Under the pieces are notes generated by a model. It ran no database searches, was not told where the DNA came from, and saw nothing but the letters and a program-made list of their open reading frames with translations. Position numbers and translations under genes: made by a program. Below, piece by piece: positions 1 through 64,000 of a stretch of 64,000 nucleotides of DNA (its first letter is position 1; every line of letters begins with the position of its first letter). Source of the DNA: Arthrobacter subterraneus (GTDB taxonomy: Bacteria > Actinomycetota > Actinomycetes > Actinomycetales > Micrococcaceae); NCBI RefSeq assembly GCF_900099735.1, contig NZ_FNDT01000014.1:1-64000 (forward strand). Reading direction: 5' to 3'.

Positions 1-599
1 GGGTCATCCGCCGCTACGAACACGCCGCGCCCGGGGAGCTCGTGCACGTGGATATCAAGAAGCTCGGGAGGATCCCCGACGGCGGAGGGCACAAAGCCCT
101 CGGCAGGGCCGCCGGGCGCCGCAACAAGGTCGGCACCCAGCGCAACCGCCGCCCCGGGTATCACTTCATTCACAACGCCGTCGACGATTACTCACGCTTT
201 GCCTACTCCGAGATCCTCACCGATGAGAAGAAGGAAACCGTGGCCGCGTTCTGGAACCGCGCCAACACCTGGTTCGAGTCTCGCGGGATCACCGTCCAGC
301 GAGTCCTGACCGATAACGGCAATGGATACCGATCCCGTGCCTTCGCCGACGCCCTCGGACCCCGCATCAAACACAAGCGCACCCGCCCTTACCGGCCGCA
401 GACCAACGGTAAGGTCGAACGCTTCAACCGCACCATACTCGAAGAGTGGGCCTATGCCACCACCTACCGGTCAGAAGCCGAGCGTGTTGCCGCGTTTCCG
501 GCCTGGCTGCATCATTACAATCACCACCGAGGCCACACCTCACTCAAAGGTCAGCCACCAGCCAGCCGCGTCACCAACCTCTCAGGGCAATACATCTAG
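1..599 (+). CDS. IS481-type transposase, C-terminal part (truncated by window start)
   Basis: This is the catalytic part of a DDE (rve/integrase core) transposase of the IS481/IS3 type. The frame is open from base 3, so the N-terminal helix-turn-helix region lies outside the window; the GTG at 42 is probably internal. The catalytic triad is visible as the Asp of HVDIKKLG, the Asp of VLTDNGNGY and the Glu of NGKVERFNRT, with 35 positions between the last two. The ending HYNHHRGHTSLKGQPPASR is typical of IS481 transposases. The gene ends in TAG at 597-599 and appears intact in what is visible. A functional insertion sequence is likely, but only its right part can be seen. No other mobile gene is nearby. 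Confidence 0.9.
   Translation, partial: VIRRYEHAAPGELVHVDIKKLGRIPDGGGHKALGRAAGRRNKVGTQRNRRPGYHFIHNAVDDYSRFAYSEILTDEKKETVAAFWNRANTWFESRGITVQRVLTDNGNGYRSRAFADALGPRIKHKRTRPYRPQTNGKVERFNRTILEEWAYATTYRSEAERVAAFPAWLHHYNHHRGHTSLKGQPPASRVTNLSGQYI
1..599 (+). mobile_element. Insertion sequence, right part only
   Basis: The transposase reading frame implies an IS481-family element that begins before the window. I could not identify the right terminal inverted repeat because its partner is not in the window. The true right end lies somewhere between 600 and about 740. Confidence 0.6.
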
Positions 600-807
600 G
601 CGCTTCGGTGCGGAGGGCAGTTTCCGCCCTACCGCGCTCCTGCGCTACCCACCGGTAACCCTTGCCGAACAGTTGTTATCCAATCGCTACCTTTGCGCCC
701 CCGTATGGCGAAAAGTGGTAACACAGCGCAGGTAACATGATCTCCACACTGCGTGACTTCGATCACAGGCCCGAGAGCCGTCGTACCTCGACGGACGGGC
801 CACCATC
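600..807. other. Intergenic gap between transposase and liv operon
   Basis: These 208 bases should contain the right end of the insertion sequence and the promoter of the liv genes. I see no convincing -35/-10 pair and no reading frame that looks real. Confidence 0.4.
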
Positions 808-2160
808 GTGGAGGTTCATAACTTGATAACCAAGCCAATGCCGGCGTGGCACAGGAGGCTACTCCTCCTGGCAGCCGGCCTCCTGGCCGCACTGTTCATC
901 TGCGCACCCGCAGCTGGAGCATCACTCCACGCGGGAGCGGACAGCATGTACAGGCAGGCCCCCGCCTCCGTCCAGGCCGGGGAATTCCAGAACCGGATCA
1001 GCGGCGTGCTGCGCGGTGCCGACGGACCCATCGCGGACGTCCGTATCACGGTCACCGGAGAGGATTTCGAAGGCGAAACCACCTCCGGGGAGAACGGGTC
1101 CTGGAGCATCGACGTCCCGCAGCAGGGAGCGTACGAGGTGGAGCTGGATGAATCCACGCTCCCTGACGGTATCGAACTGGCCGAGGGCCAGCAGAATCCG
1201 CGCACCGTCACCTTCGCGGGAACCACCAACGTCACCACCCTCTTTCTCTTCGGTGAGGGCATCGTGACAGGAACGAGCAACTTCCTCGACACCCTGGTGG
1301 ACAGGACGGTTGCCGGCCTGAGCTTCGGCCTCCTCCTCGCACTGAGCGCCGTCGGCCTGTCCCTGATCTTCGGCACCACCGGCCTCACCAACTTCGCCCA
1401 CGGCGAGATGGTCACCGCCGGTGCGGTCTTCGCCTTCGGGTTCGCCGCCCTGGGCCTTCCCGCCTTCCTGGCTATTGTCCTCGCGGTGCTTGGCGGCGCC
1501 GCGCTCGGGTTTGTCCAGGATGCAGGCCTGTGGAAGCCGCTGCGGCAGCGCGGCTCCGGCCTCATCCCGATGATGATTGTCAGCATCGGACTGGCCCTGG
1601 CGCTGCGTTACATCATCCAGTTCAACTTCGGCGGGGCCACCCAGCAGCTTCCGGGAGCACAGGGCCAGATGCTGAACTTCGGGCTGATCTCGATCACGCG
1701 GAACAACCTGACCTCCCTGATCGTCAGCCTCATCGCCATTCTCCTGATCGCGTTCCTGCTGCTGCGCACCCGCATCGGAAAGGCAACCCGTGCGGTTGCC
1801 GACAACCCCGCGCTGGCTGCGGCATCGGGCATCGACGTCGACCGTGTCATCAGGCTCGTCTGGGTCATCGGCGGCGCCCTGGCGGCGCTCGGAGGTATCC
1901 TCTGGGCCTACTACCGGCCCGGGGTCTCCTTCAACATGGGCCAGCAGATCCTGCTCCTGATCTTCGCCGGCGTTGTCCTCGGTGGTCTGGGCACTGTCTT
2001 CGGCGCGCTCCTCGGCTCGGTCATCGTGGGACTCTTCGTCGAGGTCTCCACCATCTGGCTGCAGGCCGACCTGAAGTACGTCGGCGCTCTGCTCATCATG
2101 ATTCTGGTACTGCTCTTCCGGCCGCAGGGCATCCTGGGCCGCCGCGAGCGCATAGGTTAG
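808..2160 (+). CDS. livH: Branched-chain amino acid ABC transporter permease LivH with extra N-terminal exported domain
   Basis: This is an inner-membrane permease of the HAAT/LivH family. Residues about 155-450 are the usual LivH core, including the signature GLSLIFGTTGLTNFAHGEM and about eight hydrophobic segments. Unusually, the protein begins with a signal-peptide-like stretch (residues about 15-39, ending in APAAGA). A domain at about 60-150 (SGVLRGADGPIADVRITVTG...ENGSWSIDVP) follows and resembles a carboxypeptidase-regulatory/prealbumin-like beta sandwich. LivH proteins are normally about 290-310 residues, against 450 here. The GTG start at 808 has a weak GGACGG upstream; ATG 838 is possible and keeps the signal sequence. 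livM follows after 11 bases. Confidence 0.88.
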   Translation: MEVHNLITKPMPAWHRRLLLLAAGLLAALFICAPAAGASLHAGADSMYRQAPASVQAGEFQNRISGVLRGADGPIADVRITVTGEDFEGETTSGENGSWSIDVPQQGAYEVELDESTLPDGIELAEGQQNPRTVTFAGTTNVTTLFLFGEGIVTGTSNFLDTLVDRTVAGLSFGLLLALSAVGLSLIFGTTGLTNFAHGEMVTAGAVFAFGFAALGLPAFLAIVLAVLGGAALGFVQDAGLWKPLRQRGSGLIPMMIVSIGLALALRYIIQFNFGGATQQLPGAQGQMLNFGLISITRNNLTSLIVSLIAILLIAFLLLRTRIGKATRAVADNPALAAASGIDVDRVIRLVWVIGGALAALGGILWAYYRPGVSFNMGQQILLLIFAGVVLGGLGTVFGALLGSVIVGLFVEVSTIWLQADLKYVGALLIMILVLLFRPQGILGRRERIG

Positions 2161-2171
2161 GGGCTCCTGAT

Positions 2172-3155
2172 ATGGACTTCGGCAACATTTTCTCCCTCGC
2201 CTTCGGCGAAATCATCAGCCCGACGACGGCGGCATACGCACTTGCGGCCCTCGGCCTCGCGGTGCACTTCGGCTACTCCGGCCTGCTCAACTTCGGGCAG
2301 GCAGGCTTCATGGCGATGGGCGCCTACGGTTACGCCATCTCGACGCTGACGTTCAACGCACCGGTTGCCGTGGCAGTACTGGTGGCGTTGCTCGCCTCGG
2401 TGATTTTCGCCGTCATACTGGGTATTCCAACCCTCCGGCTGCGAGCAGACTATCTCGCGATCGTGACCATCGCGGCCGCGGAAATTGTGCGGTACATCGT
2501 CACCACCAACGGGCTCACTGAAATCACCGGCTCAGCCAACGGGCTGGCCCAGGGTTTTGAAACGGGCTTCTTCGCGCTGAACTTCATTCCTGAGGGGACC
2601 TACAACATCGGTCCCGTCAGCATGAACCAGAACGGCCTGTTTGTCCGGGTTATCGCCTGGACCATCGTGGCGCTGGCCTGCCTCGCCGTCTGGGCGCTCA
2701 TGCGCAGCCCGTGGGGCCGTGTGCTCAAGGGCATCCGCGAGGATGAAAACGCCGTGCGCGCCCTGGGCAAGAACGTGTACGCGTACAAGATGCAGGCGCT
2801 CATCATCGGCGGCCTCATGGGCACGGTCGCGGGCATGATCTTCGTGATCCCGCGTGGCGCCGTCCAACCGGCCAACTACGCCACCGAGCTGACGTTCTTC
2901 CTGTACACGGTCCTCCTGCTCGGCGGCATGGCCACCGTGCTGGGCCCCGTCATCGGAGCCATGATCTTCTGGGTGGTCCTCTCACTCACCCAGAGCCTGC
3001 TCTTCGGCGCCATTGAAACCGGCGCCATCACATTCCTCACCAACGTCCAGGCCGGTCAGCTCCGGTACATCCTGGTGGGTGTTGCGCTCATGCTGCTGAT
3101 GATCTTCAGGCCGCAGGGCGTACTCGGCAACAAGAAGGAGTTGGCGTTCGCATGA
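2172..3155 (+). CDS. livM: Branched-chain amino acid ABC transporter permease LivM
   Basis: This is the second permease of the branched-chain amino acid importer (327 residues, normal for LivM). It has about nine hydrophobic segments and the LivM motifs GYSGLLNFGQAGFMAMGAYGY near the N-terminus and SPWGRVLKGIREDE in the cytoplasmic loop before the C-terminal membrane part. The frame stays open far upstream (to 1530), but that part overlaps livH. ATG 2172, just past the livH stop, gives the family-standard N-terminus MDFGNIF. Its stop overlaps the livG start (ATGA at 3152-3155), implying translational coupling. Confidence 0.93.
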   Translation: MDFGNIFSLAFGEIISPTTAAYALAALGLAVHFGYSGLLNFGQAGFMAMGAYGYAISTLTFNAPVAVAVLVALLASVIFAVILGIPTLRLRADYLAIVTIAAAEIVRYIVTTNGLTEITGSANGLAQGFETGFFALNFIPEGTYNIGPVSMNQNGLFVRVIAWTIVALACLAVWALMRSPWGRVLKGIREDENAVRALGKNVYAYKMQALIIGGLMGTVAGMIFVIPRGAVQPANYATELTFFLYTVLLLGGMATVLGPVIGAMIFWVVLSLTQSLLFGAIETGAITFLTNVQAGQLRYILVGVALMLLMIFRPQGVLGNKKELAFA

Positions 3156-4264
3156 GCGACCCTACTGCGAAACCTGCAGCACAATCCGGAGGCCGGCGGG
3201 CAGCGCACGCAGTCACCGGCCCGTCCGCGCCGTCGACCGGCTCTCCGGCCGACCAGACCGACTACATGACCGATTCGCGCCCCATCACCGAGGACACCCC
3301 CGGACCGGGCTGCCGCAAACGCGATCCGATCATCACGGCCCGGAAGGTCACCCGCAGCTTCGGCGGCATCAACGCCGTCGACGTCGACTACCTGGAGATC
3401 CCCCGGAACAAGATCACCGCGCTGATCGGGCCCAACGGAGCGGGGAAAACCACCCTGTTCAATCTGCTGACCGGATTCGATACCCCGCAGAGCGGTGAAT
3501 GGGACTTCGACGGCCACTCCCTGGCCGGCGTCGCCCCCTACAAGGTGGCGCGCCTGGGCATGGTCCGCACCTTCCAGCTGACCAAGGTCATGGGCAAGCT
3601 CACCGTCATGGAAAACATGCGCCTGGGCGCCACCGACCAGCCCGGCGAGAGCCTTGCACGCGCACTGTTCAAGGGCCTGTGGGGCGGACGGGAGAAGGAG
3701 ATCACCGCGCAGGCGGAGGTGCTGCTGCAGAAGTTCAAGCTGGACACCAAGACGGACGACTACGCAGCCTCCCTGTCCGGCGGCCAGCGCAAGCTCCTGG
3801 AAATGGCCCGGGCGCTGATGGTCAAGCCCCGCCTGGTGATGCTCGACGAGCCGATGGCCGGCGTGAACCCCGCGCTCACGCAATCCCTGCTCGATCACAT
3901 CAAGAACCTCAAGGCGGAGGGCATGACCGTCCTCTTCGTCGAACACGACATGCACATGGTCCGCCATGTGGCGGACTGGGTGGTGGTCATGGCGGAAGGC
4001 CGCGTGGTCGCGGAGGGAACTCCCGACGTCGTCATGAAGGATCAGGCGGTCATCGACGCCTATCTGGGTGCGCACCACGATGTGGACCTCGGCGACTCCC
4101 ACGGCGTTGAGCAGCTCGAGTCCGAGCTGTCCCATGACGAGGAATCCGTGGTGGGGACCGAGAACGCGGGCCTCCTGAGCCACACCAGAATCACCGAGCT
4201 TGAAGGACGTCCACGGAACACGCGCCCAACAGGCGAGACCGGACCAGAGGAGAAGCGGCCATGA
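3152..4264 (+). CDS. livG: Branched-chain amino acid ABC transporter ATP-binding protein LivG
   Basis: This cytoplasmic ATPase powers the LivHM importer. Walker A GPNGAGKTT is at about 93-101, the signature LSGGQ at 208-212 and Walker B LVMLDEP at 228-234; the LivG-type MAGVNP follows. At 370 residues it is longer than usual (about 250-290). There is a low-complexity N-terminal extension of about 55 residues and a charged tail of about 55 residues after YLGAHHDVDLG, both without recognisable domains. A later Met at residue 39 could be the true start, but ATG 3152 overlaps the livM stop and fits coupling. The stop overlaps livF at 4261-4264. Confidence 0.92.
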   Translation: MSDPTAKPAAQSGGRRAAHAVTGPSAPSTGSPADQTDYMTDSRPITEDTPGPGCRKRDPIITARKVTRSFGGINAVDVDYLEIPRNKITALIGPNGAGKTTLFNLLTGFDTPQSGEWDFDGHSLAGVAPYKVARLGMVRTFQLTKVMGKLTVMENMRLGATDQPGESLARALFKGLWGGREKEITAQAEVLLQKFKLDTKTDDYAASLSGGQRKLLEMARALMVKPRLVMLDEPMAGVNPALTQSLLDHIKNLKAEGMTVLFVEHDMHMVRHVADWVVVMAEGRVVAEGTPDVVMKDQAVIDAYLGAHHDVDLGDSHGVEQLESELSHDEESVVGTENAGLLSHTRITELEGRPRNTRPTGETGPEEKRP

Positions 4265-5046
4265 GTGAATCAGCGGGAACGGCAGGGCCCGGGCAGACGG
4301 CCGGAACCGACGCGGTGCCGGGAAAGTCCGTCGTGAAGGTCACCGACCTCGTGGCGGGCTACCTGCCAGGCGTGAACATCCTGAACGGGTGCTCCATCGA
4401 AGCGCGCTCGGGTGAGCTGATCGGAATCATCGGCCCCAACGGCGCCGGCAAGTCGACACTGCTCAAGGCGATGTTCGGCCTCGTGAAAGTGCACTCCGGC
4501 ACCGTGGTGGTGCGGGACCAGGACATCACCGGGTTGAAGGCCAACAAGCTCGTCACCAAGGGCGTGGGCTTTGTCCCGCAGAACAACAACGTCTTTGCTT
4601 CCCTGACCATCGAGGAGAACCTCCAGATGGGCATGTACCAGCGGCCGAAGGACTTCCGGAAGCGGTTTGACTTTGTCACCGACCTCTTCCCCGAACTCGG
4701 CAAGCGGCGTGCCCAGCGTGCGGGGTCCCTCTCCGGCGGCGAACGCCAGATGGTGGCCATGGGGAGGGCGTTGATGATGGAGCCTGCTGTGCTGCTCCTC
4801 GACGAGCCGTCCGCGGGCCTCTCCCCCGTCAAGCAGGACGAGACGTTCCTCCGAGTGCATGAAATCAACCGGGCGGGGGTCTCGGTGATCATGGTCGAGC
4901 AGAACGCGCGGCGATGCCTGCAGATCTGTGACCGCGCCTACGTCCTCGACCAGGGCAAGGACGCCTATACGGGCACAGGACGGGAACTCATGAAGGACCC
5001 GAAGGTAATCCAGCTCTACCTCGGGACCCTCGCCGACACGGCGTAG
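4261..5046 (+). CDS. livF: Branched-chain amino acid ABC transporter ATP-binding protein LivF
   Basis: This is the second ATPase of the importer (261 residues; family about 235-260). Walker [15 protein letters not shown] is at about 57-70, the signature LSGGERQMVAMGRALM in the middle, and Walker B LLLDEPSAGLSP follows; the C-terminus VIQLYLG is typical of LivF. The N-terminus has about 22 extra polar residues. It is the last gene of the livHMGF operon. A perfect hairpin at 5061-5099 follows the stop, and the solute-binding gene is convergent on the other strand. Confidence 0.94.
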   Translation: MSESAGTAGPGQTAGTDAVPGKSVVKVTDLVAGYLPGVNILNGCSIEARSGELIGIIGPNGAGKSTLLKAMFGLVKVHSGTVVVRDQDITGLKANKLVTKGVGFVPQNNNVFASLTIEENLQMGMYQRPKDFRKRFDFVTDLFPELGKRRAQRAGSLSGGERQMVAMGRALMMEPAVLLLDEPSAGLSPVKQDETFLRVHEINRAGVSVIMVEQNARRCLQICDRAYVLDQGKDAYTGTGRELMKDPKVIQLYLGTLADTA

Positions 5047-5060
5047 CAACGTCCTGACCG

Positions 5061-5099
5061 AGGCCCTCTCCGGCTGACGAGTTCAGCCGGAGAGGGCCT
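5061..5099. terminator. Strong hairpin terminator after livF
   Basis: A perfect 17-bp inverted repeat (5061-5077 pairing with 5083-5099) with a 5-base loop starts 15 bases after the livF stop and is followed by TTCTGTGTT. Its position between convergent genes suggests that it stops transcription from livF and possibly from both sides. Confidence 0.8.
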
Positions 5100-5190
5100 C
5101 TTCTGTGTTCCCGCCCTCAGCACCCGCGACGGCGGTCCCCGGCCCTCACCGCCCGCGGCGGCGGTCCCCAACCGGGGTCCCCAACGACCA

Positions 5191-5235
5191 GAAGGGCCCC
5201 TCCCGGCTGAACTGGTCAACCGGGAAGGGCCCTTC
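5191..5235. terminator. Hairpin terminator after the branched-chain binding-protein gene
   Basis: A 16-bp inverted repeat (5191-5206 with 5220-5235, one G-U type mismatch) has a 13-base loop. It lies 35 bases beyond the stop of the minus-strand gene that ends at 5270, so it most likely serves that gene. The bases 5100-5190 between the two hairpins carry only short GGCGGTCCCC repeats. Confidence 0.7.
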
Positions 5236-5269
5236 CGTTGTGCGGGTGAATCAGGTGGTACGCCCTGCC

Positions 5270-6652
5270 CTAGAGCTGTCCTGCCTCGGAACGGTAGGGC
5301 TGCGGTGTGTTGTTCTCATCGAACTCGTAGATGCCGATGAAGGCTTCCGTCGGGTCACCGTTCTCATCGAAGGTGATCGGTCCGGAGATGCCCTGGTAAT
5401 CGATATCCTCACCCTCGCGCTGGAGCGTGATGCAGCCTGCGTAGTCGAAGCACTCTGTACCCTCCTTGGAAACCGCCTCAAGTTCAGCTGCGATGGCGGC
5501 CCCGTCAGTGCTTCCTGCGGCATCCGCTGCAAGGGCAATGAGGTTCACGGCGTCGTAGCTTTCACCTGCGTAGTTCCAGACGTTCAGGCTGTCATCGATC
5601 TCAGCCAGCGCATCCTTGAACTCGTCTCCTGCGAAGGAACCGGGCTGGGTGCCCTGTGCGCCCTCAAGCGTTCCCGGATCCAGGTCCTCGCTGTAGTCGG
5701 CGGTGTTGCCGTCCACGAAGAACATGGAACCGGGGTCTACACCCTGACCGGTCATCAGCGGAACGATGCTGTTGGCCTGGTCGAAGCTGATGACCACATA
5801 GGCGTCAGGTTCGGCTGCGACAAGTGCGTCGACCTGGCTGCTGAACTGTGAATCGCCCTCGTTGAACAGTTCCTCGGCGACAACCTGGCCGCCTGCGCTC
5901 TCAACGGCTTCCTTGATGCTCGCCTGCAGTCCGGTACCGTACGCATCGTTGAGTACGATCATGCCCACAGTCTGGGCGCCACAGGCCATGATGTAGTTGC
6001 CGAGCACCCGGCCCTGCAGGACGTCGGAGGGTGCAGTACGCCAGTACAGGCCGTTGTCATCCCAGTCCGTGAAGTCCGGCGAGGTGTTCGCGGGCGACAT
6101 CTGGACAACCCCGGCACCGGTGATCTGGTTGATCACCGTCTGCGATACGCCCGACGACGCCGCCCCGATGATCGCGCTGACATCCTGGGACAGGAGGTCG
6201 GTGACGGACTGCGTTGCGATGTCCGTGGTGGTGTCACCGGAGTCGCGGTGGATGATCTCGACGTCCTGGCCGAGCACACCGCCGGCCTCATTGATCTCCT
6301 GAACGGCGAGGTTGACGCCGGCAATTTCGGGAGGGCCGAGGAACGCGAGGGCGCCTGTGGTAGGCAGGAGCGATCCGAGCACCAGTGGCGAGTCGGACGT
6401 TGTTTCCGCCTCGGGCACTGCCGCAGGATCTCCCTTCTCGCCGGGCTCGGGGGCTGCGCCGCCCTGACTCTCGGGGCAGGTCAGCCCCGACGCTGCCGGT
6501 GCCGAAGATGCGCCGCCTTCTTCTTCGGGGGTGGGATTGCCACCGCAGGCAGATGCGAAGAGCGCGACGCCCAGACTCAGGGCCGCAATCTTCGCTGCGC
6601 GCGGAGCATTCTCCCCGATGCCAAACCGCGCGGAGTTACGTGTTGCTGTCAT
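5270..6652 (-). CDS. Branched-chain amino acid ABC transporter substrate-binding lipoprotein
   Basis: This extracytoplasmic binding protein (periplasmic-binding fold type I, LivJ/LivK family) has 460 residues. A lipoprotein signal ends in LFASAC with the acylated Cys at residue 36, followed by a Gly/Pro/Glu-rich linker. The mature part from about residue 87 (SPLVLGSLLPTTGALAFLGPPEIAGVNLAVQEIN) is typical of the family. GAGGAG upstream of ATG 6652 supports the start. It is the likely binding partner of livHMGF but is transcribed separately and convergently, which allows expression in excess over the membrane parts. A Crp/GlxR-like palindrome lies about 120 bases upstream of the start. Confidence 0.92.
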   Translation of the reverse strand: MTATRNSARFGIGENAPRAAKIAALSLGVALFASACGGNPTPEEEGGASSAPAASGLTCPESQGGAAPEPGEKGDPAAVPEAETTSDSPLVLGSLLPTTGALAFLGPPEIAGVNLAVQEINEAGGVLGQDVEIIHRDSGDTTTDIATQSVTDLLSQDVSAIIGAASSGVSQTVINQITGAGVVQMSPANTSPDFTDWDDNGLYWRTAPSDVLQGRVLGNYIMACGAQTVGMIVLNDAYGTGLQASIKEAVESAGGQVVAEELFNEGDSQFSSQVDALVAAEPDAYVVISFDQANSIVPLMTGQGVDPGSMFFVDGNTADYSEDLDPGTLEGAQGTQPGSFAGDEFKDALAEIDDSLNVWNYAGESYDAVNLIALAADAAGSTDGAAIAAELEAVSKEGTECFDYAGCITLQREGEDIDYQGISGPITFDENGDPTEAFIGIYEFDENNTPQPYRSEAGQL

Positions 6653-6772
6653 GAAATTTATCTCCTCGATCGAAAGGCTCGATCAGCCTTTGATGCGATC
6701 ACCAGGTGTTCCTGGTATGTGAAAAAGCTAGTGCAAAAACGTGTCCAAGATAAGCAAATCTGGTTACATCCT

Positions 6773-6788
6773 TGTAACACTCGTCACA
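6773..6788 (-). promoter_or_regulatory. Crp/GlxR-like operator upstream of the binding-protein gene
   Basis: On the minus strand the site reads TGTGA-CGAGTG-TTACA, one base from the Crp/GlxR consensus TGTGA-N6-TCACA. It lies 121 bases upstream of the start of the binding protein at 6652. A second imperfect palindrome, GTTAC-N6-GTAAC, overlaps it at about 6764-6779. Function is inferred from sequence only. Confidence 0.4.
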
Positions 6789-6897
6789 GGGGTATTGACT
6801 GCCGTCGCGGCCCGGAAAGGCCGGGGCCCGCCAGGGTCGCGTATTCTTGACGGGACGCTCCGGCGGCGCGCCCGTCGGGAAGTCCATCGCACGTTAC

Positions 6898-6970
6898 GCC
6901 CCAGTAGCCCAATGGCAGAGGCAGGAGACTTAAAATCTTCACAGTGTGGGTTCGAGTCCCACCTGGGGCA
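6898..6970 (+). tRNA. tRNA with anticodon UAA (reads UUA, nominally Leu), class I shape
   Basis: The 73 bases fold as a cloverleaf. The 7-bp acceptor GCCCCAG/CTGGGGC has discriminator A, the D-arm has three pairs, and the anticodon stem GGAGA/TCTTC carries loop CTTAAAA, giving anticodon TAA. The variable loop is only five bases (ACAGT) and the T-arm is GTGGG-TTCGAGT-CCCAC. CCA is not encoded (CCG follows). Bacterial tRNA-Leu is normally class II with a long variable arm, so the short variable loop is unusual for a UUA reader. The cloverleaf is clear; the amino acid it carries is not. Confidence 0.85.
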
Positions 6971-7002
6971 CCGTCCCGGAAACGGAAGTCAGGCGGTGCT
7001 GT

Positions 7003-7365
7003 TTACCCGAAGTACAGGTGCTTGTGCAGGCGGCACCCCGGGTTGAACGGCGCCCGGCAGGAGGCGCAGCCGTCAGCGTCCAGGTAGTCCCGGATGGACA
7101 TGGTCCCGCCGCAGACACCGCAGAGGATCGCATGGGTGTCCTGCTCCTCCGGCGGCCACACCGCAGCGTCATGGTGGGCCGTTTCCTCGTGGCACAGATG
7201 GCACGGATAAAACTCACCGCAGCACTTGAACCGGATGGCAACGACGTCGAGCTCTGTCCGGTAGTGCACGCACCGCGTCTGGTGATCCACCGTGGGACCC
7301 AAAACAGTCGCGGTGACCGCCGGCGCGGCCGGGCGGTCGGCGGGCGTCTCGGGGCGGGTCCTCAC
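7003..7365 (-). CDS. CHY-type zinc-finger protein
   Basis: This 120-residue protein has the CHY zinc-finger pattern: VDHQTRCVHYRTELDVVAIRFKC with C-H-Y near residue 32, then CHLCHEE, CGVCGG and CASC, followed by a His-containing tail (CRLHKHLYFG). The family binds several zinc ions; related eukaryotic proteins (Hot13, RCHY1 N-terminus) act in metal or protein handling, but bacterial members have no settled role. The first 20 residues are unconserved Pro/Ala-rich. It is a single gene between a tRNA and ndh, with no obvious partner. Confidence 0.85.
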   Translation of the reverse strand: MRTRPETPADRPAAPAVTATVLGPTVDHQTRCVHYRTELDVVAIRFKCCGEFYPCHLCHEETAHHDAAVWPPEEQDTHAILCGVCGGTMSIRDYLDADGCASCRAPFNPGCRLHKHLYFG

Positions 7366-7392
7366 GATTGAGAACTATAACCGCTTAAACGC

Positions 7393-7426
7393 ACGACGGC
7401 GGCACCCCCCGGGGTGCCGCCGTCGT
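7393..7426 (-). terminator. Hairpin after ndh
   Basis: A 16-base perfect inverted repeat (7393-7408 and 7411-7426, GACGGCGGCACCCC type) with a minimal loop lies nine bases beyond the ndh stop. It is a likely terminator of the ndh transcript. Confidence 0.7.
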
Positions 7427-7434
7427 ACTGGCAG

Positions 7435-8871
7435 TTACTTGGCCTTGGCCTTCTCCGTGTCCTCGGAGCGGCCCTTGTCCAGGGAAGGAGCTGCTTCCTG
7501 CTTCTTCGCCGGCGGGGCAGCGGCCTCGCGGAAGGCGCGGCGCGGGCTCTGCAGGTCCATCAGCTGGGTGGTGTCACGCCCGAAGACGAACCCGAGCACC
7601 CAGTTGCCGACAACGCGGAACTTACGCTCGAACATGGGCATTGCCATGCCGTGGTAGCCGCGGTGGGCCAGCCATGCGGGAAGTCCGCGCATGCCGAAGC
7701 CCATGATGTTGGCGACGCCCTTGTACTGGCCGAACCCGGCAACCGCACCGAGGTTCTTGTGCTTGTACTCGCGGACGCGGCCCACGCCGTAGCGCTCGGC
7801 GTAGATGTTGTCGGCGAGGAGCTTCGCCTGACGGACGGCGTGCTGTGCGTTCGGGACGCAGAAACCGCCTACGCCGCCTCCGGACAGGTCAGGAACGGCA
7901 GAGACGTCGCCGGCTGCCCAGGCGCCGTCCAGCGGGCCGTCGTCGCCGGTGATGCGCAGTTCCGGGTTGGCGCGGACGCGGCCGCGCTCGTCGATCGGGA
8001 AGTCGGTGTTGCGGACCACCGGGTTGGCCTGCACGCCGGCAGTCCACACGAGGGTGTCGGTCTCGAACTCATCGGCCGGGGACTTGTCCGGCATGTTGAT
8101 GAGCTTGAGCCTGCCGCCCTTGGCGCTGGCGAGCGAAGTGTTGAGCTTGACCTGGACACCGCGGGCACGCAGGTGCTCCACAACCCACTTGGCCTGTTCC
8201 TCGGTGACCTCGGGCATGATGCGCCCCATTGCCTCAACCAGGACAAACCGGATATCGGACCGCTCGAGCCGCGGGTTCTTCTTGACAGCAGCGCGCGCCA
8301 GGTCCTCCATCTCGGCGAGCGCCTCGATACCTGCGAATCCGCCGCCGACAACCACGAAGGTCAGGGCGCGGTCCCGCTCCGGACCGGGCTGCATCATCGA
8401 GCCGGTCTCAATCCGCTCCAGGAGTCCGTTGCGCACGGCGACGGCTTCCTCGATGGTCTTCATACCGATGCCTTCTTCTGCCAGCCCCTCGATCGGGAAG
8501 GTGCGGGTGATGGCACCGGCCGCAATGACGATGTCGCGGTAGGGCAGTTCGAAGGGTTCACTGCCGTCGGCCGGATCAACGGTGGCCGTGCGTGAGGAGT
8601 GGTTGACGCCGGTGACCTTGCCCGTGATGAGCTCGGTGTCCGTCAGGTGCATGCGGTGGGAGACGACGGCGTGACGCGCCTCGATGTTGCCCCCTGCCAC
8701 CTCGGGCAGGAAGGGCTGGTAAGTCATGTACGGCAAAGGATCCACGAGCGTGACGATCCCGCCGTGTGCCTTCACCTTCTTCTGCAGCTTGTGGGCTACG
8801 TAAAGACCGACGTAGCCGCCGCCGACAACGAGAATCCGGGGACGATCAGAGAACGAGGGGGTTTGAGCCAT
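7435..8871 (-). CDS. ndh: Type II NADH dehydrogenase (FAD-dependent, non-proton-pumping)
   Basis: This membrane-associated flavoprotein transfers electrons from NADH to the quinone pool. Its 478 residues carry an FAD-binding motif ILVVGGGYVGLYVA at about 13-26, an NADH-binding motif VVVGGGFAGIEA in the middle, the AAGDV FAD motif (DGAWAAGDVSAVP), and an amphipathic C-terminal region before a charged tail (KKQEAAPSLDKGRSEDTEKAKAK). Length and motifs match actinobacterial NDH-2. ATG 8871 starts the conserved SDRPRILVVGGG segment. It stands alone between a terminator and the subtilase gene, which ends ten bases upstream. Confidence 0.93.
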   Translation of the reverse strand: MAQTPSFSDRPRILVVGGGYVGLYVAHKLQKKVKAHGGIVTLVDPLPYMTYQPFLPEVAGGNIEARHAVVSHRMHLTDTELITGKVTGVNHSSRTATVDPADGSEPFELPYRDIVIAAGAITRTFPIEGLAEEGIGMKTIEEAVAVRNGLLERIETGSMMQPGPERDRALTFVVVGGGFAGIEALAEMEDLARAAVKKNPRLERSDIRFVLVEAMGRIMPEVTEEQAKWVVEHLRARGVQVKLNTSLASAKGGRLKLINMPDKSPADEFETDTLVWTAGVQANPVVRNTDFPIDERGRVRANPELRITGDDGPLDGAWAAGDVSAVPDLSGGGVGGFCVPNAQHAVRQAKLLADNIYAERYGVGRVREYKHKNLGAVAGFGQYKGVANIMGFGMRGLPAWLAHRGYHGMAMPMFERKFRVVGNWVLGFVFGRDTTQLMDLQSPRRAFREAAAPPAKKQEAAPSLDKGRSEDTEKAKAK

Positions 8872-8880
8872 GACTCAAGC

Positions 8881-10392
8881 CTACCGGACTTTGTGAAAAT
8901 CTTCACTAGCGGGTTCTGTGGGGTCCACGTCCGCCCGGCTCTCCCGGTAAATCCGGATCACCTGGTACGTTCCGCCGAGGAGGATGACCAGGATCAGCCC
9001 GCCGAATCCGAACACGATGAAGGCCGGCAGCGAGCTTGCCGACGAGGTCCGCTCCTGGGCGGCCGGGACGGTCGGTTCCGGGATATCGGGAAGCGGTTCC
9101 TCCTCCGGCGCTGCTTCCGGCGGGGGCGGCGGTGGCACCTCCCCTCGGCGGTACGTCTCGATGTACTGGGCCATGCTGACAACGCCGCCGGCGCCGAGCA
9201 GCCGCTCCTCGGGAACGGCCAGGTCCGCATTCACTGCGGCGTCCGCGTCGAGGATGCCGTGGCCGTAGATGGTGTCCTTGCCCGGTATGCCTGCGTCACG
9301 CGCCGTCATGATGATCCGGTTGATGACCTGCGGGGCGGTCAGGTCCGGGTACTTGGCGCGGATGAGCGCGGCCACCCCGGAGACCAGCGGGGCAGCACCC
9401 GAGGTGCCGGACCACTTGCTCGCATACAGGCCGCCCGGCAGCGCCCCCACGAGGTTCTCGGCAGGCGCGGCGATACCGATACTGATGCCTTCGGAGGAGG
9501 ATTCCCGGCTGGCTGCGCCCTCGGCGTCCAGTCCGCCCACGGCCAGCACGCCGGGCATGGTGGCCGGTGCGCCGACCTGCACGGAGCCTCCGGCCCGGTT
9601 GCCCGCGGCGGCGACAATGACAACGTCCTTCTGTTCCGCGTAGAGGAACGCCTCGTCCCAGCTCTCCGGCCAGGTGGGCGACGTGCTGCCCAGCGACATG
9701 TTGATCACCGAGGCACCGTTGTCCACGGCCCAGCGCACCGCGTTGGGGATCTGGTCGTCGATGCTGACGCCTGCGGGATTGGCGCCGGTCGCCTCCCCTG
9801 CGATCCAGAGTGAGACCGCCAACAGCTCGGCCTCCGGTGCCACACCGACCACACCGTCGGTCCCCCGACCGGCGGTCTGGAGGGGTGAATCCTCTGCCTC
9901 CCTGCTGGCTTCGGCTTCCGCTTGCGCCGAAGCTTCCGCGGAGGCTTCCGCTTTCGCCGAAGCAGAGGGCTTTGCTGAACCTGAGGGCGATGGAGATGCA
10001 ACCGGTTCCTCGGGCTCGTGTCCGCGGCCGGCGATCAGGCTCGCCACCAGGGTGCCGTGCTCGGGCACCTCCCCGATTCCGCGCTGCCCGTCGGGCGCTC
10101 CTGCACCGGACACATCGGTGCCTCCGGTGACAACCCCCTCAAGGTCGGGGTGGCTTCCGTCAACCCCGCTGTCGATCACAGCAACCGTGACACCGGCTCC
10201 CCTGGTGGCTTCCCAGGCCTCGGCGATCCCATAATCCTCCACCCAGTATTCGCGGTCGCGAAGCTCACCTCCGTGGGCGCCTGCCCTGTCCGCCGGACCG
10301 ACGACGGCGGTGGCCAGGCCGAGCGAGAGCGCCAGGGCGGCGGCAACGGACCGGGAAACGTGAGCGCGGTGGTGCGCGGAAGAGACTGTCAC
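8881..10392 (-). CDS. Membrane-anchored subtilisin-like serine protease (S8, mycosin-like layout)
   Basis: This exported subtilase has a signal peptide (residues about 11-39), the catalytic Asp in AVIDSGVDGSHPDL (D74), His in HGTLVASLIAG (H112), oxyanion Asn in AAAGNRAGG (N265) and Ser in SGTSGAAP (S331). A Pro-rich stretch (420-445), one membrane span (about 455-477) and a short cytoplasmic tail complete it. This matches the mycosin (MycP) layout, but no type VII secretion gene is nearby, so the name is only structural. A 40-residue Ala/Ser/Glu low-complexity insert (about 131-170) follows the catalytic His. The start is GTG 10392, five bases after the ppx-like gene upstream. Confidence 0.88.
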   Translation of the reverse strand: MTVSSAHHRAHVSRSVAAALALSLGLATAVVGPADRAGAHGGELRDREYWVEDYGIAEAWEATRGAGVTVAVIDSGVDGSHPDLEGVVTGGTDVSGAGAPDGQRGIGEVPEHGTLVASLIAGRGHEPEEPVASPSPSGSAKPSASAKAEASAEASAQAEAEASREAEDSPLQTAGRGTDGVVGVAPEAELLAVSLWIAGEATGANPAGVSIDDQIPNAVRWAVDNGASVINMSLGSTSPTWPESWDEAFLYAEQKDVVIVAAAGNRAGGSVQVGAPATMPGVLAVGGLDAEGAASRESSSEGISIGIAAPAENLVGALPGGLYASKWSGTSGAAPLVSGVAALIRAKYPDLTAPQVINRIIMTARDAGIPGKDTIYGHGILDADAAVNADLAVPEERLLGAGGVVSMAQYIETYRRGEVPPPPPPEAAPEEEPLPDIPEPTVPAAQERTSSASSLPAFIVFGFGGLILVILLGGTYQVIRIYRESRADVDPTEPASEDFHKVR

Positions 10393-10397
10393 GTGCG

Positions 10398-11342
10398 CTA
10401 CTTTCGGGAGGCTGCGCTGAGGGCAATGCCGTCAAGAATATCGTGTTCGCTGGCAACCGCGCCCTGCACGCGCCCTTCGGTGGCCTCCGCGACACGCCGG
10501 ACGACGGTGCGCCAGATGAGCGCTCCGGCACCGATGACATCCACGCGTCCCGGGTGCATGTAGGGCAGTGCCTTCCGCTCGGCGCGGGTGAGGTGCAGCA
10601 GCGAGGTGGCGGCGTCGTCGATCTCTGTCAGTCCCAGTTCCGTTCCGTGGATGCGCTCCGGCAGGTACTCGGGAAGCTTCAGCGCGTGCGCGGTGACGGT
10701 GGTGATGCTGCCGGCGACCCCGATGATGCCGTGCACGGAGGAAAGGTCGACGTCGGCGTGGGCTTCGTCGATCATGCGGCCGATCTCTTCTTCCGCGGAG
10801 GCGATTTCCTCGTCCGTGGGCGGATCGGAGCGGAGGAACCGTTCGGTGAAACGGACGCACCCCATATCCATGCTGCGCCCGGCAATGACCTGGCTGCCGG
10901 TACCGACGACAAACTCCGTGCTTCCGCCGCCGAGGTCCACCACCAGCACCGGAGCGTCGTTTTCGCCGGCCAGCACGCTCGCCGCTCCGGAGAACGACAG
11001 TTCCGCTTCCTCGCCGCCGCTGACGACTTCCGGTTCAACGCCGAGGCGGTCCCGCACTCCGGTTACGAAGACCTCGCGGTTGCTCGCATCCCGGGTGGCC
11101 GACGTGGCCACGAAACGGACGCGGCCGGCGTCGTGCTCCTTGATCAGTGCGGCATATTCATCCACGGCGTCGAAGGTCCGCTGCAGCGCGGCTTCGGAAA
11201 GCTCACCGGTGGCATCGACGCCTTCGCCGAGGCGGACCACCCGCATGAGGCGCACGACGTCGGTGAGGCCTGCGCCATCGTCGACGTCCGCAATCAGCAG
11301 GCGGATGGAGTTGGTGCCGCAATCAATGGCTGCAGTTCGCAT
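10398..11342 (-). CDS. ppx: Ppx/GppA phosphatase family protein (exopolyphosphatase)
   Basis: This cytoplasmic ASKHA-fold phosphatase hydrolyses polyphosphate from its ends (or pppGpp). Phosphate-binding motifs DCGTNSIRLLIADV (7-20) and VVDLGGGSTEFV (134-145) and the acidic GGEEAELSF (109-117) are present. At 314 residues it is the short two-domain form common in Actinobacteria, without the C-terminal HD-like domain. The start ATG 11342 is one base from the DUF501 stop, so the two are cotranscribed. Mycobacterial relatives of this form act on polyphosphate; the exact substrate here is not proven. Confidence 0.9.
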   Translation of the reverse strand: MRTAAIDCGTNSIRLLIADVDDGAGLTDVVRLMRVVRLGEGVDATGELSEAALQRTFDAVDEYAALIKEHDAGRVRFVATSATRDASNREVFVTGVRDRLGVEPEVVSGGEEAELSFSGAASVLAGENDAPVLVVDLGGGSTEFVVGTGSQVIAGRSMDMGCVRFTERFLRSDPPTDEEIASAEEEIGRMIDEAHADVDLSSVHGIIGVAGSITTVTAHALKLPEYLPERIHGTELGLTEIDDAATSLLHLTRAERKALPYMHPGRVDVIGAGALIWRTVVRRVAEATEGRVQGAVASEHDILDGIALSAASRK

Positions 11343-11343
11343 A

Positions 11344-11994
11344 TCAGGCCTTTCCCTCGCCGGTTCGGCGTTCGGCGCGTTTGGCGTCCAGTTCCTCGGG
11401 AGTGAGTCCCTGGGTCTTCACATGGCGGCTGAGGTCGCGGTCCGGCGGGTCGCCGCTTTCGTCCCAAGCGCCGGCGCAGCGGCATTCGTCGACGATCCAC
11501 CATTCGGAGATGGCAGCGAGTGCCTCATCCCCGAGCGGGTTGACGCCCGGTCCGGCCGCGAGGGAATGCCCCACGAGGACGTGGAGGCACTTCACGCGGG
11601 TGGGCATCCCGCCGGCGGAGACGCCGTCGATCTCGGGTACCGGACCGATTCCGCTGCGTTCCCCGATCTCGGCCCGCGCCCGCAGGTAGGACTCGTGGGC
11701 CGCCCGGTAGCGCTCGGCGAGATCCGGGTCGCGTTCGAGGCGCTCCGTCATCTCCGTCATGGTGCCCGCGGCCTCCAGCCGGGAGACCGCCGCGGTGATG
11801 ACCGGGTGCGTCAGGTAGTACGTGGTGGGAAAGGGGATGCCGTTGCTGAGCCGCGGCGCTGTGGTGGCCACGAGCGGGTTTCCGCAGACACAGCGGGCGC
11901 CGATTTCGACGACGTCGCGGACCGGCCGTCCCAACTGCCGGCTGAGGGTCTCCAGATCAGCCGGTGTGGGTGTGAGCGGGTTGCCTTCGGTCAC
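11344..11994 (-). CDS. DUF501 family protein
   Basis: This 216-residue protein has the DUF501 pattern: LGRPVRDVVEIGARCVCGNPLV, then GIPFPTTYYLTHP, and VKCLHVLVGHSLAAGPGVNPLGDEAL. Several conserved Cys residues (CVCG, KCLH, ECRC) hint at metal binding, but no function is established. The GTG start at 11994 has AAGGA seven bases upstream. It sits between divIC/eno and ppx, the usual actinobacterial neighbourhood. The first of the two 61-bp palindromic elements lies just upstream of its ribosome-binding site. Confidence 0.85.
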   Translation of the reverse strand: MTEGNPLTPTPADLETLSRQLGRPVRDVVEIGARCVCGNPLVATTAPRLSNGIPFPTTYYLTHPVITAAVSRLEAAGTMTEMTERLERDPDLAERYRAAHESYLRARAEIGERSGIGPVPEIDGVSAGGMPTRVKCLHVLVGHSLAAGPGVNPLGDEALAAISEWWIVDECRCAGAWDESGDPPDRDLSRHVKTQGLTPEELDAKRAERRTGEGKA

Positions 11995-12012
11995 TGCGGT
12001 CCTTCCATTTCG

Positions 12013-12073
12013 AGTTTTTGTCGCCTATCTGCTGCTCAGACCGGGCTATAGCAGCAGATAGGCGACAAAAACT
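12013..12073. repeat. 61-bp palindromic element, copy 1
   Basis: Two perfect 22-base inverted arms (12013-12034 and 12052-12073, core GTCGCCTATCTGCTG) flank a 17-base loop. The element fills the gap between the DivIC gene and the DUF501 gene. A second copy with the same arms and the same 61-base length but a different loop is at 41119-41179. This marks a dispersed element rather than a gene-specific terminator. Confidence 0.85.
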
Positions 12074-12088
12074 TCCCGGGAACCAACG

Positions 12089-12781
12089 TTAGTCGGTGGC
12101 GGCGCGCTCGACGGACGCCCAGAGCGCATCGGCCCAGGGCAGATCCGCCGGCGAGGCAGCGGACTGCTGTTCCTCCGAGGTCTCCACAGCCGTTCCGCCC
12201 TTGACCAGGTAGCGGGTTTCTCCGGGCATCACCAGGAACAGCCGGTCACGGGCCTGCTGCTTGATGTACGAGGGATCTTCCCAGCGGGCAATCTGCGTTT
12301 CAAGGGTGTCCTGCTCCCGCTGCAGCGCGGTGATCCGCTCCTGCAGTGCTTCGGTCTCCGCCTGCTGCTGAAGGTAGGTGCGCACGGACGGCGCCAGCAG
12401 CACCGTGATGGTGACAAGCACGACGGCGAGTGCCAGCAGCCGCCCGGAAAAGGCTTTCGCGGGAATCGGCTCCGCGTCCTCCGCCGGAACAATGACCCGC
12501 TCCGCCGGCTTCCGGAACGGTGCACTGGCGGTCCGGATGGCTCCGGCGAGCTGGGACCGTTCGGCGGCCCGCGCCTCCGACGGTGAGGTCTTCCTGCGGG
12601 GCGGCGGGGATCCGGCACCGGGAGAACCGGCCTGCTTTTCCGCCGGGTGCTTTGTTGTCGGTGTCGCCGAACGCACTGAAGCGCCCTGGGGGCCAGGGCG
12701 CTTCAGGGGCGGAGCCGGCTGCCTCTGCCCGTCTGCGCGCGCTCGTGCGGTGCGCGGAACGCTGGGGCGTCGGGTGGACAT
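12089..12781 (-). CDS. Septum formation initiator family protein (DivIC/FtsB)
   Basis: This bitopic cell-division protein of the FtsB/DivIC family belongs to the FtsB-FtsL-FtsQ divisome complex. It has a long polar, Pro/Arg-rich cytoplasmic N-terminus (1-110), one membrane span (about 114-131), a coiled coil (about 135-168, LQQQAETEALQERITALQREQDTLETQIARW) and the DivIC motif DPSYIKQQARDRLFLVMPGE. Its 230 residues fit actinobacterial members, which carry long N-termini. CGAGGAG precedes ATG 12781. The position beside eno is the standard actinobacterial arrangement. Confidence 0.92.
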   Translation of the reverse strand: MSTRRPSVPRTARARADGQRQPAPPLKRPGPQGASVRSATPTTKHPAEKQAGSPGAGSPPPRRKTSPSEARAAERSQLAGAIRTASAPFRKPAERVIVPAEDAEPIPAKAFSGRLLALAVVLVTITVLLAPSVRTYLQQQAETEALQERITALQREQDTLETQIARWEDPSYIKQQARDRLFLVMPGETRYLVKGGTAVETSEEQQSAASPADLPWADALWASVERAATD

Positions 12782-12829
12782 CGGACTCCTCGCTCAAACT
12801 TGCTAAGCCGCCGGCATGGGAAAGAGCCC

Positions 12830-12874
12830 CAGGCTGACGGTTACCTGCTTAACGAGGGTAACGCGCTGAGCCTG
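12830..12874 (-). terminator. Probable terminator of eno
   Basis: On the minus strand a nested hairpin (CAGGCT/AGCCTG enclosing GTTACC/GGTAAC) begins just past the eno stop and is followed by a CTCTTTCCC run. The stem is imperfect, so this call is moderate. Confidence 0.5.
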
Positions 12875-12879
12875 AGTGA

Positions 12880-14307
<1,428 letters not shown>

Positions 14308-14311
14308 CTAA

Positions 14312-14433
14312 CCCGTTGAGTTGTCAGGACACACCCCGTATCAGGCGGGCAAAGCGGCGTGTCCTGACACGTGAATAGATTCTCGGACCCCCACGGAGCG
14401 GCAGCGCCGCCCGGACGCTGCCAACTCAACGGG
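14312..14433. repeat. Nested inverted repeat upstream of eno
   Basis: A 12-base arm CCCGTTGAGTTG (14312-14323) is repeated in inverse form as CAACTCAACGGG (14422-14433). Inside it, TGTCAGGACAC (14322-14332) pairs with GTGTCCTGACA (14359-14369). The whole 122-base block lies between mazG and eno and contains no reading frame. The nested arms look like a small dispersed element or the ends of a decayed one rather than a simple terminator. Confidence 0.6.
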
Positions 14434-14447
14434 AGGAGGGGCACTGG

Positions 14448-15182
14448 TCAGGGCGCGGCGTGCGCCTCCTGGTATCGGCGCACTGCCAGGCGCAGCGCCC
14501 GCTCCGGGTCCAGCCCCGCATCGACCGCGCGTCCGACGACGGCGAGCAGCACCTCCCCGAGCTCCTCCTCCGACGCGGGAGCGACACCCGACCCGGGAAC
14601 GGCACCCGACGCGGGAACGGAACCCGACGCGGGAGCGGCACCTGCAGAGCGGACGACGACGGCGGCCGGTTCCGGCGCGGAACCCGCCTCGCGCCGGGCG
14701 CGCTTGAGCGTCTTCGCCGCCGACGCGAGGGCGGGCAGACCAGGCGGGATGCTGGCGAACGGATGACTGTCCGCCGGCTGCTCCTGCCGCTTGATGCTGT
14801 GCCAGGCGGCCTCGATCTCCTCGACCGAGGCCGGAAATTCGTCCCGGAGACCGCCGTCGGGCATGAAGATGTGCGCGTTGCGGCGGATCATCTTCTCGGT
14901 GAGCCCGTCAATGACATCGGCCATCGCAAAGGGTCCCTGTTCCTCCTGCAGGCGCGCATGGAGCACCACCTGCAGGAGGACGTCGCCCAGCTCCGAGCGC
15001 AGGTCATCGGCTCCGGCGGTACCCTCCAGGACCTCGAGGAGTTCGTAGCACTCCTCGACGAGGTACTCGGCGAGGGACTCGTGGGTCAACGCACCCATCC
15101 ACGGGCAGTGCTCACGCAGTTGCCCGATGACCTCGAGCAGTCGCTCCAGGGACGCTCCCGCCCGCTGCGCACTGTCCGTCAT
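14448..15182 (-). CDS. mazG: MazG-family nucleotide pyrophosphohydrolase
   Basis: This all-alpha NTP pyrophosphohydrolase hydrolyses NTPs to NMPs and pyrophosphate (housecleaning). The Mg-binding residues are visible in VEECYELLE (E43, E44, E47) and ELGDVLLQVVLHA (E64, D67), with MIRRNAHIF and EIEAAWHSIK as further MazG motifs. A six-residue repeat (GAAPAS GSVPAS GAVPGS GVAPAS) lies at about 180-203 and is encoded by four 18-bp tandem units. It separates the catalytic domain from the C-terminal half-domain ending QEAHAAP. ATG 15182 overlaps the adenosine deaminase stop by four bases. Confidence 0.88.
   Translation of the reverse strand: MTDSAQRAGASLERLLEVIGQLREHCPWMGALTHESLAEYLVEECYELLEVLEGTAGADDLRSELGDVLLQVVLHARLQEEQGPFAMADVIDGLTEKMIRRNAHIFMPDGGLRDEFPASVEEIEAAWHSIKRQEQPADSHPFASIPPGLPALASAAKTLKRARREAGSAPEPAAVVVRSAGAAPASGSVPASGAVPGSGVAPASEEELGEVLLAVVGRAVDAGLDPERALRLAVRRYQEAHAAP
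14570..14641. repeat. Four 18-bp tandem repeats inside mazG
   Basis: Four units of the type CCGACGCGGGAACGGCAC occupy 14570-14587, 14588-14605, 14606-14623 and 14624-14641, differing at one to three positions. They encode the six-residue repeat in the MazG linker and keep the frame, so copy number can vary without breaking the gene. Confidence 0.85.
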
Positions 15183-16321
15183 GCTCCCCCGGTGCCGTCG
15201 TACCCCTGCGCAATCAGTTCAGCGAGCGCGGTCCGGCTGTCGAGCGGCAGGAATGCGGCTTCGACGGCGTTGAGTGTGAGGTCGAGGAGGTCGTCCAGGT
15301 CGTAGTCGAAGGTCTCCACGAGGAGTTCGAACTCGTCCGTGAGGCTCACCCCGCTCATCAGCCGGTTGTCCGTGTTGACCGTGATGTTGAACCCGAGCTG
15401 GTACAGCAGGTCGATCGGGTGGCTGGCAATGTCCTTGCCGAACGCCTCTATCGCCCCGGTCTGCAGGTTCGAGGAGGGGCAGATTTCCAGCGGGATCCCG
15501 CGGTCGCGGACCCAGGCGGCCACCCGGCCGAGGGTGACCATGCCCACGCCGGCGTCGCTGCCGCCGTCGTCGTCGAATTCCACCGTGATGTCCTCGGCGA
15601 TGCGCACGCCGTGGCCCAGCCGCTGCGCGCGGCCGCTGACCAGCGCGTCGACGATGCTGTCGATTCCGGCGGCCTCCCCCGCGTGCACGGTTGCCGGGAA
15701 CTGGTGCTGGGCCAGGTAGGTGAATGCGTCGGCGAAACGGGCCGGCGGGAAGCCGTTCTCGGCGCCCGCGATGTCGAAGCCGACGGCCCCGCGGTCACGG
15801 TGCCGGACGGCCAATTCGGCGATCTCCTGGCCGCGGTCGGCATGCCTCATGGCGGTGATGAGCTGGCCCACCTGGATGGTGCGTCCGCGTGCGGCGACTG
15901 CCTCCACCCCGGCATCGAGGCCCTCCTGGACCGCCTCGACGGCGTCGTCGAGGGAGAGGCCGCCCGTCAGGTGCTGCTCGGGTGCCCAGCGAACCTCGCC
16001 GTACACCACGCCGTCGTCCGCCAGGTCCTCAACGAACTCCTGCGCCACCCGGGCGAGACCTTCGCGGGTCTGCATTACTGCGATGGTGTGGTCGAAGGTT
16101 TCCAGGTAACGCACCAGGGAGCCGGAGTCTGCGGAGTCGCGGAACCACTGACCCAGCGCAACCGGATCGGTGGAGGGCAGCTGGTGGCCTACCGCGTCGG
16201 CGAGCTCGATGATGGTCGCCGGACGCAGGCCGCCGTCAAGGTGGTCATGCAGCGAAACCTTGGGCAGGGCGCGGATGTCGAAGGTGATGTCTGTCGCGAG
16301 GGAAGTCATAGGTTCAGTCAC
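15179..16321 (-). CDS. add: Adenosine deaminase
   Basis: This cytoplasmic zinc hydrolase deaminates adenosine and deoxyadenosine to inosine forms. Zn ligands and catalytic residues are visible as HDHLDG (residues 25-30), VHAGEAAG (H213, E216), RLGHGVRI and NTDNRLMSG. Its 380 residues fit the family. The start is GTG 16321; ATG 16309 (MTSLATDI) is equally possible, and neither has a strong ribosome-binding site. It overlaps mazG by four bases and follows the DedA gene by nine bases. With cdd, deoA and the nucleoside ABC transporter it forms a nucleoside salvage cluster. Confidence 0.93.
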   Translation of the reverse strand: MTEPMTSLATDITFDIRALPKVSLHDHLDGGLRPATIIELADAVGHQLPSTDPVALGQWFRDSADSGSLVRYLETFDHTIAVMQTREGLARVAQEFVEDLADDGVVYGEVRWAPEQHLTGGLSLDDAVEAVQEGLDAGVEAVAARGRTIQVGQLITAMRHADRGQEIAELAVRHRDRGAVGFDIAGAENGFPPARFADAFTYLAQHQFPATVHAGEAAGIDSIVDALVSGRAQRLGHGVRIAEDITVEFDDDGGSDAGVGMVTLGRVAAWVRDRGIPLEICPSSNLQTGAIEAFGKDIASHPIDLLYQLGFNITVNTDNRLMSGVSLTDEFELLVETFDYDLDDLLDLTLNAVEAAFLPLDSRTALAELIAQGYDGTGGA

Positions 16322-16330
16322 AGGCCAAGA

Positions 16331-17050
16331 CTACGCGGAAGCCAATGGTTCGGTCTCCGGATCGGCCTCTGCGACCGCACTCCCCTGCCTGTCAGGGTGC
16401 CGGGGGTGCAGCGGCTCGGGGCGGGGCCGCAGCGGTGTCGATCCCCGGACGGCGCTGATGATGCGGTCGACGATGAAGCCGAGGAGAACGGCAACGGAAA
16501 TCGCCACTGTGACGCCCAGCAGGTGGTTGTCCTTGAACCAGGCGCCCGCAAGCGCTCCGATCCCCACGGAGTAGCTTCCCCACGCGATTGCCGAGATGCA
16601 GGTCAGAACGAGGAAGCGCCGCCGGGAATACCCCGTGGCACCGGCGGTGAGGTTGACTGCCACGCGGCCGAACGGAATGAAACGGGCAACCAGGATCAGG
16701 GAAGCTGCACGTTTCTCAAGCTCATAGCCCGCCCATTCGAAAGCCTTCTGCGAGCGGGGCCGGCGCATCCACCGGAACCGTTGCGTGCCGACTCCCCTGC
16801 CCATCGCATAGGCGAGGTTGTCACCGACAAAGGCGCCGAGGGAAGAAACCAGGATCAGCAGCCATACGTCGGGGACACCCTGCGTGATTACCAGCGAGGC
16901 CAGCCCTACTACCACCGACTCGCTGGGGAACGGCGGGAAGAAGCCGTCGACCGTGCAGCAGATGAACACCAGCAGGTAGACCCACGGCTGTTCGGCGGTG
17001 CTGAGGATGAAATCACTCAGTCCGTTCGTGACAGCAAGAATGGCGTCCAC
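16331..17050 (-). CDS. DedA family (VTT domain) membrane protein
   Basis: This integral membrane protein of the DedA/SNARE-associated (VTT) family has 239 residues and about five hydrophobic segments. Family hallmarks are FFPPFPSESVVV (E and P-rich re-entrant region), GAFVGDNLAYAMGRGVG and ARFIPFGRVAVNLTAG (F-x-R-x3-P-type motif). Relatives are linked to polyprenyl-phosphate/phospholipid flipping and proton-motive-force homeostasis. The open frame reaches 17098, but GTG 17050 has AAGGAG eight bases upstream and is the better start. The C-terminal 30 residues are polar. Its place between nucleoside genes is probably incidental. Confidence 0.87.
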   Translation of the reverse strand: MDAILAVTNGLSDFILSTAEQPWVYLLVFICCTVDGFFPPFPSESVVVGLASLVITQGVPDVWLLILVSSLGAFVGDNLAYAMGRGVGTQRFRWMRRPRSQKAFEWAGYELEKRAASLILVARFIPFGRVAVNLTAGATGYSRRRFLVLTCISAIAWGSYSVGIGALAGAWFKDNHLLGVTVAISVAVLLGFIVDRIISAVRGSTPLRPRPEPLHPRHPDRQGSAVAEADPETEPLASA

Positions 17051-17328
17051 TGCCTGTGCTCCTTGGATTGTGCGGATGGGGCCGGATAACCGCCGCAACA
17101 GGTGTCAGGGGGTACTTAAAACCATGCCAGCAGCGCATCGGAGGGGTCCATGGGGTATCACCCTGTTGGACCCCTGATCCAGCCTTTTTCCAAGGTTAGG
17201 GTTCGGCGCGTTGTGTTCGCGTCGCCCTCAGGGCTGATCTTCGCCGATCCCGGCGGAGCGGCCCGGGATCTTCGCCGGTCTCCCGGCTCCCGTGTCCCGC
17301 CCGGCTCACGGCGACCGGACGGAGCGGG
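17051..17328. other. Gap between the DedA gene and deoA
   Basis: These 278 bases carry no credible gene. They contain a hairpin (GATCCCG at 17246 pairing with CGGGATC ending at 17270), flanked by two copies of GATCTTCGCCG in direct or near-direct orientation. A second inverted pair, GGGGTCC/GGACCCC, lies around 17143-17176. Either may end the deoA transcript. Confidence 0.4.
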
Positions 17329-18615
17329 TCAGGCGATGCGGTCGATGATGAGCTGCTGCGCCGGACGCGCACCTTCCGGAGCGATGACGACGGCGGTTTC
17401 CAGCGCCTCACGCGCCCGGTCGAATTTCTCCGGGGTGTCCGTGAGCAGGGTCATCAGGGGTTCACCGGCGCGGACCATCGCGCCGGGCTTGGCATGGAGC
17501 CGGACTCCGGCGCCTGCCTGCACCGAGTCCTCCTTGCGCGCACGGCCCGCGCCGAGACGCCAGGCCGCGACGCCCACCGCCAGAGCATCGAGCCCGACGA
17601 GCACCCCGTCGGCGGGCGCATAGACCGTCTCGGATTCCCTGGCCACCGGAAGCTCCGCACGCGGGTCCCCGCCCTGGGCCTCGATCATGCGGTTCCAGAC
17701 GTCCATGGCACGGCCGTCCTGCAGCGCCTGCCGGGGATCGGCATCATGGACTCCCGCCGCGGCCAGCATCTCCTCGGCGAGCCGTACGGTGAGTTCGACG
17801 ACGTCCTCCGGCCCGCCGCCGGCAAGCACCTCGACGGATTCCTCCACCTCGATGGCGTTACCCGCCGTCAGTCCGAGTGGCGTGGACATGTTGGTGAGCA
17901 GTGCCACCGTCTTCACCCCGGCGTCGGTTCCGAGTGCCACCATGGTTTCCGCCAGCTCGCGGGCCTGCGCCTCGTCCTTCATGAACGCGCCGCTGCCCAC
18001 CTTCACATCAAGCACCAGGGAGCCGGTGCCCTCGGCGATCTTCTTGCTCATGATCGACGACGCGATGAGCGGAATGGCCTCGACCGTTCCGGTCACGTCG
18101 CGCAGCGCGTAGAGCTTCCGGTCCGCCGGTGCCAGACCGGCACCGGCGGCGCAGATCACCGCGCCGACGCCGGCGAGCTGGGCCATCATCTCGTCATTCG
18201 AGAGCTGGGCGCGCCAACCCGGAATTGACTCAAGCTTGTCCAGGGTGCCGCCGGTGTGGCCGAGCCCGCGGCCGGAGAGCTGCGGCACGGCGACGCCGAA
18301 GACCGCCACGAGCGGTGCAAGCGGGAGGGTGATCTTGTCACCCACTCCCCCGGTGGAGTGTTTGTCGCTGGTGGGCTTGCCCAGGGCGGAGAAGTCCATC
18401 CGCTCCCCGCTGGCGATCATGGCGGCCGTCCACCGCGAGATTTCGGTCCGGTCCATGCCGTTGAGCAGGATCGCCATGTTGAGGGCCGCCATCTGCTCGT
18501 CCGCGATGGCGCCCCGGGTGTACGCGTCGATGGTCCAGTCGATCTGGGCCGGGCTCAGCGTGCCCCGGTCGCGCTTGGTGCGGATGATGTCAACGGCGTC
18601 GAACTGCTCACTCAT
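17329..18615 (-). CDS. deoA: Thymidine phosphorylase
   Basis: This enzyme splits thymidine or deoxyuridine with phosphate into base and deoxyribose-1-phosphate. Its 428 residues match pyrimidine-nucleoside phosphorylases. Motifs are DKHSTGGVGDK (84-94, phosphate binding), SGRGLGHTGGTLDKLESIPG (114-133, family signature) and KIAEGTGSLVLDVKVGSGAFM. The open frame runs to 18702, but ATG 18615 starts MSEQFDAVDIIRTKRD and has AGGAG upstream. It overlaps the cdd stop by eight bases, so the two pyrimidine salvage enzymes are translationally coupled. Confidence 0.95.
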   Translation of the reverse strand: MSEQFDAVDIIRTKRDRGTLSPAQIDWTIDAYTRGAIADEQMAALNMAILLNGMDRTEISRWTAAMIASGERMDFSALGKPTSDKHSTGGVGDKITLPLAPLVAVFGVAVPQLSGRGLGHTGGTLDKLESIPGWRAQLSNDEMMAQLAGVGAVICAAGAGLAPADRKLYALRDVTGTVEAIPLIASSIMSKKIAEGTGSLVLDVKVGSGAFMKDEAQARELAETMVALGTDAGVKTVALLTNMSTPLGLTAGNAIEVEESVEVLAGGGPEDVVELTVRLAEEMLAAAGVHDADPRQALQDGRAMDVWNRMIEAQGGDPRAELPVARESETVYAPADGVLVGLDALAVGVAAWRLGAGRARKEDSVQAGAGVRLHAKPGAMVRAGEPLMTLLTDTPEKFDRAREALETAVVIAPEGARPAQQLIIDRIA

Positions 18616-19093
18616 GTGATGCTCCTGTCTCTGTGGTGCCGGCGCCTGCCGTGCCCGCGTCAGCGAGATGCTGGGGACCAAATGCGTCGGGCAGCACCTC
18701 ATCCATGGTCCTGATCCCGCTCACCGTCATGAGCAGCATGCCCGGAGCACGGAATTCGTACAGCAGCTGCCGGCACCGGCCGCACGGCATCAGCGCGTTC
18801 CCGTTGCCGTCCACGCAGCTGAAGGCGACCAGCCGGCCGCCGCCGGTCATCTGGAGCTGGCTGACCAGCGAGCATTCCGCGCACAGCGTCAGCCCGTAGG
18901 AGGCGTTCTCCACGTTGCAGCCGGAGACAATCCGGCCGTCCTCGGTGAGGGCAGCCGCCCCTACCGGGAACTTCGAATAGGGAACGTAGGCGTTCCGCAT
19001 CGCCGCGGTTGCGGCCTCCGCGAGGGCCTCCCAGGGTAGGTCGCCGGCAGGGTCCGCGGACGCCGTCGTCGTGGGTTTCTCCGGTGTGCTCAT
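18608..19093 (-). CDS. cdd: Cytidine deaminase
   Basis: This is a zinc-dependent deaminase of cytidine and deoxycytidine. In its 161 residues the zinc and catalytic motifs are C71-A-E73 (LCAECSL) and P103-C104-GR-C107; GCNVENASYGLT is the family signature. An extra N-terminal segment of about 20 residues and a Thr/Gly tail frame the standard core of about 125. AAGGAG precedes ATG 19093, two bases after the upstream permease stop. Cytidine is converted to uridine before deoA and other enzymes act. Confidence 0.95.
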   Translation of the reverse strand: MSTPEKPTTTASADPAGDLPWEALAEAATAAMRNAYVPYSKFPVGAAALTEDGRIVSGCNVENASYGLTLCAECSLVSQLQMTGGGRLVAFSCVDGNGNALMPCGRCRQLLYEFRAPGMLLMTVSGIRTMDEVLPDAFGPQHLADAGTAGAGTTETGASHE

Positions 19094-19095
19094 GG

Positions 19096-20375
19096 CTACT
19101 CCTTGACGTACGGGATGCCGCCGGCGGCCGGCGGGCGGGACCGCCCCACCAGGCCGGCGACGGCCAGGATGGTCACGATGTACGGCAGCATGGCCAGGAA
19201 CTGGCTCGGCACGTCCGTGCCGATGATGGACAGGACAAATCGCAGGTTGGTGGCGAAACCGAACAGCAGGGCTGCGAAGAACGCGCCGATCGGGTTCCAG
19301 CGTCCGAAGATGAGCGCGGCGAGGGCAATGTAGCCCTGCCCGGCCGTCATGTCCCGGGTAAACGTGCTCACCGAGACCAGGGTGAAGAACGCCCCGCCGA
19401 AGCCCGCGACGGCGCCGCCCAGGAGGACGTTCCAGAACCGGGTGGCGTTGACCTTGATGCCCATGGTGTCAGCAGCCTGCGGGTGCTCACCGACGGCCCG
19501 CACGCGCAGCCCCCAGCGGGTGCGGAACAGGCCGAGCCAGATGACGATCACCGCGACGTACATCAGGTACCCGACGATGGTCTGCTGGAACAGGATCGGA
19601 CCGATGACCGGGATGTCGGCGAGGAGCGGGATGCGGACCTCGGGCAGGCCCGGCGGCGAGTTGAAGGTCGCCGAGTCCCTGCTGAGCAGGGTGGAGGCGA
19701 GGAAGCCGGTCAGCCCGGAGACCAGGACGTTGAGCACAACGCCCACGATGATCTGGTTCACGAGGTACTTGATGCTGAAGATCGCCAGGATGAGTGAGAC
19801 CAGTACCCCCGCGAAAGCGGCGGCGAGCAGGCCCACGTACGCGCTGCCGGAGATCGAGGCGGCAACTGCGGCGGCGAATGCGCCGGAGAGCAGCTGGCCC
19901 TCGATCGCGATATTGACCACGCCCACCCGCTCGCACAGCACACCGGAGAGGGATCCGAAGATCAGCGGGATGGCCAGGGTCACCGAGCCGGCGACGAGGC
20001 CGGCCAGCGAAATGGACGGCCGGTCGGCGATGCCCACCACCCAGGTGAGGAACCCGACCACGAAGAGCACCGCGTAGGCGATGCCCGCCCAGCGGTTGAT
20101 CCTGTCCCCGCGGCGGATCTGCAGGAAGGAGTACACGGCGATGGCGATCAGCGCCAGTGCAACAACCCAGCCGACGACGTTGGCCGGCAGCGCGATGTCG
20201 GCTAGCCGGAAGCGGTCGGAGTCATCGGAGACGCGGAACACGGCGGTGGTGGCCGGGCCTCCGATCGCGAACACGAACAGCGCCAGCAGGGCGCCGAAGC
20301 CGAAACCGATGGGCGCCTTCCAGCTCTTGACTGAGGATCCGGTGACCCCCGGATCAGTGACGGTTGCTGCGATGC

Positions 20376-20379
<4 letters not shown>
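19096..20379 (-). CDS. Nucleoside ABC transporter permease (YufQ/BmpC type)
   Basis: This inner-membrane permease of the BPD_transp_2 family has 427 residues. The N-terminal part has three to four extra hydrophobic segments, and the core includes FGSLSGVLCERVGVVNIAIEGQLLSGAFAA, the EAA-like loop of nucleoside permeases, and GLRVRAVGEHPQAADTMGI. The open frame continues upstream, but ATG 20379 overlaps the stop of the partner permease (20376-20379) and gives MSIAATVTDPG. With the partner permease, the ATPase and the BMP lipoprotein it forms an uptake system for nucleosides, as the linked cdd, deoA and add suggest. Confidence 0.9.
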
Positions 20380-21673
<1,294 letters not shown>

Positions 21674-21677
<4 letters not shown>

Positions 21678-23284
21678 CGGGTTTCCTCCCCGGCAGCGTG
21701 CTCCCCGGAAATCCGTTCCCCGGCGGCGGTTCCGCCCTCACCCGCTGGGGTGGGGTTCTGCCCCGGGCCCTGCCCGAGCGCTTCCTCGGCCGTCATTCCG
21801 GCCATCATGAGGCCGAGCACGTCGCGGGACGTGTCGCCGGGCACCACGCCCATGAGTTCTCCTCCGTGCAGCACCGCGATGCGGTCCGCGAGTTCACTGA
21901 TTTCATCGAGTTCGGTGGACACGATCATGACCGGTGTGCCGCCGTCGCGCTCGGCAACGATGCGCTTGTGCAGGAATTCGATCGAACCGACATCAACCCC
22001 GCGGGTGGGCTGGGAGGCGATGAAGAGGTTCAGCGGCCGCGAGAGCTCGCGGGCCAGGACCACCTTCTGCTGGTTGCCGCCGGAGAGGGTGCTCACCGGT
22101 GCCTCGGCGCTTTGGGTGCGCACGTCGAACTCGGCGACCTTCTCGCGGGCATTCTTCAGCACCACAGCGGGTTTCATGGCGAGGCCCTTCGCGAACGGCG
22201 GCTCGTTGTACCAGTTGAGGATCATGTTCTCGGCGATCGAGAAGCTGCCCACCAGGCCGTCCACCTTGCGGTCTTCGGGAACAAAGCCGACACCCTCGCG
22301 GATGATGTCCTTCACCTTCATGCCGAGCAGTTCCCGGCCGTTCAACCGCACCGAACCGGACGCGTGCGGGTGCAGGCCGAGGATGGCCTCGGTGAGTTCG
22401 GTCTGGCCGTTGCCCTGGACCCCGGCGACGGCGAGGATCTCACCCCTGGAAATGTCGAAGCTGACGTTGTCCACCAGGTTCTGGCCCCCGGCCCCCGGAA
22501 CCGTCAGGTTTCGCACGGTGAAGGTGGTTTCCCCGGGGGTGGCCGGCGCCTTGTTCAGGCTGAGGCTTACCTTTCGGCCGACCATCATGGAGGCCAGCTC
22601 GCCGGTGCTGGCGCTTGGGTCCACGGTTCCGACGACGGCGCCCCGCCGGATGACGGTGATGACATCCGAGACTGCCTTGACCTCGCGCAGTTTGTGCGAG
22701 ATGAAGACGATTGCGGTGCCGCCGGCCTTCAGCTCCTCGATGATCTGGATCAGCTCATCGGTCTCCTGTGGGGTGAGCACGGCGGTGGGCTCGTCCAGGA
22801 TCAGTACTTCCGCCTTGCGGACCAGCGCCTTGATGATTTCCACCCGCTGCTGGACGCCGACGGGCAGGTCTTCGACGAGTGCGTCGGGGTCAACATCGAA
22901 CCCGTAGCGGTCGGAGATTTCCCGGATGCGGGCGCGGGTCTTGTCCAGATCGAGGATGCCGCCCGCTTTGGTGTGTTCGTCACCGAGGGCCACGTTCTCC
23001 GCGACGGTGAAGACGGGGATGAGCATGAAGTGCTGATGCACCATGCCGATGCCCGCGGCCATCGCATCGCCGGGTCCACGGAACGTGACCGGCTTCCCGT
23101 CAACGAGGATGCGCCCGTCCGTGGGTTCATAGAGTCCGTAGAGGACGTTCATGAGGGTGGATTTGCCGGCGCCGTTCTCGCCGAGGAGACAATGCACCTG
23201 GCCGGGGTTCACCACCAGATCGATATTGTCATTGGCAACAAGGGAGCCAAACCGTTTGGTGATTCCCTGTAGTTCGAGCTTCAC
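21674..23284 (-). CDS. Nucleoside ABC transporter ATP-binding protein (duplicated ATPase)
   Basis: This cytoplasmic ATPase has two nucleotide-binding domains, as in sugar and nucleoside importers. The first has Walker [13 protein letters not shown] and Walker [14 protein letters not shown]. The second has the degenerate loop GVQGNGQTELTEAI, the signature [17 protein letters not shown] and an altered Walker B NLFIASQPTRGVDVG. The C-terminal tail is Gly/Glu-rich. GTG 23284 (MKLELQGITKRFG) is chosen because it fits the family N-terminus; TTG 23296 with AAAGGA upstream is the alternative. A strong hairpin separates it from the upstream BMP gene. Confidence 0.9.
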
Positions 23285-23394
23285 AACCCCAACCAACCTG
23301 TCCTTTGTGGGAGCTGGACAGCTGCGGTGGGACAGGGTTCGCCTGTCCGCCGCACCCGCACAGCGGATACAGACTCAATTCAACCGTAACGCGC

Positions 23395-23449
23395 ACACGC
23401 CGCCCGCTCCTGCAGGACCATGGAACCATCCTGGGAGCGGGCGGCGTGT
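23395..23449 (-). terminator. Hairpin between BMP lipoprotein gene and its ABC transporter genes
   Basis: A perfect 16-bp inverted repeat (23395-23410 and 23434-23449) begins 14 bases past the BMP stop. It probably attenuates transcription, so the binding protein is made in excess over the membrane components encoded downstream. Confidence 0.75.
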
Positions 23450-23462
23450 GTCAGCTTCGGTG

Positions 23463-24575
23463 TTACTTGGGGCTTGCCTCGGACTCGACAGTGATGTCGC
23501 CGGAGATGATGCCTGCCTTGATTTCCTCAAGTTCGGCCTTCAGCTCGTCCGGGACGGAAGCCTCCTGGTCGTGGAAGGGTGCCAGTGCCACGCCGCCGTT
23601 TTCGAGGGTGCCGACGTACGGCTCGTTGCTGAAGTTGTCCTCAACGTCCTCGGAGATGACCTGCTCAACAGCCTCGCCCATCAGCTTCATGACGGAGGTG
23701 AGGATGAACTCGGTTCCGCTCTCAACGGTCTCGAAGCCGTCCGAGTCTACCCAGATCACCTTGTTGCTGCCGCCGTCGGCGTTGGCTTCTTCGACGGCCT
23801 CGATGGTGCCGAGGCCCACGGGGCCGGCTACCGGCATGATGATGTCCGCGCCCTCGTTGATGAAGTTCTGCGTGTTCGTCTTGCCTGCGGCCTGGTCCTC
23901 GAAATTGCCGGTAAAGGTTCCGGTCTGTGCTTCCTTGTCCCAGCCGAGGAGCTGGACGTCGGCGTCCTTCTGCTCGTTGTAGTACGCAACGCCGTCGGCG
24001 AAACCGTCCATAAAGATGGTCACCGTGGGGATCTGGATGCCGCCGTAGGTGGCAACCCGGCCCGTTTCCGAGGTTCCGGCAGCAAGGTAGCCGGCAAGGA
24101 ACGCGGCCTGCGCCGTGTCATAGATGATCGGCTTGACGTTGGGGAGGTCAATCTGGTTGTCGTCGACAATCGCGAAGTTGGTCTCTGGGTTGGCTTCCGC
24201 TGCCTCGGCCGTGGTGGCGGAGAGCAGGAATCCGACGGTGACGATCATGTCGCAGCCGGCGCTGACCATGGAGTTGACGTTCGGGGTGAAGTCCGTTTCC
24301 GCCTGGGATTCCGCCTGGCGGACCTCGATGCCGAGCGATTCCTCGGCAGCCTGGATGCCCTCGTAGCTGGACTGGTTGAACGACTGGTCGTCGAATCCGC
24401 CCGAGTCGGAAACGATGCAGCCGGTGTAGTCGGTGGCTTCAGCTGCCGGATCGGATCCGCCGCCGTCGGTCTCTGCCGGCGGCGCACCGCAACCGGCAAG
24501 GAGAAGGGCTGCTGCACCCAGTGCTGCAACGGACATCCCGGTGCGGCGCCCTGACAAGCTCCGTGAATTCTTCAA
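23463..24575 (-). CDS. BMP family nucleoside-binding lipoprotein
   Basis: This surface lipoprotein of the BMP/PnrA family binds purine or other nucleosides for the adjacent ABC importer. The signal peptide ends in LLLAGC with Cys29 as the acylated residue. Family features follow: CIVSDSGGFDDQSFNQSSYEGIQ, GCDMIVTVGFLL and AAFLAGYLAAG. The chosen start is TTG 24575, because GGAGG lies four to five bases upstream; this gives 370 residues, and the longer open frame to 24653 adds implausible sequence. A terminator follows and the transporter genes lie downstream on the same strand. Confidence 0.9.
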   Translation of the reverse strand: MKNSRSLSGRRTGMSVAALGAAALLLAGCGAPPAETDGGGSDPAAEATDYTGCIVSDSGGFDDQSFNQSSYEGIQAAEESLGIEVRQAESQAETDFTPNVNSMVSAGCDMIVTVGFLLSATTAEAAEANPETNFAIVDDNQIDLPNVKPIIYDTAQAAFLAGYLAAGTSETGRVATYGGIQIPTVTIFMDGFADGVAYYNEQKDADVQLLGWDKEAQTGTFTGNFEDQAAGKTNTQNFINEGADIIMPVAGPVGLGTIEAVEEANADGGSNKVIWVDSDGFETVESGTEFILTSVMKLMGEAVEQVISEDVEDNFSNEPYVGTLENGGVALAPFHDQEASVPDELKAELEEIKAGIISGDITVESEASPK

Positions 24576-24805
24576 TGTTCCTCCGATAAGAAGTAAGCCC
24601 GCGAACAAGAGATCAATGAGTGTCCGTTTGCGATGCCCTGATCCGGGATCCAAGCTCTGTTTTCATTGATGTTCGCAGCGCCGGTCCCGCCTCAGTCCGG
24701 GACTCGATGATGAAGCTTACTCTAACGCCGGAGTGACCGGGCACACTACCAAGGCGCGGCCCGGTTCCCACATTGTTCAAGTTTTGTTACCAACGGGTAG
24801 GTGAC

Positions 24806-25864
24806 TTACCGGGAGGCTGGTGCTCCGGCGTCGATCCGGGCCTGCGCGCTTCCCCACGCATCCGCAAGGGAGGTCAGGGAATCAATCCTGGAACCGACGT
24901 CGTAGGTTGTTCCGGTGATCATGAGTTCCTGCGCTCCGGTGAGTTCAACCAGCTCCTCAAGCCGCGCGGTCACCTGATCCGGTGTCCCGACTGCCTTGAT
25001 CGCCGGGAGATGCTCGAGCATGAGCTGCTCCTGATCGGTGAACACCCGCTGTGCCGCCTCTTCCGGCGACACGATGGGCGCGGGCCGTCCGGACCGCAGC
25101 GACAGCGCCATCACCCTGGCGGGCCCGGCCAGGTATTCGGCCTCTTCCACGGTGTCAGCGGTCAGCGCCGAGGTGGCCAGCATGGCGTACGGCTCGGCAA
25201 GCGCCGGTGAGGGCTGGAAGTTGGAGCGGTACAGGCGCATGACCGCCGCCGGATCCTCATTGCCGAAGTGGTGCGCGTAGCTGTACCGCAGGCCAAGCAT
25301 GCCGGCCAGCTGGGCAGAGTAACCGCTGGAACCGAGCAGCCACACATCAGGGAACGACGACGGCGACGGGGTGGCTGCCAGCCGCATCACCCGGTCCGGC
25401 GTCCGGTTGTCCCCGAGGAGGGCGAGTACCTCGAGGACGTGCTGCGGGAACTCCTCCACGCCGAGCCCGTCGGTCTGCCGGCGCAGGGCCAGAGCGGTCA
25501 TCTGGTCGGTCCCTGGAGCGCGACCGATGCCGAGGTCGATCCGGTCCGGGTGCAGCGCCTCGAGCAGGGCGAACTGTTCGGCAACCACAAAGGGAGCGTG
25601 GTTCGGGAGCATGACGCCGCCGGAGCCGACGCGGATGCGTGCAGTCTGCGCGGCAAGGTGGGCAATCAACACCGGGGGGCTCGTGGAGGCGACGGAGGGC
25701 ATGTTGTGGTGCTCAGCGACCCAGAAACGGATGAAGCCCAGCCGGTCGGCGGCCTGCGCCAGCCGCGCACTGTTGGCGAGCGCCTCGGAACTGGTACGGC
25801 CGGACCCCACGGTGGCGAGGTCGAGCACGGACAGGGGCACACGGAAGGTATCGGAGTTGCTCAC
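24806..25864 (-). CDS. LLM class flavin-dependent oxidoreductase (luciferase-like)
   Basis: This is a TIM-barrel flavin monooxygenase-like protein of 352 residues. The N-terminal VPLSVLDLATVG, FWVAEHHNMPSVASTSPPVLI and GSGGVMLPNHAPFVVAEQFALLEALHPDRIDLGIGRAPG are hallmarks of the MsnO8/YhbW-like subgroup of F420- or FMN-dependent LLM proteins. The substrate cannot be read from sequence. The open frame extends to 25897, but that part lies in the terminator hairpin of the upstream gene. GTG 25864 (MSNSDTFRVPLS) is taken as the start although no clear ribosome-binding site is seen. Confidence 0.88.
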   Translation of the reverse strand: MSNSDTFRVPLSVLDLATVGSGRTSSEALANSARLAQAADRLGFIRFWVAEHHNMPSVASTSPPVLIAHLAAQTARIRVGSGGVMLPNHAPFVVAEQFALLEALHPDRIDLGIGRAPGTDQMTALALRRQTDGLGVEEFPQHVLEVLALLGDNRTPDRVMRLAATPSPSSFPDVWLLGSSGYSAQLAGMLGLRYSYAHHFGNEDPAAVMRLYRSNFQPSPALAEPYAMLATSALTADTVEEAEYLAGPARVMALSLRSGRPAPIVSPEEAAQRVFTDQEQLMLEHLPAIKAVGTPDQVTARLEELVELTGAQELMITGTTYDVGSRIDSLTSLADAWGSAQARIDAGAPASR

Positions 25865-25883
25865 GCAGAGGAGTAACCGCGCG

Positions 25884-25906
25884 CCGGCGGGATGCATTCC
25901 CGCCGG
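25884..25906 (-). terminator. Hairpin after the M20 amidohydrolase gene
   Basis: The perfect 9-bp stem CCGGCGGGA/TCCCGCCGG with a 5-base loop starts five bases past the stop at 25911. No T-run follows, so it may be a weak terminator. Confidence 0.55.
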
Positions 25907-25910
25907 ATCT

Positions 25911-27116
25911 CTAGTGGCGCAGGCCCAGGACCGCGCGCATCGCAGCCGCTGCCATCACCCGCACGCCGCATCCGATGGCGTGCTCATCGGGCCGGTAGTC
26001 GCCGCGGTGCAGATCGTAGGTCTCCCCTCCGGGGGTCCGGGTTCCGAGCCGCATCATGGCGCCGGGCACCTTCTGCGTCATCCAGGCGAAGTCCTCACCG
26101 CCCATGGACTGCGGGGTGAGCACCACGGAGTCCGGGCCGAGTTCCGCGCGGGCCGCGGCCTCGATCAGCCCGGTCTCTGCCTCGGTGTTCACCACCGGCG
26201 GCACCCCGCGGGTGTGCTCGAGCTTGACGTCGACGCCGAACGGGGCAGCCACCTGGCGCACCGTTTGGTCAAGCAGGTCACCGGCTGCCTCCCACGCCTC
26301 CCCGTCGAGGCAGCGCATGGTGCCGGACATGAACCCGTGGGCGGGGATGGCATTCGGGGCTGAACCCGCATGGATCTGGCCCCAGACCACGGAGACGGCG
26401 CTGCGGACGTCGATGCGGCGGGCCAGCACGGCGGGGACGTTCGCGGCGATGTGCGCCAGCGCAAACACCAGATCCTCGGTGAGGTGCGGACGGGACGTGT
26501 GGCCGCCGCGTCCGGTGAGCTCGACGCGCACGGTGTCAGAGGCCGAGGTGATCGCGCCGATGCGTGTTCCCACCAGGCCCACGTCGATGCGCGGATCACA
26601 GTGCAGCGCGAGAATGCGGGGCACCCCATCGAGGACGCCCTGCGAAATCACGTCCAGGGCGCCGCCGGGCATGGTCTCCTCGGCCGGCTGGAAGATCACG
26701 CGTACGCGCCCGTTGAGCGGGAACTCGGCGTCGATCTTGGCGAGAACCTCCGCGACGCCGAGCATCACGGTGGTGTGGACGTCATGGCCGCAGGCGTGCG
26801 CAATACCCGTGGCGCTCGAGGCGTAGGGCAGCTCCGTCTCCTCGAGGATGGGAAGCGCGTCGATGTCGGCACGCAGCCCGATTTTCAGCTCGCCCCGGCC
26901 GATGTCGACGTACAGGCCGGTATCCTCAAGGCGCTTCGGCTTCAGCCCGGCCGCTTCGAGGTGCTCAACGAGCCGGTCCGTGGTGCGGTATTCCTTGTGC
27001 GACAGCTCGGGGTGCGCGTGGATGTCACGTCGGAACCTCGTCAACTCGTCCAGCATCGGAGCGGCCCACACGCCGATGTGTGGGACGACGGGAGCCTCGG
27101 TGGAAGTTTTCTGCAC
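25911..27116 (-). CDS. M20 family metallopeptidase / amidohydrolase
   Basis: This is a zinc-dependent amidohydrolase of the M20D type (N-acyl amino acid or hippurate hydrolase-like), 401 residues. Motifs are RRDIHAHPELSHKEY, GLRADIDALPI, HACGHDVHTT (H107, C109, H111; the Cys is typical of M20D) and FQPAEETMPGGA, followed by the dimerisation domain with GRGGHTSRPH and the final QSMGGEDFAWM. The start is GTG 27116, with only a weak upstream signal. Substrate specificity is not evident; the neighbours do not help. Confidence 0.92.
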   Translation of the reverse strand: MQKTSTEAPVVPHIGVWAAPMLDELTRFRRDIHAHPELSHKEYRTTDRLVEHLEAAGLKPKRLEDTGLYVDIGRGELKIGLRADIDALPILEETELPYASSATGIAHACGHDVHTTVMLGVAEVLAKIDAEFPLNGRVRVIFQPAEETMPGGALDVISQGVLDGVPRILALHCDPRIDVGLVGTRIGAITSASDTVRVELTGRGGHTSRPHLTEDLVFALAHIAANVPAVLARRIDVRSAVSVVWGQIHAGSAPNAIPAHGFMSGTMRCLDGEAWEAAGDLLDQTVRQVAAPFGVDVKLEHTRGVPPVVNTEAETGLIEAAARAELGPDSVVLTPQSMGGEDFAWMTQKVPGAMMRLGTRTPGGETYDLHRGDYRPDEHAIGCGVRVMAAAAMRAVLGLRH

Positions 27117-27184
27117 CTGACAAGCGTAACCAACCTGTCGACGGCGGCTCTAACCGCGCGTCATTGGGCGACGTGCACGCCCGG

Positions 27185-28306
27185 TCAGAGGACGTCCACG
27201 TCGCCGCTGGCCCGCAGCGACTCCACTGCTTTCTTCACTTCCTGGGCATGTTCCTTGGTGGTCACCAGCAGTGCGTCGGGAGTGTCCACAATAACGACGT
27301 CGTCAATTCCGATGAGCGCGATCACGCGCTTGGTGTCGGAGACCACAATGCCGGAGGCATTCTCCGAGAAGACGCGCGCGCCCTCGCCCATCACCGTCAG
27401 CTCACTGTTCTCCATGGCAGGGTTGAGCCGGCCGATGGCTGCGAAGTCGCCGACGTCGTCCCAGCTGAAGTTGCCCGGAATCATGGCGACATCGCCCGCG
27501 GCCGCGGCAGGCTCGGCAACCGCGTAGTCGATTGCGATCTTCGGCAGTGTGGGCCAGACGCGGCGGGCAACCTCATTGCGGGACCGGGTGTCCCAGGCGG
27601 CGGCGATCTCCATGAGCCCGGCATAGAGGAGGGGTTCATTCGCTTCGAGGTGCTTGAGCATGAGGGCCACCGGCGCCACGAACATGCCGGCGTTCCAGCT
27701 GTACTTGCCGCTGTCGATGTACTCACGGGCGACGGCGACCGACGGCTTCTCCACAAATTCGATGACGGAGTGCGCGCTCGGTGCGCCGGCGATGTCCAGC
27801 GGATCACCGGCGCGGATGTAGCCGAAGCCCGTGGACGGATGGGTGGGCAGGATCCCGATGGTCACGATGTAACCCTCGGCAGCGGTGTGGACGGCCTCGC
27901 GGACTGCGGCCTGGAAGTCCTCAGCAGGGGCGATCACCTGGTCAGCTGCAAACGAGCCCATGATGATGTCGGGATCGCGGTGGTAGAGGATCGCGGCGGC
28001 CAGCCCGATCGCCGCTCCTGAGTCCTTCGGCTCGCTCTCAAGGACCAGGTCGGAGTCCTTCAGTTCGGGCAACTGGGCGCGAACCGCCCTGCGGTGTGCC
28101 TTCCCGGTCACCACCATGAGGCGTTTACCGCTGAGCGGTTGGAGCCGCTCATAGGTCGCCCGGATCAGGGTGCTGCCCGAGCCCGTCAGGTCATGCAGGA
28201 ACTTGGGCGCTGCCGCCCGGGACAACGGCCATAGCCGGGTGCCGGTTCCGCCCGCCGGAATGACGCCGTGGAATCGGTCCAGGGGGCTCTTTTCATGGGT
28301 GCTCAT
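27185..28306 (-). CDS. manC: Mannose-1-phosphate guanylyltransferase
   Basis: This nucleotidyltransferase makes GDP-mannose from GTP and mannose-1-phosphate for glycan and glycolipid synthesis. Motifs are GVIPAGGTGTRLWPLSRAAAPKF (residues about 14-36), LVLESEPKDSGAAIGLAAAI, FGYIRAGDPL, VIEFVEKPS, YSWNAGMFV and FSWDDVGDF. Its 373 residues match the single-domain form lacking the C-terminal isomerase. The open frame goes to 28333, but ATG 28306 gives MSTHEKSPLDRFHGVIPAGG and has GGAAG upstream. It is transcribed divergently from sdhCDAB with about 226 bases between. The symbol is by family. Confidence 0.92.
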   Translation of the reverse strand: MSTHEKSPLDRFHGVIPAGGTGTRLWPLSRAAAPKFLHDLTGSGSTLIRATYERLQPLSGKRLMVVTGKAHRRAVRAQLPELKDSDLVLESEPKDSGAAIGLAAAILYHRDPDIIMGSFAADQVIAPAEDFQAAVREAVHTAAEGYIVTIGILPTHPSTGFGYIRAGDPLDIAGAPSAHSVIEFVEKPSVAVAREYIDSGKYSWNAGMFVAPVALMLKHLEANEPLLYAGLMEIAAAWDTRSRNEVARRVWPTLPKIAIDYAVAEPAAAAGDVAMIPGNFSWDDVGDFAAIGRLNPAMENSELTVMGEGARVFSENASGIVVSDTKRVIALIGIDDVVIVDTPDALLVTTKEHAQEVKKAVESLRASGDVDVL

Positions 28307-28333
28307 CGCTTCCACATTAACAGCAGGGCACAA

Positions 28334-28352
28334 TGCACCGGATTCCGGTGCA
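28334..28352. promoter_or_regulatory. Palindrome between manC-like gene and sdh operon
   Basis: The perfect 8-bp inverted repeat TGCACCGG-ATT-CCGGTGCA lies 28 bases upstream of the ATG at 28306 and well upstream of the sdh promoter. Size and place suit an operator for the minus-strand gene, but no regulator can be named. Confidence 0.35.
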
Positions 28353-28385
28353 GTCCGGACGTTAACCTGGCCGCTTTTGCGCGCA

Positions 28386-28401
28386 TGTTAACAAGGTCAC
28401 A
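28386..28401 (+). promoter_or_regulatory. Crp/GlxR-like operator upstream of sdhC
   Basis: TGTTA-ACAAGG-TCACA differs at one position from TGTGA-N6-TCACA. It is centred about 28 bases upstream of a good -35 hexamer for sdhC, a typical activator position. In Corynebacterium GlxR is known to control sdhCAB, which supports the inference. Confidence 0.45.
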
Positions 28402-28418
28402 ACGTAGGGTTCCCTAAA

Positions 28419-28447
28419 TTGAACCCCCCAACCGCCGGGCCTAGATT
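28419..28447 (+). promoter_or_regulatory. Likely promoter of the sdhCDAB operon
   Basis: TTGAAC (28419-28424) and TAGATT (28442-28447) are separated by exactly 17 bases and lie 86 bases upstream of the sdhC start. This is the best sigma-70-like pair in the region. Confidence 0.55.
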
Positions 28448-28532
28448 AGGCTTGTGGAACGAGTGCTCTCGCGGGGCGACATTCCAGCGTGGAAGACGCG
28501 CTAACGCCTCCGCGACACAGGGAGGTTTTTCA

Positions 28533-28913
28533 GTGTCGAAGACACCAGCAGGCACCCTCTACCGTGGCCGCGAAGGCCAATGGTCCTGGGTAGCGCATCG
28601 TATTACCGGCGTCGTGATCTTCTTTTTCCTACTGGTGCATGTGCTCGACACCTCTCTGGTGCGGGTCTCCCCCGAGGCATATGACGCCGTCATCGAGTCC
28701 TACAAGAACCCCATCATGGGTCTGGGAGAGCTGGGACTGGTGGGCGCTATCGTCTTCCACGCCTTCAACGGCCTCCGCGTTGTCCTTGTGGACTTCTGGA
28801 AGAAGGGCCCCCGGTACCACCGGCAGATGCTGTGGGCCGTCGTCGGATTGTGGGCAGTGACCATGATCGCCTTCTCCATCCGTCATCTCTCTGTTGTCTT
28901 CGGAGGTCACTAA
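28533..28913 (+). CDS. sdhC: Succinate dehydrogenase cytochrome b556 subunit SdhC
   Basis: This is a membrane anchor of complex II with 126 residues and three membrane spans. The motif GQWSWVAHRITGVVIFFFLLVHVLDT places a probable haem-ligand His in the first span, and HAFNGLRVVLVDF is the second conserved segment. The reading frame is open from 28419, but GTG 28533 has GGGAGG eight bases upstream and gives the family-standard start MSKTPAGTLYRG. It is the first gene of sdhCDAB; sdhD follows after three bases. The operon has its own promoter and a Crp-like site. Confidence 0.94.
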   Translation: MSKTPAGTLYRGREGQWSWVAHRITGVVIFFFLLVHVLDTSLVRVSPEAYDAVIESYKNPIMGLGELGLVGAIVFHAFNGLRVVLVDFWKKGPRYHRQMLWAVVGLWAVTMIAFSIRHLSVVFGGH

Positions 28914-28916
28914 GCC

Positions 28917-29384
28917 ATGGCAGCTCCCATCGTTGAATCTCCCCGCTCCGGCCGCATCTCACCGCAGTACCGGCGCAGCGGCGGGTCCAGGGGCAACTTC
29001 GAGATGTTCGCATGGCTGTTCATGCGCCTCTCCGGTGTTGTCCTCGTAGTGCTGATCTTCGTACACCTGTACATGAACCTGATCGACGGCGAAGGAATCG
29101 AAGGCGTCGACTTCGGCTTCGTCGCCGGCAAATGGGCTGACCCGCTGTGGCAGGTCTGGGACCTGGTGATGCTGTGGCTGGCTATGCTGCACGGCACCAA
29201 CGGCGTACGCGTGATCATCAACGACTACGCCGAAAAGGACTCCACCCGCTTCTGGCTGAAGAACGTCCTGTACGTCTCCACCGTCGTCATCATTGTGCTC
29301 GGCACCCTGGTGATCTTCACCTTCGATCCCTGCCCCGTGGTCAACGGCGTTCCGCACGTCGCCGACTACTGCCCGGCGCCCTGA
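28917..29384 (+). CDS. sdhD: Succinate dehydrogenase hydrophobic membrane anchor SdhD
   Basis: This is the second membrane anchor of complex II (155 residues). A polar N-terminus with SPQYRRSGGSRGNFEMFAW precedes three spans; RLSGVVLVVLIFVHLYMN and MLWLAMLHGTNGVRVIINDY hold the His residues expected for haem or quinone contacts. ATG 28917 is preceded by GGAGG in the end of sdhC. sdhA begins 93 bases downstream. Confidence 0.93.
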   Translation: MAAPIVESPRSGRISPQYRRSGGSRGNFEMFAWLFMRLSGVVLVVLIFVHLYMNLIDGEGIEGVDFGFVAGKWADPLWQVWDLVMLWLAMLHGTNGVRVIINDYAEKDSTRFWLKNVLYVSTVVIIVLGTLVIFTFDPCPVVNGVPHVADYCPAP

Positions 29385-29477
29385 CCTTCCAGTTTCATAC
29401 GGTCCGTAGTTCAGCAGCACCGGACGGCGGAAGATCCAACCAGATATATCGCCAGTTCCAACAGAAAGAGCAAAGGT

Positions 29478-31256
29478 ATGCAGGTCCATAAGTACGACGT
29501 CGTTATTGTGGGCGCAGGCGGCGCCGGCATGCGCGCCGCGATTGAATCCGGCCAGCGTGCACGAACGGCTGTACTGACCAAGCTCTACCCCACCCGTTCA
29601 CACACGGGAGCGGCACAGGGCGGCATGTGCGCCGCCCTCGCCAATGTCGAGGAAGACAACTGGGAATGGCACACCTTCGACACCGTCAAGGGCGGTGATT
29701 ACCTGGTTGACCAGGATGCCGCTGAGGTCATGGCCAAGGAAGCGATCGACGCCGTTCTCGACCTCGAGAAGATGGGCCTGCCGTTCAACCGCACCCCTGA
29801 GGGCCGGATCGACCAGCGCCGCTTCGGCGGCCACACCCGTGACCACGGCAAGGCCCCGGTCCGCCGGGCCTGCTACGCCGCGGACCGCACCGGCCACATG
29901 ATCCTCCAGACTCTCTACCAGAACTGTGTGAAGCACAACGTCGAGTTCTTCAACGAGTACTACGTGCTGGACATGCTGACCGTGGACGAGGAGTTCACCG
30001 TCGACGGCGTGACGCGTATCCGCAAGCGGGTTGCCGGCGTCGTCTCCTACGACCTCGCCACCGGTGAACTGCACGTATTCCAGGCAAAGTCGGTTGTCTT
30101 CGCCTCCGGCGGTGTGGGCAAGGTATTCAAGACCACCTCCAACGCGCACACCCTGACCGGCGACGGCATGGGCATCGCCTTCCGCCGCGGCATCCCCCTG
30201 GAAGACATGGAGTTCTTCCAGTTCCATCCCACCGGCCTCGCCGGGCTCGGCATCCTGCTCTCCGAAGCGGCCCGCGGTGAAGGCGCAATCCTGCGCAATT
30301 CCGAGGGTGAGCGCTTCATGGAGCGGTACGCCCCCACCATCAAGGACCTCGCACCACGCGACATCGTTGCGCGTTCCATGGCCAACGAGGTGCGTGAGGG
30401 CCGCGGCGCAGGCCCCAACAAGGACTACGTCCTGCTGGACCTCACCCACCTGGAGCCCGCGCACATCGACGCGAAGCTGCCGGACATCACCGAGTTCGCC
30501 CGCACCTACCTGGGCGTGGAGCCGTACACGGAGCCGGTGCCGGTCTTCCCGACCGCGCACTATGCCATGGGCGGCATCCCCACCAACATCAAGGCGGAGG
30601 TGCTGCAGGACAATGACACCGTTGTGCCGGGCCTCTACGCCGCCGGCGAGGTTGCCTGTGTCTCCGTTCACGGGTCCAACCGCCTCGGCACCAACTCGCT
30701 GCTGGACATCAACGTCTTCGGCAAGCGCGCGGGGATCGCGGCGGCCGAATACGCCCTCACCGCGGACTTCGTCGAGATTCCGGACAACCCGCTGGTGGAG
30801 ACCGAACGGCTGCTCGACACCATGCGCAGTTCCGAGGGCGGCGAAAGGGTTGCCCAGATCCGCCAGGAACTCCAGGACATCATGGACGCCAACGTCCAGG
30901 TGTTCCGCACCGAGCAGACCCTGAAGGAAGCCCTCGAGGTCATCGACAAGCTCGAGGAGCGCTACACCCGCGTCACCGTCCAGGACAAGGGCAAGCGGTT
31001 CAACCTGGACCTGCTGGAAGCCGTTGAGCTCGGCTTCCTGCTGGACATGGCCAAGGTCATGACGGCCGCCGCCCTGCACCGCAAGGAATCCCGCGGCGGC
31101 CACTTCCGCGAGGACTACCCCGAGCGCGACGACAAGAATTTCATGACCCATTCCATGGCCTACAAGGACCCCACCGCCACCGAAACCAGCGGTGTGCGCC
31201 TTGAGACCAAACCGGTAGTCTTCACCCGTTACCAGCCCATGGAGCGTAAGTACTGA
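29478..31256 (+). CDS. sdhA: Succinate dehydrogenase flavoprotein subunit SdhA
   Basis: This is the catalytic subunit of complex II, oxidising succinate to fumarate in the TCA cycle. Its 592 residues match the family. The FAD motif VVIVGAGGAGMRAAIES is at the N-terminus, His42 in RSHTGAAQGGMCAAL is the covalent FAD site, and FHPTGLAGLGILLSEAARGEGA, RRFGGHTRDHGKAPVRRACY and HGSNRLGTNSLLDINVFG provide substrate-binding and catalytic residues. The start ATG 29478 has AAAGAG/AAAGG upstream. The stop overlaps the sdhB ATG (TGATG). Confidence 0.97.
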   Translation: MQVHKYDVVIVGAGGAGMRAAIESGQRARTAVLTKLYPTRSHTGAAQGGMCAALANVEEDNWEWHTFDTVKGGDYLVDQDAAEVMAKEAIDAVLDLEKMGLPFNRTPEGRIDQRRFGGHTRDHGKAPVRRACYAADRTGHMILQTLYQNCVKHNVEFFNEYYVLDMLTVDEEFTVDGVTRIRKRVAGVVSYDLATGELHVFQAKSVVFASGGVGKVFKTTSNAHTLTGDGMGIAFRRGIPLEDMEFFQFHPTGLAGLGILLSEAARGEGAILRNSEGERFMERYAPTIKDLAPRDIVARSMANEVREGRGAGPNKDYVLLDLTHLEPAHIDAKLPDITEFARTYLGVEPYTEPVPVFPTAHYAMGGIPTNIKAEVLQDNDTVVPGLYAAGEVACVSVHGSNRLGTNSLLDINVFGKRAGIAAAEYALTADFVEIPDNPLVETERLLDTMRSSEGGERVAQIRQELQDIMDANVQVFRTEQTLKEALEVIDKLEERYTRVTVQDKGKRFNLDLLEAVELGFLLDMAKVMTAAALHRKESRGGHFREDYPERDDKNFMTHSMAYKDPTATETSGVRLETKPVVFTRYQPMERKY

Positions 31257-32044
31257 TGAGCACCCCAACTGTCGAAAAAGAACCGGCTTCCAAGGTCGAA
31301 CTCGCTCCCGGCGTCGGCGGCGGCGGCGAGATCCCCACCTTCGACGTCACCCTCCGGGTGCGCCGCTACAACCCCGAGGTGTCCGATGAGGCGCACTGGG
31401 ACGAGTGGAAGCTCACCATGTACGGCACCGACCGCGTGCTGGACGCCCTGCACAAGGTGAAATGGGAGCACGACGGCACGGTCTCGTTCCGCCGCTCCTG
31501 TGCCCACGGTGTGTGCGGTTCCGATGCCATGCGCATCAACGGCCGCAACCGGCTCGCCTGCAAGACCCTCCTGAAGGACCTCGACACGTCCAAGCCCATC
31601 CTGGTGGAGCCCATCAAGGGCCTGCCGGTGGAGAAGGACCTGATCGTGGACATGGAGCCGTTCTTCCAGTCCTACCGGGAGATCATGCCGTTCCTGATCA
31701 ACCGTGGGCATGAGCCCACCCGGGAACGCCTGCAGTCCGCCGAGGAGCGCGAGCGCTTCGATGACACCACCAAGTGCATCCTGTGCGCCGCGTGCACGTC
31801 CTCCTGCCCGGTATTCTGGACCGACGGCCAGTACTTCGGTCCCGCCGCCATCGTCAACGCGCACCGGTTCATTTTCGACTCCCGCGACGACGCCGGCGAC
31901 ATGCGGCTTGAAATCCTCAACGACAAGGAAGGCGTGTGGCGCTGCCGCACCACCTTCAACTGCACCGAGGCCTGCCCCCGCGGCATCCAGGTGACCCAGG
32001 CGATCGCCGAGGTCAAGCAGGCCATCCTGTCCCGCAAGGTCTGA
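31256..32044 (+). CDS. sdhB: Succinate dehydrogenase iron-sulfur subunit SdhB
   Basis: This electron-transfer subunit of complex II has 262 residues. The [2Fe-2S] region SCAHGVCGSDAMRING...LAC keeps three Cys and has Asp90 in place of the fourth; the same Asp substitution occurs in E. coli SdhB, so this is not a defect. The C-terminal half holds the [4Fe-4S] and [3Fe-4S] Cys sets (CILCAACTSSCPVFW and CRTTFNCTEACPRGI). The N-terminus has about 28 extra Gly/Glu-rich residues. It is the last gene of the operon, followed by a strong terminator. Confidence 0.96.
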   Translation: MSTPTVEKEPASKVELAPGVGGGGEIPTFDVTLRVRRYNPEVSDEAHWDEWKLTMYGTDRVLDALHKVKWEHDGTVSFRRSCAHGVCGSDAMRINGRNRLACKTLLKDLDTSKPILVEPIKGLPVEKDLIVDMEPFFQSYREIMPFLINRGHEPTRERLQSAEERERFDDTTKCILCAACTSSCPVFWTDGQYFGPAAIVNAHRFIFDSRDDAGDMRLEILNDKEGVWRCRTTFNCTEACPRGIQVTQAIAEVKQAILSRKV

Positions 32045-32101
32045 CCGGGCAGGGGTCAACAGCACGGGATTCATCAGCGCAGTCACGGCTCGCAGCTGAT
32101 C

Positions 32102-32160
32102 AACGACGGCGCGTGGTCACCGAAAGGTGGCCGCGCGCCGTCGTCGTTCCCACCCCTTTT
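32102..32160 (+). terminator. Terminator of sdhCDAB
   Basis: An about 19-bp stem (ACGACGGCGCG at 32103-32113 with CGCGCCGTCGT at 32134-32144, continued inward with G-U pairs) is closed by a GAAA tetraloop and followed by a pyrimidine run ending in TTTTTT. It is a textbook intrinsic terminator. Confidence 0.85.
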
Positions 32161-32208
32161 TTGGAAATTTTGCGCAGGTAAGGAGACTCCAGCGCCTGGG
32201 ATCCCGCC

Positions 32209-33324
32209 TTAGCTGCCCGAATGTTCCGAGGTTTTTGCCGCTGCCGCGCGGCTGCGCTGACGCAGCGACCGGGCGCGCCCGGCGCGGTCCCTGGAACGGG
32301 CGGACCGCGCGTCAGCGGACCCGATGGCGCCCCACGCGGCGGCCAGCAGGTACACCTGGCTCAACAGGAAAAACCAGACAAACAGACCGAGGATGACGGC
32401 GAAGGGTGCCAGCAGCGGATTGCGGTCGACGCCGGCCAGGAGCAGGGTGCTGAACGTACGCAGGACGGTGCTTCCGACGCCGGCGATCAGCGCGGACTGC
32501 AGCAGCACCTTGCGCGGCATCTCGATTGCCGAGGCAGCCCGGAACAGGATGACAGCCACCAGCGTGTCGAGGAGCAGGGTCACCAGGAACCCCGCGATCT
32601 GCGTGAGGGTCCTGGCAGCGCTGTCGAGGCCCACCAGCGGGAGCACCAGGTCCAGGACGGTGTTGGCGATGACGCCCACGGCGGTGGTCACCACGAGCGC
32701 CACCGCCAGGATCAGCAGAATGAGCAGGTCCTTGAGCTTCATCAGGATGGGATTGGTCTCAACGGCGGGAACATCGAAGATGCCGCGCATTCCCTCACGG
32801 AGTCCGCCGATCCACCGCAGCGAGGTGAACAGCATGACCAGGGTCGAGATCAGCAGCGCCATACTGAGGCTGGATTCCAGGCCGAAAAGCTGTTCCGGCC
32901 TGGCGATGCCCGACCCGCCTCCCGGACCGTCGGTATCAATGAGCCCCGGAGTAGTCCTGTCCACCGCGCGCACGATCATCGCCTGGAGCTCAGGGTTTCC
33001 TGACACCACCAGACCTGCGATGGAGAAGCCGACGACGAGCAGCGCTGCCACAGCGAAGAACATGTTGTAGGCGATGCCTGCAGCCATCAGCGGTCCGTGG
33101 CGTTGTGTGTAGAGCTGGAATGCCCGCATGGGGCGGAACGCACCCAGCCTGGCCATCACGTAGGTGAACGTGGCCGTGAGGACGGGCATGCCTCCGCTGT
33201 GTTCGCGACGTACCCTCCCGAGTTCCCGCCGGGCCCGCAGCACTTTCAGCCGGAGCTTGGCCCGCTCCGTGGGAAACGGTGTGTCAGGCTCCTGCTTTTT
33301 CGCCGGCGGCAGCGTTCTGACCAA
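32209..33324 (-). CDS. YihY/BrkB family inner-membrane protein
   Basis: This is an integral membrane protein of the YihY/virulence factor BrkB family (371 residues) with six hydrophobic segments between about 75 and 335. The family feature GPLMAAGIAYNMFFAVAALL starts the first span, and LRWIGGLREGMRGIFDV is the cytoplasmic loop. Both ends are basic (RARRELGRVRREH and RSARSRDRAGRARSLRQRSR). No biochemical role is settled for the family. TTG 33324 has GGGAAGAG seven bases upstream and overlaps the end of the 2H-phosphoesterase gene by 41 bases; a later start near residue 46 cannot be excluded. Confidence 0.87.
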   Translation of the reverse strand: MVRTLPPAKKQEPDTPFPTERAKLRLKVLRARRELGRVRREHSGGMPVLTATFTYVMARLGAFRPMRAFQLYTQRHGPLMAAGIAYNMFFAVAALLVVGFSIAGLVVSGNPELQAMIVRAVDRTTPGLIDTDGPGGGSGIARPEQLFGLESSLSMALLISTLVMLFTSLRWIGGLREGMRGIFDVPAVETNPILMKLKDLLILLILAVALVVTTAVGVIANTVLDLVLPLVGLDSAARTLTQIAGFLVTLLLDTLVAVILFRAASAIEMPRKVLLQSALIAGVGSTVLRTFSTLLLAGVDRNPLLAPFAVILGLFVWFFLLSQVYLLAAAWGAIGSADARSARSRDRAGRARSLRQRSRAAAAKTSEHSGS

Positions 33325-33889
33325 AAGTAAGCTCTTCCCGTAGTTTCCACACGCCCGTCACATCATGCTCATACAGTCCCATGGTACGTACGGTGAACGA
33401 GGCCTCGAAGTCTTCCAGCTGCTGCTCGGCAGCATCCATGTTGGCCTCACTCACGTCATGCGCCACGGTGACGTGCGGGTGGAAGGGGAACTCGAGGTCG
33501 CGGGCAAGCGGCCCGGCCTGCAACCTTCGGTGCAGGTCAACGCAGGAGGCAAATCCCTCGGTCACGTTGATGAAGACCACCGGAGTCAGCGGGCGGAACG
33601 TGCCCGTGCTCTTCAGCGTCACCGTGAACGGGCACTGGGCGGCGGCGACCTCCCGCACATGCTGAATGGTGGACGGCCAGTCCGTGGCCGGTGTGGTGGT
33701 GATCAGCGTGATGTGAGGGGGCACCAGGGCGGCCATCGGATCGCCGAAGGAAGCCCGCCAGCGCTCCAGCTCCCCGGCAATGGGATCCGGAATGGCAATC
33801 ACAACGCCCACGCTGTAGCCCTCGACAGCCCGCCGGCCCACGATGTAGGTCGGTTGGAACTGCTCGGTGTCGCTGACGGGGTGGCTCAT
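33284..33889 (-). CDS. 2'-5' RNA ligase family (2H phosphoesterase) protein
   Basis: This is a two-histidine phosphoesterase-fold protein of 201 residues. The paired H-x-T motifs are PPHITLI and HPHVTVAH, spaced as expected for ThpR/CPDase-like enzymes that act on 2',3'-cyclic or 2'-5' phosphodiester bonds; substrate unknown. The frame is open to 33922, but ATG 33889 lies just four bases past the trpS stop and gives MSHPVSDTEQFQP, so it is preferred. No clear ribosome-binding site is seen at either start. It overlaps the YihY gene downstream. Confidence 0.85.
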   Translation of the reverse strand: MSHPVSDTEQFQPTYIVGRRAVEGYSVGVVIAIPDPIAGELERWRASFGDPMAALVPPHITLITTTPATDWPSTIQHVREVAAAQCPFTVTLKSTGTFRPLTPVVFINVTEGFASCVDLHRRLQAGPLARDLEFPFHPHVTVAHDVSEANMDAAEQQLEDFEASFTVRTMGLYEHDVTGVWKLREELTFGQNAAAGEKAGA

Positions 33890-33893
33890 GATG

Positions 33894-34937
33894 CTAGAAG
33901 GCACCCGCCGGTCCGCGGCCATGCGCTGGGAGAAACCCTACTTTCGAGAACACATCTGCCAGCGTAACGGACGCAATCGCCCGTGCCTTCTCCGCTCCCA
34001 CCGCGAGCAGCCGGTCAAGCTCCGCCGGATCCGACAGCAGTTCCAGCGCCCGTGCACGGACCGGCTCCAACCGGTCCACCACGACGTCAGCGAGCTCCAC
34101 CTTCAGATGCCCGTACATGCGGTCCTCGAAATGGCCGACGACGTCATCCATGTTCTTGTCCGTCAGGAGCGAGTAAATGGAGAGCAGGTTGGAGATGCCG
34201 GGCTTCTCCTCGCGGTCGAAGCGGATCTCGGTGCCGTCATCCGTCACTGCTGACTTGATACGTTTGGCGGTAACCTTCGGCTCGTCCATGATGTTGATCA
34301 GCCCTGCCGCCGAGCTCGCGGACTTCGACATCTTGGCCGTGGGGTTCTGCAGATCGTAGATCTTCGCCGATTCCTTCTGGATGAATGGTTTGGGGACAAC
34401 GAACGTTTCGCCGAAACGCGTATTGAAGCGCTGCGCGAGATCCCGGCTCAGCTCGATGTGCTGGCGCTGGTCTTCCCCGACGGGGACACCCTCCGGCTGG
34501 TACAGCAGGATGTCCGCGGCCTGGAGGACGGGGTAGGTGAACAGTCCCACGGAGGTGGAATCCGCCCCCTGCTTGAGTGACTTGTCCTTGAACTGGGTCA
34601 TCCGCGAGGCTTCACCGAACCCGGTGATGCAGTTCAGCACCCAGGCCAGCTGGGCGTGCTCGGGAACGTGGGACTGGACAAAGAGCGTGCACTTGTCCAC
34701 GTCCACCCCGCCGGCGATGTACTGGGCGGCAGTCAGGCGTGTGCGCTCGGCAAGCTCCGCGGGATCCTGCGGGACCGTGATGGCATGCAGGTCCGGGATG
34801 AAGTAAATCGCATCATGGGAATCCTGCATCCGAACCCACTGCACCAGGGCACCGAGATAGTTGCCCAGGTGCAGGGAGCTGCCCGAGGGCTGCATGCCGG
34901 ACAGGACTCGCTGGCGGCCGGTGGAAGAGGAAGTCAT
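33894..34937 (-). CDS. trpS: Tryptophanyl-tRNA synthetase
   Basis: This class I aminoacyl-tRNA synthetase charges tRNA-Trp. Its 347 residues match the family. The HIGH-type motif is [13 protein letters not shown] near the N-terminus and the KMSKS motif is [44 protein letters not shown] is the typical substrate-binding segment. The frame stays open to 35024, but ATG 34937 with CAGGA upstream gives [14 protein letters not shown]. It begins within two bases of the exonuclease III stop, so the genes are cotranscribed. Confidence 0.96.
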
Positions 34938-34938
34938 G

Positions 34939-35802
34939 TCAGTCCTGGGGTTGTAAGAGCTGGTAGTCGACAACAAGCGGCGCGTGATCCGAGAAGCGGG
35001 CTTCCCAGGAGTGCGCCCGGTCAACGACGGCGGAGGTGGCGGCTGCTGCCAGCTCAGGGGTGGCGAGGTGGTAATCGATGCGCCAGCCGGCGTCGTTGTC
35101 GAACGCCTTGCCCCGCCAGGACCACCAGGTGTACGGACCGTCCACGTCGCCGGCGAGATCCCGGTGCACGTCGACCCAACCCACGGCGTCGCCGAGGAAG
35201 GAATCGAAGTAGGCGCGTTCCTCCGGCAGGAAGCCGGCCTTTTTCAGGTTTCCCTTCCAGTTCCGGATGTCGCGGGTGGTGTGACCGACGTTCAGGTCCC
35301 CCACCACCAGTGCGTGGTCCCGGGTGCTGCGCAGCTCAGTGAGCCGGGCTTTCATCAGGTCGAGGAACCGGTACTTGTCATCCTGCTGCGGCGAACCGGC
35401 TTCACCGGAGTGGACGTATGCGCTGACCACGCTGAGGGTGGATCCGCCCAGGTCGAAATCGGCTTCCACCCAGCGGCCGGCCGATGCGAAGTATTCGTCG
35501 CCGATATGCTCGCGGGTCTCGGAGGGCGCCAGGCGGGATGCGACGGCAACACCGGCACGGCCCTTCGCGGCGGCCTCGGAGTGCAGGATGTGCCAGGAGT
35601 CCCCTAGGAGCTCCCGTACCACGGAGTCCGGGGCGCGGACCTCCTGGAGGCAGAGGATGTCCACGTTCCTGTCCGCGAGCCATTCCTGCATGCCCCGCCG
35701 GTAGGCGGCGCGGATGCCATTGACGTTCACGGTGGCAACGCGGAGCGCTTCAGGGTGTTTGCTGTGTCTCAGGGTCGGTGCCAAACTCACCCGATCAACC
35801 AT
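34939..35802 (-). CDS. xth: Exodeoxyribonuclease III (AP endonuclease)
   Basis: This Mg-dependent DNA repair nuclease of the Xth/ExoIII family (287 residues) cuts at abasic sites and removes 3' blocks. Motifs in order are [25 protein letters not shown] (metal-binding Glu), [26 protein letters not shown] (catalytic Asp-Asn), [25 protein letters not shown] and [11 protein letters not shown] (catalytic His). About 18 residues precede the conserved core; ATG 35802 has no clear ribosome-binding site, so translation could start slightly later. Nine bases separate it from the upstream gene. Confidence 0.94.
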
Positions 35803-35811
35803 ACCGGAGCG

Positions 35812-36303
35812 CTATTCGACGACGGTGCCCTCGACGGGGCCGTCGTCGTTGTTTTTCATCATGCTCCGGGCATTGTGGGAGGTGATCTCAATGGTTTCCA
35901 GGGCGCGGTCCACCATGCCCTGGTCCTTGCCGAGATGATCACGGATCACGCGGGCCTGGACCTGGACGATCTTGAAGCTGTGGTCCAGCTTTTCATCCCG
36001 CATGGCAGCGCTGGGCGCAGCCGGTCCCCTGCCCGCCATACCGCCGCCGGCGGTCCTGTTGAACTCGTCGATCCGTGCGCTGGCCTTGCGGGCGGCTGAG
36101 CGCACCGTGAAGACCACGAAGCTGAACACCAGCAGCCACCCAAGGGAGATGATCACCACAAGCCAGCCGACGACGTCGTTCTCATTGGCCGCGAAAACCA
36201 CCGCGACCAGGAAGACGACAAGCATGATGGCCATTCCGACGCCGCCCATGCGCAGGCTCAGGCCCTTGCCCGCGGTTTTTCCAGAAGTTCCCAGTGGTTG
36301 CAT
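35812..36303 (-). CDS. Small membrane protein, unknown function
   Basis: I do not recognise the family. Its 163 residues contain two membrane spans (about 20-40, GVGMAIMLVVFLVAVVFAA, and 46-68, GWLVVIISLGWLLVFSFVVF). A basic stretch (RSAARKASARIDEFNR) and a soluble C-terminal half follow (MRDEKLDHSFKIVQVQARVIRDHLGKDQ), probably helical. AGGAG lies at the correct distance from ATG 36303. It is the first gene of the run xth - trpS - 2H phosphoesterase - YihY and is divergent from the CHRD gene. Confidence 0.8.
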   Translation of the reverse strand: MQPLGTSGKTAGKGLSLRMGGVGMAIMLVVFLVAVVFAANENDVVGWLVVIISLGWLLVFSFVVFTVRSAARKASARIDEFNRTAGGGMAGRGPAAPSAAMRDEKLDHSFKIVQVQARVIRDHLGKDQGMVDRALETIEITSHNARSMMKNNDDGPVEGTVVE

Positions 36304-36481
36304 GCTCCTATTGTCTCAAACCGGCGGAGCCGTCCGGGCGGCTTCCACCACCGGCGAAAAGCCGGCCGGGCGGGCACGCAGAAGATTTTTTCAAACTCCA
36401 CCCATCCGTGATGCAGACCACCCCGAACTAGGGTCATGCGTACTTTTCCGGTGCGCGTTCCATTCGCATCATGGAGGAATC

Positions 36482-37255
36482 ATGAACAAGAACGCTCTTT
36501 TCGCAGTTCCCACTCTCGCACTCGGTCTGCTCGCCCTCGGCGGTGCACCGGCCATGGCGGCCGACCACGCCGAGTCCTACTCCGCAACGCTTGGACAGCT
36601 GAACGGCACCACCGGTACCGGCACCATCACGGTCGATGTGCAGGACAACCAGGCCACCGTTAACCTTCAGGTCTCCGGCCTCGCCGAGACCTTCCTGGAC
36701 GGCCCCTACCCCCACGTCCAGCACATCCACGGCGGCGCACAGGGCGTCTGCCCCACTCCGGCCAATGATGAGAACGGTGACGGCCTCGTCAGTGTCACCG
36801 AAGGTGCAGGCGGCTACGGCGGAATCGTCACCACGCTGTCCACCAGCGGTGACACGAGCCCCGCTGCCGGTCTTGACCTCGCACTGGGCGGCCAGGGCGG
36901 CTCCTACACCGTCCAGCGGACCTTTGAGCTGAATGAGGAGACCCACGCGGCTCTCGAAGCCGGAACCGCTGTGGTTGTGGTTCATGGTCTTGATCCCGCC
37001 ACTGCAGGCGTCAGCGAAGAGGTGTTCAACTCCCCGAGCGATCTTGACCCCAACCTGCCCCTGGGCGCCACCTCGCCTGCTCTCTGTGGCACCCTGACCG
37101 CAGCCCAGATGGGCGCCATGCCCCAGGGCGGCGCTGACACCGGCGTAGAGCAGCAGACCGGCTCCAACCTGGGCATGATCGCCCTCGGTGGCGGCCTGGT
37201 CCTGGCAGCAGCAGCCGGCGGCACCTACGCCGTCCGCCGCGCGAACAACAACTAA
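36482..37255 (+). CDS. CHRD-domain surface protein with sortase-like C-terminal signal
   Basis: This exported protein of 257 residues has a signal peptide (1-27, ending AMAA). A CHRD domain (about 28-205: SYSATLGQLNGTTGTGTITVDVQDNQ..., PHVQHIHGG) follows, a fold of unknown role found in chordin and many bacterial surface proteins. The C-terminus has TGVEQQTGSN, a hydrophobic stretch (LGMIALGGGLVLAAAAGGTYA) and RRANNN, the layout of a sorting signal with QQTG in place of LPxTG. GGAGGA precedes ATG 36482. The next gene, 16 bases on, is a class F-like sortase, so the two probably work as a pair. Confidence 0.88.
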   Translation: MNKNALFAVPTLALGLLALGGAPAMAADHAESYSATLGQLNGTTGTGTITVDVQDNQATVNLQVSGLAETFLDGPYPHVQHIHGGAQGVCPTPANDENGDGLVSVTEGAGGYGGIVTTLSTSGDTSPAAGLDLALGGQGGSYTVQRTFELNEETHAALEAGTAVVVVHGLDPATAGVSEEVFNSPSDLDPNLPLGATSPALCGTLTAAQMGAMPQGGADTGVEQQTGSNLGMIALGGGLVLAAAAGGTYAVRRANNN

Positions 37256-37271
37256 GGAATAACCTGATCCC

Positions 37272-37964
37272 ATGATCAGTTCCATCACCGGCCGTCGCAG
37301 AAGCCTTGCCGCTTCTGCGGCGGCCGCCGTGTTCATCCTCTCCGGCTGCGGCAGCACCGTTGCCGAAGATGGCTCCCAACCTCCGGCAACGACGACGACG
37401 GCGCCCTCCGCTTCAGCGACCGCCTCGCCCGCCCCTTCCCCAACAGCTGCTTCCCCCGCGGCAACAGATCCGGCGTCCGCCTTTCCCAAGCCGGAGCTGC
37501 CTCCGGTGCTCGAGGCTTCCGCACCCGTCTCCTTCTCCATCCCCGCGATCGGTGCCGGGTCGGACCTGCTTTCCCTGGGATTGCGGGAGAACGGCAGTCT
37601 CGAAGTACCCCCGGAAGGTCCCGGCGCTCCGGCCAGCTGGTACAACCAGTCCCCTACCCCCGGCGAGCGCGGACCGGCTGTCCTTCTCGGGCACGTCAAC
37701 GCGACCGGCGGCGGACCCGGGGTCTTCGCAGATCTCAGGGCGCTCAAGGCGGGTGACCTCATTGAGGTCCAGCGGGAGGACGGCTCAACCGCAACCTTCG
37801 CGGTGACGAAGGGCGAACAGTACCCGAAGGACGAATTCCCCACGCAGAGGGTGTACGGCAACACCGAGGGCGCCGAGATCCGCCTCATCACCTGCGACGG
37901 CTACGATCCGGCCACCGGCGAGTTCGACGACAACTACGTTGTCTACGCCGAACTGGTGACCTGA
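37272..37964 (+). CDS. Class F-type sortase, lipoprotein-like N-terminus
   Basis: This is a sortase (cysteine transpeptidase) of 230 residues. A signal peptide with lipobox ILSGC is followed by a Thr/Pro/Ser/Ala-rich linker (about 30-78). The catalytic domain holds the catalytic His in AVLLGHVNATGG and the Cys in IRLITCDGYDP. At the place where class F enzymes have the catalytic Arg (in H-Y-R-D-N) the sequence reads EFDDNYVVYA, so the Arg seems replaced by Asp. It follows the CHRD gene by 16 bases and likely acts on that protein, perhaps also on the LAQTG protein at 53590-55131. Confidence 0.85.
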   Translation: MISSITGRRRSLAASAAAAVFILSGCGSTVAEDGSQPPATTTTAPSASATASPAPSPTAASPAATDPASAFPKPELPPVLEASAPVSFSIPAIGAGSDLLSLGLRENGSLEVPPEGPGAPASWYNQSPTPGERGPAVLLGHVNATGGGPGVFADLRALKAGDLIEVQREDGSTATFAVTKGEQYPKDEFPTQRVYGNTEGAEIRLITCDGYDPATGEFDDNYVVYAELVT

Positions 37965-37972
37965 GATGCCTC

Positions 37973-38040
37973 GCAGCTGACCAGGCCTACCGACTGACCG
38001 GGCCTACCAGCTGACCAGACCTACCAGCTGACCAGGCAGA
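37973..38040. repeat. Four 17-bp tandem repeats at the end of the VOC gene
   Basis: Units of CCAGCTGACCAGGCCTA lie at 37973-37989, 37990-38006, 38007-38023 and 38024-38040. The last unit encodes the C-terminal residues (LVSW and stop) of the minus-strand VOC gene. The others continue past its stop, as if the gene end had been duplicated in tandem. Confidence 0.85.
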
Positions 38041-38380
38041 AGGGATGACCGGCCGGGTCCAGGAACACCCTGAACGTCCCGGTACCCGAATCCATGCTCG
38101 TAGCTCCCAGCGCGAGCACCTGCTGCTCCGCCACGTCAAGGTCATCCACCCGGATGTCGAGGTGCACCTGTTGCGGAATGTCCTGGCCCGGCCAGCTGGG
38201 CGGCGTGTAGCCCTCGACCTGCTGGAAGGCCAGCGCCGGGCGGTCCGGGGCATCTCCGATGGTGATCCAGCCGTTGTCATCATGCTGGACGCGGATCATC
38301 CCGAGCAGGTCCTCGTCGAAGGACGCCAGCTGGTCCGTGTTTGAACAGTCGAACACCGTTGCATGCCATTTCCCGATCAT
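38021..38380 (-). CDS. VOC (glyoxalase/bleomycin resistance) superfamily protein
   Basis: This is a single-module VOC protein of 119 residues with paired beta-alpha-beta units: KWHATVFDCSNTDQLASFDEDLLGM (N-terminal) and QQVHLDIRVDDLDVAEQQVLALGA...FRVFLDPAGHPFCLVSW (C-terminal). His in VHLDI and the end GHPFCL are typical of the DUF/VOC group common in Actinobacteria. No substrate can be assigned. Its stop lies in a run of 17-bp tandem repeats. It is probably independent of the ABC exporter upstream on the same strand. Confidence 0.85.
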   Translation of the reverse strand: MIGKWHATVFDCSNTDQLASFDEDLLGMIRVQHDDNGWITIGDAPDRPALAFQQVEGYTPPSWPGQDIPQQVHLDIRVDDLDVAEQQVLALGATSMDSGTGTFRVFLDPAGHPFCLVSW

Positions 38381-38438
38381 GGTTCCAGTATCGGCCCCGC
38401 GCGCGGCGCCGGAAAGCCCGAAGCGGTCATCGGCTGTC

Positions 38439-39272
38439 CTATTTGAGGAACAGCTTCCGCAGGCGTGTGGTGGTCAGGACCATCCCGACGAGGATCATCA
38501 CCAGGTAATAGGTGACATGGATGGCCGTCGCCGGCGTGAAGATCCCGACGCTGAGCTGCCGGAGCAGTTCCACCCCGTGCCAGAGGGGCAGCGCCTGGAT
38601 GAACCACTGGATGGCCTGCGGATACACACTCAACGGGTAGAAGGTCGCCGAGAACAGGAACATGGGCAACATGACAAAGTTGATCCAGTCCATCTGCTGG
38701 AAGGTCTTCATGTAGCTCGTGATGCCCATCCCGAAGGAGGCGAACCCGAACGCAATCAGCACCGACGCCGGCACCATCAGTAGCGCCCACGGCGTGGTTA
38801 TCAGTCCCATCAGCCCCATCACGGCGGTGAACCCCGTGGCATAGAGGGCTCCGCGAAGCAGCGCGAGGAAGATTTCCCCGATCGCGACGTCCAGCGGCCC
38901 CAGGGAGGTGTACAGCATCCCCTGGTACAGCTTGGCGAAGTTCATCTTGAAGAACACGTTCCAGGTGGAGTCGTACACGGCGCCGTTCATTGCGGACACG
39001 GCAAGGAGCGCCGGCGCAATGTACGCGGCGTAACTGATCTCCTCCCCGCCGGGCCCGACGACGGTGCCCACCAGGGCGCCCAGCCCCACTCCCATCGAGA
39101 TGAGATAGAGCACCGGTTCGAAGAAGCCCGACACCATGATCAGCCAGTTGCTGCTCTTCGTTGCCCTCAGGCCGCGGGCAATCACCGCCCTGGCATTGCG
39201 CGAGTAGAGCGCGCTGAAGGGGCGGTCCTTCACCTGTACCCGGTAATCCTCCTCGGTCAGCATGTTGCTCAC
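38439..39272 (-). CDS. ABC-2 type transporter permease
   Basis: This is a membrane subunit of an exporter of the NodJ/DrrB (ABC-2) type, 277 residues. It has six hydrophobic segments; FFEPVLYLISMGVGLGALVG and MLPMFLFSATFYPLSVYP are family features, and the latter is the ABC-2 signature region. The start is GTG 39272, which overlaps the stop of the partner permease by four bases. With its paralogue at 39269-40159 and the ATPase it forms a three-gene export system of unknown cargo. Confidence 0.9.
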   Translation of the reverse strand: MSNMLTEEDYRVQVKDRPFSALYSRNARAVIARGLRATKSSNWLIMVSGFFEPVLYLISMGVGLGALVGTVVGPGGEEISYAAYIAPALLAVSAMNGAVYDSTWNVFFKMNFAKLYQGMLYTSLGPLDVAIGEIFLALLRGALYATGFTAVMGLMGLITTPWALLMVPASVLIAFGFASFGMGITSYMKTFQQMDWINFVMLPMFLFSATFYPLSVYPQAIQWFIQALPLWHGVELLRQLSVGIFTPATAIHVTYYLVMILVGMVLTTTRLRKLFLK

Positions 39273-40159
39273 TTACCCAGCCTCCGCTCATACACCCGGC
39301 GGGCCAGGACCCAGCCAAGGAGCGCCAGCGCCACCAGGTAGAGCACGTGTACCGCTGACAGCCAGAGCGGTTCCGCGTAGCCGTAGGTCAGCACCCGGCC
39401 CAGTTCCGTTCCGTGCCACAGCGGGGAGATCCAGCCGATCCAGCGCAGCCCGAGGGGCAGCGTCTCCAGCGGGAAGAAGGTTCCGGAGAACAGGAACAGC
39501 GGGGTCACGATGAACCTCATCACCAGCGCAAACTGCCCCTTGTCCTCGGTGATGCTCGCCGAGTAGGCCATCAGGGGAAGTCCGAACGACAGCCCGCACA
39601 CCACCGCAACCACGATCGCCACCGACCCCCACGCCGAGGGTGACGCCCCGAACGCGGCAACGATGGCGAAGTAGACGGCCGACATCAGGAACAGCCGCAG
39701 TGAGATGGCAATGATGTACCCGTTCACGATCTGGTGCACTGCCAGCGGGGAGGCATGCGGGCCGTAGTAGACGCGCCGCCACTTGAAGCCGTCCATGACC
39801 GGGTAGGTGAACTCGGTGGCCGCCGTCATGATGGTCGCCGAGGACAGCAGTGCCGGGGCAATGAAGGCGAGATAGCTGACGCCCCCGAATACGCTTTCGG
39901 CGCTGTTGCTGTCTACCAGGGTGGCCAGGCCCACGCCCATCGCGAAGAGGTACATCACCGGGTTGCCGACGCTGTACGCCAGCAGGGTCCAGCGGTAGCC
40001 GTTCATCACCTTGAGCGCATGTTCGGCGTAATACCAGGAGCCGAACTTTCGGGCCCGTTCAGCGGAAATTTTCGGCGGGTGGGCGCTCAGGGGGCGTGCC
40101 GCCGTCGTCGTCTGTTCTGCCGGCTGGCTGTCTGGGCTGCCGGCCCGGCTGCTAGTCAA
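39269..40159 (-). CDS. ABC-2 type transporter permease (paralogue)
   Basis: This is the second ABC-2 permease (296 residues), clearly related to the downstream one: it has the same six-segment layout and matching pieces such as NPVMYLFAMGVGLATLV and TPLFLFSGTFFPLETLP. TTG 40159 is chosen because AGGAG lies six bases upstream; the start overlaps the ATPase stop region. The polar N-terminus (1-45) is unconserved. The exporter probably uses this pair as a heterodimer. Confidence 0.9.
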   Translation of the reverse strand: MTSSRAGSPDSQPAEQTTTAARPLSAHPPKISAERARKFGSWYYAEHALKVMNGYRWTLLAYSVGNPVMYLFAMGVGLATLVDSNSAESVFGGVSYLAFIAPALLSSATIMTAATEFTYPVMDGFKWRRVYYGPHASPLAVHQIVNGYIIAISLRLFLMSAVYFAIVAAFGASPSAWGSVAIVVAVVCGLSFGLPLMAYSASITEDKGQFALVMRFIVTPLFLFSGTFFPLETLPLGLRWIGWISPLWHGTELGRVLTYGYAEPLWLSAVHVLYLVALALLGWVLARRVYERRLGK

Positions 40160-41093
40160 CGAGGCTCCTGCCGGTCAGGCGCAGGAAGACGTCCTCGAGC
40201 GAGGACCGGCGCACCAGCGAGGTGATGGGGTGGAGGCCGCGGGCGGTGACCTGCTCCAGGGCGGCCTCACCGTCATCGGTGTAGATCAGCACGCGGTCGG
40301 GAAGGGGTTCGAGCCGCTCGCCGATTCCGGCCAGGTCCGCCGCCACCGTCGTGTTGCGTTCCGAGCCGAAGCGGAGTTCAAGCACCTCGCGGGTGGAGTG
40401 CTCGCGGATGAGCCGGGCGGGGGAACCCTCGGCCATGATCTGTCCCTTGTCGACGACGACGAGGCGGTCGCAGAGCTGCTCCGCCTCATCCATGTAGTGG
40501 GTCGTGAGGATCAGGGTAACCCCGGACTCCTTCAGGCGGAACAGGCGGTCCCAGAGGATGTGGCGGGCCTGGGGGTCGAGACCGGTGGTCGGCTCATCGA
40601 GCAGGAGAATCTTGGGCTCGTTAATGAGCGACCGGGCGATGGTCAGGCGCCGCTTCATGCCGCCGGACAGCGAGTCGACCTTCGCCTTCGCCTTGTCAGT
40701 GAGCTGGGCGAACTCGAGCAGCTCGTCGGCTTTGGGCTTGAGATAGCTCATCGGCAGGCCGAAATAGCGGCCGTACACGAGGAGGTTGTCGCGGACCCGG
40801 AGTTCCTCGTCAAGGTTGTCTTGCTGCGGGACCACACCGAGGTGCGCCCGTACCTCCGGACCGTGCTGTTCCGGGTCCAGCCCCATGATGGTCAGCTTGC
40901 CGGAGGTGCGCTGGGAGACGCCGCCGATCATCTTCATGGTGGTCGATTTTCCGGCACCGTTCGGGCCGAGCAGCCCGAAGGATTCGCCCTGGGGTACATC
41001 GAAGGAGATGCCGTCGACGGCCACGAAATCGCCGTAGTGCTTGCTCAGCCTGTCAGCAGAGATGACGTAGTTCGGAATAGTTTGGTTGGGCAC
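40152..41093 (-). CDS. ABC-2 type exporter ATP-binding protein (NodI/DrrA type)
   Basis: This ATPase of the three-gene exporter has about 313 residues. Walker A GPNGAGKSTTMKMIGG, the LSGGMKRRLTIARSLINEP signature with Walker B ILLLDEPTTGLDPQARH, and the H-loop LTTHYMDEAEQLCDR are all present. The C-terminal about 80 residues are the NodI/CcmA-like extension. The frame stays open to 41174, but that part is translated from the 61-bp palindromic element at 41119-41179, so GTG 41093 (MPNQTIPNYVISADRLSKHYG) is taken as the start; GGGGGAGGG lies about 14 bases upstream. It ends in the start region of the first permease. Confidence 0.9.
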   Translation of the reverse strand: MPNQTIPNYVISADRLSKHYGDFVAVDGISFDVPQGESFGLLGPNGAGKSTTMKMIGGVSQRTSGKLTIMGLDPEQHGPEVRAHLGVVPQQDNLDEELRVRDNLLVYGRYFGLPMSYLKPKADELLEFAQLTDKAKAKVDSLSGGMKRRLTIARSLINEPKILLLDEPTTGLDPQARHILWDRLFRLKESGVTLILTTHYMDEAEQLCDRLVVVDKGQIMAEGSPARLIREHSTREVLELRFGSERNTTVAADLAGIGERLEPLPDRVLIYTDDGEAALEQVTARGLHPITSLVRRSSLEDVFLRLTGRSLVD

Positions 41094-41118
41094 CAGAACA
41101 GCGTAGGCCCTCCCCCAA

Positions 41119-41179
41119 AGTTTTTGTCGCCTATCTGCTGTTTTGGCGGTGCCTTGGCAGCAGATAGACGACAAAAACT
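41119..41179. repeat. 61-bp palindromic element, copy 2
   Basis: The arms 41119-41140 and 41158-41179 have the same 22-base sequence as copy 1 (12013-12073), with a single G-to-A change in the right arm. The 17-base loop is unrelated in sequence. It sits between the folD stop (41187) and the ABC ATPase start, and its reading-through produces a false N-terminal extension of that ATPase. Confidence 0.85.
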
Positions 41180-41186
41180 CGACGGC

Positions 41187-42062
41187 TCACTGACGCTCGG
41201 CTGCTTCCACGACGTTCATCAGCAGCATGGCGCGGGTCATGGGGCCCACTCCGCCGGGATTGGGCGAAAGCCAGGCGGCGACGCCGGCCGCGTCCTGCGC
41301 CACGTCACCGCGCAGGGTGGCCTTCCCGGTCTCCGGATCGACCACGCGGGTCACACCGACGTCGAGGACGACGGCCCCCGGCTTGAGGTGTTCGGCAGTG
41401 ATCATGCCGGGCATGCCCGCAGCCGCAACGACGACGTCGGCCTCGCTGAGGTGGCGCTCCAGATCCACCGTGCCGGTGTGTGCCAGCGTGACGGTCGCGT
41501 TGATCTCGCGGCGGGTGAGCAGCAGGCCGAGCGGCCGTCCCACGGTGACCCCACGGCCCACCACCAGCACATTCTTTCCCCGCAGGTGGATGTCATGGCG
41601 CAGGAGCAGCTCAACAATGCCGTTCGGGGTACAGGGCAGCGGCGAGTCCATCGGGGCGCTGACATTCAGGACCAGCCTTCCGAGGTTCGTCGGGTGCAGC
41701 CCGTCGGCGTCCTTTTCCGGCGCCATCCGCTCCAGGATGGCGTTCGCGTCCAGGTGCGCAGGAAGCGGCAGCTGGACGATGTAGCCGGTGGTTTCGTCGT
41801 CGTCGTTCAGCTCGTCGATGACCTTTTCGAGGTCTTCCTGGGTGATGTCTCCGGGCAAGTCGCGGCGGATGGACCTGATGCCCACCTGCTCGCAGTCCCG
41901 GTGCTTCCCGCCGACGTAGGAGTGGCTGCCCGGATCGTCGCCCACCAGGACCGTGCCCAGGCCGGGTGTGACTCCCCGTGCCTTCAGGGCGCTGACGCGC
42001 TCGGTCAGTTCGGTGCGGATTGCGGCCGCCGTTGCCTTGCCGTCAAGAATCTGTGCGCTCAT
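41187..42062 (-). CDS. folD: Methylenetetrahydrofolate dehydrogenase / methenyl-THF cyclohydrolase
   Basis: This bifunctional one-carbon enzyme interconverts 5,10-methylene-, methenyl- and 10-formyl-THF with NADP. Its 291 residues match the family. Motifs are [23 protein letters not shown] (catalytic Lys), [34 protein letters not shown] and the Rossmann signature [16 protein letters not shown], ending [21 protein letters not shown] precedes ATG 42062. A 54-residue ORF and glyA lie immediately upstream in the same direction, all behind a ZTP riboswitch. Confidence 0.96.
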
Positions 42063-42227
42063 TTACGCGGCTCCTTTGTTGGCCTGTTCCCGGTCGAGCT
42101 CCTCGAGCAGGAACGCTTTTCCGCGCTCACAGCATCCGGTGAAACAGCATTCGTCCGTGGGGATTTCATACTCGTCGGAGCGGGCTGCCTCCGACTCCAG
42201 TGCGCCCGGCGGGAGGTCTTCTACCAT
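42063..42227 (-). CDS. Small Cys-rich protein (54 aa) between glyA and folD
   Basis: This is a short ORF, ATG 42227 to TAA 42063-42065, giving 54 residues that begin [20 protein letters not shown] and contain the core [21 protein letters not shown]. The two CC pairs four to five residues apart could bind metal. The ATG overlaps the glyA stop region and the stop abuts the folD ATG, so the ORF exactly fills the gap and would be translationally coupled to both. GAGGA lies directly before the ATG, closer than usual. I do not know a function; coding is inferred from the tight fit and Cys pattern. Confidence 0.6.
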
Positions 42228-43516
42228 TCCTCGTGTCCGGGGTAGAGCGGGAAATCGGCCGCGAGGCGGGATACACGTGCACGCAGCGCGTCTACGTCGG
42301 CTTCGGGCTTCAGCACCGCTGCAATGATCTCGGCGACCTCTGTGAACTCTGCGGCGCCGAACCCGCGGGTGGCCAGTGCGGGGGTGCCGATGCGCAGTCC
42401 GGAGGTGACCATCGGCGGACGCGGATCGTTGGGGACCGCATTGCGGTTCACGGTGATGCCGACCGAGTGCAGGAGGTCCTCGGCCTGCTGTCCGTCAAGT
42501 GTGGAGTTGCGGAGGTCAACGAGCACCAGATGAACGTCGGTGCCCCCGGTGAGGACTGACACGCCGTGCTCGGTGACGTCAGCGCCCATGAGCCGCTCGG
42601 CGATGATCCGTGCACCTTCGAGGACACGCTCCTGGCGCTCCTTGAACTCCTCGGAGCCGGCGATCTTGAAGGCGGTGGCCTTGGCCGCGATGACGTGCAT
42701 GAGCGGTCCGCCCTGCTGGCCCGGGAAGACGTTCGAGTTGAGCTTCTTGGCCCACTCCTGCTTCGCGAGGATCACGCCCGAGCGCGGACCGGAGAGGGTC
42801 TTGTGGACGGTGGAGGTGACGACGTCGGAGTGCGGAACCGGGCTCGGGTGCAGTCCGGCCGCCACGAGGCCGGCGAAGTGCGCCATGTCGGTCCAGAGCA
42901 GTGCGCCCACCTCATCGGCGATGGAGCGGAACGCCGCGAAATCAAGGTGGCGGGGGTACGCGGACCAGCCGGCGATGATGACCTGCGGCTTCTCGGCGAG
43001 GGCCTGCTCGCGGACGCGGTCCATGTCGAGGCGGTGGGTGTCATTCTCCACGCCGTACGCGGCAACCTCGTACAGCTTTCCGGAGAAGTTCAGCTTCATG
43101 CCGTGGGTGAGGTGGCCGCCGTGGGCCAGGGAGAGGCCCATGATCTTCTCGCCCGGCTTGATCATTGCGGCGAGCGCGGCGGCGTTGGCCTGGGCGCCCG
43201 AGTGGGGCTGCACGTTGGCGTACTCCGCGCCGAAGAGGGCCTTGACGCGTTCGATGGCCAGGCTCTCCGCAACATCCACGTGTTCACAGCCGCCGTAGTA
43301 GCGGCGGCCGGGGTAACCCTCGGCGTATTTGTTGGTCAGGACCGAGCCCTGTGCTTCGAGGACCGAGCGCGGTGCGAAGTTCTCGGACGCGATCATCTCG
43401 AGAGTGTCTCGCTGGCGGGCGAGTTCGTTGTTGAGGACCGCGGCGATTTCCGGGTCCACCTCGGACAGCGGTGCGTTGGTCACGGACTGGGTCACAGAGG
43501 GAGAGGATGAAGTCAC
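42221..43516 (-). CDS. glyA: Serine hydroxymethyltransferase
   Basis: This PLP enzyme converts serine and THF to glycine and methylene-THF. Its 431 residues match the family. Motifs are [37 protein letters not shown] and the PLP-lysine segment [17 protein letters not shown] (Lys in VHKT). The open frame runs to 43720, but it translates the riboswitch; GTG 43516 with AGGAG upstream gives [11 protein letters not shown] and is the start. It is the first gene of glyA - small ORF - folD, controlled by the ZTP riboswitch at 43614-43722. Confidence 0.97.
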
Positions 43517-43838
43517 GGGAGGCTCCTGATGATGGGTGAGCGTTCTACAGGTCAGGCTACCTGTTGACCCGGGCGCACCCGAAGTTTCGGGCCCGAGCAA
43601 CAGAGGGGGACTTGACCCACGGCCCAGGCGTGCGATCCGTGGTCGGCGCTGCGCGCCGTCGTACAGGACGGCGCATGCCGCTTCCTGGTGGTTACCCACC
43701 CAACGCCAGTCGCGACGCAAGCCATTCTAGAGGGTGGTCACCGTGGGCTTCCTACTGTGTCGGACGGTGACAGCTGCGGCGGAGGTGGCAGCGTACGACG
43801 ACGACGGCGTTCCGCCGGCGGAACGGTAACCTTGGACG
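43517..43838. other. Divergent regulatory region between glyA and purU
   Basis: These 322 bases contain no gene. The glyA side (minus strand) holds a -10 element, the ZTP riboswitch aptamer and about 95 bases of leader with the hairpin CCCGAA-AC-TTCGGG (about 43578-43592), a possible expression platform. The purU side (43740-43838) shows no clear promoter. Confidence 0.7.
43614..43722 (-). promoter_or_regulatory. ZTP (pfl) riboswitch controlling glyA-folD
   Basis: On the minus strand the leader contains the two conserved parts of the pfl/ZTP aptamer. First comes GCGTCGCGACTGGCG followed by GGGTGGGTAACCACC and AGGAAGCGGC. After a variable hairpin (about 43635-43670) the 3' part CACGCCTGGGC closes the pseudoknot. 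The family senses ZTP/ZMP, the signal of 10-formyl-THF shortage, and is known upstream of glyA, folD and purH. A likely -10 hexamer TAGAAT (43729 to 43724) places the transcript start at the aptamer's 5' end. The switching mechanism for glyA is not resolved here. Confidence 0.85.
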
Positions 43839-44768
43839 GTGACTGAAGCTGCGCAGGCCGGGTTCCCCGGCAACTTTTCGGGTGGTTCTTCCGGCAACTT
43901 TTCCGGCGATTTCGCGGGGGGCGCGCCGTCGTCGTTCATTTTGACGCTCTCCTGCGATGACCGGCCCGGGATTGTCCATGCCGTGTCCGGAGCGCTGGTG
44001 GCCGCTGACTGCAACATCACCGAATCCCAGCAGTACGGCAGCCCGGACTCGGGGACGTTCTTCATGCGGGTTGCCATCACCACCAGGTCTGAACGGCGCG
44101 CGGTGGAGGCACATCTGGCCCCGGTGGCCGAGGCGTTCGGGATGACGTGGGGCCTGCACACGGAAGGAACTCCGGCGCGCACGCTGATCATGGCGTCGAA
44201 ATCCGCACACTGCCTCAACGATCTGCTGTTCCAGCAGCGTGCCGGCATGCTGCCCATCGAGGTGCCCGTGATCGTCTCGAACCACACCGATCTCGCCGAG
44301 CTGGCAGCGTTCTACGGCATCGAGTTCCACCACGTTCCGGTAACCGGCGACGGGAAAGCCGAAGCCGAGGAGCGGCTGCTGGAGCTGGTTGCCGAGCACA
44401 GGATCGAGCTTGTGGTGCTGGCGCGCTACATGCAGGTGCTCAGCGACACCCTGTGCTCCCAGCTGGTGGGCCGGGCGATCAACATCCATCACTCGTTCCT
44501 GCCGTCCTTCAAGGGTGCCCGCCCCTACCACCAGGCGCATGCCCGGGGCGTGAAGCTGATTGGCGCGACCGCCCACTACGTGACCCCTGCCCTGGACGAA
44601 GGACCGATTATCGAGCAGGAGGTCATCCGGGTGGATCACGCCCGGACCGCCACCCAGCTGGTGGCCATGGGAGCCGACGTCGAAAGCCGCACCCTCGCGC
44701 AGGCCGTGAAGTGGCACGCCGAGCATCGGGTGCTGCTTGACGGCACGCGTACCGTGGTTTTCAACTGA
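43839..44768 (+). CDS. purU: Formyltetrahydrofolate deformylase
   Basis: This enzyme hydrolyses 10-formyl-THF to formate and THF, balancing the one-carbon pool. Its 309 residues carry an N-terminal ACT domain (FILTLSCDDRPGIVHAVSGALVAADCNI) and a formyltransferase-like domain with NHTDL, LARYMQVLS, the catalytic INIHHSFLPSFKGARPYHQAHARGVKLIGATAHYVTPALDEGPIIEQ. The first 28 residues are an odd Gly/Ser/Phe/Asn repeat (GNFSGGSSGNFSGDF) not seen in typical members (about 280-290 residues). The start is GTG 43839. It is divergent from the riboswitch-controlled glyA-folD unit, so the region is a one-carbon cluster. Confidence 0.95.
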   Translation: MTEAAQAGFPGNFSGGSSGNFSGDFAGGAPSSFILTLSCDDRPGIVHAVSGALVAADCNITESQQYGSPDSGTFFMRVAITTRSERRAVEAHLAPVAEAFGMTWGLHTEGTPARTLIMASKSAHCLNDLLFQQRAGMLPIEVPVIVSNHTDLAELAAFYGIEFHHVPVTGDGKAEAEERLLELVAEHRIELVVLARYMQVLSDTLCSQLVGRAINIHHSFLPSFKGARPYHQAHARGVKLIGATAHYVTPALDEGPIIEQEVIRVDHARTATQLVAMGADVESRTLAQAVKWHAEHRVLLDGTRTVVFN

Positions 44769-44800
44769 CCGTGCTGTTTGACCTTTCCTGAGGAGACACC

Positions 44801-44974
44801 ATGAGCGAGGAAACACCGCTGCGCTACCGCGTATTGACCGGCCCGGATGACCGCGCCTTCTGCGCCCGGGTCAGCGAGGCGCTCGAGAGCGGGTACCGCC
44901 TGCACGGCTCGCCCTCGGTGACGTACAACGGCGACCGCGTGATCGTGGCGCAGGCTGTGGTCCTCGAGGACTGA
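44801..44974 (+). CDS. DUF1737 family small protein
   Basis: A 57-residue ORF begins at ATG 44801 with GAGGAGA upstream and reads RYRVLTGPDDRAFCARVSEAL, then GYRLHGSPSVTYNGDRVIVAQAVV. This matches the DUF1737 pattern (short beta-rich proteins of unknown function with a Y-x-L-x-G-x-P-D and L-H-G-S-P motif). It follows purU by 32 bases and may be cotranscribed. It is too short for most gene finders, but the pattern is clear. Confidence 0.85.
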   Translation: MSEETPLRYRVLTGPDDRAFCARVSEALESGYRLHGSPSVTYNGDRVIVAQAVVLED

Positions 44975-45040
44975 GCTGGGCCCGGGTGCCCCGGGTACGG
45001 CTGCCCGGGGTGCAGTAGCCCGGGGCCAGTAGCCGTCTCC

Positions 45041-45190
45041 GTGAGCAACCTGGACCGCGAGCAGCGTCGCGGTGAGCAACCCGGACCGAGGTGAGCAACC
45101 TTTCCGCAGCCGGTCGCGGGCGGCAGCCGGTGCGGTGAGTGACCTGGACCGAGGTGAGCAACCTTTCCCTCACCCCGGTCCGGTTTGCTC
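45041..45190. repeat. GTGAGCAACC repeat cluster, left copy
   Basis: The motif GTGAGCAACCTGGACCG and variants occur at 45041, 45072 and 45134; GGTGAGCAACCTTTCC follows at about 45090 and 45153. The segment 45146-45181 forms a 13-bp inverted repeat (GGACCGAGGTGAG/CTCACCCCGGTCC) and ends in TTGCTC at 45190. A 49-base stretch (45142-45190) recurs with five mismatches at 46292-46340. The gap 44975-45205 holds no gene. Confidence 0.8.
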
Positions 45191-45205
45191 CACGTGAAGT
45201 CCATT

Positions 45206-46195
45206 TCACTCACGCCCGCCCCGACCTACCTCTGACGGTCGTCGGCTGGAACGTGGCAAGCCCGCCCTGGTCAGCTCTCGCGCGAGGAGCTGCGGGCCTG
45301 TCGCTTCCCTCCACTCCCACCTCACGACGTTCTTTCCCGTGGCACGAACGCGGTTCTCCCGATTCTTTTCATCGATGACAACCTGGGACGCCGTTCTGCC
45401 GTTCATGTACTCGGGTTTCTGATACTTTCCCCGGCCGTCGAACTCCCCCACCAGCGCGTAATCCTTCCACCAGAAGTCGACCACCGCCGCCAGTCCCATC
45501 TCATCCATCACGCTGTACTGCAGATCGGGCTCAGGAAAACCGAGTTCGGCTATATGCACCCGGCTCAGCGACTCCCCCGGGTACATCGCCCGGCCGTCGG
45601 AGAACTGCAGAACCCGCCGGGCTTTTCGTCTTTTGGCGCCCGATGGAAGCAGTGCCACGCATTCCTCCACTTCGGCTTTCCCTACCGGCCGACGACGGTT
45701 TTCTACCGGAAGGGGCTTGGTGTTGAGCAGCCGGTCCATGACGGCAACCGCCCACGGAAAGTCATAAATGAGCGCGAGGTCGACGGCGGTCTGGACTTTG
45801 TCGGTCACTTGCATGCCATGGTCGAGCGCTACGGGCGTGGACAGGTATGGATCGCGAGTGATCCGACGGACTCCGTTGCTACTCCTACGTCCGCTTCCCA
45901 CCGGCACGATCATCTGGACGTCCGATGGCAGATCAGGCCGGGGAAAACCCCACAGCACTCCAGCAGTTTCTGCGCCGAAGAGCGGAGTCCGACGTGCGGT
46001 GCGAACCATCGCTGCGAGCATTCCCCGGTAGCGTTCCTCGTCTTCAAGCAGCCTCCAATCCTGCGCGTCCACGTAACATCCATGTCTGATCCGGAGCAGC
46101 TCGCCGCTCCTGGCACGTCGGGAGAGTTCGCGCGGCCAGGCCTCGTCGTACGGTTTGTCTGCGCTGGTGCGGATTGGAAGTGGAAAGTCGCCCAT
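45206..46195 (-). CDS. AbiEi-type antitoxin-like / DUF559 nuclease-like protein
   Basis: This 329-residue protein has two parts. The N-terminal half (PWPRELSRRARSGELLRIRHGCYVD... type winged-helix start, then TAGVLWGFPRP) resembles AbiEi/type IV toxin-antitoxin regulators and similar Arthrobacter proteins. The C-terminal part (VVDFWWKDYALVGEFDGRGKYQ..., then RENRVRATGKNVVRWEW) resembles DUF559/Vsr-like PD-(D/E)XK nucleases. No partner toxin is next to it. ATG 46195 is chosen; TTG 46207 is possible. It is flanked on both sides by the GTGAGCAACC repeat clusters, which suggests mobility. Function is a family-level guess. Confidence 0.7.
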   Translation of the reverse strand: MGDFPLPIRTSADKPYDEAWPRELSRRARSGELLRIRHGCYVDAQDWRLLEDEERYRGMLAAMVRTARRTPLFGAETAGVLWGFPRPDLPSDVQMIVPVGSGRRSSNGVRRITRDPYLSTPVALDHGMQVTDKVQTAVDLALIYDFPWAVAVMDRLLNTKPLPVENRRRPVGKAEVEECVALLPSGAKRRKARRVLQFSDGRAMYPGESLSRVHIAELGFPEPDLQYSVMDEMGLAAVVDFWWKDYALVGEFDGRGKYQKPEYMNGRTASQVVIDEKNRENRVRATGKNVVRWEWREATGPQLLARELTRAGLPRSSRRPSEVGRGGRE

Positions 46196-46284
46196 GATTC
46201 CCAGCAAATCCCATCAGCCTGCCGCGCGGGGAAGCCGAACCGGTTCTGTGGATAACGCACTGCGCGGGTGGCGATGGGCAACTC

Positions 46285-46400
46285 GTGAGCAACCTGGACC
46301 GGGGTGAGCAACTTTTCCCTCACCACGGCCCGGATTGCTCGTCGTCGCGTCCGGATTGCTCGTCATCGCGTCCACATTGCTCCCAGCCCCGTCCGGATTG
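46285..46400. repeat. GTGAGCAACC repeat cluster, right copy
   Basis: GTGAGCAACCTGGACCG occurs at 46285 and GGTGAGCAACTTTTCC at about 46303. The inverse form GGATTGCTCGTCGTCGCGTCC follows as 21-base tandem units at 46332-46352, 46353-46373 and, weaker, 46374-46394. With the left cluster it brackets the AbiEi/DUF559-like gene in direct orientation. The gap 46196-46467 has no gene. Confidence 0.8.
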
Positions 46401-46467
46401 CGCCTCGGACCCCGCTGGCCCGCCCGCACCACGGCTCACAGCCCGACTGCGGCGATAGGCTGGGCGG

Positions 46468-46989
46468 ATGGGACACATCATTGAGTTCAGCGGTCATACT
46501 CCCTCGGTTCCGGAGTCGGTGTTCGTGGCGCCTACGGCGTCCATCATCGGTAATGCGACTTTCGGCGAAAACTCTAGCGCCTTCTACGGCGTGAGCGTCC
46601 GGGCAGATACCGCAACCATCAGCATCGGTGAAGGCACCAACCTGCAGGACAATGTCGTCGTGCATGCCGACCCGGGCTTTCCCGCCACTGTCGGGAACCG
46701 GGTCAGCGTGGGGCACAGCGCCGTCGTCCACGGATGCACCATCGAGGACGACTGCCTTGTCGGCATGAGCGCCACCATCATGAACGGCGCCACCGTCGGA
46801 ACCGGGTCGCTGGTTGCTGCCGGCGCCATCGTTCTTGAAGGCACACAGATTCCTCCGCGATCCCTGGTGGCCGGGGTCCCCGCAAAGGTGCGCCGGGAGT
46901 TGACCGATGAGGAACTGCAGGGTGTCCGCAATAACGCGAGGAGGTATCAGGAATTGGCCGCAAGTCACCGAGTTGCGTTTACTTCTTGA
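46468..46989 (+). CDS. Gamma-carbonic anhydrase family / hexapeptide-repeat protein
   Basis: This left-handed beta-helix protein of 173 residues is built from hexapeptide repeats (FVAPTASIIGNATFGENSS, GEGTNLQDNVVVHADPG, VGHSAVVHG, VGMSATIMNGATVG). The three metal-ligand His of the family appear in VVHAD, VGHSAVVHG. Such proteins form trimers and are related to gamma carbonic anhydrases or PaaY/YrdA; catalysis is not certain. It ends 32 bases before the ROK regulator, whose likely -35 overlaps its stop. Confidence 0.9.
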   Translation: MGHIIEFSGHTPSVPESVFVAPTASIIGNATFGENSSAFYGVSVRADTATISIGEGTNLQDNVVVHADPGFPATVGNRVSVGHSAVVHGCTIEDDCLVGMSATIMNGATVGTGSLVAAGAIVLEGTQIPPRSLVAGVPAKVRRELTDEELQGVRNNARRYQELAASHRVAFTS

Positions 46990-46996
46990 CGGCAAC
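46985..46996 (+). promoter_or_regulatory. Shared 12-bp motif at the -35 of the ROK gene
   Basis: CTTGACGGCAAC overlaps a TTGACG -35-like hexamer upstream of the ROK gene. The same 12-mer with one change occurs at 48265-48276 upstream of the sugar ABC operon, so it could be the operator of the ROK protein. No good -10 is visible here. Confidence 0.3.
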
Positions 46997-47021
46997 TACC
47001 TGCATGTAGGAATGTGTATGC

Positions 47022-48230
47022 ATGTCCGTAGAGTCCGCCGCGCCGTCGCGGTCCAACCCTCGTCGAGCCCCCGCCAAACCGGGCTCACAGTCAGCCCTGC
47101 GGCAATCGAACGAGCAGCGGATTGTCCAGGCACTCGCAACCGGAGGCCCGCAGACCCAGGCCGAGCTTGCCCGCCAGACCGGGCTGTCGACGGCGACGGT
47201 CTCCAACATTGTCCGCGGCATGTCCCGCTCGGGAACGGTGACCACCAGTCCAACCACCAGCTCCGGGCGTAGGGCTCTCTCCGTTGCACTCAACGACGAC
47301 GGTTCGGTTGCGGTGGGCATCGACATCGGCCGACGGCACCTGAGGGTTGTTCTTGCGGGGCCTGACTATCGCGTCCTGGGTGAGGAAGCCATCGCCCTCA
47401 AAGCCGGACACACCGCAGCGGAAGGTCTTGATGCAGCGGCGGAGCTCCTCGACAGGCTCCTTGCCGAGCAGGGCATCCCGCGAAGCTCGGTCCTGGGCGC
47501 GGGCATCGGCATCCCGGGGCCCATCGACCGCCGGTCGGGGACGGTCGTGCAGGGCGCAATCCTGCCAGAGTGGGTGGGAATCAACATCCTCGAGACCTTC
47601 GGAAAGCGCCTGGGAATACCCGTATTCATTGACAATGACGCCAATCTCGGCGCCTTGGCGCAGGTCACCTGGGGCCCGCACAGTTCGGTGGAAAATCTCA
47701 TCTTCGTGAAGGTCGGTTCGGGCATCGGCGCAGGGCTTATCCTGAACGGCTCGCTCTATTACGGGAACGTCGGAATCACCGGCGAGCTCGGTCACATGAC
47801 GATCAACGAGCACGGCCTGATCTGCCGGTGCGGCAACCGCGGGTGCCTCGAAACGGTTGCCTCCACGTCGACGATGATCAGTCTGCTTCAGCGCACCACC
47901 GACCGCCCCCTGATGGCACCGGACATTGTGCGACTGGCCCTGCGCGGCGACACCGCCACGCTCCGTGTCATTGACGACGCCGGACTTGCGATCGGACGCG
48001 CGGTGGCCCACGTCGCAAACCTGATCAACCCGGAACTCATCGTTCTCGGCGGCTCCCTCACGGACCTCGGCGACATCCTCCTCGATCCCGTCCGGCGCGG
48101 CCTGCTGCGCCATGCGGTTCCGGTCGTCGGTGAGTCGACCACGGTGTGCATGGGGTCGCTTGGGGAACGGGCGGAAGCACTGGGAGGGGCCGCCGTCGTT
48201 CTCTCCCAACCGAGTTCCATTCTTGGTTGA
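47022..48230 (+). CDS. ROK family transcriptional regulator
   Basis: This 402-residue repressor has an N-terminal winged helix-turn-helix (about 28-78, [32 protein letters not shown]). A ROK domain (ASKHA fold: [76 protein letters not shown]) follows, with the zinc-binding CRCGNRGC motif. It is likely the local regulator of the sugar ABC operon that follows 121 bases downstream; ROK repressors of this type respond to xylose, glucose or related sugars. The start ATG 47022 has AGGA about 11 bases upstream. Confidence 0.92.
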
Positions 48231-48264
48231 GCCTCTAACAGTTCATATCATTTTGCGTTCAAGA

Positions 48265-48295
48265 CTTGACTGCAACACCCCACACAGGGTTAACT
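48265..48295 (+). promoter_or_regulatory. Likely promoter/operator of the sugar ABC operon
   Basis: TTGACT (48266-48271) and TTAACT (48290-48295) are 18 bases apart, 57 bases upstream of mmsA. The 12-mer CTTGACTGCAAC (48265-48276) overlapping the -35 also occurs, with one change, upstream of the ROK gene. Confidence 0.4.
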
Positions 48296-48351
48296 TTTCT
48301 TCGGGCCATCAACGGCCTGCAGACAGCGCCGTCAGTCGCGGGAAGGCCTCC

Positions 48352-49890
48352 ATGGATAATCACATCATCCTCGAGATGCAGTCGATCACGAAGGAATTCC
48401 CCGGCGTGAAAGCGCTGGACAACGTTTCCTTGTCCGTCACAGCAGGTGAAATCCACGCGATCTGCGGCGAGAACGGCGCGGGCAAGTCGACGCTCATGAA
48501 GGTTCTCTCCGGGGTTTATCCTCACGGCACCTACAGCGGACGGATTGTCTTCCAGGGCAGGGAAGTCCAGTTCAAGGACATCCGGTCCAGCGAAGCGGCC
48601 GGCATTGTGATCATCCACCAGGAGCTGGCTCTCATTCCGGAGCTGTCCATCGCTGAGAACATCTTTCTCGGCAACGAGCCAACGCGTTTCGGAGTCATCA
48701 ACTGGGACAAGGTGAACTCGGACACCCTCGAGCTGATGGCCCGTGTGGGTCTCCGGGAGGAGCCGACCACCAAGGTCAAGGACATCGGAGTGGGCAAACA
48801 GCAGCTTGTCGAGATCGCCAAGGCCCTGAGCAAGTCGGTCAAGCTGCTCATCCTCGATGAGCCAACTGCGGCGCTTAATGAGTCGGACTCACAGCACCTC
48901 CTGGACCTGATGGCCGGGCTGCGGTCCAAGGGCATCTCATGCATCATGATCTCGCACAAGCTCAACGAGATCGAGCAGATCGCCGACTCCATCACCATCA
49001 TCCGTGACGGCAAATCCATCGAAACCCTCCACGTTAAGAACGACGGCGTGGACGAGGACCGCATTATCCGCGGGATGGTGGGACGCTCCCTTGAGTCACG
49101 GTTCCCCGACCACACCCCGAAGATCGGCGAGGTCTTCTTTGAGGTACGAAACTGGACCGTCGGGCACCCTGCTGTCGGCGACCGTCTGGTCTGCAAGAAC
49201 TCGAATTTCACGGTACGCCGCGGGGAAATCGTGGGATTCGCCGGTCTGATGGGCGCCGGACGCACGGAGCTCGCCCGCTCGGTGTTTGGACGCTCCTACG
49301 GAAATTTCAAGTCCGGGCAGATCTTTAAGGACGGCAAGGAGATCCAGCTCCGAAATGTTGCGCAGGCCATTGAGCACGGCCTCGCGTATGTCACTGAGGA
49401 CCGGAAGTCGCTCGGGCTGAATCTGCTCGATGACATCAAAGCCACCACTGTGGCAGCCAACCTGCAGAAGATCACCAAGGGTCTGGTGGTGGACGCTGAC
49501 CAGGAATTCGTGGTCGCCGAGGAGTACCGGAAATCACTGCGGACCAAGACCCCCAGTGTGAATGAAGGCGTCGCAAAGCTCTCCGGCGGCAACCAGCAGA
49601 AAGTTGTGCTCGCCAAGTGGATGTTCACCGATCCAGACCTGTTGATCCTTGACGAGCCGACCCGTGGCATCGACGTCGGTGCAAAGTATGAAATCTATGG
49701 AATCATCCAGCGTCTGGCCGATCAGGGGAAGGGCGTCATCGTCATTTCATCGGAGCTGCCGGAGCTCCTCGGACTCTCCGACCGGATTTACACCATTTTC
49801 GAAGGCGCAATCACCGGCGAGGTGAGCCGTGACGAAGCAAGCCAGGAATCCCTGATGAAACTCATGACCGCCAGCAGGAAATCTGCTTGA
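48352..49890 (+). CDS. mmsA: Multiple-monosaccharide ABC transporter ATP-binding protein
   Basis: This tandem-ATPase subunit of the GguA/MmsA/XylG class has 512 residues. The first domain has Walker [26 protein letters not shown] and Walker [13 protein letters not shown]. The second has [20 protein letters not shown] and [14 protein letters not shown] with [20 protein letters not shown]. The phrase [13 protein letters not shown] is typical of GguA. The frame is open from 48112, but ATG 48352 with GGAAGG upstream gives [23 protein letters not shown]. It is the first gene of ATPase - permease - binding protein. Confidence 0.93.
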
Positions 49891-49913
49891 ACCGCTGCCA
49901 AGGAGCTACCACA

Positions 49914-51203
49914 ATGAATTCTCTCAAGAAACTCTTTGGCGGTAATACCCGCCAGTTCGGAATGATCTTCGCGCTGATCGCGCTGGTGATCTTCTTCCAG
50001 TGGCAGACGGGTGGAAAGACCCTGACGTCCGCGAACATGATGAACCTGTTCAACGGAAACTCCTACATCCTCATTCTGGCCATCGGTATGGTGCTCGTCA
50101 TCATCGCCGGCCATATTGACCTTTCAGTGGGGTCAATCGCTGCCTTCGCCGGCATCGTGGTGGCGATCGCCATGCGGGACTGGGGCATCCCCTGGTACAT
50201 GGGTATCCTCGTCGGGCTTGGTCTGGGCGCCCTGATCGGCATTTGGCAGGGGTTCTGGGTTGCCTACGTCGGCATACCGGCGTTCATCGTCACGCTCGCG
50301 GGTATGCTGCTCTTCCGCGGTGCCAACCAGTTCGTTGGGAAGTCGAACACCGTTCCTGTGCCGCAGGAGTTCCAGTACATCGGTTCCGGCTACCTTCCCG
50401 AGGTTGGACCAGTCACCGGCTACAACAACCTCACCCTGCTGCTCGGTTTCCTCCTCGTTGGAGTGGTGATCTACAACGAGCTGAAGAACCGCAAGCGGCT
50501 TGAGCGGGTCGGTGCGGAAACACCGGAGATGTGGGTTTCAGTCCTCAAGATCGCCCTCGTCTCTGCGGCCATTCTGTACGCCACCTACCTTTTTGCCACC
50601 GGGCGCCCGGGCACCTCGTTTCCGATCCCCGGGCTGATCCTCGGCGTCCTCGTCATCATCTACGGCTTCATCTCCAACAAGACCATCGCCGGTCGACACG
50701 TGTACGCCGTCGGCGGCAACCGCCACGCAGCAGAGCTGTCCGGCGTCAAGAGCCGCCGCATCAACTTCCTTGTCATGATGAACATGTCCATCCTTGCCTC
50801 GCTGGCCGGCATGATCTTCGTTGGCCGCTCCACCGCATCCGGCCCGTTTGACGGCGTCGGTTGGGAACTTGACGCGATTGCCGCCGTATTTATCGGCGGT
50901 GCGGCGGTGACCGGCGGCGTCGGCACCGTTGTGGGTTCGATCATCGGGGGCCTCGTGATGGCCGTCCTCAACAACGGCCTCCAGCTGCTGGGTATCGGCG
51001 CTGATATGACGCAGATCATCAAGGGCCTGGTGCTGCTGGTCGCCGTCGCGTTCGATGTCTACAACAAGAGCCAGGGCAAGCCGTCCATCACCGGCCTCCT
51101 TGCACGCGGCTTCGGCGGCGGCCGGAACAAGCCGGAGGCGCCTGCAGACGCGGAGGAGAACCTGGCCGCCCGGGAGGCCGTCGGCACCAAACAGGTCCTC
51201 TGA
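49914..51203 (+). CDS. mmsB: Multiple-monosaccharide ABC transporter permease
   Basis: This inner-membrane permease of the GguB/XylH class has 429 residues and about ten hydrophobic segments. Characteristic pieces are MVLVIIAGHIDLSVGSIAAFAGIVVA, FIVTLAGMLLFRGANQ and the cytoplasmic loop YAVGGNRHAAELSGVKSRRINFLVM (EAA-type), plus AIAAVFIGGAAVTGGVGTVVGSIIGGLVMAVLNNGL. AAGGAG precedes ATG 49914. The tail after about residue 395 is polar. It sits between the ATPase and the binding protein. Confidence 0.93.
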   Translation: MNSLKKLFGGNTRQFGMIFALIALVIFFQWQTGGKTLTSANMMNLFNGNSYILILAIGMVLVIIAGHIDLSVGSIAAFAGIVVAIAMRDWGIPWYMGILVGLGLGALIGIWQGFWVAYVGIPAFIVTLAGMLLFRGANQFVGKSNTVPVPQEFQYIGSGYLPEVGPVTGYNNLTLLLGFLLVGVVIYNELKNRKRLERVGAETPEMWVSVLKIALVSAAILYATYLFATGRPGTSFPIPGLILGVLVIIYGFISNKTIAGRHVYAVGGNRHAAELSGVKSRRINFLVMMNMSILASLAGMIFVGRSTASGPFDGVGWELDAIAAVFIGGAAVTGGVGTVVGSIIGGLVMAVLNNGLQLLGIGADMTQIIKGLVLLVAVAFDVYNKSQGKPSITGLLARGFGGGRNKPEAPADAEENLAAREAVGTKQVL

Positions 51204-51261
51204 CGGACCTCTTCAAGCTTCATTGACCAACAAAGCAAAAATGCTAAAGAAAGAGAATGGA

Positions 51262-52356
51262 ATGCGTAATTTCGCAAAATCCTTCGCAGCTATTGCTGCA
51301 ATTTCAGCGCTGGCGCTGACCTCGTGCGGCCGTGAGGATACGGGTACGGGCACCGAAGGCGGCGGCGAGGCAGCTGCCGGTTTCGAAGAAGGCGCAGCAA
51401 TCGGTGTTGCCCTTCCCCAGAAGACCTCGGAAAACTGGGTTCTGGCAGAGCAGCTGTTCAACGATGGTCTGACTGAAGCCGGGTATGAGCCCGACGTACA
51501 GTTCGCCAACGGCGGAGTCTCGGAGCAGCAGAACCAGATCAGCTCCATGATCACCAATGGTGTCGAGGTTCTGATCGTCGGTGCGATCGACGGCGCCCAG
51601 CTCGGCACCCAGCTGCAGCAGGCCAAGGACGCCGGCATCACCGTCATCGCCTATGATCGTCTGCTGACCAACACCGAGAACGTTGACTACTACGTTGCGT
51701 ACGACAACTTCCAGGTCGGCGAACTCCAGGGCCAGGCGCTTCTGGACGGCATGGCCGAACGCGGCGAGGGTCCGTACAACATTGAGCTGTTCGCAGGGTC
51801 CCCCGACGATGCCAACGCTCAGGTCTTCTTCGACGGCGCCATGAGCGTGCTGCAGCCCGAAATCGAAGCCGGCAACCTCAATGTTGTCTCCGGCCAGACC
51901 GAGTTCAACCAGGCGGTGACCCAGGGCTGGAAGGCCGAGAACGCCCAGCGCCGCATGGACACACTGCTGACCGGCAACTACACCGACACGGAGCTGCACG
52001 GCGTCCTCTCCCCCAACGACACCCTGGCCCGCGCAATCCTGACGTCCGTCAAGGCTGCCGGCAAGGACCTGCCGATCGTCACTGGGCAGGATTCGGAGGT
52101 TGAGTCGGTCAAGTCGATCATGGCCGGCGAGCAGTACTCCACCATCAACAAGGACACCCGCGACCTGGTTGCCCACGCGATCACCATGGTGGAGGGTCTC
52201 GCCGCAGGCGAGGAACTCGAGGTCAACGACACCGAGACCTACGACAACGGGGTAAAGGTGGTTCCGGCCTACCTCCTCGAGCCGCAGATCGTCACCCAGG
52301 AAAACGCTGCCGAAGCGTACGCCGACGATCCCACGCTCTCTGAACTGACCAAGTAG
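51262..52356 (+). CDS. chvE: Sugar ABC transporter substrate-binding lipoprotein (ChvE type)
   Basis: This surface lipoprotein binds monosaccharides (ChvE/XylF-like periplasmic-binding fold). Of its 364 residues the first 22 are a signal with lipobox LALTSC, followed by a Gly/Glu/Thr linker. The mature part holds IGVALPQKTSENWVLAEQLF, LIVGAIDGAQLGTQLQQAKDAGITVIAYDRLL and GTVLSPNDTLARAI-type segments; the DRLL and Asn/Asp pocket residues fit sugar binding. ATG 51262 is chosen (AAAGAGA upstream); ATG 51241 is possible. A strong terminator follows, so the Gfo/Idh gene has separate transcription. Confidence 0.9.
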   Translation: MRNFAKSFAAIAAISALALTSCGREDTGTGTEGGGEAAAGFEEGAAIGVALPQKTSENWVLAEQLFNDGLTEAGYEPDVQFANGGVSEQQNQISSMITNGVEVLIVGAIDGAQLGTQLQQAKDAGITVIAYDRLLTNTENVDYYVAYDNFQVGELQGQALLDGMAERGEGPYNIELFAGSPDDANAQVFFDGAMSVLQPEIEAGNLNVVSGQTEFNQAVTQGWKAENAQRRMDTLLTGNYTDTELHGVLSPNDTLARAILTSVKAAGKDLPIVTGQDSEVESVKSIMAGEQYSTINKDTRDLVAHAITMVEGLAAGEELEVNDTETYDNGVKVVPAYLLEPQIVTQENAAEAYADDPTLSELTK

Positions 52357-52368
52357 CACGCCCCAAAG

Positions 52369-52407
52369 AGCTCCCCGGCCGCCCCGAACGCGGCCGGGGA
52401 GCTTTTC
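52369..52407 (+). terminator. Terminator of the sugar ABC operon
   Basis: The perfect 13-bp stem AGCTCCCCGGCCG/CGGCCGGGGAGCT (52369-52381, 52391-52403) has a 9-base loop and is followed by TTTT. It lies 13 bases after the binding-protein stop. Confidence 0.85.
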
Positions 52408-52458
52408 CGTGTAGCGTCACAGGTGGACTGCTCCTGCCGCATTGGGAAGTATGAAGGA

Positions 52459-53535
52459 ATGACCACGAACCTCCGCTTCCCCGTACCCCCCTGCGCTGCC
52501 CCGGACGCGCCGTCACCCTTCACCGCCACCGGCGAACCGCTGCGCTGGGGCGTCGTTGCCACCGGTAGCATCGCCCGGAAAGTCACCGAAGATCTGGCCC
52601 AACTCGAAGACGCTGTCCTGCAGGCGGTCAGCTCGCGGATCGAGGAGCGGGCACGCGCCTTCGCTGACACCTACGGCTTTGTGACCGCCCACTACGACGA
52701 CGACGGTGCCCGCGGCTTCGAGCGGCTGGCCCAGGACCCCGACGTCGACGTGGTGTATGTTGCCACTCCGCACGGCCAGCACTACGAGGTCTGCAAAGCC
52801 CTCTTGTCAGCGGGCAAGCACGTCCTGTGTGAGAAAGCTCTCACCGTCAACGCCCATGAAGCGGAGGAGCTGATTGCCCTGGCGCAGGCCAAGGGTGTCT
52901 TCCTCATGGAGGCCGTCTGGACCCGCTTCCTGCCGAGCGTCAACAGGGCCTTTGACATCATTCACTCCGGTGAACTGGGCGACATCCGCTGGGTTCAGGC
53001 TGACCTCGGTTTTCCGGCCGTCTATGACCCCGAGGCTCGTCTCTGGGACCCGCTCGCCGGCGGCGGTGCGCTGCTGGACCTCACCGTCTATCCGTCGACC
53101 TGGGCATTGGGATCGCTGGGATTCCCCACCTCCGTTTCCGCTGAGGGCACACTGAATAACGACGGCGTCGACACCCAGAACGCACTCACGCTCACTTATG
53201 CGAGCGGTGCGCAGGCCCAGCTGAGCTCTTCACTGATCGCTTCCGGACCGTGCCAGGCCACCGTTGCGGGCACCCTTGGCTGGCTCCGTACGTCGGCTCC
53301 CCTTCACAATCCGCGTGAGCTGTATGTGCAGCCGCACGGTGGTGAGGCGCGGGTCGAGAAGTTCGAGCAGGCGGGTAACGGGTACTCGTACGAGCTCCGT
53401 GAAACCACCCGCTGCATCCAGGAAGGGCTCCTTGAGAGCCCCACTATGCCGCTGCAGCACACACTCGACACCATGCGGATGCTCGACGGCGTCCGGGCCC
53501 AGTTGGGCGTCCGGTACGCCAACGACGACCGCTAG
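52459..53535 (+). CDS. Gfo/Idh/MocA family oxidoreductase
   Basis: This is a NAD(P)-dependent sugar oxidoreductase of 358 residues. The Rossmann start RWGVVATGSIARKVTEDLAQL, the DVVYVATPHGQHYEVCKALLSAGKHVLCEKALTVNAHEAEEL segment with the catalytic CEKAL (EKP-type) motif, and VFLMEAVWTRFLPSV are family hallmarks. Substrate is unknown, but its place after the sugar importer suggests sugar or polyol oxidation. The frame is open from 52423; ATG 52459 with GGGAAG upstream gives MTTNLRFPVPPC. A hairpin at 53546-53580 follows. Confidence 0.9.
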   Translation: MTTNLRFPVPPCAAPDAPSPFTATGEPLRWGVVATGSIARKVTEDLAQLEDAVLQAVSSRIEERARAFADTYGFVTAHYDDDGARGFERLAQDPDVDVVYVATPHGQHYEVCKALLSAGKHVLCEKALTVNAHEAEELIALAQAKGVFLMEAVWTRFLPSVNRAFDIIHSGELGDIRWVQADLGFPAVYDPEARLWDPLAGGGALLDLTVYPSTWALGSLGFPTSVSAEGTLNNDGVDTQNALTLTYASGAQAQLSSSLIASGPCQATVAGTLGWLRTSAPLHNPRELYVQPHGGEARVEKFEQAGNGYSYELRETTRCIQEGLLESPTMPLQHTLDTMRMLDGVRAQLGVRYANDDR

Positions 53536-53545
53536 GAAAGACCGT

Positions 53546-53580
53546 TTGCCGGCCGGTGCTGTGCAGGAACCGGCCGGCAA
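53546..53580. terminator. Hairpin between Gfo/Idh gene and the LAQTG protein
   Basis: The perfect 12-bp inverted repeat TTGCCGGCCGGT/ACCGGCCGGCAA (53546-53557, 53569-53580) has an 11-base loop and lies between convergent genes. Without a clear T-run, it may act on both. Confidence 0.6.
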
Positions 53581-53589
53581 GCGGATCCT

Positions 53590-55131
53590 TTAGGCCCTCA
53601 CCCCCGTCCGTCGGCGGACGGTCAGAACGGCGCCGCAAGCTATGAGCAGCCCTGCCAGTCCGAGGAGGGTGTACAGGTCAGTTCCCGTCTGAGCCAGGGA
53701 AGAACCTGATGCTGCCGCCGTCCCGGCAGAGCCGGCAGCAGACGACGCCGAGGCGGTAAATCCCGTGCTTGCCACCGAAATCACCGTCCCGGTGTTGGTG
53801 TTGGTGTTGGTTCCGGTCCGCAGCGCCACTCCCGAGGCACTTGTCCCGGTTCCGGAGTTTGCCGCTCCGCCGATAGCGCCGCCTTGGGTGGTAACACCTT
53901 CGTCGGAACCACCGTCAGCGGTGACGCCCCCCACGGCGCCACCGTTGTCGTTACCGTCATCACCTGACGGCCCACCGGTTTCAGACGCCACGCCCAGTGC
54001 GACAGCGGCCTCCACGTTCGTATCCACAGCGGCGCCATCGAGCACACCGTCACCAGCGCCAAGCATTACCGCAGCGTCAACATTGCCATCCAGAGCGGTA
54101 TCGCTGTCGAGCGCACCGTCACCGGCGCCAAGAACCACCGCAGCGTCACCAGCCACGGCCGCGTCAGCAAGCACGCCGTCACCGGCACCCAGCACCACAG
54201 CAGCATCAACACTCGCATCCGCAACAGCATCACCGAGCACACCGTCACCGGCACCCAACACAACAGCAGCGTCAACATTCGCATTCGCCGCAGCACCACG
54301 GAGCACTCCATCACCGCCACCCAGCACTACCGCCGCGTCAACACGAGCATCCGCTGCAGCATCACCGAGCACACCGTCACCAGCACCCAGCACCACCGCA
54401 GCATCAACATTCGCATCCGCAGTCACCGCTGTATCAGAAACCGGCTCAGTCGCCACTGCAGCGTCCACTGCTACCGCGGCATCCGCAAGCACACCGTCAC
54501 CGGCACCCAGCACAACCGCAGCGTCCACGTTCGCATCCGCTGCCACCGCCGTATCAGAAACCGGCTCAGCCACCACTGCAGCGTCCACTGCTACCGCGGC
54601 ATCACCCGCAAGCGCACCGCCTTCAGTACCGGCGCCCAGCACAACGGCAGCGTCGCCAGCCACAGCCGCATCACCGAGCACGCCGTCACCGGCACCCAGC
54701 ACAACAGCAGCGTCAACATTCGCATCCGCAGTCACCACAGCATCAGAAACCGGCTCAGTCACCACCGCAGCGTCCACCGCAACAGCGGCATCACCCGCAA
54801 GCGCACCGCCTTCAGTACCGGCGTCCAGATCCACAGCAGCGTCGCCAGCCACGGCCGCATCACCAAGCACACCGTCACCGGCACCCAGCACAACAGCAGC
54901 GTCAACATTCGCATCCGCAGTAACCACAGCATCGGAAACCGGCTCAGTCACCACCGCAGCGTCCACGTTCGCCTCCGCAGCGACAGCCGAGTCAGCCGCA
55001 CCAACCTCAGCGACAACATTTGCAACAACGTCAATACCGGCTTCTTCAGCATTTGCTGCGCCGGCGCCGAGAACAAGAATGCCCCCGGTCAGCAGGAATA
55101 CCCTGATTCCCCTTCGTATGCACGTATGCAT
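53590..55131 (-). CDS. Repetitive secreted protein with LAQTG sortase signal
   Basis: This low-complexity surface protein of 513 residues has a signal peptide (1-28, ending GAANA) and a long repeat region (about 54-370). The 22-residue unit ANVDAAVVLGAGDGVLGDA plus spacers recurs ten times, arranged partly in larger 63-residue blocks. A Gly/Ser/Thr stalk follows. LAQTG (479-483), a hydrophobic span and RRRTGVRA form a class E/F sortase sorting signal. GGAGGAAAG precedes ATG 55131. It has no known enzymatic domain; a role as a cell-wall-linked matrix or repeat adhesin is inferred. Codon use follows the repeats, not gene decay. Confidence 0.85.
   Translation of the reverse strand: MHTCIRRGIRVFLLTGGILVLGAGAANAEEAGIDVVANVVAEVGAADSAVAAEANVDAAVVTEPVSDAVVTADANVDAAVVLGAGDGVLGDAAVAGDAAVDLDAGTEGGALAGDAAVAVDAAVVTEPVSDAVVTADANVDAAVVLGAGDGVLGDAAVAGDAAVVLGAGTEGGALAGDAAVAVDAAVVAEPVSDTAVAADANVDAAVVLGAGDGVLADAAVAVDAAVATEPVSDTAVTADANVDAAVVLGAGDGVLGDAAADARVDAAVVLGGGDGVLRGAAANANVDAAVVLGAGDGVLGDAVADASVDAAVVLGAGDGVLADAAVAGDAAVVLGAGDGALDSDTALDGNVDAAVMLGAGDGVLDGAAVDTNVEAAVALGVASETGGPSGDDGNDNGGAVGGVTADGGSDEGVTTQGGAIGGAANSGTGTSASGVALRTGTNTNTNTGTVISVASTGFTASASSAAGSAGTAAASGSSLAQTGTDLYTLLGLAGLLIACGAVLTVRRRTGVRA
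54022..54972 (-). repeat. DNA repeat region of the LAQTG protein
   Basis: The repeats in the protein (residues about 54-370) correspond to 66-bp core units with identical stretches of more than 20 bases, such as those coding for VDAAVVLGAGDGVLG. Two 189-bp blocks are almost identical, a sign of recent duplication. Copy number may vary by recombination. Confidence 0.85.
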
Positions 55132-55217
55132 GACTCTTTCCTCCAGATTGAATTGAAAGTGGTGTCAAAGCACCACAAGGACCAGCTGCTGCCTGAAAAA
55201 GGGCAGCATGGACCTGA

Positions 55218-56168
55218 TCAATCGGGAGTGGAACCGGGATCGTAGGAAGGACCGGAAGGAAGCCCGCCTGGGACCTGCTGTCCGGCGAGGACAAACCATG
55301 TGGGAAGAACCGACCACGACGGCGGCGGAATGGCCAGGCCAATGGCCCCACCTGATCCCGACGCGCCGACCGACGGTGCCACCGTCACGCCCAGCCGTGA
55401 TGAACCCGACGGACTGGCATCGGCCAAGGCGTCCGTCGGCTCACCGCGCGGAACCTCGTGGGCGGCGGCGGAAGACTCAAGGGATTGCGCCGATTGCGGC
55501 GGGGATGAACCCTCGCCGGGCAGGAACCGGGCGGAGGCGACGCCGCTCTCAGAAGCCGGTGCGGGCATCTCGCCGACGGCGCTCTCGTCAACGGCGCCCT
55601 CGACGCCAGCACGCTCGGCAGCCCGCGGCGGCGCCACAACCACGTCGAGGATTTCCTCCACCGAAACCGGCGCGCTGACCGGTTCATCGGTCTCGGGCAG
55701 AACGGTGAGCGGCTCGGGAAGGGCTTCTTCAGCTACCTGCACTACCGGCTCCACGATCGCCGTTACCGGCTCGATCAGAGCCACCGCCGATTCCACCACC
55801 GGCGCGACCAGCTGCTCGACAGCCGGCACGAGCCCTGTCACCGGAGCAGCGACCTGTTGAACAGGTGCAACAACCTGCTCGATAACTTCGGCAACCGGCT
55901 CGGGCGCAGGGATCAGTCCGACGGGTGCAGGATCTTCCGCGGGAGCTACGGGAACAAGTCCAGTCACGGGCGAAGGGACCAAGCCCTCGCTCACCGGGTC
56001 TGCAGCGATGACAGCCGAGGTGAGGTCACCGGTGCCAGGAAGAAGCCCGCCGTCGTCCGCCAATGCAGGACTCACGGAAAGCGCCGCCCAGATGGTCGCA
56101 CTGCCTGCGCCAAGGAGGAACAGCCGGGCGGCAGCAACAAATGACTTGCCTGCGGGCACCCGGACCAC
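55218..56168 (-). CDS. Secreted Pro/Val/Ala-rich protein, unknown
   Basis: I do not recognise the family. It has 316 residues with a signal peptide (about 10-38, ending SPALA). A Pro/Val-rich region about 45-170 follows with repeats such as PVTGLVP, PAPEPVAEVIEQVVAPVQQ and VVEPVV, which may be an elongated stalk. The Ser/Ala/Gly-rich tail contains no sorting signal. The start is GTG 56168; GTG 56159 with AGGGGGTGG upstream is possible. It lies 86 bases upstream of the repeat LAQTG protein on the same strand and resembles it in composition, so the two may form a surface pair. Confidence 0.75.
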   Translation of the reverse strand: MVRVPAGKSFVAAARLFLLGAGSATIWAALSVSPALADDGGLLPGTGDLTSAVIAADPVSEGLVPSPVTGLVPVAPAEDPAPVGLIPAPEPVAEVIEQVVAPVQQVAAPVTGLVPAVEQLVAPVVESAVALIEPVTAIVEPVVQVAEEALPEPLTVLPETDEPVSAPVSVEEILDVVVAPPRAAERAGVEGAVDESAVGEMPAPASESGVASARFLPGEGSSPPQSAQSLESSAAAHEVPRGEPTDALADASPSGSSRLGVTVAPSVGASGSGGAIGLAIPPPSWSVLPTWFVLAGQQVPGGLPSGPSYDPGSTPD

Positions 56169-56259
56169 CCCCTGCGAAGAGACTGACTATCTCAGGAAAG
56201 CACGGGGCGGTTCCGGTGTAAACCCCCGGACAGGACCCCGGCGGAGGAAGCGGCAGAAG

Positions 56260-57285
56260 TTAGCTCGCAACGCCTGCGACGGCGGTGTTGTCCTCCGCAT
56301 CAGCCAGTCCGCGGCGCCGCCAGTAGGCAGCCAGGAGCGCACCCGACACGTTATGCCACACCGAGAAGATTGCCGCCGGAAGTGCTGCCTCGGGGGTCAT
56401 GTGTGTTCGTGCAAGCCCGGCGGCAAGACCGGAGTTCTGCATCCCGACCTCCACGGAAGTGGTTCGCCGGGCACGGACCGGCAGCTTGAAGAGCCGGGCT
56501 GCCCCATAACCGACGGCGTAACCGAGACCATTGTGAAGAACCACGGCCAGGAGCACCAGCAGTCCGGCGGAGAAGATGGCTTCGGCGCTCAGACCCACAA
56601 CAGCCATGACCACCAGCGTGATCGCTACTACCGAAATCCAGGGCAACACGGGAAGCGCCTTCGCCACGAGGCCGGGAAGCAGCAGGCGTGCTGCCAGACC
56701 GAGTGCTACAGGGATGAGCACAATCTGGACGATCGACCACGCCATGGAACCGGCGTCGACCGGGAGGTACTGTCCGGCCAGCCAGAGGGTGAGGAGCGGG
56801 GTCAGGACGGGAGCCAGGAGGGTGGACACCGTGGTCATCGCAACAGACAGCGCCACGTCGCCCTTGGCGAGGTAGGACACCACGTTGGACGCCGTACCAC
56901 CGGGGCAGCAGCCCACCAGAATCACGCCGGCTGCGAGGGCGGCCGGGAGCCCGAGGACGGAAGCAACCAGGAGCCCCAGGAGAGGCATCACCAGGTACTG
57001 GGCTACAACACCGATCACAACGGGGATAGGCCGCTTCGCAATCACAGCGAAGTCCGGCGGAGTGAGCGTCAGGCCCATCCCGAACATGATCACGCCGAGG
57101 AGCGGGTTGATGGCGGGAGCAAGACCCGTGAAGGCCGTGGGCATGAACAGCGCTATGGCACCACCGCCCAGTATCAGCAGGGGGAAGATCGTGACCGCTA
57201 CGCGGGCGTTCCGTTCCTCGGCTGATGCGGCGGATCCCGCGAGTGCGGCGGACTGTGCGGAGGGTGCGGGGTCGTGCGAGTTCAT
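56260..57285 (-). CDS. Bile acid:sodium symporter (BASS) family protein
   Basis: This membrane transporter of the BASS/ASBT family (341 residues, about ten hydrophobic segments) has the family elements NPLLGVIMFGMGLTLTPPDFAVIAKRPIP, GLLVASVLGLPAALAAGVILVGCCPGGTASNVVSYLAKGDVALSVAMTTVSTLLAPVLTPLLTLWLAGQ (cross-over region, CPGG) and TTSVEVGMQNSGLA. Bacterial members often move pantoate, pyruvate or other organic acids with Na+. The start ATG 57285 has only a weak upstream signal. It is separated from icd by a terminator. Confidence 0.9.
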   Translation of the reverse strand: MNSHDPAPSAQSAALAGSAASAEERNARVAVTIFPLLILGGGAIALFMPTAFTGLAPAINPLLGVIMFGMGLTLTPPDFAVIAKRPIPVVIGVVAQYLVMPLLGLLVASVLGLPAALAAGVILVGCCPGGTASNVVSYLAKGDVALSVAMTTVSTLLAPVLTPLLTLWLAGQYLPVDAGSMAWSIVQIVLIPVALGLAARLLLPGLVAKALPVLPWISVVAITLVVMAVVGLSAEAIFSAGLLVLLAVVLHNGLGYAVGYGAARLFKLPVRARRTTSVEVGMQNSGLAAGLARTHMTPEAALPAAIFSVWHNVSGALLAAYWRRRGLADAEDNTAVAGVAS

Positions 57286-57376
57286 GCTTCAAGAAGTAGC
57301 ACGAGCAATTCTTGGCGGCAGAATCCGGTCCGGAATTGTTACAGGAGGCACCTAAATACTTGAACCGGAGAACGCC

Positions 57377-57420
57377 GAAGGCCCCGGACGCGCGCCGGGC
57401 GGCACGGGTACGGGGCCTTC
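57377..57420 (-). terminator. Terminator of icd
   Basis: The perfect 10-bp stem GAAGGCCCCG/CGGGGCCTTC with a GC-rich loop lies 12 bases past the icd stop. It reads as a minus-strand terminator. Confidence 0.65.
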
Positions 57421-57431
57421 TGGAGTCGAAG

Positions 57432-59723
<2,292 letters not shown>

Positions 59724-61340
59724 TTAGTGGAAAAAGTGGCGTGCGCCGGTGAAGTACATGGTGATGCCAGCCGCGTTGGCAGCGTCAATGACTTCCTGGT
59801 CACGCACCGATCCTCCCGGCTGGACGACGGCGCGCACACCGGCGTCGAGCAGGATCTGCAGTCCGTCCGCGAACGGGAAGAAAGCGTCCGACGCCGCCAC
59901 GGCACCGCGGGCGCGCTCGTGACCTTCTCCGGCCAGCGTGTTGGCGCGCTCCACCGCAAGCTTGCAGGAATCCAGCCGGTTGACCTGCCCCATTCCGACG
60001 CCGACGGCGGCACCGTCGCGGGCGAGGAGGATCGCGTTGGATTTCGCGGCGCGGCAGGCGGTCCAGGCGAAGGCGAGGTCAGCGAGGGTTGCAGGATCGG
60101 CCGCTTCCCCGGCGGCGAGGGTCCAGTTGTCCGGGTTGTCGCCGTCGGCATCTACTGCATCCACCACCTGGACCAGAACGCCGCCGGATACCTGGCGCAG
60201 CTCGGTCGGGTAGCGGTCGTAGCCCTCGGGCAGGGCGAGCAGGCGGATGTTTTTCTTCTGGGAAAGAATCTCCACTGCTTCGGGATCAAACCCGGGAGCG
60301 ATGACGACCTCGGTGAAGATGTCCTTGACGGTCCGGGCCATGGCCGCCGTGACGGGCCGGTTCGCTGCGATCACCCCGCCGAAGGCCGAGACCGGATCGC
60401 AGGCGTGGGCCTTGGCGTGGGCGTCGGCGATCGGGTCGACCGCGCCCGCGGACCCCACGGCAACCCCGCACGGGTTGGCGTGCTTGATGATGGCGACGGC
60501 GGGCTCGTTGAAGTCATACGCGGCGCGCAGCGCGGCGTCAGCGTCGACGAAGTTGTTGTAGCTCATCGCCTTGCCGTGCAGCTGGTCGGCCTGCGCAATT
60601 CCCGCCGGTGCGGCCTTGTCCACATAGAGCGCTGCCTGCTGGTGCGGGTTCTCGCCGTAGCGCAGCACCTCGGAGCGTTCAAGTGCCAGGCCGGCGTAGG
60701 CAGGCCAGTCGATCACGCCGTCGTCGTCCTCGTCCTGGAACTGGGTGGCCGTCCAGGTGGCAACCGCGTTGTCGTAGGCCGCGGTGTGCGCGAAGGCGCG
60801 GGCGGCCAGCCGCTGGCGGGTCTTCCGGTCGAAGCCGCCCTCCCCCGCAGCGCGGACCACGCTGCCGTAGAAGGACGGGTCCACCACGATGGACACCGCC
60901 GCGTGGTTCTTCGCGGCCGAGCGCACCATGGCGGGGCCGCCGATGTCGATCTGCTCGACGACGTCGTCCGCGGCGGCGCCGGAACGCACCGTCTCCACGA
61001 ACGGGTAGAGATTGACCACCACCAGGTCAAAGGCCTCGATCTGCATGTCGGCGAGGGTGTCCATGTGCGCGGCGACGCGGCGGTCCGCGAGGATCCCGCC
61101 GTGGACCCGCGGATGCAGGGTCTTGACCCGGCCGTCGAGCATTTCAGGAGATCCGGTGACCTCCTCAACCTGCTGGACGGGGATTCCGGCGGCGGCGATG
61201 GTCTTGGCGGTCGAGCCGGTGGAGACAATCCGGACGCCGGCCCTGTGCAGCCCCTGAGCGAGTTCCTCCAGCCCGGTCTTGTCATAGACGGAAATCAGCG
61301 CGCGGCGGATGGGAACACGGTCAAGGTTGGTCAAGGTCAC
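59724..61340 (-). CDS. purH: Bifunctional AICAR transformylase / IMP cyclohydrolase
   Basis: This enzyme performs the last two steps of IMP synthesis: it formylates AICAR (ZMP) with 10-formyl-THF, then cyclises FAICAR. Its 538 residues match the family. The IMP cyclohydrolase domain (about 1-200) has [25 protein letters not shown] and [12 protein letters not shown]; the transformylase domain has [30 protein letters not shown] and the C-terminal [19 protein letters not shown] with catalytic His/Lys. The start is GTG 61340. Its substrate ZMP is the ligand of the ZTP riboswitch at glyA. Confidence 0.97.
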
Positions 61341-61500
61341 GCGGGTCTCCAGGGGACGGGTGCTGTGGGTTAGCCCCTAGTCTAAAACACCGGCGCCTCC
61401 AGCTGATCGGCCGGACGGCTCCGTGACACCGCGGCGGTAAGGTGTTCGAGTCACTCCCAACGAGCGAGCCAGCGCCAGGCCGGCCTGTCAGGATGGAACC

Positions 61501-62850
61501 GTGAGTACTTCTACCGAGCTCCCCACCGGCGATCAGGTGGTCCAGGACCTGCCCTGGCGCTGGCGGGTCCAGGGCAAGATCTTCCTCATCGGCGGACTCG
61601 GGTTCATGTTCGATGCCTGGGATGTCACGCTGAACGGCTACCTCATCCCGCTGCTGTCCGACGAGTGGGGCCTGACACCGGGACAGGCCGCCTGGGTGGG
61701 CACCTCGAACCTCATCGGCATGGCCGTGGGTGCATTCGCCTGGGGGTCCATTGCGGATCTGATCGGGCGGAAGAAGGCATTCACCGCCACCCTCCTGATC
61801 TTCTCCATCTTCACGGTGCTGGGCGCGTTCTCCGGCGACCTCGTCTGGTTCTGCGTCTTCCGCTTCCTCGCCGGATTCGGCCTCGGCGGCTGCATCCCCG
61901 TGGACTACGCCCTGGTGGGCGAGTTCACGCCGCGGAAGCACCGCGGCCGGGTGCTTACCGCTATGGACGGCTGGTGGCCCATCGGGGCGGGCCTGTGCGG
62001 TGTAGTGTCCGCAATCCTGATCGCCACGTTCGGGGACTGGCGGTACCTGATGCTCGTCATGGTGCTGCCGGCGCTCCTGGTGTTCTGGGTGCGCCGCTCG
62101 GTGCCCGAGTCGCCTCTCTACCTCGTGCAGCGCGGACGCACCGCCGAGGCGAAGGCAGTGATCGACCAACTGGTCAAAAGTACCGGCGGCGCGATCCGCG
62201 AATGGCGTCTCCCGCCGGCCGGAGACGACCCCAAGCTCACCCTGGGCGGCCTCACCGGGCAGTTCACGGCGCTCTGGCGCTTCAACTGGCGCATCACCCT
62301 CGCCGCGTGGGGCCTGTTCCTGTCCATCCTGCTGGTCTACTACGGCGCCCTGACCTGGATGCCGCAGATCCTCATCGCCTCCGGGTACCGCCAGTCGGTG
62401 GCGTTCCTGACCACGGCCGGAATGACCGGCATCGGCTTCCTCGGCGTGGTTGCAGCCGCACTGCTCGTGGAGCGGGTGGGCAGGAAATGGATCCTTGCGG
62501 TATCAGGCCCGTTGTCCGCCGTCGTACTGGTGGTCTTCGCTCTCACGGTGGAGCTGCCCGTGGTGGCCACCGTCTGGCTGCTGGCGTTCGGCTTCACCAT
62601 CCAGGTGGCCATCCCGGTCCTGTACACGTACGTCTCGGAGCTGTACCCCACGGAACTGCGCGGTTCCGGGTTCGGTTGGGCGTCGACGGTGTCGCGCGTC
62701 GGGGCGGGCCTTGTGCCGCTGATCTTCGGCTCCCTGCTCTGGCCGTACCTGGGCCTGCCGCTGACCTTCGCCGTGACTGGCCTGCTGGTTCTGGTGGCCG
62801 TGGTGTGGATGGCGTTCAATGCTCCCGAGACCCGTGGCGCCCGCATTTGA
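61501..62850 (+). CDS. MFS transporter (metabolite:H+ symporter type)
   Basis: This is a twelve-span major facilitator (449 residues) of the SP/MHS-like or niacin-type group. Motifs are GGLGFMFDAWDVTLNGYLIPLL in the first span, the MFS signature GSIADLIGRKKAFTATLLIFS, RFLAGFGLGGCIPVDYALVGEFTPRKHRGRV in the fourth and fifth spans, PESPLYL, and ELYPTELRGSGFGWASTVSRVGAG near the C-terminus. Substrate is not inferable; aromatic or sugar-acid substrates are possible. GTG 61501 is the start. An alpha-amylase gene follows 59 bases later and may share its transcript. Confidence 0.91.
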   Translation: MSTSTELPTGDQVVQDLPWRWRVQGKIFLIGGLGFMFDAWDVTLNGYLIPLLSDEWGLTPGQAAWVGTSNLIGMAVGAFAWGSIADLIGRKKAFTATLLIFSIFTVLGAFSGDLVWFCVFRFLAGFGLGGCIPVDYALVGEFTPRKHRGRVLTAMDGWWPIGAGLCGVVSAILIATFGDWRYLMLVMVLPALLVFWVRRSVPESPLYLVQRGRTAEAKAVIDQLVKSTGGAIREWRLPPAGDDPKLTLGGLTGQFTALWRFNWRITLAAWGLFLSILLVYYGALTWMPQILIASGYRQSVAFLTTAGMTGIGFLGVVAAALLVERVGRKWILAVSGPLSAVVLVVFALTVELPVVATVWLLAFGFTIQVAIPVLYTYVSELYPTELRGSGFGWASTVSRVGAGLVPLIFGSLLWPYLGLPLTFAVTGLLVLVAVVWMAFNAPETRGARI

Positions 62851-62909
62851 TTTGACACCTAAATGTGATGTGAGACACGCTGTTGGGGTTCACTCTCCCT
62901 GGAGGTCTC

Positions 62910-64000
62910 ATGATTGCCCGCAATACCACCGCCGTTGTGCTTGCATCCCTGCTTGCAGCCACCGGCACCGCCCTGCCCGCGCTGGCTTCGCCCGCCGAGT
63001 CCGCCGACACCGCCGAAGCGCAGCAGTCGCTGCGTGCACCGGTGACGGACGAAAACTTCTATTTTGTAATGGCTGACCGTTTTGCCAACGGCAGTACGGC
63101 CAACGACGACGGCGGACTGGGACCTGATCCGTCGGTGTCCGGCTTTGACCCCACCCGGAAGGGCTTCTACAACGGCGGTGACCTCAAAGGCCTGCTGGAC
63201 AAACTCGACTACATCGAGGGCCTCGGCACCACCTCCATCTGGCTGACCCCCAGCTTCAAGAACAAGGCAGTCCAGCCGGCTGACAACTCAGCGGGCTACC
63301 ACGGCTACTGGATCACCGACTTCACGCAGATCGACCCGCACCTGGGCACCAACGAGGACCTCAAGGCACTCATCGACGAGGCCCACTCCCGGGGCATGAA
63401 GGTCTACTTCGACATCATCACCAACCACACCGCGGACGTCATCGGGTACGAGGAAGGCGCCCGCATGCCGTACGTCTCCAAGGACGAGGAGCCCTACCGC
63501 ACTGCGGCGGGCGAACCGTTCGATGACCGCGACGTGGCCGGCAGCGACCGCTTCCCGGCCCTCGATCCGTCGGTGTCATTCCCCTACACGCCGGTGCTGG
63601 AACCGGGCGAGGAAGACCTGAAGGTTCCGGCCTGGCTCAACGACCCGAACCTTTACCACAACCGTGGTGACACCACCTTCGCCGGCGAGGACGCCTACTA
63701 CGGCGACTTCTTCGGCCTCGATGACCTGTTCACCGAACACCCCGTGGTGGTGGACGGCATGAAGGACATCTACCAGACCTGGATCGCGGACTTCGGCGTG
63801 GACGGTTTCCGCATCGACACCATGAAGCATGTCGACGACGCGTTCTGGCAGGAATTCGGTCCGGACGTCCTCCAGTTCGCCCATGAGCAGGGCAAGGATG
63901 AGTTCTTCATGTTCGGCGAGGTCTATGACACCACCAAGGACTTCACCTCGCAGTACACCACCCGGAACTCCATGCAGGCCGTACTGGACTTCCCGTTCCA
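62910..64000 (+). CDS. Secreted alpha-amylase family (GH13) enzyme, N-terminal part (truncated by window end)
   Basis: The gene begins at ATG 62910 with GGAGG five bases upstream and stays open to the end of the window (363 codons visible). A signal peptide covers residues 1-27 (ending ALPALAS). The catalytic barrel starts with NFYFVMADRFANGS, then FYNGGDLKGLLDKLDYIEGLGTTSIWLTP, GYHGYWITDFTQIDPHLGT, VYFDIITNHT (conserved region I), DGFRIDTMKHVD (region II with the nucleophile Asp) and FGEVYD (region III with the acid/base Glu). It likely degrades starch or related alpha-glucans outside the cell; the exact GH13 subfamily is unclear. Confidence 0.93.
   Translation, partial: MIARNTTAVVLASLLAATGTALPALASPAESADTAEAQQSLRAPVTDENFYFVMADRFANGSTANDDGGLGPDPSVSGFDPTRKGFYNGGDLKGLLDKLDYIEGLGTTSIWLTPSFKNKAVQPADNSAGYHGYWITDFTQIDPHLGTNEDLKALIDEAHSRGMKVYFDIITNHTADVIGYEEGARMPYVSKDEEPYRTAAGEPFDDRDVAGSDRFPALDPSVSFPYTPVLEPGEEDLKVPAWLNDPNLYHNRGDTTFAGEDAYYGDFFGLDDLFTEHPVVVDGMKDIYQTWIADFGVDGFRIDTMKHVDDAFWQEFGPDVLQFAHEQGKDEFFMFGEVYDTTKDFTSQYTTRNSMQAVLDFPF

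Follow-up and report, generated by a model that had tools for sequence, protein, structure and literature searches.

Our study revealed that a gene of Arthrobacter subterraneus encoding a predicted AbiEi-fold, Vsr-like nuclease lies between two copies of a palindromic element, that many related genes are bracketed by palindromes of different sequence, and that copies of such palindromes are scattered through a small number of genomes, most of which carry the matching gene. On balance, this probably represents a resident site-specific nuclease accompanied by its own REPIN-like palindromes, a partnership resembling that of REPINs and RAYTs and built upon an unrelated enzyme. The basis for this reading consists of the bracketing, the pairing of subfamily with palindrome, the dispersal, the restriction to carrier clades and the purifying selection, all of which were observed, together with a predicted fold.

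Repeat clusters and palindromic elements at the locus

The window analysed here is a stretch of 64,000 nt of contig NZ_FNDT01000014.1. The original prediction reported a 49-base direct repeat bracketing a single gene, and this was reproduced in full: the stretch at 45142-45190 recurs at 46292-46340 in the same orientation with exactly 5 mismatches, a repeat finder lengthens the pair to 68 nt (82 %), and a single gene (45209-46195, reverse strand) lies between the two repeat clusters. The reported alternation of two repeats was also recovered, with a 19-base step at three pairs of positions (45072/45091, 45135/45154 and 46285/46304), the copy at 45135 being GTGAGTGACC. The alternating ‘partner’, GTGAGCAACCTTTCC, was found to be the spacer, or middle, of a palindrome, and an additional copy of it was listed at 45091-45105 on the forward strand. 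Searching the window for the arm GAGCAAYCYGGAC with up to 2 mismatches yielded 18 matches against 8.3 expected, and 9 of these 18 fell within 45043-46403: on the forward strand at 45043, 45074, 45137 and 46287, and on the reverse strand at 45178, 46328, 46349, 46370 and 46391. These positions and orientations indicate that each cluster consists of a palindrome, whose arms start 41 nt from each other, together with extra arms.

The palindromic elements 3′ (45137-45190) and 5′ (46287-46340) of the gene both comprise inverted 13 bp arms 41 nt apart around a 28 nt spacer, with 2 + 1 and 0 + 1 mismatches to the pattern, respectively, and were calculated on paper, with RNA parameters, to form hairpins of -34.2 and -36.7 kcal/mol. 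Because the elements are palindromes, the bracketing copies score in either the direct or the inverted sense. The extra arms are three in tandem at 21 nt steps on the reverse strand (46349, 46370 and 46391, spanning 46349-46403, with 0, 1 and 1 mismatches) and two that match the arm pattern 31 nt apart on the forward strand (45043 and 45074, spanning 45043-45086). No known RNA or tRNA features were found at the locus. All five copies of the 10-mer GTGAGCAACC in the window fall within 45041-46294, against 0.16 copies expected in the window from shuffles. Genome-wide, 11 additional matches to this 10-mer lie outside the locus, which is approximately the window shuffle rate scaled to 3.9 Mb; at this scale, the bare 10-mer GTGAGCAACC is uninformative, in contrast to the longer arm and the palindrome.

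The gene and its predicted product

The gene encodes a protein of 329 amino acids, with an ATG start at 46195 that was chosen via orthologue alignment and a stop codon at 45206-45208; the longer ORF (45206-46207) begins at TTG. Pfam returned for the window protein a weak AbiEi_4 match alone, under the curated cut-off. Among 20 homologues, AbiEi_4 was matched in 16 and the Vsr-type model REase_MTES_1575 in 6, both at E values of up to 0.1, and DUF559 in 1, whereas the PADLOC AbiEi models matched up to 19 of the 20 members at E values of up to 0.1 and a search of NCBIfam gave no meaningful family. REase_MTES_1575 is described as a Vsr-type nuclease family (PMC3710099). The gene had initially been labelled AbiEi/DUF559-like; its AbiEi and nuclease parts were upheld, and REase_MTES_1575 is a nearer description of the latter than DUF559.

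The AF2 model of the window protein had a mean pLDDT of 88.8. In this predicted structure, residues 4-200 were similar to the AbiEi antitoxin 6y8q (Z 11.1, rmsd 5.8 over 173 residues) and to 1zel (Rv2827c; Z 7.8), residues 205-314 to the homing endonuclease I-Bth0305I (3r3p; Z 11.4, rmsd 2.7 over 94 residues) and residues 203-314 to Vsr (1cw0; Z 10.3). Residues 51-200 also matched nucleotidyltransferase toxins, such as MenT1 (8an5; Z 7.8), which was read as the AbiEi C-terminal fold; a Z of <8 can reflect a common arrangement. The protein is therefore modelled as a predicted DNA-binding AbiEi fold joined to a Vsr/homing-endonuclease-type nuclease, from which DNA binding and nuclease activity are predicted. 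Residues E208, D240, E251, D253 and K257 were invariant in 20/20 sequences, with identities down to 24 %, and form a candidate catalytic site by comparison with the Vsr/PD-(D/E)XK pattern. The dN/dS values of 0.10-0.16 in 5 pairs indicate purifying selection.

Genomic site and distribution of the gene

The conserved site is occupied on one side by a purU-like formyltransferase (43839-44768, forward strand; Pfam Formyl_trans_N and ACT), for which we assume the name purU, and a small DUF1737 protein (44801-44971, forward strand; Pfam), and on the other by a hexapeptide, gamma-carbonic-anhydrase-like protein (46468-46989, forward strand; Pfam Hexapep), presumably meriting the carbonic anhydrase name. 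The hexapeptide neighbour had a strong match in 37/38 genomes of the genus and only weak matches in G031. By ORFs and Pfam, these neighbours include neither an AbiEii nucleotidyltransferase toxin beside the gene nor any known defence gene directly adjoining it, which agrees with its earlier description as an orphan. After the locus, ORF translations at 47022-52356 revealed an ordinary sugar-uptake operon, which we take to comprise a ROK regulator and ABC transporter parts.

Some homologue was present in 21/38 genomes of the genus (the second piece of the G021 homologue was left out of this search), and a close group, subfamily A, with 58-81 % identity to the window protein, in 7/38. All seven carriers (7/7) harbour one subfamily A copy per genome at the same site beside the carbonic-anhydrase-like gene, where it looks to have been inherited vertically; copies were counted per subfamily, and other subfamilies may co-occur in one genome. 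Palindrome arms flank the gene on both sides in 7/7 carriers, the low flank scores in G037 and G018 being due to divergence of the copies. The orthologous site was inspected in 12 genomes, namely that of the window, 8 that are empty, G024 and 2 with other neighbours (G010 and G023). The eight empty sites (G012, G032, G015, G033, G005, G008, G003 and G020) have the same neighbours with neither the gene nor an arm by the pattern used, so the locus is not fixed in the genus, in line with the original prediction. G024 (L136) contains no nuclease gene between purU and the carbonic-anhydrase-like gene, only a lone arm that is apparently the scar of a lost cassette. No phage record was matched by the searches for a phage origin, and plasmid records gave 3 partial matches only.

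Homologues bracketed by other palindromes

Other members of the gene family were also found to be bracketed by repeats, with different palindromes. Within the genus, 32/51 homologue loci had an upstream/downstream flank repeat score of at least 20 and 19/51 fell below this, as compared to 0/108 control genes (maximum 18); as these loci share ancestry, the 32 cases do not represent independent events. The 108 control genes were drawn from the window and from L159-L169, separately from the 51 loci, with the same flank lengths. Approximately 10 distinct palindrome sequences were distinguished by eye among the bracketed loci. In Microbacteriaceae, 5 of 7 loci (Agreia, Subtercola, Herbiconiux and one unclassified) scored at least 24 and the others 19.5 and 12.5; L159-L162 are the same loci as L041, L045, L046 and L043, and were counted once.

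Flank repeats were common to 45/45 protein pairs at ≥70 % identity, 95/344 at 40-69 % and 3/1207 at <40 %, with shared neighbouring genes inflating the high-identity end. Subfamily B has its own palindrome and its own single chromosomal site, both different from those of A, with neighbours that we assume to be glpX and a FemX-type gene. On the tree, B appears to branch within A, which makes at least one change of palindrome and site probable. Among pairs of related loci, ends within a locus resembled each other more closely than the corresponding ends between species in 6/14 usable pairs and not so in 8/14, which fits homogenization of the ends in some lineages only; 2 further pairs were dropped and comparisons with L204 were left out, as its gene is frameshifted and its downstream element was missed.

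The window genome (G000) carries a second AbiEi-Vsr gene (L188, at G000:C23:13272-14096), bracketed by a different palindrome, family D, with arms GAAACTGCCCGGAGGTGCAGG 43 nt apart. A sister gene, L192 in G031, grouped with the C genes on the tree and had neither a flank repeat nor elements, and a Fisher test for family C that assumed 4/38 carriers was set aside for this reason. Similar flanks were also seen across families, in L050, L051 and L061 from Arthrobacter and L166 and L169 from Subtercola, possibly marking one very old insertion site; upstream of L050 and L051 there seems to be the terminal part of what is presumably a tuf-like gene.

Dispersed palindromes and their carriers

Matches to the family A arm, flanking copies included, numbered 29 in G037, 22 in G029, 16 in G027, 14 in G036, 13 in G000, 10 in G013 and 10 in G018, which are the carriers, and among non-carriers 12 in G024, 8 in G015 and 0-4 in the other genomes, compared to 0-2 per genome for a reversed-pattern control. 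In eight low-count genomes, single A-arm matches mostly had no second arm nearby. The full A palindrome with perfect arms was found in 9/395 genomes of the family, confined to one genus among the 32 searched: the 7 carriers (1-7 each), G015 (1) and G031 (1), the last of which looks like a plain terminator and was not counted as support. Within the genus this corresponds to 7/7 carriers versus 2/31 other genomes (Fisher p 2.9e-6, with no correction for relatedness). The original prediction linked the repeats to this gene family, and they are indeed dispersed but linked to it, rather than widespread and unlinked.

The family B palindrome was detected in 5/38 genomes, comprising the gene carriers G012 (8), G037 (5) and G032 (2) and two genomes without a B gene, G036 (2) and G000 (1). 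Family C sites occurred in G012 (8), G037 (8), G032 (5), G036 (3) and G013 (2), and in 0 of the other 33 genomes; the C gene lies between two copies in G012, G037, G032 and G036 (where one of the two bracketing copies reaches the pattern threshold), and G013 is without a C gene. Arm matches of family D were found in G000 (11), G012 (12), G037 (12), G036 (11), G013 (8) and G018 (3), with 0-2 elsewhere, and G000 has four clear sites away from L188 (three on C24, one on C54) plus one weak single arm. Reversed-pattern controls for B, C and D gave 0 in the genomes having those palindromes. Of the genomes with family D elements, G036 and G013 lack a clear D gene, and a frameshift and a stop disrupt those of G037 and G018. 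Elements in genomes without an intact matching gene indicate that they outlive the genes or act in some other way, and strict one-to-one pairing of gene and element is ruled out by G013, G015, G024 and G036. Overall, dispersal of the four palindrome families is limited to a small number of genomes; most of these carry the matching gene, but there are clear exceptions.

A total of 36 dispersed sites were fetched and 33 counted, after dropping L103 and L110 (single arm) and L214 (inside a predicted antisense ORF). With gene ends taken from a simple ORF caller, the nearest gene end was a 3′ end in 30/33, with 26/33 sites within 60 nt of a 3′ end and 5/33 within 60 nt of a 5′ end; the flanking genes were convergent at 11 sites, tandem at 20 and divergent at 2. 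All 33 are intergenic with respect to the predicted genes, or extend no more than 34 nt into the end of one. Several coincide in position between two or three species; the sites are therefore not independent, and as many are shared across species, recent activity is not demonstrated. Arm spacings of 20-21, 41-43 and 60-62 nt accounted for 34/37 cases among the matches listed, and the arms of family D were 43 nt apart in 19/20 opposite-strand pairs. Spacings of about two helical turns or multiples thereof suggest binding to duplex DNA.

At one intergenic site (L264-L268 and L101), inspection by eye showed an A-type element in G000, G037 and G013 and a C-like element in G012, G036 and G032, and the arms of the G013 copy have changed yet still pair with each other. 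Different palindrome families at one intergenic site suggest preferred landing places after genes. At another site, a C element is present in G012, G037 and G036 and not in G013 (by eye on the alignment). The alignment of G012 and G037 stops at a family C element at two sites (L205/L211 and L206/L210), as if the elements were rearrangement points. Nine short elements have a variable spacer with no significant pairing (p 0.08), and hence no claim is made for a selected inner fold; at two degenerate arm positions of these elements, the partners pair in 15/18 cells. At a site common to G029 and G027, the arms are identical, as compared to 18/29 positions of the spacer and 252/290 of the left flank, although arm conservation is partly by construction because the compared elements were found via their arms.

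Discussion

REP sequences are characterized by GTAG/CGTC tags. The present elements resemble REPINs, as described in PMC8049555, PMC3116915 and PMC3733652, in having two inverted arms around a variable spacer, a capacity to form hairpins and copies outside genes, and the gene resembles RAYT genes, in the same sources, in being single-copy, vertically inherited and flanked by elements that are more numerous in carrier genomes. In nine elements, a variable spacer was found between inverted arms that the search pattern had fixed, the counted sites are intergenic or nearly so, and the flanked enzyme gene of subfamily A was single-copy and apparently vertical in 7/7 carriers. However, the enzyme here combines an AbiEi fold with a Vsr-like nuclease and is not a Y1/HUH transposase, and there are 1-7 perfect-arm palindromes per carrier, in contrast to the at least 69 REPINs per genome given for Escherichia coli in PMC8049555. 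The profile of the Y1 (RAYT-type) transposase, PF01797, was detected in 0/38 genomes of the genus and in 5/14 control genomes, which rules against a RAYT as the mover of these palindromes; as the defining Y1 enzyme was not found in the 38 genomes, the system is not a member of REPIN/RAYT. With respect to insertion sequences and MITEs, the gene is single-copy per subfamily and no target-site duplication was definable; among the genomes compared, which differ at the species level, no element boundary or target-site duplication was found and no new insertion was caught between close strains.

The protein shares with AbiEi antitoxins of type IV toxin–antitoxin systems (AbiEi and Rv2827c) the DNA-binding fold of residues 4-200 and inverted repeats beside the gene. 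It differs from AbiE systems in its extra C-terminal nuclease domain and in having repeats on both sides and dispersed, and a typical AbiE pair was rejected as no AbiEii toxin gene is adjacent. Residues 205-314 are predicted to share the catalytic fold of Vsr-type nucleases such as I-Bth0305I and REase_MTES_1575, but, unlike Vsr-type homing endonucleases, the gene has no host intron or intein, is situated in an intergenic position and is fused to an AbiEi fold. The association of enzyme and element fits none of the known kinds tested. A gene between two palindrome copies, other copies scattered after genes and many relatives with palindromes of their own together suggest a nuclease partnered with small DNA elements resident in the genome, in a form not described so far. 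Among the titles and abstract openings of open-access articles, a set excluding subscription papers and preprints, none ties this protein family to palindromes. RepRanger (PMC12306157) lists an Arthrobacter species in a table, and the words RAYT, transposase and endonuclease are absent from its main text.

We infer that the protein binds the arms, acts as a nuclease and causes the dispersal. Under this mechanism, the AbiEi part would bind the 13 bp inverted arms of the palindromic element, and the Vsr/homing-endonuclease-like part would nick or cut DNA at or near it. According to PMC7319586, AbiEi proteins bind pairs of 23 bp inverted repeats in their own promoters, and by analogy the window protein may bind its arms in the same manner; the earlier idea that the repeats are targets of the encoded protein is thus plausible. 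Over long times, the nuclease could aid the rise of new copies, by cutting and then either repair or the copying of another element, and could keep the copies alike. The scattered copies, mostly about 60 nt or less from the 3′ ends of genes, would constitute a small REPIN-like population, whilst the nuclease gene would stay single-copy at one place and be inherited vertically, with protein subfamilies each having their own palindromes. If the inference holds, the system behaves as an analogue of REPIN/RAYT.

The strongest rival to such a resident nuclease is an autoregulating AbiEi-like transcription factor, for which the palindromes would be operators and the dispersed copies a regulon, the nuclease domain having another role or being a relic. 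The binding of AbiEi antitoxins to inverted repeats in their own promoter, as reported in PMC7319586, the similarity of residues 4-200 to AbiEi (6y8q; Z 11.1) and an arm spacing near two helical turns, which is appropriate for contact with a single face of duplex DNA, are all consistent with a regulator. However, the dispersed copies lie after genes, with a 3′ end nearest in 30/33 and only 5/33 within 60 nt of a 5′ end, one bracketing copy is downstream of the gene, and the candidate catalytic residues are invariant. Copies after genes and a conserved nuclease speak against a regulator as the full story, and we regard it as unlikely. Less probable again is a history in which the palindromes were spread by some other mobile element or by gradual recombination and function as terminators or mRNA ends, with the nuclease gene merely lying between two of them. 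This would explain strong hairpins just after genes and the persistence of some palindromes without the gene, but not readily the bracketing of one gene family with different palindromes against 0/108 other genes, nor the occurrence of the full palindrome in one genus of 32 searched, and no Y1 transposase was found with PF01797, the transposase profile searched.

The original prediction also raised a mobile defence cassette, moved by its flanking repeats and attacking invading DNA. Its patchy presence, the PADLOC AbiEi models matching up to 19/20 members at E values of up to 0.1, and the fact that a conserved nuclease, even when encoded by a vertically inherited gene, could act in defence would all accord with this. 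Nevertheless, what PADLOC recognizes is similarity to the AbiEi antitoxin only, neither a toxin gene nor a known defence gene directly adjoins the nuclease gene, there is no phage record and just 3 partial plasmid matches, and subfamilies A and B occupy one chromosomal site each. No evidence of defence was found, subfamily A is at one site in 7/7 carriers and it is the palindromes that are dispersed; we therefore consider a defence cassette the least probable of these readings and improbable in itself.

Returning to the nuclease with its own palindromes, a broader proposal, to which we give slightly less than even confidence, is that actinobacterial AbiEi-Vsr nucleases are a class of engines of their own miniature palindromes. 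This would be an independent invention of a REPIN/RAYT-like arrangement, in which many enzyme/palindrome pairs diverged together and a homing-type nuclease, in place of a tyrosine transposase, seeds and homogenizes elements after genes. Scattered intergenic palindromes are an old puzzle in bacteria; for one large group of them the responsible enzyme is known, namely the RAYT transposase. If a further enzyme family, unrelated to RAYTs, proved to have matched palindromes of its own, partnerships of this kind would have arisen in evolution more than once. Proteins at present annotated as hypothetical or as orphan AbiEi antitoxins would gain a role, and many natural enzyme/site pairs would become available in which to study the joint change of nucleases and their DNA sites.
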